Under the pieces are notes generated by a model that saw only the letters and a list, made by a program, of their open reading frames with translations, was not told the DNA's origin and did no database searches. This document shows positions 1 to 64,000 of a stretch of DNA of 64,000 nucleotides, piece by piece. The stretch covers positions 775,001-839,000 of the forward strand of contig BROG01000249.1 of the NCBI GenBank assembly GCA_030159075.1. Direction: 5' to 3'. Numbering within the stretch: the first letter of the stretch is position 1; each line of letters opens with the position of its first letter. The translations under genes were made by a program, and so were the position numbers. The stretch is from Atrina japonica (taxonomy: Eukaryota; Mollusca; Bivalvia; Pterioida; Pinnidae).

Positions 1-3000
1 ATCTTGTAAACTAGAGTCTATACCATCTGTACAAGATCTTGTAAACTAGAGTCTATACCACCTGTACAAGATCTTGTAGAGTCTATACCATCTGTACAAG
101 ATCTTGTAAACTAGAGTCTATACCATCTGTACAAGATCTTGTAAACTAGAGTCCATCATCTGTACAAGATCTTAAGAGTCTATACAATCCATACAATATC
201 TTGTAAACTAGAGTCCATACCACCTGTACAAGATCTTGTAAACTAGAGTCTATACAATCCATACAAGATCTTGTGAACTAGAGTCCATACCATCTGTACA
301 AGATCTTGTGAACTAGAGTCTATACCATCTGTACAAGATCTTGTAAACTAGAGTCTATACCATCTGTACAAGATCTTGTAAACTAGAGTCCATACCATCT
401 GTACAAGATCTTGTGAACTAGAGTCTATACAATCCATACAATATCTTGTAAACTAGAGTCCATACCACCTGTACAAGATCTTGTAAACTAGAGTCTATAC
501 AATCCATACAAGATCTTGTGAACAGAGTCCATACCATCTGTACAAGATCTTGTGAACTAGAGTCTATACAATCCATACAAGTTCTTGTAAACTAGATCTA
601 TACAATCCATACGATCTTGTAAACTAGAGTCTATACCACCTGTACAAGATCTTGTAAACTAAGTCTATACCATCTGTACAAGATCTTGTAAACTAGAGTC
701 TATACCATCTGTACAAGATCTTGTAAACTAAGTCCATACCATCTGTACAAATCTTGTGAACTAGAGTCTATACAATCCATCTGTAAACTAGAGTCCATAC
801 CACCTGTACAAGACTTGTAAAGAGTCTATACAATCCATAAAAGATCTTGTACAGAGTTTATACCTCTGTACAAGATCTTGTGAACTAGAGTCTATACCAT
901 CTGTACAAGATCTTGTAAACTAGAGTCTATACCATCTGTACAAGATCTTGTTGTCCATAACTGTACAAGATCTTGTGAACTCTATACAATCCATACAATA
1001 TCTTGTAAACTAGAGTCCATACCACCTGTACAAGATCTTGTAAACTAGAGTCTATACAATCCATACAAGATCTTGTGAACTAAGTCCATACCATCTGTAC
1101 AAGATCTTGTGAACTAGAGTCTATACAAGTTCTTGTCTAGAGTCTATACAATCCATACAAGATCTTGTAAACTAGAGTCCATACCAGCTGTACAATATCT
1201 TGTGAACTAAGCCCATACCATCTGTACTTGTAAACTAGAGTCCTACCATCTGTACAAGATCTTGTGAACTAAGTCCATACCACCTGTACAAGAACTTACT
1301 AGAGTCCATACCATCTGTACAAGATCTTGTAAACTAGAGTCCATACCATCTGTACAGAGTCTTGTGAACTAGAGTCCATACCACCTGTACAAGATCTTGT
1401 GAACTAGACCATACCACCTGTACAAGTCTTGTGAACTAGAGTATACCATCTGTACAATATCTTGTAAACTAGAGTCCATACCATCTGTACAAGATCTTGT
1501 AAACTGACCATCTGTACAAGATCTTGTAAACTAGAGTCCATACCATACAAGATCTTGTAAACTAAGACCATCTCATCCAATGAAGTCCTTTATAACAGAT
1601 CTTGTGACCTGTCTATACAATCCATACAAGATATTGTGAACTAGAATCTATACCATCTGTACAAGATCTTGTGAACTAGAGTCTATACTCCATACAAGAT
1701 CTTGTAAACTAGAGTCTATCCATCTGTACAAGATCTGTAAAACTAGAGTCTATATCATCTGTACAAGAACTTGTGAACTAGTCTATACAATCCATACAAG
1801 ATCTTGTAAACTAGAGTCTACCATCTACAAATCCTTGTAACAGAGTCCATCATCTGTACAAACTAAACTAGAGTCATATACAAGATCTTGTGAACTAGAG
1901 TACAATCCATACAAGATCTTGTAAACTAGAGTATATACCATTTGTACAAGATCTTGTAAACTAGAGTCTATCTTGTACAAGATCTTGTAAACTAGAGTCT
2001 ATACCATCTGTACAAGATCTTGTAAACTAGAGTCTATACCACCTGTACAAGATCTTGTAAACTAGAGTACAAGATCTTGTGAACTAGAGTCCATACCATC
2101 TGTACAAGATCTTGTGAACTAGAGTCTATACCATCCAAGATCTTGTAAACTAGAGTCTATACCATCTGTACAAGATCTTGTAAACTAGAGTCCATACCAT
2201 CTGTACAAGATCTTGTGAACTAGAGTCTATACAATCCATACAATATCTTGTAAACTAGAGTCATACCACCTGTACAAGAACTTGTAAAGAGAGTCTATAC
2301 AATCCATACAAGATCTGTGAACTAGAGTCCATACCATCTGTACAAGATCTTGTGAACTAGAGTCTATACAATCCATACAAGTTCTTGTAAACTAGAGTCT
2401 ATACAATCCATACAAGATCTTGTAAACTAGAGTCTATACCACCTGTACAAGATCTTGTAAACTAGAGTCTATACCATCTGTACAAGATCTTGTAAACAGA
2501 GTCTATACCATCTGTACAAGATCTTGTAAACTAGAGTCCATACCATCTGTACAAGATCTTGTAAACTAGAGTCTATACATCCATACCAATATCTTGTAAA
2601 CTAGAGTCCATCTGTACAAGATCTTGTAAACTAGAGTCCTATACCATCCATAAAAGATCTTGTGAACTAGAGTTTATACCATCTGTACAAGATCTTGTGA
2701 ACTAGAGTCTATACCATCTGTACAAGATCTTGTAAACTAGAGTCTATACCATCTGTACAAGATCTTGTAAACTAGAGTCCATACCATCTGTACAAGATCT
2801 TGTGAACTAGAGTCTATACAATCCATACAATATCTTGTAAACTAGAGTCCATACCACCTGTACAAGATCTTGTAAACTAGAGTCTATACAATCCATACAA
2901 GATCTTGTGAACTAGAGTCCATACCATCTGTACAAGATCTTGTGAACTAGAGTCTATACAATCCATACAAGTTCTTGTAAACTAGAGTCTATACAATCCA

Positions 3001-4755
3001 TACAAGATCTTGTAAACTAGAGTCTATACCAGCTGTACAATATCTTGTGAACTAGAGCCCATACCATCTGTACAAGATCTTGTAAACTAGAGTCCATACC
3101 ATCTGTACAAGATCTTGTGAACTAGAGTCCATACCACCTGTACAAGATCTTGTGAGAGTCCATACCATCTGTACAAGATCTTGTCTAGAGTCCAATACCA
3201 TCTGTACAAGATCTTGTGAACTAGAGTCCATACCACCTCAAGATCTTGTGAACTAGAGTCATACCATACAAGATCTTGTGAACTAGAGTCCATACCATCT
3301 GTACAATATCTTGTAAACTAGAGTCCATACCATCTGTACAAGATCTTGTAAACTAGAGTCTATACCATCTGTACAAGATCTTGTAAACTAGAGTCCATAC
3401 CATCTGTACAAGATCTTGTAAACTTAAGACCATCTCATCCAATGAAGTTCACTTTATAATCTCAGATCTTGTGAACTAGAGTCTATACAATCCATACAAG
3501 ATATTGTGAACTAGAATCTATACCATCTGTACAAGATCTTGTGAACTAGAGTCTATACAATCCATACAAGATCTTGTAAACTAGAGTCTATACCATCTGT
3601 ACAAGATCTTGTAAACTAGAGTCTATATCATCTGTACAAGATCTTGTGAACTAGTCTATACAATCCATACAAGATCTTGTAAACTAGAGTCTATACCATC
3701 TGTACAATATCCATAGAGTCCATACCATCTGTACAAGATCATGTAAACTAGAGTCCATACCATCTGTACAAGATCTTGTGAACTAGAGTCTATACAATCC
3801 ATACAAGATCTTGTAAACTAGAGTATATACCATTTGTACAAGATCTTGTAAACTAGAGTCTATACCACCTGTACAAGATCTTGTAAACTAGAGTCTATAC
3901 CATCTGTACAAGATCTTGTAAACTAGAGTCTATACCACCTGTACAAGATCTTGTAAACTAGAGTCTATACAATCCATACAAGATCTTGTGAACTAGAATC
4001 CATACCATCTGTACAAGATCTTGTAAACTAGAGTCTATACAATCCATACAAGGTCTTGTAAACTAGAGTCTATACAATCCATACAAGATCTTGTAAACTA
4101 GAGTCCATACCACCTGTACAAGATCTTGTGAACTAGAGTCCATACCACCTGTACAAGATCTTGTAAACTAGAGTCTATACAATCCATACAAGATCTTGTA
4201 AACTAGAGTCCATACCATCTGTACAAGATCTTGTGAACTAGAGTCCATACCACCTGTACAAGATCTTGTGAACTAGAGTCTATACAATCCATACAAGATC
4301 TTGTAAAGTAGAGTCCATACCATCTGTAGAAGATCTTGTAAACTAGAGTCCATACCATCTGTACAAGATCTTGTAAACTAGAGTCTATACCATCTGTACA
4401 AGATCTTGTAAACTAGAGTCCATACCATCTGTACAAGATCTTGTAAACTAGAGTCCATACCATCTGTACAAGATCTTGTGAACTAGAGTCCATACCACCT
4501 GTACAAGATCTTGTGAACTAGAGTCCATACCACCTGTACAAGATCTTGTGAACTAGAGTCCATACCATCTGTACAAGATCTTGTAAACTAGAGTCCATAC
4601 CATCTGTACAAGATCTTGTGAACTAGAGTCTATACAATCCATACAAGATCTTGTAAACTAGAGTTTATACCATCTGTACAAGATCTTGTAAACTAGAGTC
4701 CATACCATCTGTACAAGATCTTGTGAACTTAAGACCATCCCATCCATCCAAGATC
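1..4755. repeat. 35-bp satellite array with palindromic core
   Basis: About 130 tandem units of 35 bp fill this stretch and run off the left edge of the window. Each unit carries the perfect 12-bp palindrome acaagatcttgt, followed by aaactagagt or gaactagagt and a variable part (ctataccatctg, ccataccacctg or ctatacaatccat). Variants recur in a fixed order roughly every 590 bp, and a larger block of about 1.86 kb is repeated. Landmark variants at 1186, 1564, 1630 and 1931 recur at 3029, 3426, 3500 and 3823. The left block has many 1-12 base deletions that the right block lacks. The array lies in the second intron of the minus-strand cyclooxygenase gene. The short minus-strand ORF at 3087-3293 is a by-product of the repeat. 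Confidence 0.97.
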
Positions 4756-4849
4756 TTGAAAATTAGATTATGTGAGGACGACAGATTTTGCAACACTAAA
4801 ACTTTGGTATTTATAGTTTATACATATTTAAACCGCATTTCAACCAATC

Positions 4850-5083
4850 GAAGATCTTGTACATGAAACAACCAATCAAAAATCTTGTAAATGAATCCTC
4901 ACCCAACCAATCAAAAATCTTGTAAATGAAACCCCATCCCAACCAATCCAACATCTTGTAAATGAAACCAACCCAACCAATCCAAGATCATGTAAATGAA
5001 ACCTCATCCTAACCAAGAAAATATTTTGTAAATGAAACCCCATCCCAACCAATCCAAGATCTTGTAAATGAAACCCCATCCCA
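4850..5083. repeat. 36-bp satellite B, left block
   Basis: Tandem units of about 35-36 bp read aaccaatccaagatcttgta followed by aatgaaaccccatccc. They share the agatcttgta core with the adjoining 35-bp satellite but differ in the rest of the unit, so the two arrays look distantly related. The array stops abruptly at 5083 and resumes with the same unit phase at 6253. The separating stretch 4756-4849 shows no repeat structure apart from an isolated aagatcttgt. Confidence 0.9.
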
Positions 5084-6252
5084 GGGAATAAGGCTTACTG
5101 TTTTTATATAGTAGCCACCTGGGCTACTGAAGTTTAAAAACTGGTAGCCCAGATAGAAAGCCATTAGCTCAACTTTTGTTGAGGATGGTGAAAGCAGTCT
5201 GAATATGCTAGGGGATTTAGGGGCATGCCCCCTCCCAAAGAAAATTTTGAAACTTTTAAAGCTGAATACTGCATTTAAGAGGTCTTTTGATAGAAATAAA
5301 AAAAAAATTTTTTTAACTAAAATTATAAGTTTTGATAATTATGTTTTCTTAATTTGAAAAAACCACCACATTTTTTAAATTCTGAAGAGATTAAGAATCA
5401 AAAAGTTGCACCATGACGTTGTTCATCTGAACTGGCCGGACTAATATTTTCAGGTTTAACAAATGGAAATATTATTTTATAAAAAGACTGTTAATAATAA
5501 TAAAAAAAAAAACATGACAAAACAGAATAATTAATTTTTCATTTTATTAAATAAAAATCAACGAACTGACTGTTACTACCAGGCCTCAACAGTAACATTT
5601 TGAACAAAGTTCTACTGAAATTTTGTTTGGCCGCCATAAAAATCTAGTTGAACGCAAAGAAAAAACAATATTTTACTCAATTCTATAATTCATTAATTTA
5701 TTGTTATAATGATTGATACCTAATACATGTATAAACAATGTATGTTCATTGCTGTCTCTGAATGATGTTTGTACATTTAAATTGATTGTTAATGCATCAT
5801 CATTATTAATATTACAACTTTCATGCAATGATTAGTGTTTTCCTCATTTTAACTAATCCTGAAATTCAGTTCCATTCCGTGTCGGTTCTTTTCTTGCAAA
5901 CCCAACATCCATTTCCTGTCTCCATTAATTGCAAGTAACAGTAGTCAACACACGATGTGTTCTTTGACATTTTCGGCCACGAGGTAAAGACTAACGTGTT
6001 TAATTGTCAATAAAATAATTATTTTAGTTTCTAATTGGTTTTTAGAAATGGATTTTGAACTACAGATAATCGACTTTTATCTAAATTCTTTGCATGAAGA
6101 ATACTCTAACTGGTGTCTAGATACATGGCCAAGATTCTGGTATGATAATAAACTTTTAACACTCACCAACTGGACAACAATAATGGGTATTTTATGTTGC
6201 CTAGCACAACTTTTACTCGCATTGGCAACCGCTTTTCTTATACCCTGCACCC
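5084..6252. other. 1.17-kb insert inside satellite B
   Basis: Non-repetitive DNA splits satellite B. Both sides are bounded by the same 18 bases of satellite unit (aaatgaaaccccatccca at 5066-5083 and 6253-6270). This could be a target-site-like duplication, or simply one unit on each side. Near the left end there is a small hairpin (agtagcc / ggctact) and a 12-bp palindrome, ggggcatgcccc, at 5220-5231. The phrase gggatttaggggcatgccccctccc resembles a motif near 25095-25130 (gatttagaggaggcatgggg then gacgcaccccctccc), which suggests a shared interspersed element. The right end holds an open frame with a hydrophobic segment. I could not recognise a transposase. Confidence 0.6.
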
Positions 6253-6290
6253 AAATGAAACCCCATCCCAACCAATCCAAGATCTTGTAA
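6048..6290 (+). CDS. Unrecognised ORF with one membrane segment, possible exon
   Basis: The frame begins with an ATG 4 bases after a tttttag that resembles a splice acceptor. It reads through about 65 residues of ordinary composition before entering satellite B, where the remaining residues are repeat translation. The N-terminal half is polar and rich in Trp and Tyr (residues NWCLDTWPRFWYDN). It is followed by an N-glycosylation-type NWT and a hydrophobic stretch of about 20 residues starting IMGILCC. That would suit one transmembrane helix. I do not recognise the family. It is antisense to the cyclooxygenase gene and lies in its intron. It may be a captured exon fragment in the 1.17-kb insert, or chance. 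Confidence 0.2.
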   Translation: MDFELQIIDFYLNSLHEEYSNWCLDTWPRFWYDNKLLTLTNWTTIMGILCCLAQLLLALATAFLIPCTQMKPHPNQSKIL

Positions 6291-6425
6291 ATGAAACCCA
6301 CCCAACCAATCCAAGATCTTGTAAATGAAACCCCATCCTTACCAAGAAAATATTTTGTAAATGAAACCCCATCCCAACTAATCAAAAATGTTGTAAATGA
6401 AACCCCACCCATTTCAAGATATTGC
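6253..6425. repeat. 36-bp satellite B, right block
   Basis: About five units of the same repeat as 4850-5083 follow the insert, with the common phrase aatgaaaccccatcccaacc and the agatcttgtaaatg core. They degrade towards 6420. The 116-residue minus-strand frame across this block is repeat-derived. The stretch 6426-6736 shows no further structure. Confidence 0.9.
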
Positions 6426-6736
6426 ATCCCAGTAAAATTTATAATTATGTAGATTGATTCATTAAGGTATCTTGTTCATAATCAAAATCTACTGTATAAC
6501 ATTAGGCAAGCTTTAAACAATTTCGATACCATGTTTGAATTTGTTTACTGGTTCATTTCAGCATTTTGCCTTTCTTTATGTCCAACAAAAAGTTGTTAAT
6601 CTCAGAATTAAAAAATTTCATCTCCCATAACAACTTAATGCAAATTAAAGGGATGTATTTGAATATATGTAAGTCATTTTTACTCAGTTCTATATTTATA
6701 GAATTGTAATTTGATGTTGTATTTCTTCATACTTAC

Positions 6737-6850
6737 GATTTTCACAGTGTTTTCCATGGAAATCTATGTGTGTACAGTCACAGTAATAGTTGTCTCCCTT
6801 AGTCATACATACACCATCATTCTCACATGGATATGAACAACATGGATTAC
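6737..6850 (-). CDS. PTGS: Prostaglandin G/H synthase, EGF-domain exon
   Basis: This 114-nt internal exon encodes the EGF-like module that begins mature cyclooxygenases, the ER-lumenal haem enzymes that convert arachidonate to prostaglandin H2. On the minus strand an acceptor (ttgtttcaag) precedes it and a donor (gtaagtatg) follows it. Both ends are phase 1, as is usual for EGF module exons. The translation starts [15 protein letters not shown] and continues to YYCDCT and GKHCEN. All seven cysteines of the family are at the expected spacing: CC, C, C, CxC, C. In vertebrate enzymes six of them pair within the module and one bridges to the catalytic domain. Vertebrate PTGS1/2 have the same NPCCSxPC opening. 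The following exon, with the membrane-binding helices, is not in the window. Whether this is orthologous to PTGS1 or PTGS2 cannot be decided; invertebrate genes are usually separate duplications. Confidence 0.93.
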
Positions 6851-7027
6851 CTTGAAACAAAATGAAAATTACAGTATTAATTAAACATGAACAATGATTC
6901 AGATAAGCTGTGTATTTGCAAATTTTACTCATAAAAATAAATGGCAATGCAAGCAATTTATAATTCATGCATAAGATACCCATCTCAAGTCAAATCTCAT
7001 TATCTGAGAAGTTAAACACTCTTGACC

Positions 7028-7340
7028 AGGGGATGGGATCTCAATAATTTTCAAGATATTTGACTACTTTTGAGAGGGCAAGGCCCAGGATAACACCTAG
7101 GGATTTCTGTTTTTCACTAATTATTTTGTCTTGACATAAGAAATAAGAATAAATATGTGTTAGGGGTGGGAATATGAGTAGCTTTCAAGATATTTTACCA
7201 CTAGTGAGAAGGTGGGTGCCCAGGATGACCTCAAGGAATATCTGCTTTGCACTAACTGTTTTGGAATACAATAACAAATATGGTTAGGGGTTGAGGATAT
7301 GAATGGCTTTCAAGAGATATGATTACTTGTATGCAACATA
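7028..7340. repeat. Old 125-135 bp tandem duplication
   Basis: Two and a half diverged units start near 7028, 7164 and 7288. Shared phrases are 'ttcaagatat', a 'gcccaggat' segment and 'atatgtgttagggg' or 'atatggttagggg'. It is intronic and non-coding. Confidence 0.6.
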
Positions 7341-7439
7341 TCAATAATTCCCTGGATAATGTAATTTTCTAGGTATAATCAGAGAGAGAGAGGTTGTCAC
7401 AAAAATCATATGACCATAGCTGGTTTTCCAGACACCTTT

Positions 7440-7860
7440 GTGAACACCTAGCAAATACAGATCTAAAACAGACAATACTAACAAAATAATGAAATAAAAC
7501 AGACAGATACATGTACCTAGCAAATACAAAACTAAAACAAAACACTAACAAAATACAAATATAAAACAGACAACTAGCAAATACAGAACTAAAACAGACA
7601 ATACTAACAAAATAATGTAATAAAACAGACAGATACCTAGCAAATACAGAACTAAAACAAAACATTAACAAAATACAAATATAAAACAGACAACTAGCAA
7701 ATACAGAACTAAAACAGACACCAAGAAAATACAGAACTACATATAAAACACATCTAAACATGCTAAATAACAAAAGACTGATATAAAACAGACAGATACC
7801 TAATAAATACAGAGCTAAAACAGAAAAAAACAGACAAAAACAGATAAATATATAATATAG
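7440..7860. repeat. A-rich tandem repeat, ~58/62-bp alternating units
   Basis: Units opening with 'tagcaaatacagaactaaaa' alternate between a form containing 'caatactaacaaaataatg' and a form containing 'cactaacaaaatacaaat'. This gives a higher-order period of about 120 bp. The array decays on the right into aaaacagacaaaaacagata. Minus-strand frames here are low-complexity translations of the repeat. Confidence 0.85.
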
Positions 7861-8095
7861 AATTAAAACAGATTGATATATAATAGATATAGAATTAAAA
7901 CAGATTGATATATAATAGATATAGAATTAAAACAGATTGATATATAATAGATATAGAATTAAAACAGATTGATATATAACAGATATAGAATTAAAACAGA
8001 TTGATATATAATAGATATAGAATTAAAACAGATTGATATATAACAGATATAGAATTAAAACAGATTGATATATAATAGATATAGAATTAAAACTA
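7861..8095. repeat. 32-bp minisatellite
   Basis: Seven near-identical 32-bp units, each containing attgatatataatagatata and gaattaaaacag, differ mainly at one T/C site (aatag or aacag). The motif gaattaaaacag links it to the preceding A-rich array. A diverged tail with similar phrases (gaactaaaacag) continues to about 8300. Confidence 0.93.
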
Positions 8096-8339
8096 TTTAA
8101 ATATAATTAAAATGGTCAAATATCTAACAAATACTGAACTAAAACAGAATATCACTAATATAAAACAGTAAATATTAAAAAATACAGAACTAAAACAAAC
8201 AAAAATAATAATATAAAATAGGAAAAACAGTCAAATATCTAACAGAACTAAAACAGAAAAATAGGATATAGACATAGATACTTAAATGCAGATTTGAAAA
8301 AGAAAACACTAACAAATTTATATATAGTACAATTTTATA

Positions 8340-8412
8340 TGACCTAGTACTGAGAATTGAACCGAATACTTTCTGATTGCAAGATAAATGCTCTACGACA
8401 AGTTAGTTCTTA
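8340..8412 (-). repeat. tRNA-like fragment (Ala-type), probable SINE head
   Basis: On the minus strand the sequence has a D-arm-like cgtagagca, an anticodon-loop-like cttgcaatc (anticodon TGC) and a B-box-like ggttcaattctc, spaced as in a tRNA. The left half of the A box is degraded and no SINE body follows. I read it as a decayed tRNA-derived fragment, not a functional tRNA. Confidence 0.45.
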
Positions 8413-8432
8413 CATAATGGTGGACAGAAACA

Positions 8433-9471
8433 GTGCAACTTCCGAAAACGATCCTCGTTCGGACCGTTAATTTTGTCCGGTTTTTGGAGGGTTTGGTTTT
8501 TGGAAGTTGACCGAAAGTCAGTAATTATCCTTGTCAGTTCAGTTTTATACACTACTGTCCCTTCCGGCTTTTATATGTACTGTATACTTGACTTCTTACC
8601 TCATGTATCTTTTCGAAGTTTTTGTCAATTCATACTTTGTTAATCATTTGAATTTCATTATTTAGATGTAGTGTTTGTTGATTTAAAAGTTTTTATGACA
8701 TTTGACTGATGTACATTGTAAACACCAAATAATAAGCATGGTTGGTAGTGCTGTATGTTCTCGCTCTCCTCTTGAAAAATCTATATTTGACCTAGATTCT
8801 CATTACTTATGGGACACTTGTAAGTAAGTATTTTTCGGCATTTCCAAAAAATGTGTTGAAACTATATTGTTTGAAATTTAAATTCATCTTAAGATAATAA
8901 TTGATTTATCTTAATCAATATTAGCTGCCCATATTAACTGCTCAACAGCTTGGTAGATCTATAAATTGTTTTAATTCATCATGTACCAGAAAATTATTTC
9001 TATAATTATACATCGATAGGCATATGTTCGGAAATGAGAAGGGTGCTGTGCAGTTAAAAAAAAACCAAGGTACCTTTGTTTAATTCAGATAGAAATACTT
9101 TTTCAAATGTCCAGTTAATTACCTTTAATATCAACCGAAACATAGTACATTATACAAATGTCAAATGACCTAAGGCAAATTACTTGTGTACATGGGAATA
9201 TACAGTCGTGAAATCATGCACGTGTTAATGATCTCCGCAATGGTTGAACAGCGTAGTGAAGTCGCCACTGGTAAGGTCGGTATTCGGACGGAATTTTAAG
9301 TACATTAACATGATTTTGCTGTGAAAATTTGTCTGATGTTCGGAATTTAGAGGGATTGATTTTTAGAAGTTTTTTTTACTATAAAATAATAGAGGAAAAT
9401 CCAGACTTCGGCAACATGATCGGTATCAGGAAGTGATTGGTTTTAGATGGATCGGTTTCGGAAGTTGCAAT
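8433..9471. mobile_element. Nonautonomous DNA transposon with ~20-bp inverted ends
   Basis: The left end gtgcaacttccgaaaacgat and the right end atcggtttcggaagttgcaa are inverted copies of each other with about one mismatch over 20 bases. Further cggaagttg or ttggaagttg motifs lie just inside both ends. The roughly 1.04-kb interior is AT-rich with no transposase frame I can see. A clear target-site duplication is not visible, so the superfamily is open. It sits directly before the piggyBac-like element. Confidence 0.6.
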
Positions 9472-9544
9472 GTATATCATTTGGAAGAGAATCAGACTGA
9501 GATTAACCAACATTATAAATCAGAAGGGAAATGATGCCAGTTAA

Positions 9545-10603
9545 CCCTTATCCCACCAAACGCGTCAATATATGATTTTACAACACCCTCTGCCACTGCC
9601 AAACACGTCAATATACGATTTTTGTAAACCCACGCTCACTGCCAAGTACGTCAATATACGATTTCCAAGTACACTATAAATACTATCGGAATCCTATGTA
9701 AAAGAACATTGGTGAATATAAAAAGATACGGACACGTCATAGATAAGTCTTTAATCTGATTGGTTGACATACTTTTATCACTAAAAATAAAAACTGAATG
9801 ACTTAAATGACCATTTAAGTCTCACTTCCGAGAAAACGAAAGTATTACAAATAGCATCTGCATCGCTTTGTTCACTGTGCGATAATGGAATTTGGAGATA
9901 TATTTCAGTAGTTACAACTCGGAGGAGGAATACGATTTCCTCTGATTTGAAATACGAGACTTAGATGTAAATTCAACACAAATCTCAGAAAACTCCTATG
10001 GATAAATCACCAACCGATAGGATTATTCTGTGCATTGACCAGGACAACTAGACCAACATTGACTTGCTACCGGTAAACACTCAGTTCACTGCGACACCAG
10101 GACTTGCATGCTATGTACCTGGCAACAGTAATATTTTAGATTTTATTTATTGTTAAAAAAAAAATGTGGGAATCTTTTGTTTAGGAGACAAATCGCTGTC
10201 TCAAATTAAATTAATTTTGGCGAGCATCTAAAGCCACAATGTCGGACATCGGCCACGTCGGTTTCACTCATGCTGAGTCATGGAAAGCAACTACGGTCGC
10301 AGAAATTACAACTTTAACTGTTAAATAACAATGAATACCTGATTTAAAAGAAAATAAAACAATTCAAAAACATTAATTGCAATCATTTTTATTAATATTA
10401 TATATGGATATATGGGTCAGTTTACACAAATTATATATGGATATATGGGTCAGTTTACACAAATTGACACACAATTACAAGTTAACGTGACCAGTTAAAA
10501 TTGATAAAAATTCAGTTTTAATCTGGCAGTGGTGTGTATACATTGTAATACATATGCAACAGTGGCTGGCTGAGTCAGTTAATGTAATGTGGCGGGATAA
10601 GGG
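9545..10603. mobile_element. piggyBac-like nonautonomous element
   Basis: The element opens with ccctta tcccaccaaa and closes with tggcgggataaggg, so the inverted termini are CCCTTATCCCRCCA. It is flanked on both sides by TTAA (9541-9544 and 10604-10607). TTAA targets and CCC...GGG ends are the hallmark of piggyBac transposons. Three direct copies of cgtcaatatacgattt (or close variants) lie within 120 bp of the left end, as expected for transposase-binding repeats. The 1.06-kb interior has only short frames, so it must be mobilised in trans if at all. It is inserted in cyclooxygenase intron 1. Confidence 0.85.
10398..10463. repeat. 33-bp tandem duplication inside the piggyBac-like element
   Basis: Two perfect 33-bp copies lie back to back (10398-10430 and 10431-10463), each containing atatatgggtcagtttacac. 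This is a recent local duplication within the transposon. Confidence 0.95.
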
Positions 10604-11006
10604 TTAAAAGTATCAAAATATCATAAAGATATATGTTTGTATGAATCAGGCAAAATGTGTCATATATCCCAAAACGACTGTCACATCTACTGATTTATCA
10701 ACAACAACAATACATTAAATCCTCATCAATTATTCATAATGATTATTACTAAATTGTTCAACAGCATTCAGATGAAATAGAAGTTAATGATACTCCAAGT
10801 ACGTATGACCTTTATAAATACATAAAATCATAAAAAGTCATATCAGGGGAATTCCAATATAGTTGCTTGAAATGTTACAAATGAGATCAATCATTTGATT
10901 TGTCAACAACATCACATTAGGGTAGGGCAACTTATTACTGGGTTAGCTCCCTTTACAATGCTTCTAACAGTAAATCTTAGTATTAGCTTATGGTGATGAT
11001 ATAGAT

Positions 11007-11441
11007 GGAAAAACACCTGCTTTGTTTACAACATGGGCGCAGACATTTTGGACACCCAAAGTTGTGCGGAGGGAGGGTAAAATGAGCCCAGAGATCTGAT
11101 TGGTCATTAAATGAATAATTAGTTTTGCCATTATTAAGTGAAATTAAGGTGATAAAAAAGATACATGAATATTGGTAGTACTTTGGAAATTATAGGGTCA
11201 GATGGTTGAAAATTGAAAGGGAGGGGTCATATGAGAATAGATATTTTCCTTTGGTGCGGAATATTACGAGTTGTAAACAAGTGAAAATTTGAAGTAGAAA
11301 TGCAACGGCAACCTATACTTTTGATTGTATATTTTGTTATCAAAAATATTGATCTTTCAGCACAGGGTACTTATTTGACCCAGATTTAATAAACATGAAA
11401 GTGACAGTGACCTATGGGAAAATATTTGGTGGTGTCTGTCC
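11007..11441 (+). repeat. Dispersed direct duplication, copy 1
   Basis: From ggaaaaacacctgctttg to ggtgtctgtcc this sequence matches 13437-13901 at high identity in the same orientation. Copy 1 lacks about 28 bases present in copy 2 between two 'cct' triplets, consistent with a microhomology deletion. There is no convincing coding potential. It may be two copies of one transposon or a local segmental duplication. The stretch 10608-11006 holds no other feature. Confidence 0.9.
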
Positions 11442-13436
11442 TATAGAGAAATGCACATTTGACACATGTAGGCTGGATGAAGCCTTAAAATAAGTCATTT
11501 CTCTCATTTTTATCACCTAAGTTGCAATTCATTCACTTTTACTCATACTTTTAAACAGATTTGAGGGTCTCTATGAAATGGAGCACCTGTTGGGGGTCCA
11601 CAAGGTGCAAATTTAATAGGTGTGCTGCCTCTACACATATTATTATGCATTTGTTGCATATTGAGATCTCTTAATTTTATCTGTATGTTTTATATTACAC
11701 CTAGAACTAATAGTTTATCATTTATTGGTCAAAATTCCATCTGTACTTGGAAAATTCAAGTATACCCCCCACCCTCTCCTACAAACATGCACATGTTCTT
11801 TTATAAAAAAATCATATAGTTATGGTTATGCATAGTGACTAATTTTAGCAAAATATTTTGGAAATGATGTTTCTATTGTAAATTTTAACTCATTTGAATT
11901 AAAATCAGACCTTTTTGAGGTAAAGACTGGTTGATTTTCTTCTTTTGAGGGCAAAATCTACATATTGGACCATGTCATTTTACTCGTGCAGTGTATTTTG
12001 TACCTTTAGCTATATATATGTACTGTATCTGAAGGGTAAGAACCATCTCATTTTTAAGAAAATTGTATTAAACTGCATTTCAGCATTTAAGTCTCATCAG
12101 TAAAATATTTCATCATGCCATATACACTGAAAACAGTATAAAAATTAATTTAAATACACCCCCCTCCCCTTTATGCTGATCTGTACACAAGAATTTCCAC
12201 ATTGTGGTTAGGTCATATTGTGTTAAATTTGGGTAATAGATAATTTGTAAATAAAAAAATTCTGTAGAAATAGGGCGCTTTAACATTTTTTTCATAATCT
12301 ATCAACATTTTAACCTGTAGAAGGAAAATTTCAATTTTTTAAATCCAGGAAATATTGTCCAATAAGAGATTTTTATCTAATTATCATACTCAAGTACCTG
12401 TAAAGATAATTATAAAGTATCAATTATATTTTTTTCTGTATTAACTCATCTGATATTCATTCAAGTTGCATGTTTTCATAAGTTTTCTAAATATTCAGTC
12501 ATGCATTTTTTGTTTGAATCACTCCCCCTTCCAGCAAATGTCACTTAACACTCTCTTGGGGTCATACCAGACAAAAATTAACACCTGATATTGACTTTTA
12601 CTGGTTTCAAAACTTAGTATAATTAAAATTTGACTTAGTTTTTCATCTGAAACAGAACTATAAAGATGTCATATCCTTTTAAAAGCAATTTGACTAGCAT
12701 TTTGCACCATTTAAGTGTCAGTCATTTTAAAGTCAGACTCAGTTATCTGCTCTCTGTATTTAATTAGTTACATCATGAGACTGTAATTAAGGGATGAAAC
12801 AAAACATGGACATGTCTGAAAATGATTACATAACATATCTTATATAAATGAACACAATAAGTCTATTGAAATGTGTTGTATGTAAGGGTATCCCCTCCCA
12901 GAAGTTTTACACTTTTATTAAGGGTGCACTTCATTCCTTGTCAATAAAAGCAATTTGATGATATAAAAAATGACATGGTTTATTTTTAAGTGAGCTTCAG
13001 AAATTCTTCTTTACTTCTGGCGACTAATTGGTTCCATGCTCATTAAGAAATGATCCAAATTTTAAGTTTTTGTGAAGAAAATGGTATATTTTGTCACTTT
13101 TTATATTATTAAGTGGTACCGTCTACCCTTATTTGATATCATGGTCAATATTGGTAAATAATGGTATGAAATCATTCAAAATAATGAAGTGTATGTGTTA
13201 CAGACAATTCTGAATGAAAATCATGAAAGAAAAACAGACAACTTCTTCATATAATGTATTTATTTGTTAATATCAATGAATGGGATTGAGAGGTAGGGGT
13301 GTGACACATTATAGATTGTGTTTTCTCTTCAGGTTGGGTTCCCATCCTCATTATTAAGGGGGCTTGGTGTACAGTTAATGAGATTTCCAAAAAATGCAAA
13401 ATGACCATTTTTGGCAATGTTTTGGATAAATCTATA
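11442..13436. other. Intronic stretch without recognisable features
   Basis: Two kilobases of AT-rich intron lie between the duplicated segments. The short frames at 11622-11819 (+) and 12113-12295 (-) lack composition or motifs suggesting a gene. No inverted termini or tandem periodicity were seen. Confidence 0.6.
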
Positions 13437-13901
13437 GGAAAAACACCTGCTTTGTTTACAACATGGGCGCAGACATTTTGGACACCCAAAGTTGTGCGGA
13501 GGGATGGTAAAATGAGCCCAGAGATCTGTATTTGGTCATTAAATGAAAAAATTAGTTTTGCCATTAATAAGTGAAATTAAGGTGATAAAAAAGATACATG
13601 AATATTGGTAGTACTTTGGAAATTATAGGGTTGATGGTTGAAAATTGAAAGGGAGGGGTCATATGAGAATAGATATTTTCCTTTGGTGCAGAATACTACG
13701 AGTTGTAAACAAGTGAAAATTTGAAGTAGAAATGCAACAGCAACCTACACTTTTGATTGCATATTTTGTTATCAAAAATATTGATCTTTCAGCACAGGGT
13801 ACTTATTTGACCCAGATTTAATAAACATGGGAGTGACAGTGACCTGAAGTTTTGTAAATTAGCATTGAGGCCTATGGGAAAATATTTGGTGGTGTCTGTC
13901 C
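13437..13901 (+). repeat. Dispersed direct duplication, copy 2
   Basis: This is the longer partner of 11007-11441. It keeps the segment gaagttttgtaaattagcat that copy 1 lost, and otherwise differs by scattered substitutions such as gcggaggga/gggagg. A 105-residue minus-strand frame overlaps it (13247-13564). The frame is not conserved in copy 1 and is probably spurious. Confidence 0.9.
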
Positions 13902-14279
13902 AGATATACTGCTTAAACTAGTCCAAATAAAATCTCATAGCTTCACCCAGACAGATATATGTTGTAGAATAAGAAATATTTTGTTGGAGTTTTAATTTGG
14001 TTTACTTTGTAGTTTTATTTATCAACTAAAATAAAGCCATTACACAAAATCTAAATAAAAGATACTCCGACATAATACTAGCTTTGTGTACACAAATTGT
14101 TTTTATTTTGTATGTGTATGTCTTAGTTATAAACGTTCCTGATTTACTTATTGAATTGGTAAAAAAAACAACACAAATCAGGTAAAAACACAATATGTGC
14201 AACAACCTACTTTGAAAAAATTATCCATTAGAAGCAATTTTTTTTCAAATTGTGTAAAGGATGGCACAGTCTCAATTGG

Positions 14280-14281
<2 letters not shown>

Positions 14282-14341
<60 letters not shown>
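14282..14341. repeat. (TA)n microsatellite
   Basis: An uninterrupted run of about 30 TA dinucleotides lies in intron 1. Confidence 0.98.
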
Positions 14342-14345
<4 letters not shown>

Positions 14346-14454
14346 CATTTAAATCAGATCCAGTTCAACAAGAGTAGAAAAAAAAATTCAAAGTGCATTA
14401 ATGAAGTTCATTCTTCAATTTACCTTTTCAACCAGCATCATTATGCAAAATACA

Positions 14455-16287
14455 TGTGGAAGGTCTCTGTAGTGATGATTTATATCTGTAGTCTGAACAC
14501 AGTGGGAGGTCTCTGTAGTGACCATTTAGATCTGTAGTCTGAACACAGTGGGAGGTCTCTGTAGTGACCATTTAGATCTGTAGTCTGAACACAGTGGGAG
14601 GTCTCTGTAGTGACCATTTAGATCTGTAGTCTGAACACAGTGGGAGGTCTCTGTAGTGACCATTTAGATCTGTAGTCTGAACACAGTGGGAGGTCTCTGT
14701 AGTGACCATTTAGATCTGTAGTCTGAACACAGTGGGAGGTCTCTGTAGTGACCATTTAGATCTGTAGTCTGAACACAGTGGGAGGTCTCTGTAGTGACCA
14801 TTTAGATCACTGAGTGTGGAGGTCTCTGTAGTGACCATTTAGATCTGTAGTCTGAACACAGTGGGAGGTCTCTGTAGTGACCATTTAGATCTGTAGTCTG
14901 AACACAGTGGGAGGTCTCTGTAGTGACGAGTTAGATGTGTAGTCTGAACACAGTGGAAGGTCTCTGTAGCAATGATCTAGATGTGTAGTCTGAATACAGT
15001 GGATGGTCTCTGTAGTGATGAGTTAGATGTGCAGTCTGAACACAGTGTAAGGTCTCTGTAGCGATGAGTTAGATGTGCAGTCTGAACACAGTGGAAGGTC
15101 GTTGTAGCAATGAGTTAGATCTGCAGTCTGAACACAGTGGAAGGTCTCTGTAGCGATGAGTTAGATCTGCAGTGTGAACACAGTGGAAGGTCGTTGTAGC
15201 AATGAGTTAGATCTGCAGTCTGAACACAGTGGAAGGTCTCTGTAGCAATGTGTTAGATCTGTAGTCTGAACACAGTGGAAGGTCTCTGTAGCGATGAGTT
15301 AGATCTGCAGTCTGAACACAGTGGAAGGTCGTTGTAGCAATGAGTTAGATCTGCAGTCTGAACACAGTGGAAGGTCTCTGTAGCGATGAGTTAGATCTGC
15401 AGTGTGAACACAGTGGAAGGTCTCTGTAGCAATGAGTTAGATCTGTAGTCTGAACACAGTGGAAGGTCTCTGTAGCGATGAGTTAGATCTGTAGTCTGAA
15501 CACAGTGGAAGGTCTCTGTAGCGATGAGTTAGATGTGTAGTCTGAACACAGTGGAAGGTCTCTGTAGTGATGAGTTAGATCTGCAGTTTGAACACAGTGG
15601 AAGGTCTCTGTAGCAATGAGTTAGATCTGTAGTCTGAACACAGTGGAAGGTCTCTGTAGCGATGAGTTAGATCTGTAGTCTGAACACAGTGGAAGGTCTC
15701 TGTAGCGATGAGTTAGATGTGCAGTCTGAACACAGTGGAAGGTCTCTGTAGTGATGAGTTAGATCTGCAGTTTGAACACAGTGGAAGGTCTCTGTAGTGA
15801 TGAGTTAGATCTGCAGTATGAACACAGTGGATGGTCTCTGTAGTGATGATCTAGATGTGCAGTCTGAACACAGTGGAAGGTCTCTGTAGCAATGTGTTAG
15901 ATCTGTAGTCTGAACACAGTGGAAGGTCTCTGTAGCAATGTGTTAAATCTGTAGTCTGAACACAGTGGAAGGTCTCTGTAGCAATGTGTTAGATCTGTAG
16001 TCTGAACACAGTGGAAGGTATCTGTAGCAATGTGTTAGATCTGTAGTCTGAACACAGTGGGAGGTCTCTGTAGTGATGATCTAGATGTGCAGTCTGAACA
16101 CAGTGGGAGGTCTCTGTAGCGATGAGTTAGATCTGCAGTCTGAACACAGTGGAAGGTCTCTGTAGTGATGATCTAGATGTGCAGTCTGAACACAGTGGTA
16201 GGTCTCTGTAGCAATCTGTTGGATCTGTAGTCTGAATACAGTGGAAGGTCTCCCTGTGGAAGGTCTCTGTAGTAATGATTTGGATCT
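14455..16287. repeat. 46-bp minisatellite, ~40 units
   Basis: Each unit contains gtctgaacacagtggaaggt followed by ctctgtag and a variable segment. Two subfamilies are segregated. The left third (14515-14905) is nearly uniform and carries gtgaccatttagatctgtag. The rest carries gcgatgagttagatctgcag and related forms, with higher-order repetition. The right end decays into taatgatttggatctat. Minus-strand frames here (for example 16081-16311) are by-products of the array. Confidence 0.97.
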
Positions 16288-18245
16288 ATACTTTACTATA
16301 TAGTTGTTCATAAAGCCTTTAGATATGGCTGACCAGGAAAGACAATCATATTATTTTCATTCATTTCAAAACCAAAGGGTCAAATTAATTATTTTTAACA
16401 TCACTAATGTTAAATTATTAATTATAATGAAATAACTATAACTTCAGTTTTGCCCTAAAAACATCTAGGTATTTATTTACCATCAAAGGTTATTGTTTAA
16501 TTAATATCTTTAGTCAGTATGGGAAAATGATGTGATTTCTCACTTTTTATATTACAAGAAACAGCTGTATACAGAATATATCTTGAAACCAGATTTCATT
16601 ACAGTAATTTATTACATTTAAGTGTTAATCCTTAGTCCGAGGTATTAGATATAACATTAGCTTGGTAACAGACAGAATGTAGGATATCAATCATCTGTTT
16701 GATGTCATGATAAAGGTATTATAACTTTAATTTTATAATTATGTAATGTTGATTTATGTGCTATATAAATATAATAATGATTTACTCCCGATTTCTGCTA
16801 CCTGTGCATTACCTTACAAAACTCCAGGTGTGTTCAATAAACTGACTTTTCCCAGGATGCAATTAAGCATATCAGTAGATCTATTTACATGTACAGGTGA
16901 GCTTAGTCTACTTGTTAACACATACATGTAGTTATTTATATACCTGACTTTATATCTGTTCTATGTTGATAGGTAAAATACACAAACAAAACACAAAGCA
17001 CAGTTGTTCTAATTATCAATAAGTCTTAGCACAGAGATACAGGCAACTAGCAATTCCTTATAACAAAAATCAGTAAAACACTTAAGACTGTAAATAAGTG
17101 TTATGATAGAAATAGAATCATGAGAGATATGTACTATGTCACAAATTTATCATTTGTTTCAGTGCCAAGTGCTCAGAAGATTATGTTACTGGTTTGTTGG
17201 AGAAGAATTATATGGCAATAATGATCAACATCAAGTGTGATACATCCTCTACATTTGAAAAGCTTGCAATTCCTTCATGTCAGTGAAATATCATTACAGG
17301 GATATCAAACAATTGAAAATAAACAAAAACCTTACCCACTGGCCTAAACTGTCACCTGATCAGTATTACCAACCAACACATTGTGGTTGTGCATTGGAAG
17401 ATGCCAACCATATGCAATGAAAAATATTGTAAAGAAAAATAAAAAGAGGCCCAACGGGCATTAAAGACACATTGCCTCTGATGCAGTGTATCATTTTAAA
17501 TGTAACAAAAATGTCTGCCTATGGAGGATATTAAATGGGGGTGTTTAAAAAACGATAATATTATTATTATTTTCACAATAACAATAGACCCTTTCACATT
17601 ACCTGTGTTCCTACTAATCTCACCTGTACACAGACACAGTGGTATAGTAGACTCTATATAACCTGGCAGGTGAAATCTTGTCAACCCTTTCTTGACCTGG
17701 ATGAGTTTAAATTTTAGGTAATAAAGCATAACATTGAAATGACACTTACTAGAGTAATCGTTCCTACTTTACTATACATAAGAGAGTATCCAGTGAGGAA
17801 TAGAACGTTTTTCCTGTGCAGCTTGTCATAACTGAATAGTGGATAGAATCATCCGAAAGATAATCAAAAGGTTACTTCGACCTGCCATATTATGTGAATC
17901 AGACAATATCACAAGACATTTTGTGCCCAAGACAAATAGTACCCACCCATTGTTCAATGCGTTAAATTTGAATTTAATTGGGTATGATATGTGATGGGTA
18001 AAACTTCTTGTTACAACCAGAAAGTGGTAAGTGGGCAGGTGAGATAAGTTAGAAAGTAGTTATCGTGAAAAGGTCTGTTGTTTTAAAGTTGAAATAACAG
18101 CTTTAAGGAAATATAAAAAATTATGTTTACCTGATGTAAGACATTGTTTTTTAAAGGTTTACATCACCTAGGTTACCTAGATCAACACACATCAAATATA
18201 CTGGATCTAATACTCATTGCTCAAACTGCTAAGGCCCTGGAAAGT
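16288..18245. other. Intron 1 stretch, mostly unique
   Basis: AT-rich intron with no supported gene. At 17446-17462 the phrase aagaggcccaacgggca resembles the start of an interspersed repeat family seen again near 61300. At 17859-17905 a 45-bp segment (ataatcaaaaggttac ... tatgtgaatcagac) is the inverted counterpart of 25044-25088. The frames at 16746-16931 (+) and 17496-17729 (-) are not convincing. Confidence 0.6.
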
Positions 18246-18595
18246 CTAGAAATGTATCTTTTCACTAGAGAAAGTAAGATGTGTATACACCTAGAAATGT
18301 ATCTTTTAACTAGAGATGTGCATGAACTTAAAGTAAGATGTGTATACACCTAGAAATGTATCTTTTCACTAGAGATGTGCATGAACTTAAAGTAAGATGT
18401 GTATACACCTAGAAATGTATCTTTTAACTAGAGATGTGCATGAACTTAAAGTAAGATGTGTATACACCTAGAAATGTATCTTTTAACTAGAGATGTGCAT
18501 GAACTTAAAGTAAGATGTGTATACACCTAGAAATGTATCTTTTCACTAGAGATGTGCATGAACTTAAAGTAAGATGTGTATACACCTAGAAATGT
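18246..18595. repeat. 59-bp minisatellite, 6 units
   Basis: Near-identical units contain gtgtatacacctagaaatgt, then atcttttaactagagatgtg and catgaacttaaagtaagat. The phrase gtgtatacac is a 10-bp palindrome present in each unit. Units differ chiefly by ttaactaga versus ttcactaga. The first unit is shortened. Confidence 0.95.
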
Positions 18596-18727
18596 GGTTT
18601 TTTTTATTCTATAATATCAGTAAACATACTTTCTATTTTCCTATTTTCCACAAAAGTTAAATTTTACCAGTTTTTTTTACATATTGCATCTGTTGTGCAC
18701 ATGTATATTTTTAAATAAAAGGTAATA

Positions 18728-20403
18728 GACAGTTCTCTATGTCAGAGTTCTTTATGACAGAGTTCTTTATGACAGTTCTCTATGACAAAGTTCTTTATGA
18801 CAGTTCTTTATGACACTTCTCTATGACAGAGTTCTTTAGGACAGAGTTCTTTATGATAGTTCTTTATGACAGTTCTTTATGACAGTTCTCTATGACAGAG
18901 TTCTTTATGACAGAGTTCTTTATGACAGTTCTTTATGACAGTTGTCTTTGACAGAGTTCTTTATGACAGAGTTCTTTATGACAGTTCTTTATGATAGTTC
19001 TCTATGACAGAATTCTTTATGACAGAGTTCTTTATGACAGAGTTCTTTTTGACAGTTCTCTATGACAGATTTCTTTATACAAGTTCTTTATGACAGTGCT
19101 CTATGACAGAGTTCTTTATGACAGTTCTTTATGACAGTTCTCTATGACAGAGTTCTTTATGACAGTGTTCTTTATGACAGTTCTCTATGACAGAGTTCTT
19201 TATGACAGAGTTCTTTATGACAGTACTCTATGACAGTTCTTTATGACAGTTCCTTATGACACAGCTCTTTATGACAGTTCTTTATGACAGAGTTCTTTAT
19301 GATAGTTCTTTATGACAGTTCTTTATGACAGTTCTCTATGACAGAGTTCTTTATGACAGAGTTCTTTATGACAGTTCTTTATGACAGTTCTCTTTGACAG
19401 AGTTCTTTATGACATAGTTCTTTATGACAGTTCTTTATGATAGTTCTCTATGACAGAATTCTTTATAACAATGTTCTTTATGACAGAGTTCTTTATGACA
19501 GTTCTTGATGACAGAGTTCTTTATGACAGAGTTCTTTATGACAGTTCTTTATGACAGTTCTCTGAGAGTTCTTTATGACAATACTCTATGACAGAGTTCT
19601 TTATGACAGTTCTCTATGACAAAGTTCTTTATGACATAGTTCTTTATGACAGAGTTCTTTTTGACAGTTATCTATGACAGAGTTCTTTATGACAGAGTTC
19701 TTTATGACAGTTCTCTATGACAGAGTTCTTTATGACAGTTCTTTATGACAGTTCTCTATGACATAGTTCTTTATGACAGTTCTTTATGACAGTTCTCTAT
19801 GACAGAGTTCTTTATGATAGAGTTCTTTATGACAGAGTTCTTTTTGACAGTTCTTTATGACAGAGTTCTTTATGACAGTTTTTTATGACAGTTCTCTATG
19901 ACAGAGTTCTTTATGACAGAGTTCTTTATGACAGTTCTCTATGACAGAGTTCTTTATGACAGTTCTTTATGACAGTTCTCAATGACAGAGTTCTTTATGA
20001 CAGTTCTCTATGACAGAGTTCTTTATGACAGAGTTCTTTATGACAGTTCTCTATGACAGAGTTCTTTGTGACAGTTCTCTATGACAGAGTTCTTTATGAC
20101 AGTTCTTTATGACAGTTCTTTATGACAGAGTTCTTTATGACAGTTCTCTATGACAGAGTTCTTTATGACAGAGTTCTTTATGACAGTTCTCTATGACAGA
20201 GTTCTTTATGACAGAGTTCTTTATGACAGTTCTTTATGACAGAGTTCTCTATGACAGAGTTCTTTATGACAGTTCTCTATGACAGAGTTCTCTATGACAG
20301 AGTTCTTTATGACAGTTCTCTATGACAGAGTTCTTTATGACAGAGTTCTTTATGATGGTTCTCTATGACAGAGTTCCTTATGACATTATGACAGAGTTTT
20401 TTA
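18728..20403. repeat. 13/15-bp minisatellite array
   Basis: More than 110 short units of the form agttctttatgacag or agttctctatgacagag alternate in irregular order, giving 28-44 bp higher-order patterns. The array ends about 200 bp downstream (in gene sense) of the signal-peptide exon, so it sits at the very start of cyclooxygenase intron 1. Confidence 0.97.
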
Positions 20404-20606
20404 TGTACAGATATATCTGAAGGATTACTTAACTATGTGGTGTTCAGGTTGTGGTCTCTCAAGACAGGTTCCACTAGCTGTACAACACTAGCTGTAAAGG
20501 CCAAATTTGAATTTGAAATTTGACCTTTGAACTTATATCTGGATGTTGTTTTAAATCTCGATACACTGAATTATAAATTATAAACAGTTATGTAACAGAC
20601 ACTTAC

Positions 20607-20673
20607 CTGAAGAGGTATGACTGCAGATGGCTACCAATATAATACTGCACACTACTGCTGCTTTACAATCCAT
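20607..20673 (-). CDS. PTGS: Prostaglandin G/H synthase, start and signal-peptide exon
   Basis: On the minus strand an ATG at 20673-20671 opens 22 codons plus one base, ending at a consensus donor (cttcag|gtaagtgt). The translation begins MDCKAAVVCSIILVAIC and continues SHTSS, an ordinary signal peptide that targets the enzyme to the ER lumen. The leftover G joins the GT of the EGF exon (6850) to give Gly, then NPCC. Human PTGS2 likewise has SHT just before its NPCC, which supports the pairing. The exon extends upstream to about 20687, where attttattttcag forms an acceptor, so the ATG exon is preceded by an intron in the 5'UTR. The intron to the next coding exon is 13,756 bp. The start choice is firm because it is the only in-frame ATG between the acceptor and the hydrophobic core. 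Confidence 0.88.
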
Positions 20674-20687
20674 TATGTTTATACTAT
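20674..20687 (-). other. 5'UTR part of exon and upstream splice acceptor
   Basis: Fourteen bases (atagtataaacata on the minus strand) lie between the ATG and a T-rich acceptor ending cag at 20690-20688. This implies a non-coding first exon further upstream. The promoter is therefore not adjacent to this exon. Confidence 0.6.
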
Positions 20688-21070
20688 CTGAAAATAAAAT
20701 TAAGGACATTATCATAACTCCCCTGTAGCAATGATAACTGCAGGTAGATTATCAATTTGGCATTTTTGCACTGCCTACACTGTAACTTCCTGCTTTCTAA
20801 ACATGCAATGAACATGATGGACTTGAGTCTGCTTCAAGCATGTAATTCTTCCACACAGTTACAAAATAATATTTGAGTGACACAGATGTGTAGGGGGATT
20901 TCCTGTCTTCATCATAAACAGTAACATTGTGTATTGTTATTTACACCAGTACTTAAAGGCCCTGTGGTTTCAAGTACCCGAAATCACTCATAGCTAATTA
21001 ATATTTATAAAGTAGTAGGTGTGTACAATATATCCAAATCACAGTTAGTTGTGATCTGCAATGGAACATA
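20688..21070. other. Upstream flank, no feature seen
   Basis: Probably 5'UTR intron of the cyclooxygenase gene. No repeat, promoter motif or coding frame could be supported. Confidence 0.5.
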
Positions 21071-22078
21071 TTGTGTAGTCTGTAGTCCATAGTCCGTTGA
21101 TCTAATACAATTGTTTAAAAGCCTTGATCTGATTACATGTATTGATGAATGTGAGCACCGTTTACTCGCATTGGTTGAGGCTTCACAAATAATAAAAATA
21201 TGCACAAGTGATTTGGAGCACATGAAACCATCTGTTGGAAAGGTTCTAGACCATGGTTTTACCATGATACGGCTCCCAATACTATTTGTTTAGATTTCAA
21301 GACTAATTTTGGAATCACTATGTCTGATTTTTCAGTTGTTTATATGACAGGACAGAAAATTGGCGTGTACAAATGTATTTGTTTAAGAATAACCTTTAAG
21401 GAATACATGTATACCATTAGTAAGATCGTCATTGCACATAGTAAACTGTCTTATAGGAATATTGGAAGTAGTCTTTGAATTGTAATTACTTAAATCATTA
21501 CACTGCAATGTCATATGCATATGAAATAAAAATCATGTCTAACTTGACCAGGGGCTGAAAATTTTCTTTCAGCTGCTTGGGTCCAGGACTTTTTTGTTAA
21601 AGTTTGCCTGGGTCCGGTCCTCTAACATATGGGTCAAATAACAATAAATCTAAGTCAGAGTTTTAATATTATCAATCAATACAAGTAACAATTACATGTA
21701 TCAAAGGTGGGAACACAAAATTATATAAACCAAAAGCTGCCACAAAATCATATGAGAAATTGACAATTTAACATTACAAAGGAAAGAAATAAAGTTTAGA
21801 AATAAAGAAATTGACAGAATAGTCATTCACTGATTCAGACTTGTTACGTCCTCGGACCTACACAGCAAGAAAAGGACCGAGTCCGAAAGTAAAATATGTA
21901 GGTCCCGGACCTCGGACTTAAGGAATTTTCAGCCCCTGCTTGACATGATCACATAAATTTTGTATAAACATCTTGTTATGCCACTGAAAACGGGATTTTC
22001 AAATGAAACTGCACTGCTTGCAAACACCACATAATTTTCACGTATATAGCACTCATTTCAACCTACTAAAACATGTGT
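21071..22078 (+). repeat. Dispersed repeat family A, copy 1 (interrupted)
   Basis: From the gttgatctaatacaattgtt segment to caacctactaaaacatgtgt this matches 27232-27849 in the same orientation. A 390-bp transposon interrupts it at 21549-21938. Both copies contain gtgagcacc/gcgagcacc ... tttactcgcattgg, which forms a hairpin in copy 2. The identity of the element is unknown. The overlapping 21005-21265 (-) and 21111-21293 (+) frames read the repeat and have no known domain. Confidence 0.85.
21549..21938. mobile_element. hAT-like MITE with TIRs and target duplication
   Basis: The termini caggggctgaaaattttc and gaattttcagcccctg are inverted repeats starting CAGGGG, the usual start of hAT ends. 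The flanks repeat cttgac (21543-21548 and 21939-21944). The related locus at about 27690 reads cttaacatgatcg without the insert, which is a paralogous empty site. The interior has inverted ggtccrgga and ctcggac motifs and no coding frame. A 6-bp duplication is short for hAT (8 bp expected), so the superfamily is tentative. Confidence 0.8.
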
Positions 22079-22655
22079 TCCCACTGCTTTTTCAGAATAG
22101 GGATTTTTGTACCCTATGGGTAGCAAAACTAGGGGTACAAGAATACAAATCAGGGGTACACATACATAAAATTAAATCAAAAGCAAAGAAATGGTTTCAT
22201 TTTACCCATCTGGACCCCATTAATAGATACAAGTGTTTCTGGATCTGATGTAGATACGGTATGTGTATTTAAATTAGCGCACTAATATTTTAGCGCTGTC
22301 AGGGGGTATAGACTTATTAGCGGAATCTTGAATTCATTCAATTATTTTTTTTAGTTTTCTCGTGTATAAAGAATGTCAGGACGGATAAATTTTAGTGATG
22401 CCATTGAACTAGTTCAATGACTTGAGCTCGAAAGTTGTTATATTAGAATACCACTAAAATAAATACACACATAGTATATAAATTGTGACATGATTGCCAT
22501 TTCCAAAGTAAGAGACTGAAAGCCAAATGATGTGAACCACCACCAGATTTAACCAGGAAATCTAAGGTATCATAGAAATAAATGAATTATATCTTAACTT
22601 ATATATTAGGTTATATGTAAATGCAAAATGTCAAAATGTTCATTCTGATTTTTAA
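22079..22655. other. Non-coding flank
   Basis: No gene seen. The 81-residue frame at 22003-22248 straddles the end of dispersed repeat A and has no recognisable domain. Confidence 0.5.
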
Positions 22656-22656
22656 A

Positions 22657-22732
<76 letters not shown>
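22656..22732. repeat. (TA)n microsatellite
   Basis: About 37 TA dinucleotides with one TACATA interruption. Confidence 0.97.
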
Positions 22733-22738
<6 letters not shown>

Positions 22739-23079
22739 CTTCACATGAAAATTTATTCATATATGTCAGTCAAGATAGAATAAAATTTTAAACACCTTCT
22801 AAAATTGTATACATGTAATTGTATAACAATGTTGATTTCATTACAAAACATAAACATCGTTTTGGTTTTATTATCTGCTGCAGGCTACATGTGTGCAAAA
22901 AGAAAGGACTTGCCAACAAAGACAAAACTGAATGGAGGAGTTAATAAATGTGTGACATATGTACAGAAAACGTTAAAAGTCATTATGACATAATAATGTG
23001 ATACATTGGAAATCATTAAAAGCAAAAGGAAATTAATTTTTTAATTGTTTTTCCATATTTGTTAAGATTGAGACATGGA

Positions 23080-24900
23080 TTCTTGTACTATATGGGAAAC
23101 ACAGCCAGAGTTCTAACATAACCTATTTTGTATCTTTTTTATAAACTTCTGGCAAAAAATACCCTCAAAATACCCTTTGTTGAAAACTGGGGTTATCAAT
23201 GATATAAATCTATATATATATATATTGCAGATTTCTACTTTAAAATTTGGGTTAAGGCCCCTTAAACAACACATCAGATACACACTGATTGTTTAATATA
23301 CCAATACTCATCAATTAAAATATCTACTATATCATCATTTTTGTATTGCAAAAAGAGACCATAAATGAAGGATTAAACCTGGTTTTCTAATTTTCAGTGA
23401 TTTTTGCTAATGTTTCACCCCAAAACTCCTTAACTCCTATTACTAGACCGTTAACATGTCTCATTTTGTAGGAATTTTGATAAGCATACAGGAAAACATA
23501 CACGTACCATCCGAAATACAACTTGGTAAAAATTAGGGTATTCAGAGCCTAAAGTGAAAGAAACATTTCTCAGATTTCTGTTTAAGGTATTGGTTTTAAC
23601 CTTAAAATACCACACTCAATAGACAATGACTATATAATAGACCAATAAATATTATTCCAGATATTTGTCATACAACAATTAAACTCATTGCAAAAAGCTG
23701 TAATAAATGGAAGATTATTTGAGATTTTCAAATTTTCATCAATTTTTGTTACAATCTTATGGTTTTACCCCAAAATTCTTGAACACCCCAAGGGTTAGAC
23801 TGCTAATATGGCTCATTTTATAGCATTTCTATTAAGCTTTCTGACACATATACCCTCCTTTATACCACTTGGTAAAGACTAGGGTTTCAGTGACCAACAG
23901 CCTATTAATTTACTTCTCATTTTAGATATCTGTTATACAATCATAAAACTCATTACAAAAAGTGGCAATAAATGAAAGGACTAACTGAAATTTTCCAGTT
24001 CTCAGTGATTTTTGTATTCTTTTTATGGTTTATATAAAAACTCTTAAATGCCATAAAGGCTAGAGTGCTAACATGACTCATTTTGTAACATTTTTTATAT
24101 ATTTTCAGATACCTTAAACATACCTTCCAAAATCCCCCCACAGTGGTTGTTTAATGGGTCAATACTTATCATTTAAGATATTTATCATACGACCATTACT
24201 TTCATTGCAAACAGAGGCCATAACTAAAGGATTAATTTGGGATTTCCAGTTTTCAGCAATTTTTGTTAATTTTCATGGTTTTTACCCCAATACATCAACT
24301 TTACAAAACAAAATCATTGTTGTGTTCATACTTATCATTTAAGCTATCTGCCATACAATTATTATTTTAATTGCAAAAAGATCTTAAATGAAGGATTAAT
24401 TGTTCCAATTTTCAGTGATTTTGGTTTATTTTTCTATGGTTTTTACCCCAAAACTCCTAAGTGGCAGGAGTGCAAACAAAGCTCAAGTTGTAGCTTTTTT
24501 ATAGGCTATCTCAAAAGCATATCCTCCAAAAAACAAAGCTAGGGTTATAAGTGACTTAATGTTTAATACTTTTTTTTTTTTTTACAGATTTCTATTTTAA
24601 AAAATTATTTGTTTTATCCCAAAACACCAAATTTGATAAATATTGATTGTTAAATGGGTCAATACTTGTCATTTAAGATACATGTATCTACCAAACAACT
24701 ATTACTTTCATTGCTAAAAATGGCAATACATGTACATGAAGGTTTTCTAATTTTCAGTGATTTCTGTTCATTTTCTATGGTTTTTACCCCAAAACTCCTA
24801 AATGCCCCAATGGCCAGAGTGCTAACATGACTCATTTTGTAGCATTTTTATAAGCTTTCAGAAAAACATAACCTTCAAAATTATCCCTGGGGGGAACAGG
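23080..24900. repeat. Degenerate ~250-340 bp tandem repeat, about 6 units
   Basis: A set of phrases recurs in order: 'gctaacatgactcattttgt', 'aatacttatcatttaagata', 'cattgcaaaaag', 'aaatgaaggatta', 'ttttcagtgatttttg' and 'ttttaccccaaaactcc'. The ttcagtgattt phrase or a variant occurs near 23393, 23740, 24002, 24253, 24411 and 24757. Units are heavily diverged, so this is an old array. ORFs at 23953-24141 and 24154-24342 fall inside it and are not genes. Confidence 0.8.
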
Positions 24901-25043
24901 GCTTATTGGTGGCTCAAAGACTATGTAATTGACTTATAAAATATAGACAAGGGTTCTAATGGAAATGAAAATATGATTACAACTATCAACTATCAAACTA
25001 ATTGAATAAATATCTTCCCTGCCACTACTACATCTTCTGTATA

Positions 25044-25140
25044 GTCTGATTCACATAAGATGGTGGGGTGGAGTAACCTTTTGATTATGCACTGGTGGAT
25101 TTAGAGGAGGCATGGGGGACGCACCCCCTCCCTAAAATTG
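25044..25140. repeat. Interspersed repeat fragment with inverted partner
   Basis: The first 45 bases are the reverse complement of 17859-17905 with a few differences. They are followed by gatttagaggaggcatgggg and gacgcaccccctccc, resembling the motif near 5210-5235. It probably represents the end of a transposon family with copies in both orientations. Confidence 0.55.
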
Positions 25141-26837
25141 CCCTTGTAACATTTCTGTTCTTTGAAACTCAAGTTTTTTTTTGTGAATAATTAAACTGTC
25201 AATTCCATGCGTTATTTGGGATAAAAACTAATTGCAATGTGAAAAATAACTCTCTGTGCATTTCTGGAGATACGCCCTCAGGGCAAACATACTTGTAGTC
25301 TTGTAGCATAGGACATCAGGAGGCTATATTTACATTTTCTATTCTCTTTTTTATTAATTTGTTATATACTGTTTAATTTAAAATTTTTACTATCAAACTG
25401 CTGCATTTAAAGAAAAATTAATAATGTAAATATCAGCATAAAACATGAAATAATGAAAATAATGAAAACACAGCTATTGTCCCTTTATTAACAGGTTATC
25501 TCTAAGTTGAAAAAAATCAGTTTCTACATGTCAAATGTATATAAAGCACTGTAACTGAATTGAACTGATTGCTGACATCAAGCAATCATAGTGAGTAACA
25601 TAATGCATATAACATATTGGAATGCTATTTACCTTACATATACATGTAATGTCCAAAACAAATTCACTTTCACACATTGTTATTTGCATTTTGTTGAAAC
25701 AATTTTTCATTTGCTTGTACTTCCAGTCTTTATAAGTAAACTGTTTATCATTTGTGATTGAAAATGTCAGAGAATCCTGAAAGCTTTTAAGGTACTTAAA
25801 TCATAACCCAACAAATTGAATTTTTCTTCAAACACCAATGACATGTAAAATAGATCTGATTACCTTTAAATTTCCCCAGGTTTGTTCATATCCATTGTAA
25901 ATAAACAAGATAAGTATCTCAAGTGTCTAAGGTTAGTCATGAAGCAATACATTTTACCAAGATTAAGAGGAAATGACAAATTGTAGTACTACAAATACAA
26001 ATGATAAGTTTTCATTAATGAATATTTGAAATTGATGAGACATCTTTGAAACGTGAAATGTACATTTGACTACCGGTATGTAAATGATGACAAAAGATAA
26101 GTGTAACCATCCCAAATCCTGATCAAAGTGACTATATAACATTTCCTGTTAAACAAAAATGACTGTCAGATAAATAGGCCAATAAAATGACATCTTGTTT
26201 CTTTAAAGACACATTATTGTAAATAAGATGAGGGAGGGCAGCTTTTAATATTACTTTTTACTCTCCAAAAGTGTCATGCGGGGACATATTTTTTTCTATG
26301 TCACATAGACTATGTTGTTTTAAATGAAATGAATAAAGAAATTTTGCATTCTTATACACTCTTTGCTGTCAAAAGTGTTTATCTTCTTTTTGGCAATCTG
26401 GTAATCCCTTGATCAGTTCCCAAAAGGTGCAACTATAGCTACAATTGTTTAATTGTCCATGGTAATGGCACACTTCCCGTAACCTTATCTTAAATGAAAT
26501 CAGGGACGAACCATGTGTTGTTTTTTATGTCACAGCCCTATATAAAACAAACTTTTGACGATTTTGGCAATGTCTAAAACACTGACCAGCCATGATTTCA
26601 AATAAAGTGGGAACCAACAGCAGATTTTTTCTGGATTATTTTTTTTTTATGCAGACGTCTTTATTTTTTAATTTTCAATAAAAACTGAGCGGTGCAGGTA
26701 TACTAGAGTTGCAACACTTGAAGGAATAAGATACTAAGGGAAAAACAAAGTCAAATGCAGTTACCCTCACAAAGAACTATAAAGGTGTTGCAAGTATACA
26801 CCTTCCATATCAATTTGGTTGGAATCCATTTGGAAAT
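25141..26837. other. Non-coding stretch
   Basis: AT-rich DNA with no supported gene, array or transposon terminus. A tatataaaac at about 26540 is TATA-like but has no other promoter context. Confidence 0.5.
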
Positions 26838-27117
26838 GAGTCGACCTGGCTCAGTCGGGAGTGCACTCGACACTTAATCGTGAGGTTGTGAGTTCGAGCC
26901 CAGTCGGTGGCATGTTGGTTTCCTGTCCTTTGGATGAGACAGAAAAACCGAGGTCCTGTGTCACAGTAGGTGTCTGCATGTTAAAGAGCCCTAACTACTT
27001 ATGTTCCGAGCATAGGCCAAAATTTGAAGCCCTTCACCGGAATTTGGTGACATCTCCATATGAGTGAAAGATTTTTGAGTGGGATATTAAACAATAGTAA
27101 ACAAACAAACAAACAAA
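26838..27117 (+). mobile_element. tRNA-derived SINE with conserved central domain
   Basis: The head gagtcgacctggctcagtcg matches a pol III A box, and gtgagttcgagccc 45 bases later matches a B box. The body continues with cctttggatgagacagaaaa and ccgaggtcctgtgtcac, a core resembling central domains conserved across metazoan SINE superfamilies. It ends in an (acaa)n tail at about 27095-27117. The near-complete structure suggests a full-length copy. The 26861-27067 frame is not a gene. Confidence 0.85.
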
Positions 27118-27231
27118 TCATTGATTAATGTAGAAATGAGAGCGCTATAAGAAGAAGTGGTTAGGAAAGTTAGAGGCTGCCAGAGGATCCTGAATTGCTC
27201 ACTTGGTTTTCTGTGATTGCCAACAGAAGTT

Positions 27232-27849
27232 ATTGCGTAGTCAGCTGATCTAATACAATTCTGAAATTGTTTAAATGCCTCGATCTGATTGGTCGACAAA
27301 TGCGAGCACCATTTACTCGCATTGGCTGAGGCCTCATGAATAATAAAAATATGTGCAAGTGATTTCAGACACGTAAAACCATGGGTAGGAAAGAGCATAG
27401 CGAATTCGGACTGTGGTTTTATGAGGATGGGGCTCCCTATACTGTTTGTTTACAGTTTATGACAAATTTAGGAATCTCTTTGTCAGACAGCTGTTTATAT
27501 GACAGAAAATTGTCATGTACAAATGAAGTTGTTTTAGTGGAATCTTTAAGGAACATACTCTTAGTAAGATCGTCATTGCACGTGTGGTAAACCGTCTTAT
27601 AGGGATATTGGAAGAAGTCCTTGATTTCATTACTTAAATCATTACACTGCTATGCTATATGCCTATTATATAAAAACCCACCTATCTTAACATGATCGCA
27701 TAGATTTTGTGTAGAAAAACTGACAGAAACATTTTCTTATGTCATCGAAAATGTCTTAAATTTTAAACAAAAATGCACTGCTTGCAAACACCACAAATTT
27801 TTCATGTATATGTATATAGATATAATTTCAACCTACTAAAACATGTGTA
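27232..27849 (+). repeat. Dispersed repeat family A, copy 2 (uninterrupted)
   Basis: Partner of 21071-22078 without the hAT-like insert. It carries a clear hairpin, aatgcgag / ctcgcatt, with a 9-base loop near 27300-27325, nested in gcctc/gaggc-type flanks. Both strands have short open frames (27087-27398 minus, 27381-27590 plus) that are only partly shared with copy 1. The SINE ends about 115 bp before it. Confidence 0.85.
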
Positions 27850-29388
27850 ACTTGTACGACATGGTCATTATTAACTGTTGAAGATCTATTTTTTTATTCA
27901 TATTGTAAAATTATACTTGGGTTATTTTTCTATGGCCAAAAACTCAAAATCATTTCCGTGCCCTTTCTGTATCCGTAAAAAATTGTCAAGAAAACAAATA
28001 ATTTTTCCTAGTGGTATGGGTCAATAGATCTTTTTGGAGTTGTTCCTTTCCGTTACAGTTTGTCATAAAAGGACAAAAATTCAGAGAAAAATTCGGACAG
28101 CACCACTTCCAGTTAAACATTTTATCTTATACATGCCCTGGAATCTAGATTACCATGCAGTACTAGATGCCAGATGTGAAAAGCAGCCTACCAGAAAATT
28201 ATGACACTTGTAGTTGCAAGCAAAAATTCTAACATCTATCAACAATTAAATCCTAGGAAAAGAAATGAGACAAGTTATCATTGAATGTTGTCAATGTGAA
28301 CATTATGAAACCAGAAGCGATCTTGCCCGGCATTCTGTTAAAGTCACATGATATGAACACAAACTATTCCAACAAAACTGAACAAAATGGAACAACCCGA
28401 AAAAGCGTACATAACGGGTATTCGTGATTCCTACCTGGAATATTGATCCAGCCCAGGTAGTTTTTCTTTGTGCTTGAGAACTAAGTCATCAGTGTAACCA
28501 TAATTCCTACGTTATTGTGTACAAGTCAGTACAATGATGGGTACGACTCTTCCAACTGTTTTGGTTATAAGTCAGTCAAGTGTAAGCATGACTTACCGGT
28601 AACCAAAGAGGCTATGAGATGAGATGGGTACAAATTGAGATGGGTCCGAGTTTACCAACATTCCACAAAGAAGTAAACATACAGGAAGCAACCAAACAAA
28701 ACACAAAATACAGAAAAAGAAGAGAGATAGAATCGATAAAGAAATTGTGCTGTACGTTTAGGAACAGAAACAGAGCATTGAAATGTTTTGAGGAAGGAAA
28801 TGAAGCTGAAAACAAATTAATAATTTGCCATCCTATTTTGAATTTCCCCTGAAGAAAACTCAATCTGTTCAATCCTTTTCTTTTTATCTTTTTAACTTGA
28901 AAGTAGTATAAGTTTTTATTTTGAAAAATGAATTATTGCAGTTTTCGGTGAAATACTTCCCACAATTTGACATACATTCATGTTTTACATACTTTCCGTA
29001 TCGATGTAACAGCAGTGAATGGTACACGTGCGATCGCTAATTAGGGTTTTTATCACTTTGTTTTTATCATTTTCTGACTAATTGCAGTGTATGTGTGCAC
29101 TAGTTTTGATTAGAATGTCTTTAAATTGTATAATGTGTGAATCAGAGAACTTTTTACGTTATTTCATGTTCATTTTAAAGGGTCATGGGCCTTTTAAGCC
29201 GTAAAAAATTATTAAAAAAAAAACATGGTGGCACAGGAGATTTTAATTGGAAAGAACTTGTTCGACTTTTTTGCTCTGATAGGCTAAGTGTTGAGCGCCA
29301 TTACTTTTTTACTATCAATTTATCTCCCAGTAGCAAGTGCATCCATCTATCCTAGACCCTGATTTCACCCCTGAACATCAATATTGCC
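27850..29388. other. Non-coding stretch with two candidate minus-strand splice donors
   Basis: No gene recognised. On the minus strand, gttaccg|gtaagtcatg (exon end 28597) and ttccag|gtaggaatc (near 28431) are good donor matches. Either could end a 5'UTR exon of the cyclooxygenase gene, but nothing confirms this. The overlapping 77- and 86-residue frames at 28612-28872 lie on opposite strands and have no known domain. Confidence 0.4.
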
Positions 29389-29406
29389 GGGGGGGGGGGG
29401 GGGGGG
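29389..29406. repeat. Poly(G) tract, 18 bases
   Basis: An uninterrupted G run in AT-rich DNA, ending in catggcatt. It has potential for quadruplex formation. The length is uncertain because homopolymers are error-prone. Confidence 0.9.
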
Positions 29407-30545
29407 CATGGCATTATTATTTTTTTTATGAATATTATTGTCTATGTCTCCCAACAGAGTATTTACCATGCAGAGCACTGCAGTGACATACACTTATACT
29501 TGTAATGTTACCTGTAGCCATTACATGCTTGTCAGTTTTCTGTCTTCCTTGTAGCTGTATTTAAAATTGTGAGAATTAAAGTGCAAGATAAATTAATTGC
29601 AAATTTAAATCTAAGACTTGTTTGAAAAGAGACATAAACAGAAGAAAGGAATGCATAGAGAGAGAATAAAAGAACGTTAATGGGAAATTATAGCTGTTCA
29701 TGTTAAACTTAAAAAATTACAGACAGAGAAAGAGAGAGAAAGAATTACAACCTAGTAAGGAGACAAACCTTTAGTATTGGTGAGTACCTCCAGGTGAGTG
29801 ATTACACCAACTCTTAATTTCCCACCTGAATATACTGACGAATTTAGCAGACAAACCTGTAAAACCTGACAAATATCAGGTACAACAGGTACACTTAAAA
29901 TGCACCGATCTTAATCCAGTGACTTACAAATGGATCCTTTAACAAAATAGATTTCTGCATTTGTTGGTTGAAAATAATAAAATATGACTATAAAGCTTTG
30001 TAAACAGAACATGAATGTAAGCTGACAACAAAAGGTACTGCTGTGTAATAAATATATCAGTTACTTATACACATGTAGTTGGGGTATATTGTGTATCTTG
30101 TGTTAGCAAGTCAAATTCAACTGGGTCATAGACAGAAATGACAACTCAGATCATAGGATGATTATACTAAAGTGTCAAGCCAACAATTCACCTTCAGTTG
30201 CAGTGGGAGAAACTAGACAAAGGTACATAGACACAATACTACGCTGGAAATCAATTTCTTAGTAAAATAATTCTTTACCTCCTGTACTCTTCCAGTTCCG
30301 TGTGTGTAATTAGATTTAAAGGAATAAACCAACAAACCTATTTTATATATGAATGCCTATAAAATGCCATGCATCATTGAACAGTTGAAATAAAAAATCA
30401 CTAGCCTGATACATTCCAAAGCAGTGGTAACATGTTAAAGGTTATTGAAGCAAAACTCTTATACTACTGGATATGACTTGACCATTGTCAATTTGTTAAT
30501 GTGTCTCAGCATGCTAAAATGCACTGGGATATGATGGTGTATAAG
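29407..30545. other. Non-coding stretch
   Basis: AT-rich, with no gene, array or transposon end seen. A purine-rich patch (agagaaagagagagaaag) lies near 29725. Confidence 0.5.
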
Positions 30546-30671
<126 letters not shown>

Positions 30672-31060
30672 CATTTCTGCATGTGCACACACATACAAAC
30701 ACACATACATGCATTAACACACATGTGCAAACACACATACACATATAAACACACAGACACACACACATAAACACACAGGCACACATAAACACACAGGCAC
30801 ACACACACATGAACACACAGGCACACACATAAACACAGGCACAGGCACACACACACCCATAAACACACAGGCACACACACCCATAAACACACAGGCACAC
30901 ACACACATAAACACACAGGCACACACACATAAACACACAGGCACACACACACATAAACACACACATAAACACACAGGCACACACACACATAAACACACAG
31001 GCACACACACACATAAACACAGGCACACACACATAAACACACAGGCACACACACATAAAC
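30672..31060. repeat. CA-rich minisatellite
   Basis: Imperfect units of 24-30 bp built from aaacacacaggcacacacac and acataaac repeat about 14 times. This array abuts the compound microsatellite and probably grew from it. Confidence 0.93.
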
Positions 31061-31065
31061 ATTAA

Positions 31066-31853
31066 TTAATATTCAAATTTCTATGAAAAATACAAACTTA
31101 AATCATACATTCATGTACATGTAGATCACTCAAAAAATGTTTTTCAATTCATGCAGTGGTTCTGGAGAAGAAGATTTTAAAAGATGGTACCTTATGGAAC
31201 TATTTTGCCTGACACGGATCCACCCCATGGCCGATCTGGCTGAAAACTACATGTACAAACTTGGTAGTTGCTTCCTATAAAGTTTTATCAAAATTTCTTC
31301 AGTGGTTTTGAAACTAAAGCTGATAGTGTGAAAAATGCACACATACACCCCCTTGTTTTACAGTGTTAAAAAATTCATAAAAATTCTAGAAAGTAAAGTT
31401 TCACAAAATTCTTGCACAAAAACATTTCTTCACCTAATTACAAGTAAAACACATTTAATGAATGCATCAAAGTAAATACAAGGGGAGATAATCAAGGAAA
31501 TCATGCAAAAATTAATGAAAATGACAAAGTCTAAAAAGACCTTAACAACACATAAAAAATTAATATTCTGATTTCTTTGAAAAAAACAAACTTGAATCAC
31601 ACATCCATGTAGATGTAAGAAACAATCTGTTTTACAATTCATACAGCAGTTCTGGTGAAGAAGATTTTTAAAGTGAGGTACTTTTTGGGATCTTTTGGCT
31701 AATCTGGCTGAAAACTATAAACTTGGTAAAGGACTCTGAACACTTGCTTCCTGTCAAGTTTCATCAAAATCCCTTCAGATGTTTCAGAGAAGAAATCGAA
31801 AATATGAAAAGATTATGGACGGAATGACGCCTTTGAATCAGGTGAGCTAAAAA
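31066..31853 (+). repeat. Interspersed repeat with 'caggtgagctaaaa' terminus, two half-copies
   Basis: Two diverged versions of one module (31072-31300 and 31567-31800) share 'gcagtggttctggagaagaa' or 'gcagttctggtgaagaag', then gatctggctgaaaact and acttggta. The second ends gaatcaggtgagctaaaa at 31852. A third copy is at 54285-54955. This is a family I associate with bivalve genomes. Confidence 0.75.
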
Positions 31854-33418
31854 GGACTATAGATCGAGGATTTTCTCATTTTTGAAGTAAGCCGCACTGA
31901 CAGTAACTTCATGATTACGTCTTCCAGTAAACAATCCTGATAAACAACCATAAAATGCCAGAAGATGGCAGTTTATTACTTGCATTTAATATTGGCTTAA
32001 ATGTTTGTATTCTTATTATAGTTTCAGTTTATCTAATTCCTATAAAGAAGTTGAATTTTTTTTTTTCAACAGTTTGAACTTAAAAATAAGGAAAACTAAC
32101 ATTCTTTAAACATCTACATATACATGTAAATTTAACTTTAAAATGTTAAATAATTTAAATAGATTTCAAAACTTAAAAACAACATTCAGAGCAGACATAT
32201 TTTCTGTGTGGATACATATCAACATTTAAAGTAGTGTGATGTGATCAGTCTTATCCCTAAAGTATCATAGCAAATATACACAAACCTCTTTATTCTTATA
32301 ATACGTAGTTTAAAATTGAGCATTCCTGCACAATAATTTTACTCATTTTCTTATTTAACAACTAGCTAAAAATTTATCAGATGAGAACAATGAAAATAAT
32401 AAATTCTCACCTTTCCTGTGTTAACTCATGCAGGCTATCTGATATGGGTATTTGATTGTAATTAGTTATGATGTATATATATTATGGTATACCATTGGCT
32501 GTCCGTCCGTTCATGTCTGCCAATAATTTTATTTCAACTTTACGAGTCATGAAATATTTTTACACAATGTTTGATTCCACAAAGGCTAGGTAACATTTGA
32601 TTTTGAATATTTTGACTTTGGTCATTATTGAGTTCTGGGACTTCAATCGTTAAAATTTGTTGAAAATTATACATGTCCAACAAAATATCATGTTTGACAC
32701 GACCATCGTATCAAATATTAACGAAATAAAAGCTATAGTCAAAGTCACATTAAATCATAAATTTTGAAGTCCTTTTGTAAAGCAACCAATTGCCAAAAAA
32801 AAATAAAACAAAAAAGTATATCCTATACCTTATCATCAGATAGTCTATTTTGTATGATTATTTTAATTTAAAGTTTTGTACAAAAAATCTCTTTGTTAGA
32901 GTTATGATGGAAATAAATTAGGTCACATGAGGCTTCATTAATTTTCATCATAATGAAGGGAAACAATTTTTGTTTTGGTTTTTCTTCCTGTAATATGATG
33001 GTACCGGAAATACATCTTTCAGTCTTATACAAATAAATGCTCCCATTCTTTCATTTTCACTTTTGCAAGTAAAAAACATGTGCATGGCGTTGTGCACTTT
33101 TTAATTACCTCTGTAGGGTATAAATCATTGTTAATATTTCAAACAACAAGGATTTATTTCATTTGTCATTGGTATGGGTAACTTACTCAGAATACGTAGA
33201 ATACCGCTTAGTAAAAATTTAGAGGTTACTATCAACCATTTAATTCTAATTAGCCAAAACGACTAGACACACTCAATCTGATCTAGACTACAGCAGCCAT
33301 TTTAGACAATGAAAAGGTATAGATACCAAAAGTACTAACAATATTATCCAGAACACAGTATACAAACTTTGTGAAATCTATCAAACACCAAGCTCTGGAA
33401 AATTCTGAGGTAGAATCA
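31854..33418. other. Non-coding stretch
   Basis: No gene seen. A minus-strand donor match, aggaaag|gtgagaat, lies at about 32404-32410. The tail of a repeat with gtccgtccgttcatgtctg is at about 32500. Confidence 0.45.
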
Positions 33419-33628
33419 GGTGACATGGAGGAAAATGGGCACTTAGGTAATATAGAGGAGGGGGCACTTAGGTGACATGGAGCAGAGGGCATGCACTTAG
33501 GTGACATGGAGCAGAGGGCATTCACTTAGGTGACATGGAGCAGAGGGCATGCACTTCAGTGACATGAAGGAGAGGGCAGTTTGGTGACATAGATGAGAAA
33601 GCATTTACGTGACATACAAGAGATGGCA
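33419..33628. repeat. 30-bp minisatellite
   Basis: About seven units contain ggtgacatggagcagagggc and atgcacttag, decaying rightwards. An isolated unit recurs at 33706-33729. Because 30 is divisible by three, a minus-strand frame stays open across it; this is not a gene. Confidence 0.92.
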
Positions 33629-33729
33629 ACCCCAGCTACCTGTATGATCATGAGCACCTACCACTAGTCCATACCTGGTTGTCTAATTCAAAACAGGATT
33701 AGGATTAGGTGACATGGAGGAGAGGGCAT

Positions 33730-34149
33730 TCCCTGCTGATTGGTCAAACAGAAAACTCAAAATCTCAGTTAGTGAAACTTGACAATTGAAAACAAGGTTA
33801 TTATACTGACCTGACAAACAAATCCGCATAGCACATGATCAGATCAATTTTAGAGAGACATGATTACTACATGTATGTGTGCATGCAGGTGAAAAGTGTT
33901 ACTATCTAAATGTAGAAAGCTTACATTACAAAAACCAAAATCATCATGTTTGTTAATTGTATTGTTCCTCATCTGTAAACTGTATCGACACTGAATGAAT
34001 TATGTACAAGTTAGGAAAGACATGTGTTGAATTTATCATTATTACATTTAATGATCTACTGCACTGTAATGGTGCAGTATTACATTGTACAACTGAAAGT
34101 GGGATAAAAAGTGAAATGATAAACTAGCAATTAAGTTCTTGCCATCATT
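33730..34149. other. Non-coding stretch
   Basis: Nothing recognised between the two minisatellites. Confidence 0.5.
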
Positions 34150-34762
34150 TCTGATACAAACTGAACCACATGAGATGTTAATAGAAGTTCAATATTAAAG
34201 ACTCTTTCTTAAAGTTCTGAACACAGACTGAACCACATGAGATGTTAAATGTGGCTCAATAAAGACTCTACAACAGGTTCTGAACACAGACTGAACCACA
34301 TGAGATGTTAAATGTGGCTCAATAAAGACTCTACAACAGGTTCTGAACACAGACCGAACCACATGAGATGTTACAAATGTGGCTCAATAAAGACTCTACA
34401 ACAGGTTCTGAACACAGACCTGAACCACATGAGATGTTAAATGTGGCTCAATAAAGACTCTACAACAGGTTCTGAACACAGACCGAACCACGGAAATGAG
34501 GTTAAATGTGGCTCAATAAAGACTCTAACAACACAGAAAACACAGACCGAACCACATGAGATGTTAAATGTGGCTCAATAAAGACTCTACAACAGGTTCT
34601 GAACACAGACTGAACCACATGAGATGTTAAATGTGGCTCAATAAAGACTCTACAACAGGTTCTGAACACAGACTGAACCACATGAGATGTTAAATGTGGC
34701 TCAATAAAGACTCTACAACAGGTTCTGAATACAGACTGAACCACATGAGATATGCCTGAATA
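34150..34762. repeat. 63-bp minisatellite, ~9 units, AATAAA in each
   Basis: Units contain gttctgaacacagactgaac, cacatgagatgttaaatg and tggctcaataaagactctac. Every unit places an AATAAA hexamer on the plus strand. The period of 63 (21 codons) keeps a minus-strand frame open at 34502-34744, which I do not regard as a gene. One unit near 34490-34540 is rearranged. Confidence 0.95.
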
Positions 34763-37254
34763 AAGATTATATACACTTCAGTGGTCTGAAGTCAAATGAA
34801 AGGTCAAAATCTGTGACACTTTACCAATAGATGAAAATCATATTTTTTTTCTACAAGATTTCCATAGCAAGTTATTAACTCTTTACATACTAAAGTTTAG
34901 CTTTCTACAAGAATATTTATAGAGCACCCTGAGTGAGAAAATTTCTGTATTTGTAGTACTCATCATCCAAAGAACAACATCAAAAACCTGATCAAAATCC
35001 AGACATTTACAGCAAAGTTAGCAAATTTACATGCTTTCAGAACACTAATTAAGAATTCATTCCACTTCTGGCAAACTTGTAAGTTACACTGTGACATCAC
35101 GGAATGGCTTTAGAATGACTAATGTCATGGCGGAAATTAAAAGTGGAACGGAAAGTAAGTCATATTTATCACTGTTAAAAATCATAAAATCTACCAAATA
35201 AATCATTATTTTAGCACATTTAAATTACCGTATATGAAATCATTTTATTCAAATGCAGTCATATAATGAACATGGTTTTGGCTTTTTCAATGTGTCACAT
35301 TTTACAGATGGATGGCTTAGTTAGGGGGCCTATGCTAGATTATTTTAGAGTATCACACTTTATTTTGAGTTTTTCTTTCATACGTTCTTGTGTTTTATAA
35401 ACAAAAAAGAATGGCCACCTGTGATGTATGCTATTTTCAATCCTTAAAACACCCGCTTACTTCACATCTTCCAGTATATTGCAATGTCATGTAACCGCGC
35501 CAGGATTCTCAGCAGGTGGTTTTATCATCAGAGATTACTTAATCCCTTCTGACTGTGTATAAAGCATAATATCTTATTTTTTATGTCTGAATGAATTTCA
35601 AAGAAGTCAATATTTTATAATTCATGTACAGCTATAAATTAATAAAAAGATAGATAAATAAATAAATAAATAAATACCAACTGTATGATAATAGATTTAA
35701 TCAAAGTACTGATACAAGTTGATGGTAATCGTTAAGATTTAATGAGGTATAATACACTCAAATGTACTGAAAAAATATACATTATGTACACATGTTTGAA
35801 ATAAATTGCATATTTATTTCAATAAAGGGTACCACTGTCTTGTTGTAAATTTTGAATTTACTGTCACAATATGACATCAGCCTTTTACTGAGAAAATCAG
35901 TTTCCAAATTAGCAATAATCTGCGTGAATCACCGAATTTTATATAGTATAAGAAAAATATTGACAATGAAAACATCACAACTTTTTTCACATTCACGGCT
36001 GAATTTCTACAACGATTTGAAGTTACTTTTTATTTTGATAAAATTAGGTTTTACCAAAAAAAAAGTAACTTAAAATCGGGGCAGACACTCAGCCTTACTG
36101 ATGGCTTATTTATTATGCAACAAACTACATAGATCAGCTATGTGATTATAAAACCTTGTGCTTATCAACGTTGTCGTTTCATTGATATTAAATTTCTATG
36201 CAATAGGACAGTATTGTAGCCTTACACTATACTTCCCATCAGTAGCCTTAAATATCCAGCTCTAGGTCAAGAGGTGTGCATGTCAAACATTTTCCCAACT
36301 TCAAGGACTGCCACCTGTTTTTCATCAGTGAATGATGCAACTTTGTCCAACTTCACAGCCAGATCTTGCCAATACACAGTAAGGGAAAGATATTCAACTT
36401 GACAAAAAACTCATTGGCATATCAAAAAAAATCATGTGCAAGAATTGTAAACAGTCCGGTCAACAGCTTTTAACATCAATTCTGTCACAAGTGTATAATT
36501 TTCAAAAATAATTGAAAAGTAACAATTGAAAGCAAATTTATAATATCTTAAAACTCATAAAGGATGCCAAACTGACTTCTAATAGCATATACATTTGTAT
36601 ATCTCAACAAGTCTTCTAGACCTATATTTTTCAGTGGATTATAACTTTATTTTCGTAAATTTAAAAAGCAATAATTTACAAATAAAAGTGTGATTTGAAA
36701 ATTTCAATCTTGAAGTTGAGTTTATGTTACTGAAATGCACATACATTTGTAATTTCCCATCAATATAATGTGTTATTAACCCCATACTGCAAAATGTGCT
36801 TTGACATGATCCCAAGAAACAACTTAATTACCATAACATTACTGACTTGATGGAACATCAACTCGCAAAAATGATGATGAAAATTGTGATTTCTGATTGA
36901 TAAATTAATCATATGCATATCTATTTTGATTTTGTTTTAACTAATAGATTACTATATATAAAACATGTGTCTTAGATGGAATGCATATATAGAATAAAAT
37001 GAATAAAAAATTACACCTCCGTGTGTTGCTTTGTTTGCAAATAATCAGAGTGTGAAAGTATAACATGTATAATGCAGCTTCCATTTGGGACCCAACTCAA
37101 ATTCTAAATTTCCAAGATGATTGGGTTATGGTAGTCCCATAGGCATTTGGGAAACACACCTTTGTATGTTACACGTAGCGAAAATGTTTTTTTTTTCAAG
37201 ATATATAAACAAAGGACACTGCAAAGGCTGTACAAAATAGGCTGTCATGGGTGG
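34763..37254. other. Mostly unique AT-rich stretch
   Basis: No recognisable gene. It contains an (AAAT)n run at about 35655-35677 and a possible first coding exon at 35127-35154 (reported separately). ORF 35852-36073 is Leu/Lys-rich without a motif. Confidence 0.45.
35127..35154 (+). CDS. Possible first coding exon of an unknown plus-strand gene
   Basis: The sequence gtcATGGcggaaattaaaag continues to ggaacggaaa followed by a consensus donor, gtaagtcat. It would encode MAEIKSGTE and part of a tenth codon. A tgacatcac sits about 40 bases upstream. There is no second exon to confirm it and short matches like this arise by chance, so this is only a candidate. Confidence 0.15.
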
Positions 37255-37985
37255 ATAAGTAGTTTATTACTCCATGGAGTATATAACTAGCGAGAAAGTT
37301 TGGTTTTCAAACTTGTCTGAGCTTTTATGATTGATAAACCTTCTCATAAAGTTTCAAATTAATCTGTTGAAAATTACTCAAGTTATTGAGCGGAAACAGT
37401 TTCTGCAAATCTTCAAGAGGCCATAACTCTGTATATATCTGGAATAAAGTCACCAAATTTACTCAATACTCAAGCTCAACTTTATTTCATTATTTTGACT
37501 ATAAATCAAGTATAAAAGTTTTGGATGTTAGTGATTAGGAAACATATTATTTGGGAAGCATTTACATATTCTAATTTTTGCGTCAACTTATGATTTTCCT
37601 TATAAAAAAACGAATAAATACGTTTACGGTACTCAAGATTTGAGTACGTACTCAAACATTTTTTTAATATTTCTTTTTTTCTTCAAATGGGCAATACTTT
37701 TTAACATTACTTACAATTGTAAGCCATGTATACAAAACATGCTCCAATTACAGAATATAGTTTGCATGTTTTTACCTTAAATAAAAGTTAGTTGAGTAAA
37801 TTTGGTGACTTCGGGCCCTGGTGAAAATTTGGAGTTATCAAATTTGTTCGAGCTTTTATGGCAATAGTTTCAAATTAATCCATTGAAAATTACTCAAGTT
37901 ATTGAGCGGAAACTGATATGTGCCCTCCTGCCTGCCTGAAAACATAATACTATCCGTCTTCAACGGGCGTATAAAAATAAAAATA
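37255..37985 (+). repeat. Interspersed repeat with cgtcttcaacgggcg hairpin end
   Basis: Two partial copies share tttcaaattaatc, then ttgaaaattactcaagttat and tgagcggaaac (37348-37396 and 37868-37914). The second continues tgtgccctcctgcctgcctg and ends ccgtcttcaacgggcgtata. A fragment (tgtgccctcactgcctgccc, then ccgtcttcaa) recurs at 38608-38655 inside the next array. No coding content. Confidence 0.7.
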
Positions 37986-38384
37986 GTAATTCAATTATTT
38001 TGTTTTTACAATTTAGTTCTGCAAAATTTAAATTTTAAATATATGTTCTCCATAGATGACAATTATGCTATTTTACACAGATTAAAGGTAAGCATAGATT
38101 CATAAATAATGGAAAAAAGCTAGATTTCTATACGTAGAATATCGCTGCCCAACAAGGTTACAACTTTATCTCATTTTATCGATCAATTAAAAATTCCCAA
38201 ACGAATAAATCACGTTGTGTAGGTACTCAAGATTCCTACATTATTGTACACAAAGATTATTCACTCAATAAATTCTGAAGTGTTTAATTCTATCCACACC
38301 TGATGGCATGGCTGATCATTAAATACAAATTGTATGTACACAGTATACAAACACACCAAATTTACAACTGAAAAATGTTGTGAT

Positions 38385-38690
38385 GTTTTAAAACACACAA
38401 ACACACACACCAAATTGACAACTGACAAAATGTTGTGAAGTTAATACACACACACACCAAATTGACAACTGACAAAATGTTGTGAAGTTAATACACACAC
38501 ACACACATACACACGCCAAATTGACAACTGACAAAAGTTTGAAGTTAACACAACACCATTGAAAACATACACACAGTTATTGAACTGACAAAATGTTGTG
38601 AGTTATGTGCCCTCACTGCCTGCCCAAAAACACAATGACAAATCCGTCTTCAAGTTAATACACACACATACAGACATGCACTAACACACA
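38385..38690. repeat. CA-containing ~50-60 bp minisatellite
   Basis: Four to five units contain ccaaattgacaactgacaaa, atgttgtgaagttaata and a variable (CA)n tract. The last units are mixed with a fragment of the preceding interspersed repeat. Confidence 0.85.
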
Positions 38691-39278
38691 TACACATAAT
38701 AGTCTATAATATATATGTATATGAAGCACTGATGTCAGACAAATGAATAATATCAAATATTTGGGATAACCTTATCCTTCCTTCAGACAATTATGTCCTG
38801 AAACTTTGACAAGATGAAAGGTAAGTCATTATTCGTTTAAATGCTATGCAGAAAAAAAGCTAGATTTCATTTCATGACTTGCATCTGTTGTACAGATCCG
38901 GTGTACTGACTTGCATGTAACCCCACTAACAATGTATTATGTTAATTTTAGAAAATGAATACAAGGTATGTGGCATAAATATAGGCAAGTATACAAATAT
39001 CCATCCACAAGTTATTCTTACAATACCTTTAGATATGTACACTCCTAACTTTTTACTGAACATTGTCACTCCCATCTATTTACATATGTTTACATGATTT
39101 TGTCATTTTAAATATAAGGTCAATACAGTTCAGAGGAAAATTTAAGAATATTCATCAAATATATTCATTATCATTGACAGATAAAATTGAGTGATTCTCA
39201 TTGATTTTATCTTATCTATAGCTACATTGAATGTGCTTAGAATTTCAAAATATAACCAGCTGATTAATGCACCTTAGG
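38691..39278. other. Non-coding stretch
   Basis: No feature recognised. Confidence 0.5.
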
Positions 39279-39423
39279 TATGTATGTATGTATGTATGTG
39301 TGTGTGTATATATATATATACATGTATATATATATATACATGTACATATATAATATATATATATATACATGTATATAATATATATATATATATATATATA
39401 ATATATATATATATATATAAATA
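39279..39423. repeat. Compound (GTAT)n/(TA)n microsatellite
   Basis: gtatgtatgtatgtat, then GT and TA tracts with three acatgta spacers. The short Tyr-Ile frames on both strands are artefacts. Confidence 0.95.
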
Positions 39424-39779
39424 TAAACACTTCATACAAAATAAGTGTAGTGACCAGGGAAAGCCGGCCCCTAAAGTTGATAAAATAGGTGTGTGACCTT
39501 TAATTTTTCTATAAAAGGTCAGAAAATTAAAAACAAATTTCCCAAAATTTTCGCACCTCGCTCCGCTTGGCAATTTATTGCATATTCAAAAGGCATATAA
39601 AAACATTTTATTTAACTGGGAAAAACATTTTCATAGAAAAAAAATCCCCCCGCACTTTTGATCTGCTTCCTACACCACATGTTAATAATTTATAACAAAA
39701 TCAGTTACTATCCAGTCCTGTAGAACCGTTGTTCCAGATCACATGCACAGTTTCGTGCTATTGTAGAGGTTAATACTCA

Positions 39780-39790
39780 CCCCCCCCCCC
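39780..39790. repeat. Poly(C) tract, 11 bases
   Basis: C homopolymer in an otherwise unique stretch (39424-39839) with no gene. Confidence 0.85.
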
Positions 39791-39839
39791 ATTTAAAAAA
39801 TCATGAATCAGCCCCTGAATACTTAATCAATCTGATTAG

Positions 39840-40570
39840 TACAGACAGTTTTAAGTATCAAACAGCACTTCTACTGTTGAAAGGAGCTGCATGTAATAAG
39901 CTTAATACATTATTCTGACCAGTATAGATCAAACAACATTTCTACTGTTGAAAGGAGCTGTAATAAGCTTAATATAGCAATCTGACCAGTACAGACACAG
40001 TTCTGAGTATCAAACAACATTTCTACTGTTGAAAGGAGATGTAATAAGCTTAATACAGTACATGTATTCTGACCAGTACAGACACAGTTCTGAGTATCAA
40101 ACAACATTTCGACTGTTGAAAGGAGATTTAATTAGCTTAATACTGCAATCTGACCAGTACAGATACAGTTCTGAGTATCAAACAACATTTCTACTGTTGA
40201 AAGGAGATGTAATAAGCTTAATACAGTACATGTATTCTGACCAGTACAGACACAGTTCTGAGTATCAAACAGCATTTCGACTGTTGAAAGGAGATTTAAT
40301 AAGCTTAATACTGCAATCTGACCAGTACAGATACAGTTCTGAGTATCAAACAACATTTCTACTGTTTAAAGGAGCTGTAATAAGCTTAATACAGCAATTT
40401 GACCAGTACAGACATAGTTCTGAGTATCAAACAACATTTCTACTATTGAAAGGAGATGTAATAAGCTTAATACAGCAATCTGACCAGTACAGACACAGTT
40501 CTTAGTTTCAAACAGCATTTCTACTATTGAAAGGAGCTGTAATAAGCTTAATACAGCAATCTGACTAGTG
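39840..40570. repeat. 81/87-bp minisatellite, ~9 units
   Basis: Units contain gttctgagtatcaaacaaca, tttctactgttgaaaggag and taataagcttaatacagcaa. A longer variant has gtacatgtattctgacc. Both common lengths are multiples of three, so long frames occur on both strands (40029-40505 plus, 39910-40356 minus). Their sequences are unrelated and neither has a start context or domain, so I treat both as repeat translations. Confidence 0.95.
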
Positions 40571-40571
40571 C

Positions 40572-41258
40572 CAGGGGAGTTTGTTTGTCAAACCAACATA
40601 TGCAGTGGTGCCCCAATATTCAATTTTGGGACTGGTTGATACACTCGATTGTGACCAATTTGCACTGGTGGGGGGTAAGCCAGTTGTGCTGGTTTCTTTG
40701 GGGTGGCACACACCGGCGTGATTACATTAAACATGGCAGAAAACTGAAAAGGTCATAATTTTCTCACTTGGAAATTTCTCTGTGTGAGCAAGCTAAGTGT
40801 ATATGAAAAGATCTCAGTCTGGTTTTACTAGTTAACAAGATAAATAATTGATGAAAAATATTACAATCTAGTCTAATTGCTAACTCTGTATATCCGTTTA
40901 TTGCCCGGTCCCATTTATTGCCTTAATTTCATCAATGATTGACAGATTATACCACTTAATTTTACCAGATTTTGATTATTAAAAAATTAGTAACATTCAG
41001 CTATTAAAGAATTTAAATTATTGGGTTGAAATTACTATTCGGCATTGCTTTAGATTCTTCCTTGTGGCAATTTTCTTTTTCCTGAAAAAGATAGAAATTG
41101 GGAAAAAAGATATTTTTTATATCTAACCTCATTTGACTAGTTGCTCAGCCATGGTTGTTATACGCTGTTTCACTTGTTTGTAAGACCAAACCGGCGTGCA
41201 CCACCACATGCCCAGCTCAAAATGGTGATGCTGAACTGGTTACAAACTAGCTCCCCTA
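40572..41258. mobile_element. Probable hAT-like MITE nested in the 81-bp array
   Basis: The left end caggggagtttgtttgt and the right end acaaactagctcccct are imperfect inverted repeats. The insert separates two halves of one 81-bp unit: ...atctgactagtgc on the left and acagctctgagtatc on the right. Array-like sequence resumes to about 41370 in decayed form. Inside, ccggcgtg and cactggtg motifs occur near both ends. No clear target duplication and no coding frame. Confidence 0.6.
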
Positions 41259-41370
41259 CAGCTCTGAGTATCACAATCTGACCAGCACAGACAAATTAGC
41301 TCTGTATCAACACAAAACAGCATTTCTAATGTTCTGAACAGAGCTGTACAACTTTTAGTACAGATCAAAA

Positions 41371-42072
41371 TACTATGTATGAGCATCATGTAGCATTCCT
41401 CATATTTAGAAAGTGTACAGTTCAAAATACAAAATGTGACATATTTTTATACATAGAGTAGAAATACTTACCTGTATGCACTATTATCTGTGTACTGTAC
41501 AACCATTTAAATCTAGGTTGATGTAATTACTAACACAGAAGGAGACGATATATAATAAGAATGCCGTGTTTAATAATTAATGACAAATATATCAAACGTA
41601 TATTAATATAACTGAATGTGTTTACATGGTAAAACAAGGCTGTCAAAAAGAAAGTCAGGTTCACTTAGATAAATAAATGTAACAACATGATTTTTTTTCT
41701 ATGCCTGTGTACTACAATGATTACCTGAGTAAGCAAAGTATAATGATACAGCACAGAGATGTTTCTCCATTATAACAAGGACTCACTAAAATCACTCCTA
41801 CAAGTTCTGAAAACTAGAACAGCCAGTACATAGTGACAAACCTTACAGAATATAACATCATTACTGAATAAAATAAGAACAATTTAAATTCCGTAACTGA
41901 ACACAAGAGATCAGCAAACAAACAAGGCTGTTTAAATGAAGACATGATAGGTAGTGGGCCTCTTATCAAACGTCACTACACTATAATGACATTTGGGATT
42001 CATTTTAGCCTGGAAGTTATCTGAATGATGTCAATAAACAGAACTGCTGATATTTCTTTAAGATCTAAATGA
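41371..42072. other. Non-coding stretch with a strong minus-strand splice donor
   Basis: On the minus strand gtgcatacag|gtaagtattt (exon end at 41472) is the best donor match I saw upstream of the cyclooxygenase ATG exon. It is only a candidate 5'UTR exon boundary. No gene otherwise. Confidence 0.35.
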
Positions 42073-42304
42073 TCTATCCACCATCAACTCGGCCAACTAA
42101 TACAGAAATATTATATCAATTGTACTATTTACATCCACCATCAACTCGGCCAACTAATACAGAAATATTATATCAATTGTACTATTTACATCCACCATCA
42201 ACTCGGCCAACTAATACAGAAATATTATATCAATTGTACTATTTACATCCACCATCAACTCGGCCAACTAATACAGAAATATTATATCAATTGTACTATT
42301 TACA
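42073..42304. repeat. 57-bp perfect tandem repeat, 4 units
   Basis: Four copies containing ccaccatcaactcggccaac and tatatcaattgtactattta are essentially identical, so the array expanded recently or was homogenised. The 57-bp period gives a 19-residue repeating frame (PPSTRPTNTEILYQL...), which has no support as a gene. Confidence 0.97.
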
Positions 42305-42569
42305 AGTTCTGGAAATTGTAACACATCAGTAATAATATCACTAATCCTTTTATGCATTTAGTAACAACACACATGTAACAATGAAGGGGTTTTCAGGAAG
42401 CATTTTGGGTTCAGTCACAGGAACCTTCCCAAAATTTAAATATTGCAAATCTGGCAATATTTTCCCAATTTTCAGCTACAAAATTCCTAGTCTTATTCTC
42501 CCAATCTTTATCTTGCTAAAGTATTTGTCTGAAATAATTTGTGATATTTTTCGGGAACAAAAATGAATG

Positions 42570-43330
42570 GAGTGACCTGGTTGTAAATCTGTCAGAGTTG
42601 AAACTTGCTAAACGTAACCTGTAATATTAGTTTGATATCATTTTGTCCATTACACATTAACTTTGGGTAATTCTTACAAAGATTACTGTGTCTCCAATAA
42701 CTACTTGCTATTTGAAGTTAATATATATTCTATTCTTATTACTCTTTGTGTTTTTTCTGGTACATCATATTTCATACCTAAATCAGGCAAAGTTGGTCTT
42801 TTTTCGTTGTTTCAAAACACTCGTTTCAGAAATTGTCCACCGGACATGGTGGCACGATTGTAAAACACGATGTACACCAAATTTTCAGTTATACTGTTTA
42901 GATTTTGGCAATGTCAGCATTTATTTCAGGGTAACATTAAAGATTGGAAAAAATTCTTTTATTGACCTGAGGATTTTATTCATATATTGATTCAATTTGT
43001 TTCATGTATTTAAAATAGCATTAGAAAACACATATCTTACATAATACATGTACTTTCCAATAAAATCAGGTCTTGTATTTTAAAAGTAAATATAAAATAC
43101 ATAAAAATCAGCCAACTTTAACACACCTAATTGCATCAAGAGCCGAGGTTGCTAATAGATCTGAATGTCATTGCATACGGAAATACAGTTGGATTTTTTA
43201 AGGTACGTGAAAATTGAATTCTAATTAAACAATTAACTTCGAAAAGAAGATCTTTTACAATGTTTTACATATTTGATAATGTATTTGAACACATATTTTA
43301 TCATATTCCGTCTAAATGTCATGGGACAAA
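42570..43330 (+). repeat. Dispersed repeat family B, copy 1
   Basis: Matches 55915-56830 over most of its length. Shared phrases are tcatacctaaatcaggcaaa, gaaattgtccac, acatggtggcacgattgtaa and gataatgtatttgaacacat. Copy 1 lacks the roughly 90-bp segment found at 56180-56270. The overlapping plus-strand frames at 42663-42990 are not preserved in copy 2. Confidence 0.85.
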
Positions 43331-43369
43331 AATCATCATTGTGACAGCTTATATCACTTTAAGAACTTC

Positions 43370-43838
43370 CTGTACATTTAATGACAACGCATCTATAATT
43401 ATGCCATCACTTCCTGTACATTTAGTGACCACATCTATAATAATGCCATCACTTCCTGTACATTTTATGACAACACACCTATAATAATGCCATCACTTCC
43501 TGTACATTTTATGACAACACACCTATAATAATGCCATCACTTCCTGTACATTTTATGACAACACACCTATAATAATGCCATCACTTCCTGTACATTTAGT
43601 GACAACACATCTATAATAATGCCATCACTTCCTGTACATTTAGTGACAACACATCTATAATAATGCCATCACTTCCTGTACATTTTATGACAACACACCT
43701 ATAATAATGCCATCACTTCCTGTACATTTTATGACAACACACCTATAATAATGCCATCACTTCCTGTACATTTTATGACAACACACCTATAATAATGCCA
43801 TCACTTCCTGTACATTTTTGACAACACACCTATATATA
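43370..43838. repeat. 44-bp minisatellite, ~11 units
   Basis: Units contain atgccatcacttcctgtaca and ttttatgacaacacacctat, with a variant tttagtgacaacacatc. It directly follows dispersed repeat B copy 1. Confidence 0.97.
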
Positions 43839-44261
43839 ATGTTCCTTCTTCCTTTATATTTATTTGCTGTTATAGAAGTTCATTATAGACTTCATGCATA
43901 TCAAAAGTGACAAAATGGGACAAGATTTCCTTACATAAAAAGAAAGCCAACCTCTGACTCACTGAAAATTCCAGATGTCAATCTGAGTAACAATCAACAC
44001 AGCCACAGGTGACTTTTTAAACCTTAAAGATAAACAGGCTCAAGTGTTTGATACTTGAAAATTTTCATTTTTCAAATAACAATGATGAGAACAATAGTTT
44101 TCACACTTTAATAAGCCATATTTGTAGTAATAACATCAAGACCATAAAAACTGGTTAAAACAAATATAATTTGGTGATCAGTACATGGTACAATGTATAT
44201 GTGTTGGTTTAAGTAGTGTTATACACCATACTCCACAATTTTTCAGTATATGGTGGTGGCC
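43839..44261. other. Non-coding stretch
   Basis: No feature recognised. Confidence 0.5.
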
Positions 44262-44460
44262 AATTTTTAATAGTGGAGGTCAGAGAACCCGATTACAGTG
44301 TACCCACAAAGAGACTATTGGCCTTCTGAAAGTAAAATGGCAAACTTCCTCACAAAATCAGCTTAGGTTCCATCAGGACTCAAATCTGCACTGACTAGAG
44401 GAGAGGCCTCATTTTAAAAGCATGATACTCTAACTACTATACAGGCACTGGGACCCTTGA
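44262..44460 (-). mobile_element. tRNA-Lys-headed SINE, minus strand
   Basis: Read on the minus strand, a head with tagtagttagagtatcatgc and ttttaaaatgagg resembles a tRNA with anticodon TTT. A B-box-like gatttgagtcctg follows. The body reads gaagtttgccattttacttt and ends gggtacactgtaatcgggtt and ctctgacctccactatta. A second copy of the body is at 61848-61990. Confidence 0.75.
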
Positions 44461-45430
44461 CCTGTACTGGGTATGTAAGATGATTTTACAAAGGAGATAA
44501 ATCAGGTTAGCTACTTAATGACTTCAACATAAATAAATTAGCAATGTTAAACAAGAGGAAATGTTAAAATATGTCCTCCACTAGCAGCCATGTTTTTGGG
44601 GGATCGGGAAAAATTTGGGCAATCACAGTAAAGGACCTTTCATACATCATTGACCTGTTAAGTTTGGTTCAATTTGCTCCAGTAGTTTCAGAGGAGTTGA
44701 TCAAAATATGCTTTTCCCCATAGATTCCAATGCTAAACATACTAAACTATGCCCTGCAGTGGTGACTATGTTTTTTAGCAGAAAAAATTGGACAATCTTA
44801 GTAAAGGACCTTCCATACATAATCCCAGTAAAGTTTGTTTTTACTGATCAAATTTGCAATTTATACTTTTAATTTATATAGCTAGCTATTATAGTTTTGG
44901 AGATAAGAGCCAAAAACTATGAAAATCACTAAAAATCAATATTTCAGGGGCCATAACTCAAAATCAGTATATTAGATTCAGGTACATGTAGATCTTGTCT
45001 TGCTGATCATTTTGGCCAGTTAGTTTTGATGCATTTTGTATCATTTTAGAAAAAATAGCGAAAAAATCTGAAAATTATTAAAAATCACCATCTCAGAGGC
45101 AATAACTCAACATCAGGTCACCAGAATCATTAAAAATATTCAGGGTAGGTAAATCTTGTCCTGTTGATCATTTCTGGCTAATTAGTTTTGACACATTTTG
45201 TTTCAGTTTTGAGCTATTTGGCAAAAACTGCAGTTTTACCCCTATGTCCTATTTATAGCTTTTGTGGATGACTAACAAGCATACCAGAAACAATTTTGTA
45301 TCTAGATCTGTCTACAGATAAACTGTTACTTATGGTTTTCCAGGTCAACATCTCCTTGTCAACCAGCTAGAAAAGATTCTCAATCATAGTTAAAAAAAAG
45401 TTAAGGGGGATTATAGGGACATGGGCACTT
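44461..45430 (+). repeat. Degenerate interspersed repeat modules
   Basis: Two loose pairs occur. 'agtaaaggaccttycataca' is near 44627 and 44802. A longer pair, with ataactcaaaatcag/ataactcaacatcag, then gatcttgtcttgctgatcat/aaatcttgtcctgttgatca and ttagttttgacacattttgt, is near 44950 and 45105. They resemble generic mollusc interspersed repeats. No gene. Confidence 0.6.
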
Positions 45431-45436
45431 AATGGG

Positions 45437-46530
45437 TGGAATATGGTATCTAGCTATAGCATACCCAGAGGGACTCTTTGAATATGGTATCTTATCTAGC
45501 TATAGCATACCCAGAGGGACTCTTTGAATATGGTATCTTATCTAGCTATAGCATACCTAGAGGGACTCTTTGAATATGGTATCTAGCTATAGCATACCCA
45601 GAGGGACTCTTTGAATATGGTATCTAGCTATAGCATACCCAGAGGGACTCTTTGAATATGGTATCTAGCTATAGCATACCCAGAGGGACTCTTTGAATAT
45701 GGTATCTTATCTAGCTATAGCATACCTAGAGGGACTCTTTGAATATGGTATCTAGCTATAGCATACCCAGAGGGACTCTTTGAATATGGTATCTAGCTAT
45801 AGCATACCCAGAGGGACTCTTTGAATATGGTATCTAGCTATAGCATACCCAGAGGGACTCTTTGAATATGGTATCTAGCTATAGCATACCCAGAGGGACT
45901 CTTTGAATATGGTATCTAGCTATAGCATACCCAGAGGGACTCTTTGAATATGGTATCTTATCTAGCTATAGCATACCCAGAGGGACTCTTTGAATATGGT
46001 ATCTAGCTATAGCATACCCAGAGGGACTCTTTGAATATGGTATCTAGCTATAGCATACCCAGAGGGACTCTTTGAATATGGTATCTAGCTATAGCATACC
46101 CAGAGGGACTCTTTGAATATGGGTATCTAGCTATAGCATACCCAGAGGGACTCTTTGAATATGGTATCTAGCTATAGCATACCCAGAGGGACTCTTTGAA
46201 TATGGTATCTAGCTATAGCATACCCAGAGGGACTCTTTGAATATGGTATCTAGCTATAGCATACCCAGAGGGACTCTTTGAATATGGTATCTAGCTATAG
46301 CATACCCAGAGGGACTCTTTGAATATGGTATCTAGCTATAGCATACCCAGAGGGACTCTTTGAATATGGTATCTAGCTATAGCATACCCCAGAGGGACTC
46401 TTTGAATATGGTATCTAGCTATAGCATACCCAGAGGGACTCTTTGAATATGGTATCTAGCTATAGCATACCCAGAGGGACTCTTTGAATATGGTATCTAG
46501 CTATAGCATACCCAGAGGGACTCTTTGAAT
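45437..46530. repeat. 41-bp minisatellite, ~26 units, very homogeneous
   Basis: Units contain tatggtatctagctatagca and tacccagagggactctttga. Four units near 45487, 45536, 45701 and 45952 carry a 5-bp insertion (atcttatctagc), and two of those also have acctag for acccag. Otherwise units are nearly identical, differing by single extra bases near 46116 and 46386. Each unit includes the palindrome gctatagc. Confidence 0.98.
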
Positions 46531-48054
46531 TGGGTACTTTTTCATAAAGAAAAGTGAAGACAACAGCAAGTTTTTACCAACAAGGTTTAAGTTTTAGTGA
46601 CCAGAATTCATAAAATGGCCTTCAAGAGCTTTTAAAATCATAAAAGAATGATCAACAATACCAAAGTAATAAAATTGGCAATTTTCATTCTGACAGTATT
46701 ATTGATTCATCAATTCTCTTAAAATGTTTTTTATTTCTTCATTGGTAGCCTACATATACCTTCATACATTTATCCATTCATTTATACATGTATCCTATTA
46801 TTTGTTTATCTATCTACAAGTATTTTATTCATCTATGTATTTTTCTATTTAATTATCAACATCTATTTTTTTATTTTTTTATCAATGTATTTATTATCTT
46901 GTTTATTCATAAAAATGAAATGTTCCCATAAATTACACAAATACCACTGAAAGTTATTACTTTCACACCAGCTCATATTACTTGCAAGCATTAATACAAC
47001 ATACAGTCAGGTATATACATGTGTATTTTAAAATTCATAGGAACATTTTATACATGATGCCTTTTTATCTTATATCTGCTCTAGTATGGTCTATTTACCT
47101 AAATGTTATGACATGCAGTATAAACAAATTTGGGAGAATTTTAGGAAATGTTTGATACAGGGAAAAATATCTTGGGAACTTATTTATGGCACAGTATAAT
47201 AAACATCACCTCCACGTAAGAAGAGTCAATCATTTTCTTAAATAAAATGTTTTGCTTTTTGATACCTCTTCACTTAATCTAGAATTACATGTATTATGGT
47301 CTGGCTGCTTACAATCAGACAGAAATCACTGCTATAAGTATATTTGACCTTATTAAGCTGAATAAACAATGAATTGTGTTGGTGGCAGCTAACCTGAGAA
47401 ATTGACCTCAGCTTACAAAGTAAAATGAGAAAAGAAATGAAGATAATTCTAGGTAGAACCCAACTGCTATAAATTTCAGAATTTATACTTGAATGTCTGC
47501 ATTTATTCATATAAAATTCTTTTCCTACACATCACATGAATTGTCAAACATTTTGTAAGAAACATTAAATAGCCTTAGAATTGAATATTAAATTTCAAAA
47601 TAAACTTTATAAAAAGTACAGGAAGGTGTAACACATACCTGTATTTTAGGATTGTATATAATCATTTCTTCATTAGATAGTTTACCTGTATCGTTACTGT
47701 GTAACTTCACAGCTATTTGAAAATTCGGGTATCAGACGTCGTCCCTCACACAGGTGAGTGTATATCCTGCTCAACAACTAAAGATCTTTCAACTCGGAAT
47801 AATTTATTTTCAACATTCAACAAATGCCAAGTGCATTATATAAGATTTCACAATATGCAAATAAAACACTACACGATTCAATTTTACTTGAAGTACCAGT
47901 ATTTAAATTTCTGGCATATATGACCTTTATTGATAATTGTTGAGAACATTGTTAGCTCACCTGTGCCATATACCGGTATTTAGTACTGCCATAACTCGAA
48001 CTGTTCCAGGTAAATTAAAGGGGCATTAGCTTTATTTTTTTTTCATTTCTCCCC
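46531..48054. other. Non-coding stretch
   Basis: AT-rich with a loose tttatcyatctat pattern at 46755-46900. The minus strand has a donor-like aatacag|gtatgtg near 47640. No gene is supported. Confidence 0.5.
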
Positions 48055-48660
48055 TTTTTTTACTACTTAGATTGATATACAATGACAAAAAAGATATATA
48101 CACAGACATAAATGTTCCTTAAATTCCTATATATTTTGTGAAAATTGCTTGAGAAACCCGGGTTTGGCACTTTTTCAATTGCAATAAGTATATGAATATC
48201 ATACTGGACCAGACTTTTTTTCACAAAATGAATAGGAATATAAGATTTTTTATGGCTTTGTATATTTGTTCATCAAGTTCAAGAAGTAAAATGAATCCAA
48301 ATGTCTTTTTTGTTACCACAGCTTATGTCCTTTTAAGACCAAACATTCAGGATAAGACGTCACGGAGGATTTGTATTTGACTCAACCAACGTTCTACATC
48401 ACAGTCACACAAAACAAGAATAAGATTTTATAGTATACGCTTGAAGAGGAATTTGCTGTTGTTTTTTTTCAAAAAAGAATTTCCCTTTTTAACTTCTTAG
48501 ATTGATATACAATAATAAAAAAGATATACACAGGCATAAAAATTCTTAAATTCCTATATAGTTTGTGAAAATTGCTTGAGAAACCCAGTTCTGGCACTTT
48601 TTCACTTGCAATTGAAATACTCAGCCTCACTATTTGTATATGAATACCACACTTTCACAA
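48055..48660 (+). repeat. Direct duplication, ~430 bp apart
   Basis: Segments at 48061-48185 and 48497-48615 share cttagattgatatacaat, ttaaattcctatata, ttgtgaaaattgcttgagaa and ggcactttttca. They are diverged by point changes and small indels. Confidence 0.85.
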
Positions 48661-48840
48661 AAAATGTAGGAATATAAGTTTGTCTCTGCATGTGTATAGC
48701 TTTTATTTGTTTTTGTACATCAAGTACATTTAGTAGTAAAAGTAGAAAAAAAAATTAATAATTTTTTGGAGTAAACACAACCTTAAAATTTCTAAAATTG
48801 GTTTAAATTTTGGATAGTGATATGATAATGTTAGTTATCT

Positions 48841-48861
48841 ATTAATTAATTAATTAATTAA
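48841..48861. repeat. (ATTA)n microsatellite
   Basis: Five attaa-type repeats just upstream of the LTR element. Confidence 0.95.
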
Positions 48862-48968
48862 GTAGTATTAAATGTGTAGTAATGTTTTGGAGGTGGGACA
48901 GCAAAAAACTTCAGACAACAGCTCCTGTTTATCATACCATTGTTAGATTGAGAAAATGTTTACAATGA

Positions 48969-49351
48969 TGTTAATACAAAGTGCTATAATCTTGGTTTCA
49001 CTGTCAGTGTATTTAATTTGGAGTAAACACATTAATCTTGATTAAAATTCTAAAGTGTTCTGCTGAAGACTGTTAAGATAACAGCTATGTGACATTTGCT
49101 TGACCATAGTTTTATATCAGATAAACATTTGATTTACTTCTTTTTACCTCAATTCATCTGTTCTCTTTGTCTCTATTTTATATAATTACAACTTGATCGT
49201 GTACATTAAGTTAGTTTGCAAGTTGGGCTCGTACTGTATAGTTCACATGTGTATATGTATCTTCTATTATATAAAGTGTTGAAAAAGGTTTTCCTAGTCG
49301 AAGTTAGTGTTTTGAAACTCAGTAATTTGGAGAAAAGAACTCACGGTAACA
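48969..49351 (+). repeat. 5' LTR
   Basis: 383 bp, beginning tgttaatac and ending ggtaaca, so it has TG...CA ends. A tatataaag at 49267-49275 is the likely LTR promoter TATA box. It lacks about 10 bases (around ccagacgag) present in the 3' LTR. Confidence 0.95.
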
Positions 49352-49355
49352 ATTT

Positions 49356-49373
49356 TGGTGGCAGCGGTGGGAT
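49356..49373 (+). promoter_or_regulatory. Primer-binding site
   Basis: tggtggcagcggtgggat begins four bases after the LTR. It starts with the TGG complementary to a tRNA CCA end. Its complement, atcccaccgctgccacca, looks like a tRNA-Leu acceptor and T-arm end. The tRNA identity is from memory of leucine tRNAs and should be checked. Confidence 0.8.
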
Positions 49374-49548
49374 TATGTTCTGTTAGAAGATAGAGAAGTA
49401 TCATATAGTGTTGATACTTAACTGACTTTATTTTGCTTTGGATTCAAAGATTTAAAGTGCAGTTGACTTGATATTATTGATATCATTGTGTGATAGTGAA
49501 TATACTGGAGCCCAGGATAAATTACTGAGTTTATGTTAATGTTTTAAT

Positions 49549-50466
49549 ATGGAGTCACAGGTCGAATCAGAACGCTCTCAAAGAAGTCTGATAGAATTTA
49601 CAGAAGAGGAGGATGTTGAGTATGAAGGTCAAAGGGACATTATGCCACCCTCCTAGAGGAAAAGCTAGGAAAACAAAGAAAGATAAGGATCTTGAGATTC
49701 AACAAAAAGAAATTGAATTAAAATTAGAACAGCAGAGAGACTTGATTTTGAACGTGAAAAAATTGAAAATGGAACACAGCCTAGAAATGAAAAAAATAGA
49801 ATATGAAATGGCAAAATTAAAGCCAGACTTCAAGAACATCAGAAGCCGTATCCATTCCATTTAAATTAAAATTACAAACTTTTTGATTACCTGAAGGAGG
49901 ACACTGAATTTGAGGCAGTCGCTAAACAAGCCAACTGGAATGATGAATTGAAAGTTTTTACAATTAAGGACACTACTAACAGTGAAGCAAGACAAGTTGC
50001 GACACAAAGCTTGTAATGACTACACAGAATTAAGGAGAGGTTTGATTGACAGATTTGGAAAGCGACCACATGAACATTTTTCTATGCTTCTAGATGTAAA
50101 AATGACAAACGATGAAAACATACAGAGGACTAATGGCACGAATTGACCTAACACATCACAAGATTTTTTAGATAATAGGATCCAACTTTGTGCTTACGAG
50201 AGGAATTTTTCCTAAAGGCATTACCTTCAGAGCAAGCTCAGTGGATAAGAAGAAACAAAGGGTCAAGTTCAGTTGTTGCGGCTGCCGAGGATTACATTCA
50301 CCCTATCTCAGACACATCAAAACCCAAATCCATTGGCAGTAATGTCAAACAAAACTAATACCCCACTGGTACAAAATAATTTCTCTAACCGAAAGAACGA
50401 GGCCTCAGGAGTATCAAACAAGCGCTGTTTTTATTGTAAAAAGCTAGGACATATTCAAACTATTTA
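49549..50466 (+). pseudogene. gag: gag remnant with zinc knuckle
   Basis: The likely start at 49549 (MESQVESERSQ) is broken after about 35 codons. Another frame continues with a Lys/Glu-rich, coiled-coil-like stretch (about 49655-49850). Further fragments in shifting frames carry the capsid-like region (for example RGLIDRFGKRP near 50035). It ends in a zinc knuckle, CFYCKKLGH, at about 50425-50455, whose fourth ligand is missing because of a stop or frameshift. Gag would form the particle and bind genomic RNA. At least four frame changes are needed to read it. Confidence 0.8.
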
Positions 50467-50509
50467 GAAAACACAATAACAACAGTAACAGAAATCAAGC
50501 GTCATATCT

Positions 50510-50738
50510 TGTTAAGCCAACAATAGGTGAGCGCCTTATTTGTGAAGCAGGTTATGTCAATGGGAGAGAGATCATGTTTGTTAAGGATACAGGATCTGCC
50601 ATGACACTGATTCGAAAGGATTTAGTGGACGATAGATGTAGTGCTGGGAAGGGTCATGAAGTAACATTATATACTGCAGTTGGACAGCCCTTTGTAGCTG
50701 AACTGGCAGTTGTTGAAATTGATACCTTAAAACTTTAA
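50510..50738 (+). pseudogene. Retroviral-type aspartic protease remnant
   Basis: A frame carrying VKDTGSAMTLIRKDLV around 50580-50630 has the catalytic D-T-G of retropepsins, preceded by a short beta-strand-like region. The frame stops at 50738 (LKL*). It would process the polyprotein. It is short for a retropepsin (usually about 100-120 residues), so the C-terminal part may be lost or shifted. Confidence 0.75.
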
Positions 50739-50841
50739 GGGGACTACAATACAGTTGAAGAACAAGACAGTACTGAGAATGAAAATACCAATATTGAGCT
50801 ACTTGAACTTTCAGGCGTAAACGCTGATAAAATTATCAAGG

Positions 50842-52050
50842 ATGCAAGAGGCAGATAGCTCGCTGCAAAGTGTAAGGGATAAAGCTTACATGAGTAAAGA
50901 TGAAGCCGAGAATGAGAAAAATGCATTTTATTGGGAGAACAATATTTTGCGCAGAAAATGGGCTTCAGAGAATAAGATGAAGCATGGGCAACAGATAGTG
51001 ATACCATCAAAGTTACGAGCTTCAATTATGAAGTTGGCACATGATCAACCTCTATCAGGGCATTTAGGACTGGAAAAGACAAAAGAACGAATCCTGCAGT
51101 CGTTTTATTGGCCTGAATATTTTCAGATGTGAAAAAGCACTGTACAGCTTGTCATGAGTGTCAGGTGGACAGCAAAGAAAACGCCCGAATGAAAAAGCAG
51201 CACCGATGATATGTCCACCTATCATAACAGAGCCATTTTCTAAAATAGCAATGGATATTGTAGGACCACTCTCAAGGACAAAATCTGGACATAAATACAT
51301 TCTAACTATCATCGATGACGCAAACGCGATATCCAGAAGCCATTGCATTAAAAGATATAGAGGCTAGAAGTGTAGCAAATGCGCTGATGAAACTTTTCAG
51401 TCAAGTGGGTATACCAAAGGTTATTCTAACTGATCAGGGGACCAACTTTTACCAGTACACTAATGAAACAGTTTTACAGCTTGATGGGTGTACATGGAAT
51501 TACAGCTTCACACATATCACCCACAAACAAATGGCAAAGTGGAAAGATTCCAATGGAACATTGAAATCAATGCTGAAAAAAGGCCTGTGTGCTGCTAATG
51601 AGAATGAATGGGATGAACTATTGCCTTATGTGTTATTTGCCACATCGTGAAGTTCCTCATGAGGAAACAGGATTTTCTCCATTTTGAAATGTTATATGGA
51701 TGGCCTGTGCGTGGACCGATGAGAATTTTACAAGGTCTATTTGAAGGTGACGAGGATGTTAGGAAGTCACCGTGGATCATATAGTGGGTATTCGTGAGAA
51801 ATTGAAAGAAATTAGTGAGTTCGTTAAAGACAATTTGTCAAATCGTCGTCAGAAGGTTAAGACTTGGTATGACCGCCATAGTACTAAGCGTGTATTTAAC
51901 CCAGGAGATGAAGTGTTGATACTACTTCCATCTAATGCTGCAAAGATGCAAGCACATTGGCAGGGACCATACCGTGTGGTTCGACGAGTTAAACAATGTT
52001 AACTATGAAGTGTATGTACCAGGAAGGCAATGTTGTTTACCACATAAATT
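50842..52050 (+). pseudogene. Integrase remnant with HHCC, core and GPY module
   Basis: From left to right there is an HHCC zinc domain (AHDQPLSGHLG near 51040, CTACHECQ near 51140). It is followed by the catalytic core, with MDIVGPL near 51253 (first acidic residue) and ILTDQGTNF near 51425 (second). The region expected to carry the third, the glutamate, is in a shifted frame near 51535. The C-terminal module has FNPGDEVLILLP and HWQGPYRVVRRV near 51895-51990, the GPY/F signature of Ty3/gypsy integrases. At least five frame breaks occur. It lies upstream of reverse transcriptase, which is the diagnostic oddity of this element. Confidence 0.88.
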
Positions 52051-53060
52051 TTGTTTGAGAGAGTACAAGAGAAAATGTACTCTTGGCTGTATTTGCCGAT
52101 GACCAGGATAACACATGCAATGAAATCAAGTGATGTTGAAAGTGTGAGATTTGGGCCTGAATTAACAAAACAACAGCGAGATCAACTTAGGAATCTCTGT
52201 TCTGAGTTTGAGGATGTATTGACATCAAAACCAGGAAAAACTAATTTAGTTACACACAGCATAAAAACTACAACAGAAAATCCAATATGCCAACGCCCAT
52301 ACAGGATTCCATATGCACAACAAAAAGAGGTTCAGGAATCCCTAGATGAAATGCTAGAGCAGGGACTAATTCGACCCTCAAAGAGTCCATGGAGTTCCCC
52401 GTGCGTACTCGTTACAAAGAAGGATGGAACATTAATTGTGTGTAACTACAGGAAGTTAAATAGCATAACATTTATTTGATGGCATATCCGATGTCACGTA
52501 TTGATGATCTTTTTGAAAAGATAGCTGAGGCAAATACTTAAGTTGCATGGATATGACAAAAGGATATTGGCAGGTACCGCTTGCTAATGATTCTCATAAA
52601 ATCTGCATTTGTGACACCCCTTTGGTCTCTATGAATTTGAAGTTATGCCATGGAATGAAAACTCACCTGCAACATTTTCGCGCGTTTGATGGATCTATTA
52701 CTCTCAGGTCTCAAAAACACTGTTGCTTACTTTGATGACATCATTGTTTATAGTAACACGTGGGAAGAGCATATCCAGGATCTCGGATTAGTATTTCAGC
52801 GTTTGCGAGAAGAAAATGTCACTATCAAACCGTCAAAAAATGTGAACTGGGAGCGAATGAAATAAAATGTCTGGGGTCATGTAATAGGCAATGGAAAGGT
52901 TAAAAAACAGATGATAGTAAAATTAAAGCTATGCTTGAATTCCCTCTGCCTACAACGAAAAAGGGAATCCGATCATTCTTGGGAATGACAGGCTATTATC
53001 GCAAATTCATTAAGGAATATGCAATGTTAGCTGCACCACTCATAAGAAAGGTAGCCCAAA
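52051..53060 (+). pseudogene. Reverse transcriptase remnant
   Basis: The best-preserved frame (52051-52479) ends with LIRPSKSPWSSPCVLVTKKD and then NYRKLNS, classic gypsy fingers/palm motifs. After a frameshift come MDMTKGYWQVPL (52547 on), the active-site YFDD at 52728-52739, and IRSFLGMTGYYRKFI near 52969-53013. The enzyme would copy the RNA in the particle. Breaks lie near 52480, 52540, 52610, 52720 and 52865. All catalytic motifs are still visible, so decay or error is mostly by indel. Confidence 0.9.
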
Positions 53061-53099
53061 CAAAGATATTTGGACTGAAAATGCAGTAAAGGCTTTCAA

Positions 53100-53528
53100 G
53101 TTACTAAAAGAAGTCACTTACAAGGGCGCCTGTACTTATTTCACCACAGTTTGATAAAACCGTTTTATTCAAACCGATGCAAGTGACATAGCAATTGGAG
53201 CTGTTTTGAGTAGATCATTGATGGAGAAGAACATGCTATTGCTTATTTGAGTCGGAAACTTCTGCCACGTGAACAGAAATTATGCAACTGTGGAAAAGGA
53301 ATGTCTTGGTATTATTTGGGGCAATAGAGTCACTGAGAAAAATATATTTTTGGGTCAACTTTCAAGGTCATCACTGATCATATAACCCATTGACTTGTAT
53401 TAAATCAAGTGAAGGACAAAAACCAACGTTTACTGAGATGGTCACTCGCACTTCAACCATATGACTTTACTATTGAACATAGAAATGGGAAGTGTAACGC
53501 GAACGCGGATGGATTGTCAAGGATGTGA
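53100..53528 (+). pseudogene. RNase H remnant, end of pol
   Basis: Fragments in several frames carry RNase H landmarks: a TDASD-like segment near 53175, ATVEKECLGI near 53286, and the terminal LRWSLALQPYDFTIEHRNGK followed by NADGLSRM and a stop at 53526-53528. The 'NxxADxLSR' ending is the usual C-terminus of gypsy pol when RNase H is last, which confirms that integrase does not follow. 53529-53777 is non-coding up to the polypurine tract. Confidence 0.88.
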
Positions 53529-53777
53529 TGTGTTATGTGTTAAAAAGAGTGATGGTACCCTTAAAGTGTATTGATACAAAACTCTGATAGTTTTATTCGT
53601 GGATTTATTTACTTAAACTGTTATAATTGACTGTTTAAGTGAAATATGAACTTTATTCTTACAAGAAAATGGACATTAAGCTTTATGCAATCTTAAGCGT
53701 TACGCACATTTGTATTTCTATTGTGTTAGTGAGCCAACCTTTGATTTTGAAAAATTATATACATAAGTTTTTCTCTT

Positions 53778-53788
53778 AAGAGGGGAGG
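53778..53788 (+). promoter_or_regulatory. Polypurine tract
   Basis: aagaggggagg lies immediately before the TG of the 3' LTR, as needed for plus-strand priming. Confidence 0.92.
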
Positions 53789-54180
53789 TGTTATACAAAA
53801 GTGCTATAATCTTGGTGTCACTGTCAGTGTATCCAGACGAGTTTAAATTGGAGTAACACATTAATCTTGATTAAATTCTAAAGTGTTCTGCTGAAGACTG
53901 TTAAGATAACAGCTATGTGACATTTGCTTGACCATATAGTTTATCAGATAAACATTTGATTTACTTCTTTTTACCTCAATTCATCTGTTCTCTTTGTCTC
54001 TATTTTATATAATTACAACTTGATCGTGTACATTAAGTTAGTTTTGCAAGGTTGGGCTCGTACTGTATAGTTCACATGTGTATATGTATCTTCTATTATA
54101 TAAAGTGTTGAAAAAGGTTTTCCTAGTCGAGGTTAGTGTTTTGAAACTCAGTAATTTGGAGAAAAGAACTCATGGTAACA
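53789..54180 (+). repeat. 3' LTR
   Basis: 392 bp, beginning tgttatac and ending ggtaaca, followed by the aatga target duplication. By eye there are about three clear substitutions against the 5' LTR but seven or eight small length differences. Confidence 0.95.
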
Positions 54181-54284
54181 AATGAGAATTTATATCATGT
54201 TTGTTATGTGTTTTCAGAACTATTTTACACACATAGTTGAATAACCACCTGGGACATTTTGCCCACCCTGAATCCACCTCTGAG

Positions 54285-54955
54285 TCGATCTGATCAAAAA
54301 ACATAAACTTGGTAGGGGACTTGGATACTGTACTTGTTTCCTTTATCCTTCAGCAGTTTTGAAGAACAAGCTGAGAGTGTGAAAAAATGTCCCCTCCTTC
54401 TTTTTGCAGGTTTAAAAATTCATAAAAAATTCAAAAAAATAAATTTCAGCAAAAAAGACATCAAAAATGTGTCAAAAATTTATTTTCCGATTTTTATGAA
54501 ATTAACAAACTTCAATCATACATCTTTGTAGATTACTCAGAAATAATTAATTTTTCAATCCATGCAGCGGTTCTGGTGAAGAAGATTTTTAAAGAGGGGT
54601 ACCCCCCCGGGGCCTCCTTTGCCCCACCATGGATCAACGCCTTGGCCGAACTGGTCGAAATGAACAAACTTGGTAGAGGACCTTTAGTACTTGCTTCCAA
54701 TAAAGTTTCATCCAGCCATTTTTGAGGAAATGATTTTTAAAGTGGGGTACCCCCTGTGGCCTTTTTTTGGGGCCTCCAGCTGGATTTACTTCTGGCCAAT
54801 CTGGCAGAAATTAACAAACTTGGTAGAGAACCTTGAGTACTGTGTAAAATGTGAAAAGTTAACAGACAGACAGACAGACAGACAGACCGACAGACGATGG
54901 GGCAAAAGGTGATCAGAAAAGCTAACTTGAACTTTCAATTCAGGTTAGCTAAAAA
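54285..54955 (+). repeat. Interspersed repeat with 'caggttagctaaaa' terminus, copy 3
   Basis: Related to 31066-31853. It shares gcagcggttctggtgaagaa, the aacaaacttggtagaggacc modules (two tandem versions at 54585-54700 and 54725-54845) and the end aattcaggttagctaaaa. An (acag)n tract is at 54860-54895. The frames inside (54334-54531, 54691-54912) are repeat-derived. Confidence 0.8.
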
Positions 54956-55236
54956 TACATCCAGCAAATGATTACTCAGGGTAAAAAAGATCTTGAAAAA
55001 TCAGTCATCCTATGGGACAAGTGATTATGAAAACCACTTTCCCTAAACACCTTTAGTTTGCCCACTTTTTCATGAACTTATATCAAACTATTATGACTAT
55101 TTCTTTTATTTCTCTGATATGGGCTTATAATTATTTATAGTTAATGGCAGTAAAGGATTTTGAAAGTGTCATGTTCTTGGAAAGTTTTAGAGGCTAAAAA
55201 GCAAGATGCTATAGATCTAGAAAACAAATTACGAGT

Positions 55237-55445
55237 ACTCTCTCCAAAGACAGGTGGATGAGTACCCTCTCCTAACTACTCCTACCCAATCTATTTTCCT
55301 CAACCCAGATGGGTGGAAGAGTACCCTCTCCAAAGACAGGTGGATGAGTACCCTCTCCTAACTACTCCTACCCAATCTATTTTCCTCAACCCAGATGGGT
55401 GGAAGAGTACCCTCTCCCAAGACGGGTGGACGAGTACCCTCTCCT
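55237..55445. repeat. 84-bp tandem duplication, 2.5 units
   Basis: Units contain gagtaccctctcctaactac, tcctacccaatctattttcc and tcaacccagatgggtggaag. The last half unit is diverged. Confidence 0.93.
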
Positions 55446-55914
55446 AACTACTCTTATCCTTACCGACAACATCCACCAAATGATTCTGGCCTCAACAATG
55501 ATATTTGTCCGATTGTCTGTGACAGGTCCGTTTTGCAGTTGGACAAGTAAATGTCACTTCTCTTTTGTCTGACTGAACAAGTGAAATTGTAATACATAAA
55601 CTTAACTCAATAAATATTATTTGCTTAAACACAAAATAATGTATGTGACACTTGATTTTCAGACAAATGATTTTTGCATTCAGACATGTAGATTTCAATG
55701 CTAGTTATCCTGCTGGACAAGTGGAAATGTTTGATTGTTGACCCCCTGTGATTACCTATAGTTTAGAGACAGCAACAACATTATAAATCAAAAACTTAAA
55801 GTGATATGAGTTGTCATAGGTGACAAATTTGACATGCCCATTATATGTGATATTCTATCTCATATATATTCCAAAGAGACCATCTGGTGGTTAGAATAAC
55901 AAATGCATGTGTAA
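55446..55914. other. Non-coding stretch
   Basis: No feature recognised. A minus-strand 68-residue frame at 55492-55698 lacks a domain. Confidence 0.45.
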
Positions 55915-56830
55915 AATGGCAACAATCTTGCCAAACGTAACTCTTAATATCAGTTTTTTTTTGTCCGCCATACTTTAAGCATTGCAAATTAACTTTCGAT
56001 TTTTACAAAGATTACCAAGAGACCAATAAAAATGTGTTATTTGCACTTAATATACATTGTGCATTCTATTCTTTATTACCCTTTGTGTTTATTTTTGTAC
56101 ATCATCATTTCATACCTAAATCAGGCAAAGTTTGTCTTTTTCGTCATTTCAAAACATTCGTTTCTGAAATTGTCCACTGCCGGTATATCGGGTGATCTCA
56201 ACCCATTTTTAACTCGTCCCTTTGCATTCTCGGCTTGACACATATGATCATGAACTGCCCAACTCCACCAGACATGGTAGCAGGATTGTAAAATGTGAGA
56301 TACGCATACTTTTCACAGTTATATTGTTTTTATTTTGTAAATGTCAGCATTAAGGGTAATATTAAAGATTGGAAAATTTTCTTTTAGTGACCTGATATAT
56401 TTATTCATATATTCATCCGATTTTTTCAGGTATCTAAAATAGCGTTGAAAAGCATATATTTTATATAAAACATGTACTTTCCAATAAAAACCACGTCCTG
56501 TATTTTCAAAATAAATATAAAACACATAAAAATCGGCCCTCTTTAACATAGTCTGAGCACTTAAAGGACCAAAATCCCCTGAGCGAATTACAAAGTACAT
56601 TTGATATTGTGAAAGAGTTTATCTGAAAGGTCATTGCATACAGCTGGGTTTTTAAGGTACAGGAAAACTTAAATTCTAATAAAACAAATAACTTCGAAAA
56701 GAAGATCTTTTACAACATTTTATGTGTTTGATAATGTATTTGAACACATATTTTATCATATTCTCGACTATATGTCAGGGGACAAAAATAGTCACTGTGA
56801 CAGCTTATATTGCTTTAAAGCAATCACATA
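55915..56830 (+). repeat. Dispersed repeat family B, copy 2
   Basis: Matches 42570-43330 in the same orientation, with an additional segment at 56180-56270 (ccggtatatcgggtgatctc, then atttttaactcgtccc). The extra segment also occurs inverted at 63050-63130. It is therefore part of the ancestral element and was lost from copy 1. Confidence 0.85.
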
Positions 56831-57754
56831 CTTGACCTGAAATTACCAAATTTACTCATTCCTAAAGCCCATGTTTTTTAACATTATTTGATTATGAAGA
56901 TTTAATTTTCTGTAAAACTTCTGGATGCAAATGAACAGAAAACACTTAATTTTTTTGTTTCATTTACATCATAAACATGAATTTGGGTCAAATCTATAAT
57001 TTTCCCTTTAAATTGGAAAATACCACAATTAAGAAACTCTAAATTTGAGTATGTAATTAAACTATTTTATATTTCCCAAGTTTTCATCAAATGAGCAATT
57101 ATTTTCATCTTTATTTACACATGTAATAACCATTCAAAAATACCCTAATGCAGAATACAATTCTGTGTTTTCACCAATAAAAAGTCATTTGAGCTTGAGT
57201 ACTGTGTGTTGGCTTTGGGTCCTGTAGAATTTGAATGTGGGGAAGAGCACTGAGAAAAAAAAAACAAATTATTTCAGATAAGAGATCAGATCATCAAAAG
57301 AGAAGAATAAAGATCTTAAGTTACATTACTAAAATAACTACAGGCTATTTGAAGTATATACATGTTATTTTATTTGCTTTGGTCAACAGCTTGAGATAAT
57401 GTATAAATACTTTATGTTATAAAACCTTCATACAAACTTCTGCCGGTGGCTATTGTCACAACCAAAGTTGGAATTCAAAATAACAGGTGAAAGTGTTATG
57501 ATTGTGAAGATCCGAATAAAATTTGACCACAACTAACATTGTGACATAACTGGTCATGGATTGTAAATATCTTGATAACCAAATTTACTATCAATAGATT
57601 AAATCAGAAGTCTTCTATTCAGCCAAAATCTGATAAAAACAGAGGTGGTAATTCATATAGACTTTTTTAACCAAAATTACAAGTGTTAACCAAGGGTGTT
57701 AAAAACCCATTACAATCAATCTAAGGCAGTAGTTATGGAATATTATTAAAACAT
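56831..57754. other. Non-coding stretch
   Basis: AT-rich. No gene, array or transposon end recognised. Confidence 0.5.
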
Positions 57755-58640
57755 GTACATATAAACAGGTGTTATCTAGGATATGTACCTACAGACAGGT
57801 GTTATCTAGGATATGTACATATATACAGGTGTTATCTAGAAAATGTACATATAAACAGGTGTTATCTAGGATATGTACCTATACACAGGTGCTATCTAGG
57901 AAATGTACATATAAACAGGTGTTATCTAGGATATGTACATATAGACAGGTGCTATCTAGGAAATGTACATATAGACATGGTTCTATCTAAGAAATGTACA
58001 TATAGACAGATGCTATCTAGGAAATGTAAATATAGATAGGTACTATCTAGGAAATGTATATATAGACAGGTGCTATCTAGAAAATGTACTTATAGACAGG
58101 TTCTATCTAGGATATGTACATATAGACAGGTGTTATCTAGGAAATGTACATATAAACAGGTGTTATCTTGGAAATGTACATATAGACAGGTGCTATCTAG
58201 GATATGTATATATAGACAGGTGTTATCTACGATATGTACATATAAACAGGTGTTATCTAGGAAATGTACATATAGACAGGTGCTATCTAGAAAATGTACA
58301 TATAAACAGGTGTTATCTAGGATATGTACCTATAGACAGGTGTTATCTAGGAAATGTACATATAGACAGGTGCTATCTAGAAAATGTACATATAGACAGG
58401 TGCTATCTAGAAAATGTACATATAAACAGGTGTTATCTAGGATATGTACCTATAGACAGGTGTTATCTAGGATATGTACATATAGACCATGTGTTATCTA
58501 GAAAATGTACATATCGACAGGTGTTATCTAGGATATGTACATATAGACAGGTGCTATCTAGGAAATGTACATATAGACAGGTCCTATCTAGAAAATTTAC
58601 TTATAGACTGGTTCTATCTTAAAAATGTACATACCGTACC
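57755..58640. repeat. 30-bp minisatellite, ~29 units
   Basis: Units read gtgctatctaggaaatgtac followed by atatagacag, with common variants gtgttatctaggatatgtac and atataaacag. The 30-bp period holds a 10-residue frame open (VLSRKCTYRQ), producing 73- and 143-residue ORFs. I do not regard these as genes. Variant order suggests block duplications (58261-58350 resembles 58381-58470). Confidence 0.97.
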
Positions 58641-58679
58641 CTAGAAAATGAGAAACAGACAGATAAGAACAAAAGTAGA

Positions 58680-58693
58680 GGGGGGGGGGGGGG
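58680..58693. repeat. Poly(G) tract, 14 bases
   Basis: G homopolymer between two unrelated minisatellites. Length uncertain. Confidence 0.9.
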
Positions 58694-58699
58694 AAAACA

Positions 58700-60355
58700 A
58701 TGCACTTGTTAATTTGGTGTTCTGGATTGTCTTTAGTTACACAGGGGGATTTGGCCCCAATGCACATGGTAATCTGTACTGTTCTGGTTTGTTTTTAGTT
58801 ACACACAGGACAGAAGGTGCCTCCAATGAACATGCTAATTTGTACTGTTTTGGTTTATTTTTAGTTACCCACAGGGCAGGGGTTCCCCCAATGAACATGT
58901 TAATTTGTACTGTTTTGGTTTATTTTTAGTTACACACAGGGCAGGGGAAACCTCCAATGAACATATTAATTTTGTGCTCTGGTTTGTTTTTAATTTTGTG
59001 CTCTGGTTTGTTTTTAGTTACACACAGGCAGGGGGTATCTCCAATGAACATGTTAATTTGGTGCTCTGGTTTGTCTTTAGTTACACACAGGGCGGGGGAT
59101 ACCTCCAGTGAACATGTTAATCTGTACTGTTCTGATTTGTTTTTAGTTATACACAGGGCGGGGGATACCTCCAGTGAACATGTTAATCTGTACTGTTCTG
59201 ATTTGTTTTTAGTTATACATAGGGCGGGGGATACCTCCAGTGAACATGTTAATCTGTACTGTTCTGATTTGTTTTTAGTTATACACAGGTTGGGGGATAC
59301 CTCCAGTGAACATGTTAATCTGTACTGTTCTGGTTTGTTTTTAGTTATACACAGGGCGGGGGAAACCTCCAGTGAACATGTTAATCTGTACTGTTCTGAT
59401 TTGTTTTTAGTTATACACAGGGCGGGGGGATACCTCCAGTGAACATGTTAATCTGTACTGTTCTGATTTGTTTTTAGTTATACACAGGGCGGGGGATACC
59501 TCCAGTGAACATGTTAATCTGTACTGTTCTGATTTGTTTTTAGTTATACACAGGGCAGGGGATACCTCCAGTGAACATGTTAATCTGTACTGTTCTGATT
59601 TGTTTTTTAGTTATACACAGGGCGGGGGGATACCTCCAGTGAACATGTTAATCTGTACTGTTCTGATTTGTTTTTAGTTATACATAGGGCGGGGGATACC
59701 TCCAGTGAACATGTTAATCTGTACTGTTCTGATTTGTTTTTAGTTTTACACAGGTTGGGGGATACCTCCAGTGAACATGTTAATCTGTACTGTTCTGGTT
59801 TGTTTTTAGTTATACACAGGGCGGGGGGAAACCTCCAGTGAACATGTTAATCTGTACTGTTCTGATTTGTTTTTAGTTATACACAGGGCGGGGGATACCT
59901 CCAGTGAACATGTTAATCTGTACTGTTCTGATTTGTTTTTAGTTATACACAGGGCGGGGGAAACCTCCAGTGAACATGTTAATCTGTACTGTTCTGATTT
60001 GTTTTTAGTTATACATAGGGCGGGGATTTATCCACCAAGTGAACATGTTATATCTGTACTGTTTTGATTTGTTTTTTAGTTATACACAGGGCAGGGGATA
60101 CCTCCAGTGAACATGTTAATCTGTACTGTTCTGATTTGTTTTTAGTTATACACAGGGCGGGGAAAACCTCCAGTGAACATGTTAATCTGTACTGCTCTGG
60201 TTTGTTTTTAGTTATACACAGGGCGGGGGATACCTCCAGTGAACATGTTAATCTGTACTGTTCTGATTTGTTTTTAGTTATACACAGGGCGGGGGATACC
60301 TCCAGTGAACATGTTAATCTGTACTGTTCTGGTTTGTTTTTTAGTTACACACAGG
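58700..60355 (+). repeat. 66-bp minisatellite, ~25 units, acceptor-like motif in each
   Basis: Units contain cctccagtgaacatgttaat, ctgtactgttctgatttgtt and tttagttatacacagggcgg. Each has a tttgtttttag that resembles a vertebrate-type splice acceptor. The first units (58700-59095) are more diverged and intermediate with the neighbouring 61-bp family. The 66-bp period gives a 22-residue open frame (DTSSEHVNLYCSDLFLVIHR), broken wherever a unit gains or loses a base. I found no start, signal or domain, so it is treated as non-coding. Confidence 0.96.
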
Positions 60356-61210
60356 GCACATCTTGATTTGGTGTTTTTATTTGTATTTAGTTGCACACAG
60401 AGGGATTTAGCCCCAACACACGTTTATTTGGTGTTTTATTTGTATTTAGTTGCACACAGAGGGATTTAGCCCCAACACACATGTTTATTTGGTGTTTTAT
60501 TTGTATTTAGTTGCACACAGAGGGATTTAGCCCCAACACACATGTTTATTTGCCCCAACACAGAATGACACATGTGTTTTATTTGTATTTAGTTGCACAC
60601 AGAGGGATTTAGCCCCAACACACATGTTTATTTGGTGTTTTATTTGTATTTAGTTGCACCACAGAGGGATTTAGCCCCAACACACATGTTTATTTGGTGG
60701 TGTTTTATTTGTATTTAGTTGCACACAGAGGGATTTAGCCCCAACACACATGTTTATTTGGTGTTTTTATTTGTATTTAGTTGCACACAGAGGGATTTAG
60801 CCCCAACACACGTTTATTTGGTGTTTTATTTGTATTTAGTTGCACACAGAGGGATTTTAGCCCCAACACACATGTTTATTTGGTGTTTTATTTGTATTTA
60901 GTTGCACACAGAGGGATTTAGCCCCAACACACATGTTTATTTGGTGTTTTATTTGTATTTAGTTGCACACAGAGGGATTTAGCCCCAACACACATGTTTA
61001 TTTGGTGTTTTATTTGTATTTAGTTGCACACAGAGGGATTTAGCCCCAACACACATGTTTATTTGGTGTTTTATTTGTATTTAGTTGCACACAGAGGGAT
61101 TTAGCAGAGGGATTTAGCCCCAACACACATGTTTATTTGGTGTTTTTATTTGTATTTAGTTGCACACAGAGGGATTTAGCCCCAACACACATGTTTATTT
61201 GGTGTTTTAT
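60356..61210 (+). repeat. 61-bp minisatellite, ~14 units
   Basis: Units contain gttgcacacagagggattta, gccccaacacacatgtttat and ttggtgttttatttgtattt. It is homologous to the 66-bp family: 58735-58770 reads gttacacagggggatttggc then cccaatgcacatgg, a clear intermediate. One unit at 60550-60600 and one at 61100 are rearranged. Confidence 0.96.
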
Positions 61211-61295
61211 TTTTGTCATATTTACCTCTTAACTTTATCTTTCCTTATGACTTTGAATGAAATAGCTAATGAGTATTTATATAAAGCAAAATTCT

Positions 61296-62487
61296 ACAAG
61301 AGGCCCAAAGGGTTTTAGAATTATTACCTGCAGGAGCTAATAGACCATTTTAGTAGGGGATTTTACATATCAATGGGCTAAATTTGGTAAAATAAAAAGT
61401 AACTATAGTCATAAATAAAATAAAATAAATAAAGCTACAAAATTTGTGATTCATTTAACATTTTTATTAAACTGACAACATGCATTTTATCTGAAGACAT
61501 ATTGAGGTTTTAATTAAGCAGAACTTGTAAATTTTATCTTTTGTCTGTATACCAAAAGTAAATATCATCAACATGCGGTCCCTTGACTGCATACTTCAAC
61601 TGAATTGAACCTGTGTATAAGGGTCACCTGCACATAAAGGCCAATATTTTCTGGTCCCTTGGGTGGCCCCTATATACAGGTTTTACTGTACTTGGTGAAC
61701 ATAACTGGGAAATGTCTGCTCAATATTGGGGAAAATATAGCAGATTTTGCCATATAAATGGGGCCTTTTATTGGACCACATGTTGATGATATTTATTCCC
61801 GACCTGGCACATTTAAATTGATAATTTCCATTCATTACATAGTTTTTAATGGTGGATGAGAGAATCTAGTTTCCTCAGAAAAGAGACCATTGGCCCTCCG
61901 CAAGAAAACTGGCAAACTTTCTCATAAAATCATCATAGATTCCAGCAGGGCTCCAATTCACGTTAATCGAGTTCTAGTTGATAAGTCGTTTGTATAAAGC
62001 AATACCAAATGTTATCTGAAGCATTCCCTAGTGACTTTTTTATGCACATATTTCTTTTTCATTCACAATTTTGTAGATATAGACTAAACATTCATGACTA
62101 TGCCATATTTGAAAGGAAATTATCTTTGGTGTTAATTTGTGTACCAAGGTTTGGCCCCTATAGTATTTGAGCCTTATTAGTACTAGCCACTTTTCTTTTA
62201 CGAACTTGCGCCAAATTTAAATGGGAATAGTTCAACAGGTTTGATTGAAATTGGTGTATTAGTTTTTAAGAAGTTTATAAAGTTGCTAAATTACATTGAT
62301 CTTAAGATTCTTCCACATAACTTTCCCCATATACCTTTATATACAAAAAGTCTACCATATTTTAGTTATAAACCCTCCAAGGTAAAGAGAACATGCATAC
62401 TGCAAAATTTATTTGAAGATTGGAAGAAATCATTGGGATGAAAAGTTTAAGGTCTGGACTATGGACAACAAGTCCAGGTGAGCTAAA
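61296..62487 (+). repeat. Interspersed repeat from 'aagaggcccaaaggg' to 'aggtgagctaaa'
   Basis: The left boundary tacaagaggcccaaagggtt resembles the fragment at 17446. The right boundary gtccaggtgagctaaac matches the termini at 31840, 54950 and 63985. It could be one 1.2-kb copy of that family containing a SINE fragment, or two pieces. The 66-residue frame at 62241-62441 has no known domain. Confidence 0.55.
61848..61990 (-). mobile_element. SINE body fragment, second copy
   Basis: Matches the 44262-44460 SINE on the minus strand through gaaagtttgccagttttctt, the ggccaatggtctctt-type segment and gattctctcatccaccatta. The tRNA head is missing or unrecognisable. Confidence 0.7.
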
Positions 62488-62674
62488 CATTTTATTACAT
62501 GCATGTGTAATCATATAGTTATAATACAGAGTTCAATACGCCCGTGCAATATGTAACATTATATTGCACTGTAGTTGGATATGGAAATTTCGGCGGAGCT
62601 ACTTTTCTAAATGCGATTCATGTCATCCAAAATATTTGATAGCATGGGTCCATCCACTACAACAATCACGATCT

Positions 62675-62996
62675 CGTGTAGTCTGATGATATGGATAGAA
62701 ACACATGTGTAGTCTGATGATATGGATAGAAATACATGTGTAGTCTGATGATATGGACATAAATACATGTGTAGTCTGATGATATGGATAGAAATACATG
62801 TGTAGTCTGATGATATGGATAGAAACACACATGCAGTCTGATGATATGGATAGAAACACATGTGCAGTCTGATGATATGGATAGAAACACATGTGCAGTC
62901 TGATGATATGGATAGAAACACATGTGCAATCTGATGATATGGATAGAAACACATGTGTAATCTGATGATATGTATAGAAACACATGTGTAGTTTTG
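62675..62996. repeat. 31-bp minisatellite, ~10 units
   Basis: Units contain gtgtagtctgatgatatgga and tagaaacacat, with gcagtctg and aatacat variants. Minus-strand frames up to 182 residues cross it but are repeat translations. Confidence 0.97.
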
Positions 62997-63049
62997 TCTG
63001 TGCATTGTCATAACATGATAAGTATATACACAATAAAGCAAGGAAAAAC

Positions 63050-63130
63050 CCCAAGTATGCAGTGGGACAAGTTAAAAATGAGTGGAGATCACCAGATATA
63101 CCCGGCTCATGGACAATTTCAGAAACAAGT
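63050..63130 (-). repeat. Dispersed repeat family B, partial inverted copy
   Basis: On the minus strand it reads gtttctgaaattgtccatga, then gggtatatctggtgatctcc and atttttaacttgtccc, matching 56158-56225. Confidence 0.8.
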
Positions 63131-63178
63131 GGTCGATGGAGCATTATAGATTTAGAGATCCCAAGTGGCAAGTTAGTG

Positions 63179-63214
63179 CATCATCATCATCATTATCATC
63201 ATCATCATCATCAC
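63179..63214. repeat. (ATC)n microsatellite
   Basis: About 12 triplets with one att interruption. Confidence 0.97.
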
Positions 63215-63344
63215 TTTTAGATGTGCCCTACCCCTATATATGACTACTAAGATCATCCCCCAGGATTTCATATATAACTGTTCAATATCAAATGACTCCT
63301 GCTTTGCCCGACATTCCCAAACTATGTTTACCAGTTCACTAGTT

Positions 63345-63915
63345 ATGTCAGTAAGGTTACCAGTTTAGTTGTAATGCCAGAAAGTTTCAGTATTATGTCA
63401 GGACATTTCAGCATTATATCAGGAAGTTTACCAGTTTACTTGTTATATTAGGAAGTTCGCTTGTTATGTCATTAAGTTTACCAGTTTACTTGTTCTGTCA
63501 GGAAGTTTACCAGGTTACATGTTATGTCAGGAAGTTTACCAGTTTACTTGTTATATTAGGAAGTTCGCTTGTTATGTCATTAAGTTTACCAGTTTACTTG
63601 TTCTGTCAGGAAGTTTACCAGGTTACATGTTATGTCAGGAAGTTTACCAGCTTACTTGTTATGTCAGGAAGTTTACCAGTTTACATGTTCTTTCAGGAAG
63701 TTTACCAGGTTACATGTTATGTCAGGAAGTTTACCAGCTTACTTGTTATGTCAGGAAGTTTACCAGTTTACTTGTTCTTTCAGGAAGTTTACCAGGTTAC
63801 ATGTTATGTCAGGAAGTTTACCAGTTTATTGTTATATTAGGAAGTTCGCTTGTTATGTCATTAAGTTTACCAGTTTAGTTGTTGTGCCAGAAAGTTTCAG
63901 TGTTATGTCAGGAAG
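63345..63915. repeat. 29/30-bp minisatellite, ~18 units
   Basis: Units contain gttatgtcaggaagtttacc and agtttacttg. Variants are aggttacatg, agcttacttg, and a divergent gttatattaggaagttcgct unit followed by gttatgtcattaagtttacc. The divergent pair at 63448-63480 recurs at 63551-63590 and 63830-63870, indicating block duplication. Three overlapping plus-strand frames (95-124 residues) are artefacts of the period. Confidence 0.96.
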
Positions 63916-63934
63916 ATGATGCACCACAACAGAC

Positions 63935-63991
63935 AAAAGACAAACGCAATAGGTCACCATGACCTAGCCTTTGGCTCAGGTGACCTAAAAA
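63935..63991 (+). repeat. Terminus of the 'caggtgagctaaaa' repeat family
   Basis: The end of the window reads agcctttggctcaggtgacc then taaaaa. It carries the agcc-ttt-ggct hairpin typical of this family's right end, here next to the 30-bp array. Confidence 0.7.
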
Positions 63992-64000
63992 CTGCTGAAT

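What the first reader, a model, noticed from the sequence alone, without database searches (positions are those of the whole stretch)
48969..54180. Ty3/gypsy-type retrotransposon with copia-like pol order (Gmr1-like) in a mollusc
The HHCC/core/GPY integrase (50842-52050) lies before reverse transcriptase (YFDD at 52728) and RNase H, whose NADGLSR-type ending closes pol at 53528. The LTRs, PBS, PPT and 5-bp aatga duplication are all in place. The order gag-PR-INT-RT-RH within a gypsy-type element is the defining trait of the Gmr1 group, first known from fish and other deuterostomes. A protostome member with a complete structure would be useful for dating the rearrangement.
Basis: partly seen in the sequence, partly recalled or inferred. 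Interest (0 to 1): 0.78.

Follow-up and report, generated by a model that had tools for sequence, protein, structure and literature searches.

The report
Integrase-first gypsy retrotransposon, probably in bivalve
This is one damaged copy of a recently active jumping gene whose integrase gene sits in front of its reverse transcriptase gene instead of behind it; that unusual layout is a known one (the Gmr1 type), and related elements occur in bivalves and in other animals.

Summary
Window 48969-54180 is one LTR retrotransposon: LTRs 48969-49351 and 53789-54180 (TG...CA), 5-bp AATGA duplication, PBS, PPT, and order gag-PR-INT-RT-RH, with gypsy-type domains and no copia-model matches. It is neither misassembly nor chimera: 16 of 16 further copies fetched from the same 832-Mb assembly keep the order (one lacks most of INT), and uninterrupted natural frames join PR to INT, INT to RT, and RT to RH. 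RT and INT trees agree: one branch splits 33 integrase-first rows from 12 canonical rows of the same genome (RT 100/98, INT 99/97). The family groups with bivalve proteins (Sinanodonta, Pinctada), which supports but does not prove a mollusc host. The window copy's frames are broken, with more indel events than substitutions. Novelty is modest: Gmr1-type elements are published for crustaceans (PMC3587641) and an annelid (PMC8220671), and bivalve, urchin, vertebrate and probably sponge proteins of this order are in databases. The order therefore probably predates the protostome-deuterostome split. Gmr1 itself was not available for comparison.

The parts
48964..48968 (.). target site duplication AATGA, left
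   Evidence: chance 0.0019
48969..49351 (+). 5' LTR, 383 bp, TGTTAA...GTAACA
49356..49373 (+). primer binding site TGGTGGCAGCGGTGGGAT, 4 bases after the LTR; complementary to a tRNA-Leu 3' end by recall only
   Evidence: sequence; tRNA assignment recalled, genome test did not complete
49540..50467 (+). gag region, broken frames; CX2CX4H at 50426 hints at a zinc knuckle
   Evidence: zf-CCHC only E 0.029; the full CX2CX4HX4C pattern was not found in the 662-aa frame of copy L012
50448..50735 (+). aspartic protease piece, DTG at 50586
   Evidence: (PF13975 3.5e-4, below cut-off); 4e-5 in copy L012
50821..51209 (+). integrase HHCC zinc domain (two frames)
   Evidence: PF17921 2.7e-12 and 0.0091; Ty3 1071-1130; P0002 63% identity
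51158..51650 (+). integrase catalytic core; D near 51254, D near 51432, E near 51542
   Evidence: D35E spacing counted in an unbroken frame of another copy
51763..52050 (+). integrase C-terminal GPY module (QGPYRVVRR at 51961)
   Evidence: in another copy Pfam Integrase_p58_C 8.6e-8 and SH3_Tf2-1 9.5e-6
52048..53086 (+). reverse transcriptase, YFDD at 52728
53108..53528 (+). RNase H, ends NADGLSR then M and stop at 53526-53528
   Evidence: RT-RNase H in one frame in another copy
53778..53788 (+). polypurine tract AAGAGGGGAGG
53789..54180 (+). 3' LTR, 392 bp, TGTTAT...GTAACA
54181..54185 (.). target site duplication AATGA, right

Best explanation
The window holds one frame-broken copy of a young, multi-copy Ty3/gypsy LTR retrotransposon family whose pol runs protease-integrase-reverse transcriptase-RNase H, i.e. 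the Gmr1-type order. The family belongs to an integrase-first lineage in which RT and INT have evolved together, and its closest named relatives are in bivalves. It presumably moves as LTR retrotransposons do: transcription from the LTR, tRNA-primed reverse transcription from the PBS, plus-strand priming at the PPT, and integration by the DD35E integrase with a 5-bp duplication. The anatomy, the duplication and the recent copying are shown; the enzymology is inferred from the family.
For: Anatomy. Same order in 16 of 16 further copies fetched, one of them (L025) without the integrase zinc domain and core. Uninterrupted natural frames: PR-H2C2-rve in 662 aa and RT-RNase H in 372 aa, H2C2-rve-C-terminal module-RT in 643 aa. 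LTR pairs differ by 0 substitutions in 4, 1 in 3, 2 in 4 and 4 in 3 (the window among these) of 16 copies measured, and by 17 and 23 in the last two; 11 of 16 show an exact 5-bp duplication, the 11 sequences all different. 120 of 120 listed homologues have INT before RT (the query was itself INT-RT, so this sample is biased). Trees: 33 integrase-first rows against 12 canonical rows are one branch, RT 100/98 and INT 99/97; the window family sits in the same 7-row clade with Sinanodonta and Pinctada in the RT tree (99/97) and the INT tree (100/100).
Against: No Gmr1, Osvaldo, Mag or CsRn1 reference was in the trees. With 6 canonical rows the INT split had weaker support (89/93). Above the 7-row clade the two trees differ: RT joins it to a 9-row clade of Solemya and own-genome elements (97/92), INT puts that 9-row clade with frogs and a turtle instead (84/83, not starred). 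LTR ends match the published rGmr1 motifs (PMC3601003, passages read) incompletely: GGTAACA against CGTNACA (6 of 7), TGTTAAT against TGTNANR for the 5' LTR (6 of 7; the 3' LTR start TGTTATA fits). None of the 16 copies measured has an unbroken gag-pol (longest stop-free stretch 662 aa), so present activity is not shown.
Confidence: 0.94

Rival explanations
1. Misassembly, or two nested or tandem canonical elements, produced an apparent integrase-first order.
For: The window copy has many indels and broken frames, so its local sequence quality is doubtful.
Against: 16 of 16 other copies fetched have the same order, with 10 different target duplications among them; INT and RT share one uninterrupted natural frame; nine relatives examined have INT before RT in single proteins; no LTR match lies between INT and RT.
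Confidence: 0.01
2. A chimera: a gypsy-type RT joined recently to an integrase from another lineage.
For: The order itself is unusual, and PMC3601003 (passages read) discusses separate acquisitions of integrase for copia and rGmr1.
Against: INT and RT trees place the family in the same bivalve-containing clade and both separate integrase-first from canonical rows.
Confidence: 0.03
3. A second, independent origin of the integrase-first order, outside the Gmr1 clade proper.
For: Gmr1 itself was not in the trees; much of the branching inside the integrase-first group is weak.
Against: Fish, frog, turtle, urchin, sponge-like and bivalve integrase-first rows lie on one side of one branch against 12 canonical rows in both trees; PMC3601003 (passages read) calls the rGmr1 order unique among Metaviridae.
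Confidence: 0.08
4. The window copy's indels are natural decay rather than sequence error.
For: Longest stop-free stretch only 143 aa. Against other copies the window also has somewhat more substitutions in the RT (10.7 against 7.6 per kb) and LTR pieces (7.7 against 3.2). Some copies (L023, L025) do look old, with 17 and 23 LTR substitutions.
Against: Its own LTRs differ by 4 substitutions against 9 gap events. In the INT piece it has 3.8 substitutions but 14.6 gap events per kb, in the RT piece 21.3 gap events, while the others show 4.9-5.9 gap events.
Confidence: 0.25

Closest known systems
Gmr1 (rGmr1) clade of Ty3/gypsy, named for an element of the cod Gadus morhua
   Same: gypsy-type RT, RNase H and integrase with PR-INT-RT-RH order; one branch holds it together with fish integrase-first proteins
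   Different: Gmr1 itself not compared; tetraodontiform 'Gmr' elements are 6.1-6.5 kb (PMC11117352, table passage) against mostly 5.3-5.4 kb here; LTR end motifs fit incompletely
Integrase-first proteins of bivalves in public databases (Sinanodonta woodiana P0004, Pinctada imbricata P0008)
   Same: INT-RT order and same supported clade in both trees; 63% and 52% identity to the family's 643-aa frame
   Different: deposited as hypothetical, integrase-domain or reverse transcriptase proteins (names), not described as Gmr1 in anything I found
Gmr1-like elements of crustaceans (GyRex4 and three others) and LGF3 of the annelid Lamellibrachia luymesi
   Same: protostome members assigned to the Gmr1 clade by RT/RH (crustaceans) and by RT, RH and INT trees (annelid) (PMC3587641, PMC8220671, passages)
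   Different: other phyla; for the shrimp R. exoculata the RT/RH and INT pieces do not overlap, so their linkage was not shown there
Canonical Ty3/gypsy elements of the same genome (e.g. L057, L059)
   Same: homologous RT, RNase H and integrase
   Different: RT-RH-INT order; separate side of the tree
Ty1/copia
   Same: domain order only
   Different: no copia-type RT or pre-integrase model among the matches; the matched models are gypsy-type

Membership tests
Ty3/gypsy (Metaviridae) | RT, RNase H and integrase of gypsy type | tested here: met
   RVT_1, RT_RNaseH, Integrase_H2C2, rve; best solved relative Ty3 or its RT
Gmr1 clade | integrase upstream of RT in a gypsy-type element | tested here: met
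   window pieces against Ty3 coordinates; 16 of 16 further copies; single frame
Gmr1 clade | RT and INT group with Gmr1 reference elements | tested here: inconclusive
   groups with fish, frog, turtle, urchin, sponge-like and bivalve integrase-first proteins against 12 canonical rows; Gmr1 itself not available
Gmr1 clade | LTR end motifs TGTNANR and CGTNACA (PMC3601003, modelled on fish) | tested here: inconclusive
   6 of 7 at the 3' end, 6 (5' LTR) or 7 (3' LTR) of 7 at the 5' end; motifs are short
Ty1/copia | copia-type RT and pre-integrase domains | tested here: not met
   no such family among the matches
Mag, CsRn1 and other canonical gypsy clades | integrase downstream of RNase H | tested here: not met
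Chromoviruses | chromodomain after the integrase core (some members lack it) | tested here: not met
   no chromodomain among matches (E up to 0.01) of the 643-aa frame, which contains the integrase C-terminus
Mollusc host | host is a mollusc | tested here: inconclusive
   nearest named relatives are bivalves; PF14830 no match, but controls silent too

The most novel reading that the evidence does not exclude
The integrase-first gypsy order arose once, before protostomes and deuterostomes split and perhaps before sponges branched off, has been inherited as a joined INT-RT unit ever since, and survives as at least four distinct lineages inside one bivalve-like genome. The large mollusc survey of 2018 (PMC6238403, passages read) lists 21 gypsy clades, none called Gmr1, so the lineage may have been overlooked there or filed under MolGy names, because RT/RNase H trees do not show domain order.
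Probability: 0.55. Interest if true: 0.45.

Novelty: new member of a known kind. Interest (0 to 1): 0.35.

Why it matters
It adds a well-bounded, multi-copy and probably molluscan family to the integrase-first gypsy elements and shows that the rearrangement is not a deuterostome peculiarity. Because RT and INT agree on one split and representatives reach from a probable sponge protein to vertebrates, the question of when the order arose can be tested with data already public. It also suggests that mollusc surveys may have missed this lineage or filed it under other names.

Tried and rejected
Scans for relatives in viral contigs with window pieces and alignments confirmed none, nor did genome contigs. 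Short RT and INT pieces found one protein each; only an uninterrupted 643-aa frame of another copy opened the family. The primer tRNA was looked for by pattern: one exact hit in a viral contig without a tRNA call, and the own-genome search did not complete, so tRNA-Leu stays recalled. Haemocyanin as a mollusc marker was uninformative. ARAGORN and Rfam found nothing in the window. Troyka (PMC12440569, outline and abstract only) was set aside: it has CG...CG ends and 3-bp duplications. PMC7998251 and PMC2577118 (passages) gave nothing on this order beyond references. Misassembly, chimera and nested insertion were considered and rejected.

Results against my reading, limits and dropped rows: INT split only 89/93 with 6 canonical rows; RT and INT trees differ, without strong INT support, on the neighbour of the 7-row clade; the 643-aa query favours INT-RT hits, and only 120 of 2,962 hits were listed. 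Of 150 scored integrase places 30 were checked for order, with a query from a probably integrase-first relative: RT downstream in 25 (11 of them the window family), upstream in 0, undetected in 5; L054 among the 25 also has integrase matches on the other strand. Of 14 loci fetched as canonical candidates 12 were canonical and 2 undetermined; one of those, L077, later proved to have RT matches downstream of INT. In the trees, 22 of the 120 listed proteins and 10 of the 19 other-family loci were the integrase-first rows; 5 more own loci, given no order group, entered only the INT tree, and L048, L049, L054 and L055 entered none. The indel comparison used 12 of the 16 further copies. On checking, I raised the odds of natural decay of the window copy from 0.20 to 0.25, because its RT and LTR pieces also carry more substitutions than the other copies.
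Full report
What is there. The element spans 48969-54180 (5,212 bp). LTRs of 383 and 392 bp begin TG and end CA and are flanked by AATGA on both sides; an equal 5-mer at that spacing occurs at 0.19% of window positions. A PBS-like stretch starts 4 bases after the 5' LTR and a polypurine tract abuts the 3' LTR. Searching the broken reading-frame pieces one at a time gives, from left to right, aspartic protease, integrase zinc domain, integrase core, RT and RNase H; the GPY module is read as a motif. The zinc domain and one RT piece pass Pfam's cut-offs; the other pieces match below them. Against Ty3 in the PDB, the integrase piece matches residues 1071-1130 while the RT pieces downstream of it match 594-848: the order is the reverse of Ty3's. 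No copia model is among the matches.

Is it real and general? The assembly (832,074,514 bases, 2,347 contigs; window = C249:775001-839000) holds 17 places matching an RT probe, the window among them, and at least 40 LTR matches (40 scored of 77 candidates). I fetched 16 further copies. All 16 run LTR-gag-PR-INT-RT-RH-LTR in a blastn map, except that L025 lacks the integrase zinc domain and core. Of 16 copies with both LTRs measured (window included, L024 not measured), 11 have exact 5-bp duplications, all different, and 11 have 0-2 LTR substitutions: separate, mostly recent insertions. None of the 16 has an unbroken gag-pol; the longest stop-free stretches are 662 and 643 aa. Used as they stand, these and a 372-aa frame carry PR-H2C2-rve, H2C2-rve-C-terminal module-RT, and RT-RNase H, and the integrase has D35E spacing. 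Together they document the order from protease to RNase H in natural frames.

State of the window copy. Its LTR pair shows 4 substitutions and 9 gap events. Compared with 12 other copies, its INT piece has 3.8 substitutions and 14.6 gap events per kb, its RT piece 10.7 and 21.3, its 3' LTR piece 7.7 and 8.5; the others among themselves have 6.8 and 5.9, 7.6 and 4.9, 3.2 and 5.5. The excess of indels points to local assembly error more than to age, but the window also has more substitutions in two of the three pieces, and reads would be needed. In two other-family loci of the same assembly (L051, L052) one frame is open over the whole fetched 3.3 kb and holds INT core and RT (open frames 1,435 and 1,477 aa), so such errors are not everywhere.

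Relatives. The 643-aa frame found 2,962 proteins, of which 120 were listed; in 120 of 120 the integrase lies before RT, a sample biased by the query. Named sources include the bivalves Sinanodonta woodiana, Pinctada imbricata and Solemya velum, sea urchins, fish, frogs and a turtle; one EukProt entry (Em...) is, by recall of its prefix, a freshwater sponge. Pfam confirms PR-INT-RT in the Pinctada protein and INT-RT-RNase H in the urchin, fish and sponge-like ones.

Trees. Among integrase-first sequences alone (54 INT and 52 RT rows) the family sits in a clade with SH-aLRT 99 that holds Sinanodonta and Pinctada in both. With canonical elements of the same genome added: 6 canonical rows gave 89/93 (INT) and 96/97 (RT) for the split; without the long row L061, 100/100 for both; 12 canonical rows gave 99/97 (INT) and 100/98 (RT). 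The 7-row clade with the window family is the same in both trees; its neighbour differs, without strong support in the INT tree. The integrase-first rows of this genome fall into four lineages: the window family; one with Solemya (L038, L039, L040, L051); one with L045, L050, L052, L053; and one with L043 and L046. The split is unrooted, so it fits one change of order but does not show its direction.

Literature. Gmr1's order is stated in PMC2582038, PMC2774666 and PMC3601003 (passages read). [quoted passage not shown] PMC8556966 (passages) lists Gmr1 among clades present in several phyla. The mollusc survey PMC6238403 (passages, Table 1 included) lists 21 gypsy clades, none named Gmr1. My searches of the held library (some listings capped, such as 20 of 170 and 20 of 37) showed no description of a mollusc Gmr1 element, but the library lacks most subscription journals. 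The founding Gmr1 papers were seen only as references.

Host. Bivalve kinship of the element and of a second family of the genome (with Solemya) makes a bivalve likely. The window also carries an EGF-like exon at 6699-6989 (minus) resembling prostaglandin synthase, which fits an animal. The haemocyanin search gave nothing and its controls were silent. I put 'mollusc' at about 0.85 by inference.

Verdict. What remains useful is the single-split signal across animals, and the hint that mollusc surveys may have missed this lineage or named it otherwise.

Noticed in passing
window 6699-6989 (minus): EGF-like exon resembling the start of prostaglandin G/H synthase (best single stretch, E 9.5e-10 to a COX-2 chain; neurexin scores more only summed over three EGF repeats); suggests an animal cyclooxygenase gene nearby.
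   Followed up: partly
window 1-4767, 14456-16252, 18731-20385, 45439-46530, 57753-58633, 59002-61212: Many minisatellite arrays: 82 tandem repeat rows, several above 1 kb with units of 15-66 bases.
   Followed up: no
L038-L040, L043, L045, L046, L050-L053: Three further integrase-first gypsy lineages in the same genome; in L051 and L052 one frame is open over the whole 3.3-kb locus.
   Followed up: partly
P0091 (Solemya velum protein), residues 896-933: A WAP four-disulfide domain follows RNase H in an integrase-first protein; may be a gene-model fusion or a captured domain.
   Followed up: no
L025: A diverged copy with protease and RT but no integrase zinc domain or core; possibly an internal deletion.
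   Followed up: no
L054: Integrase matches on both strands within 3.3 kb, possibly nested elements.
   Followed up: no
window 54257-54320 and 54618-54681: Two 64-base repeats 72% alike just downstream of the element, perhaps part of another repeat.
   Followed up: no
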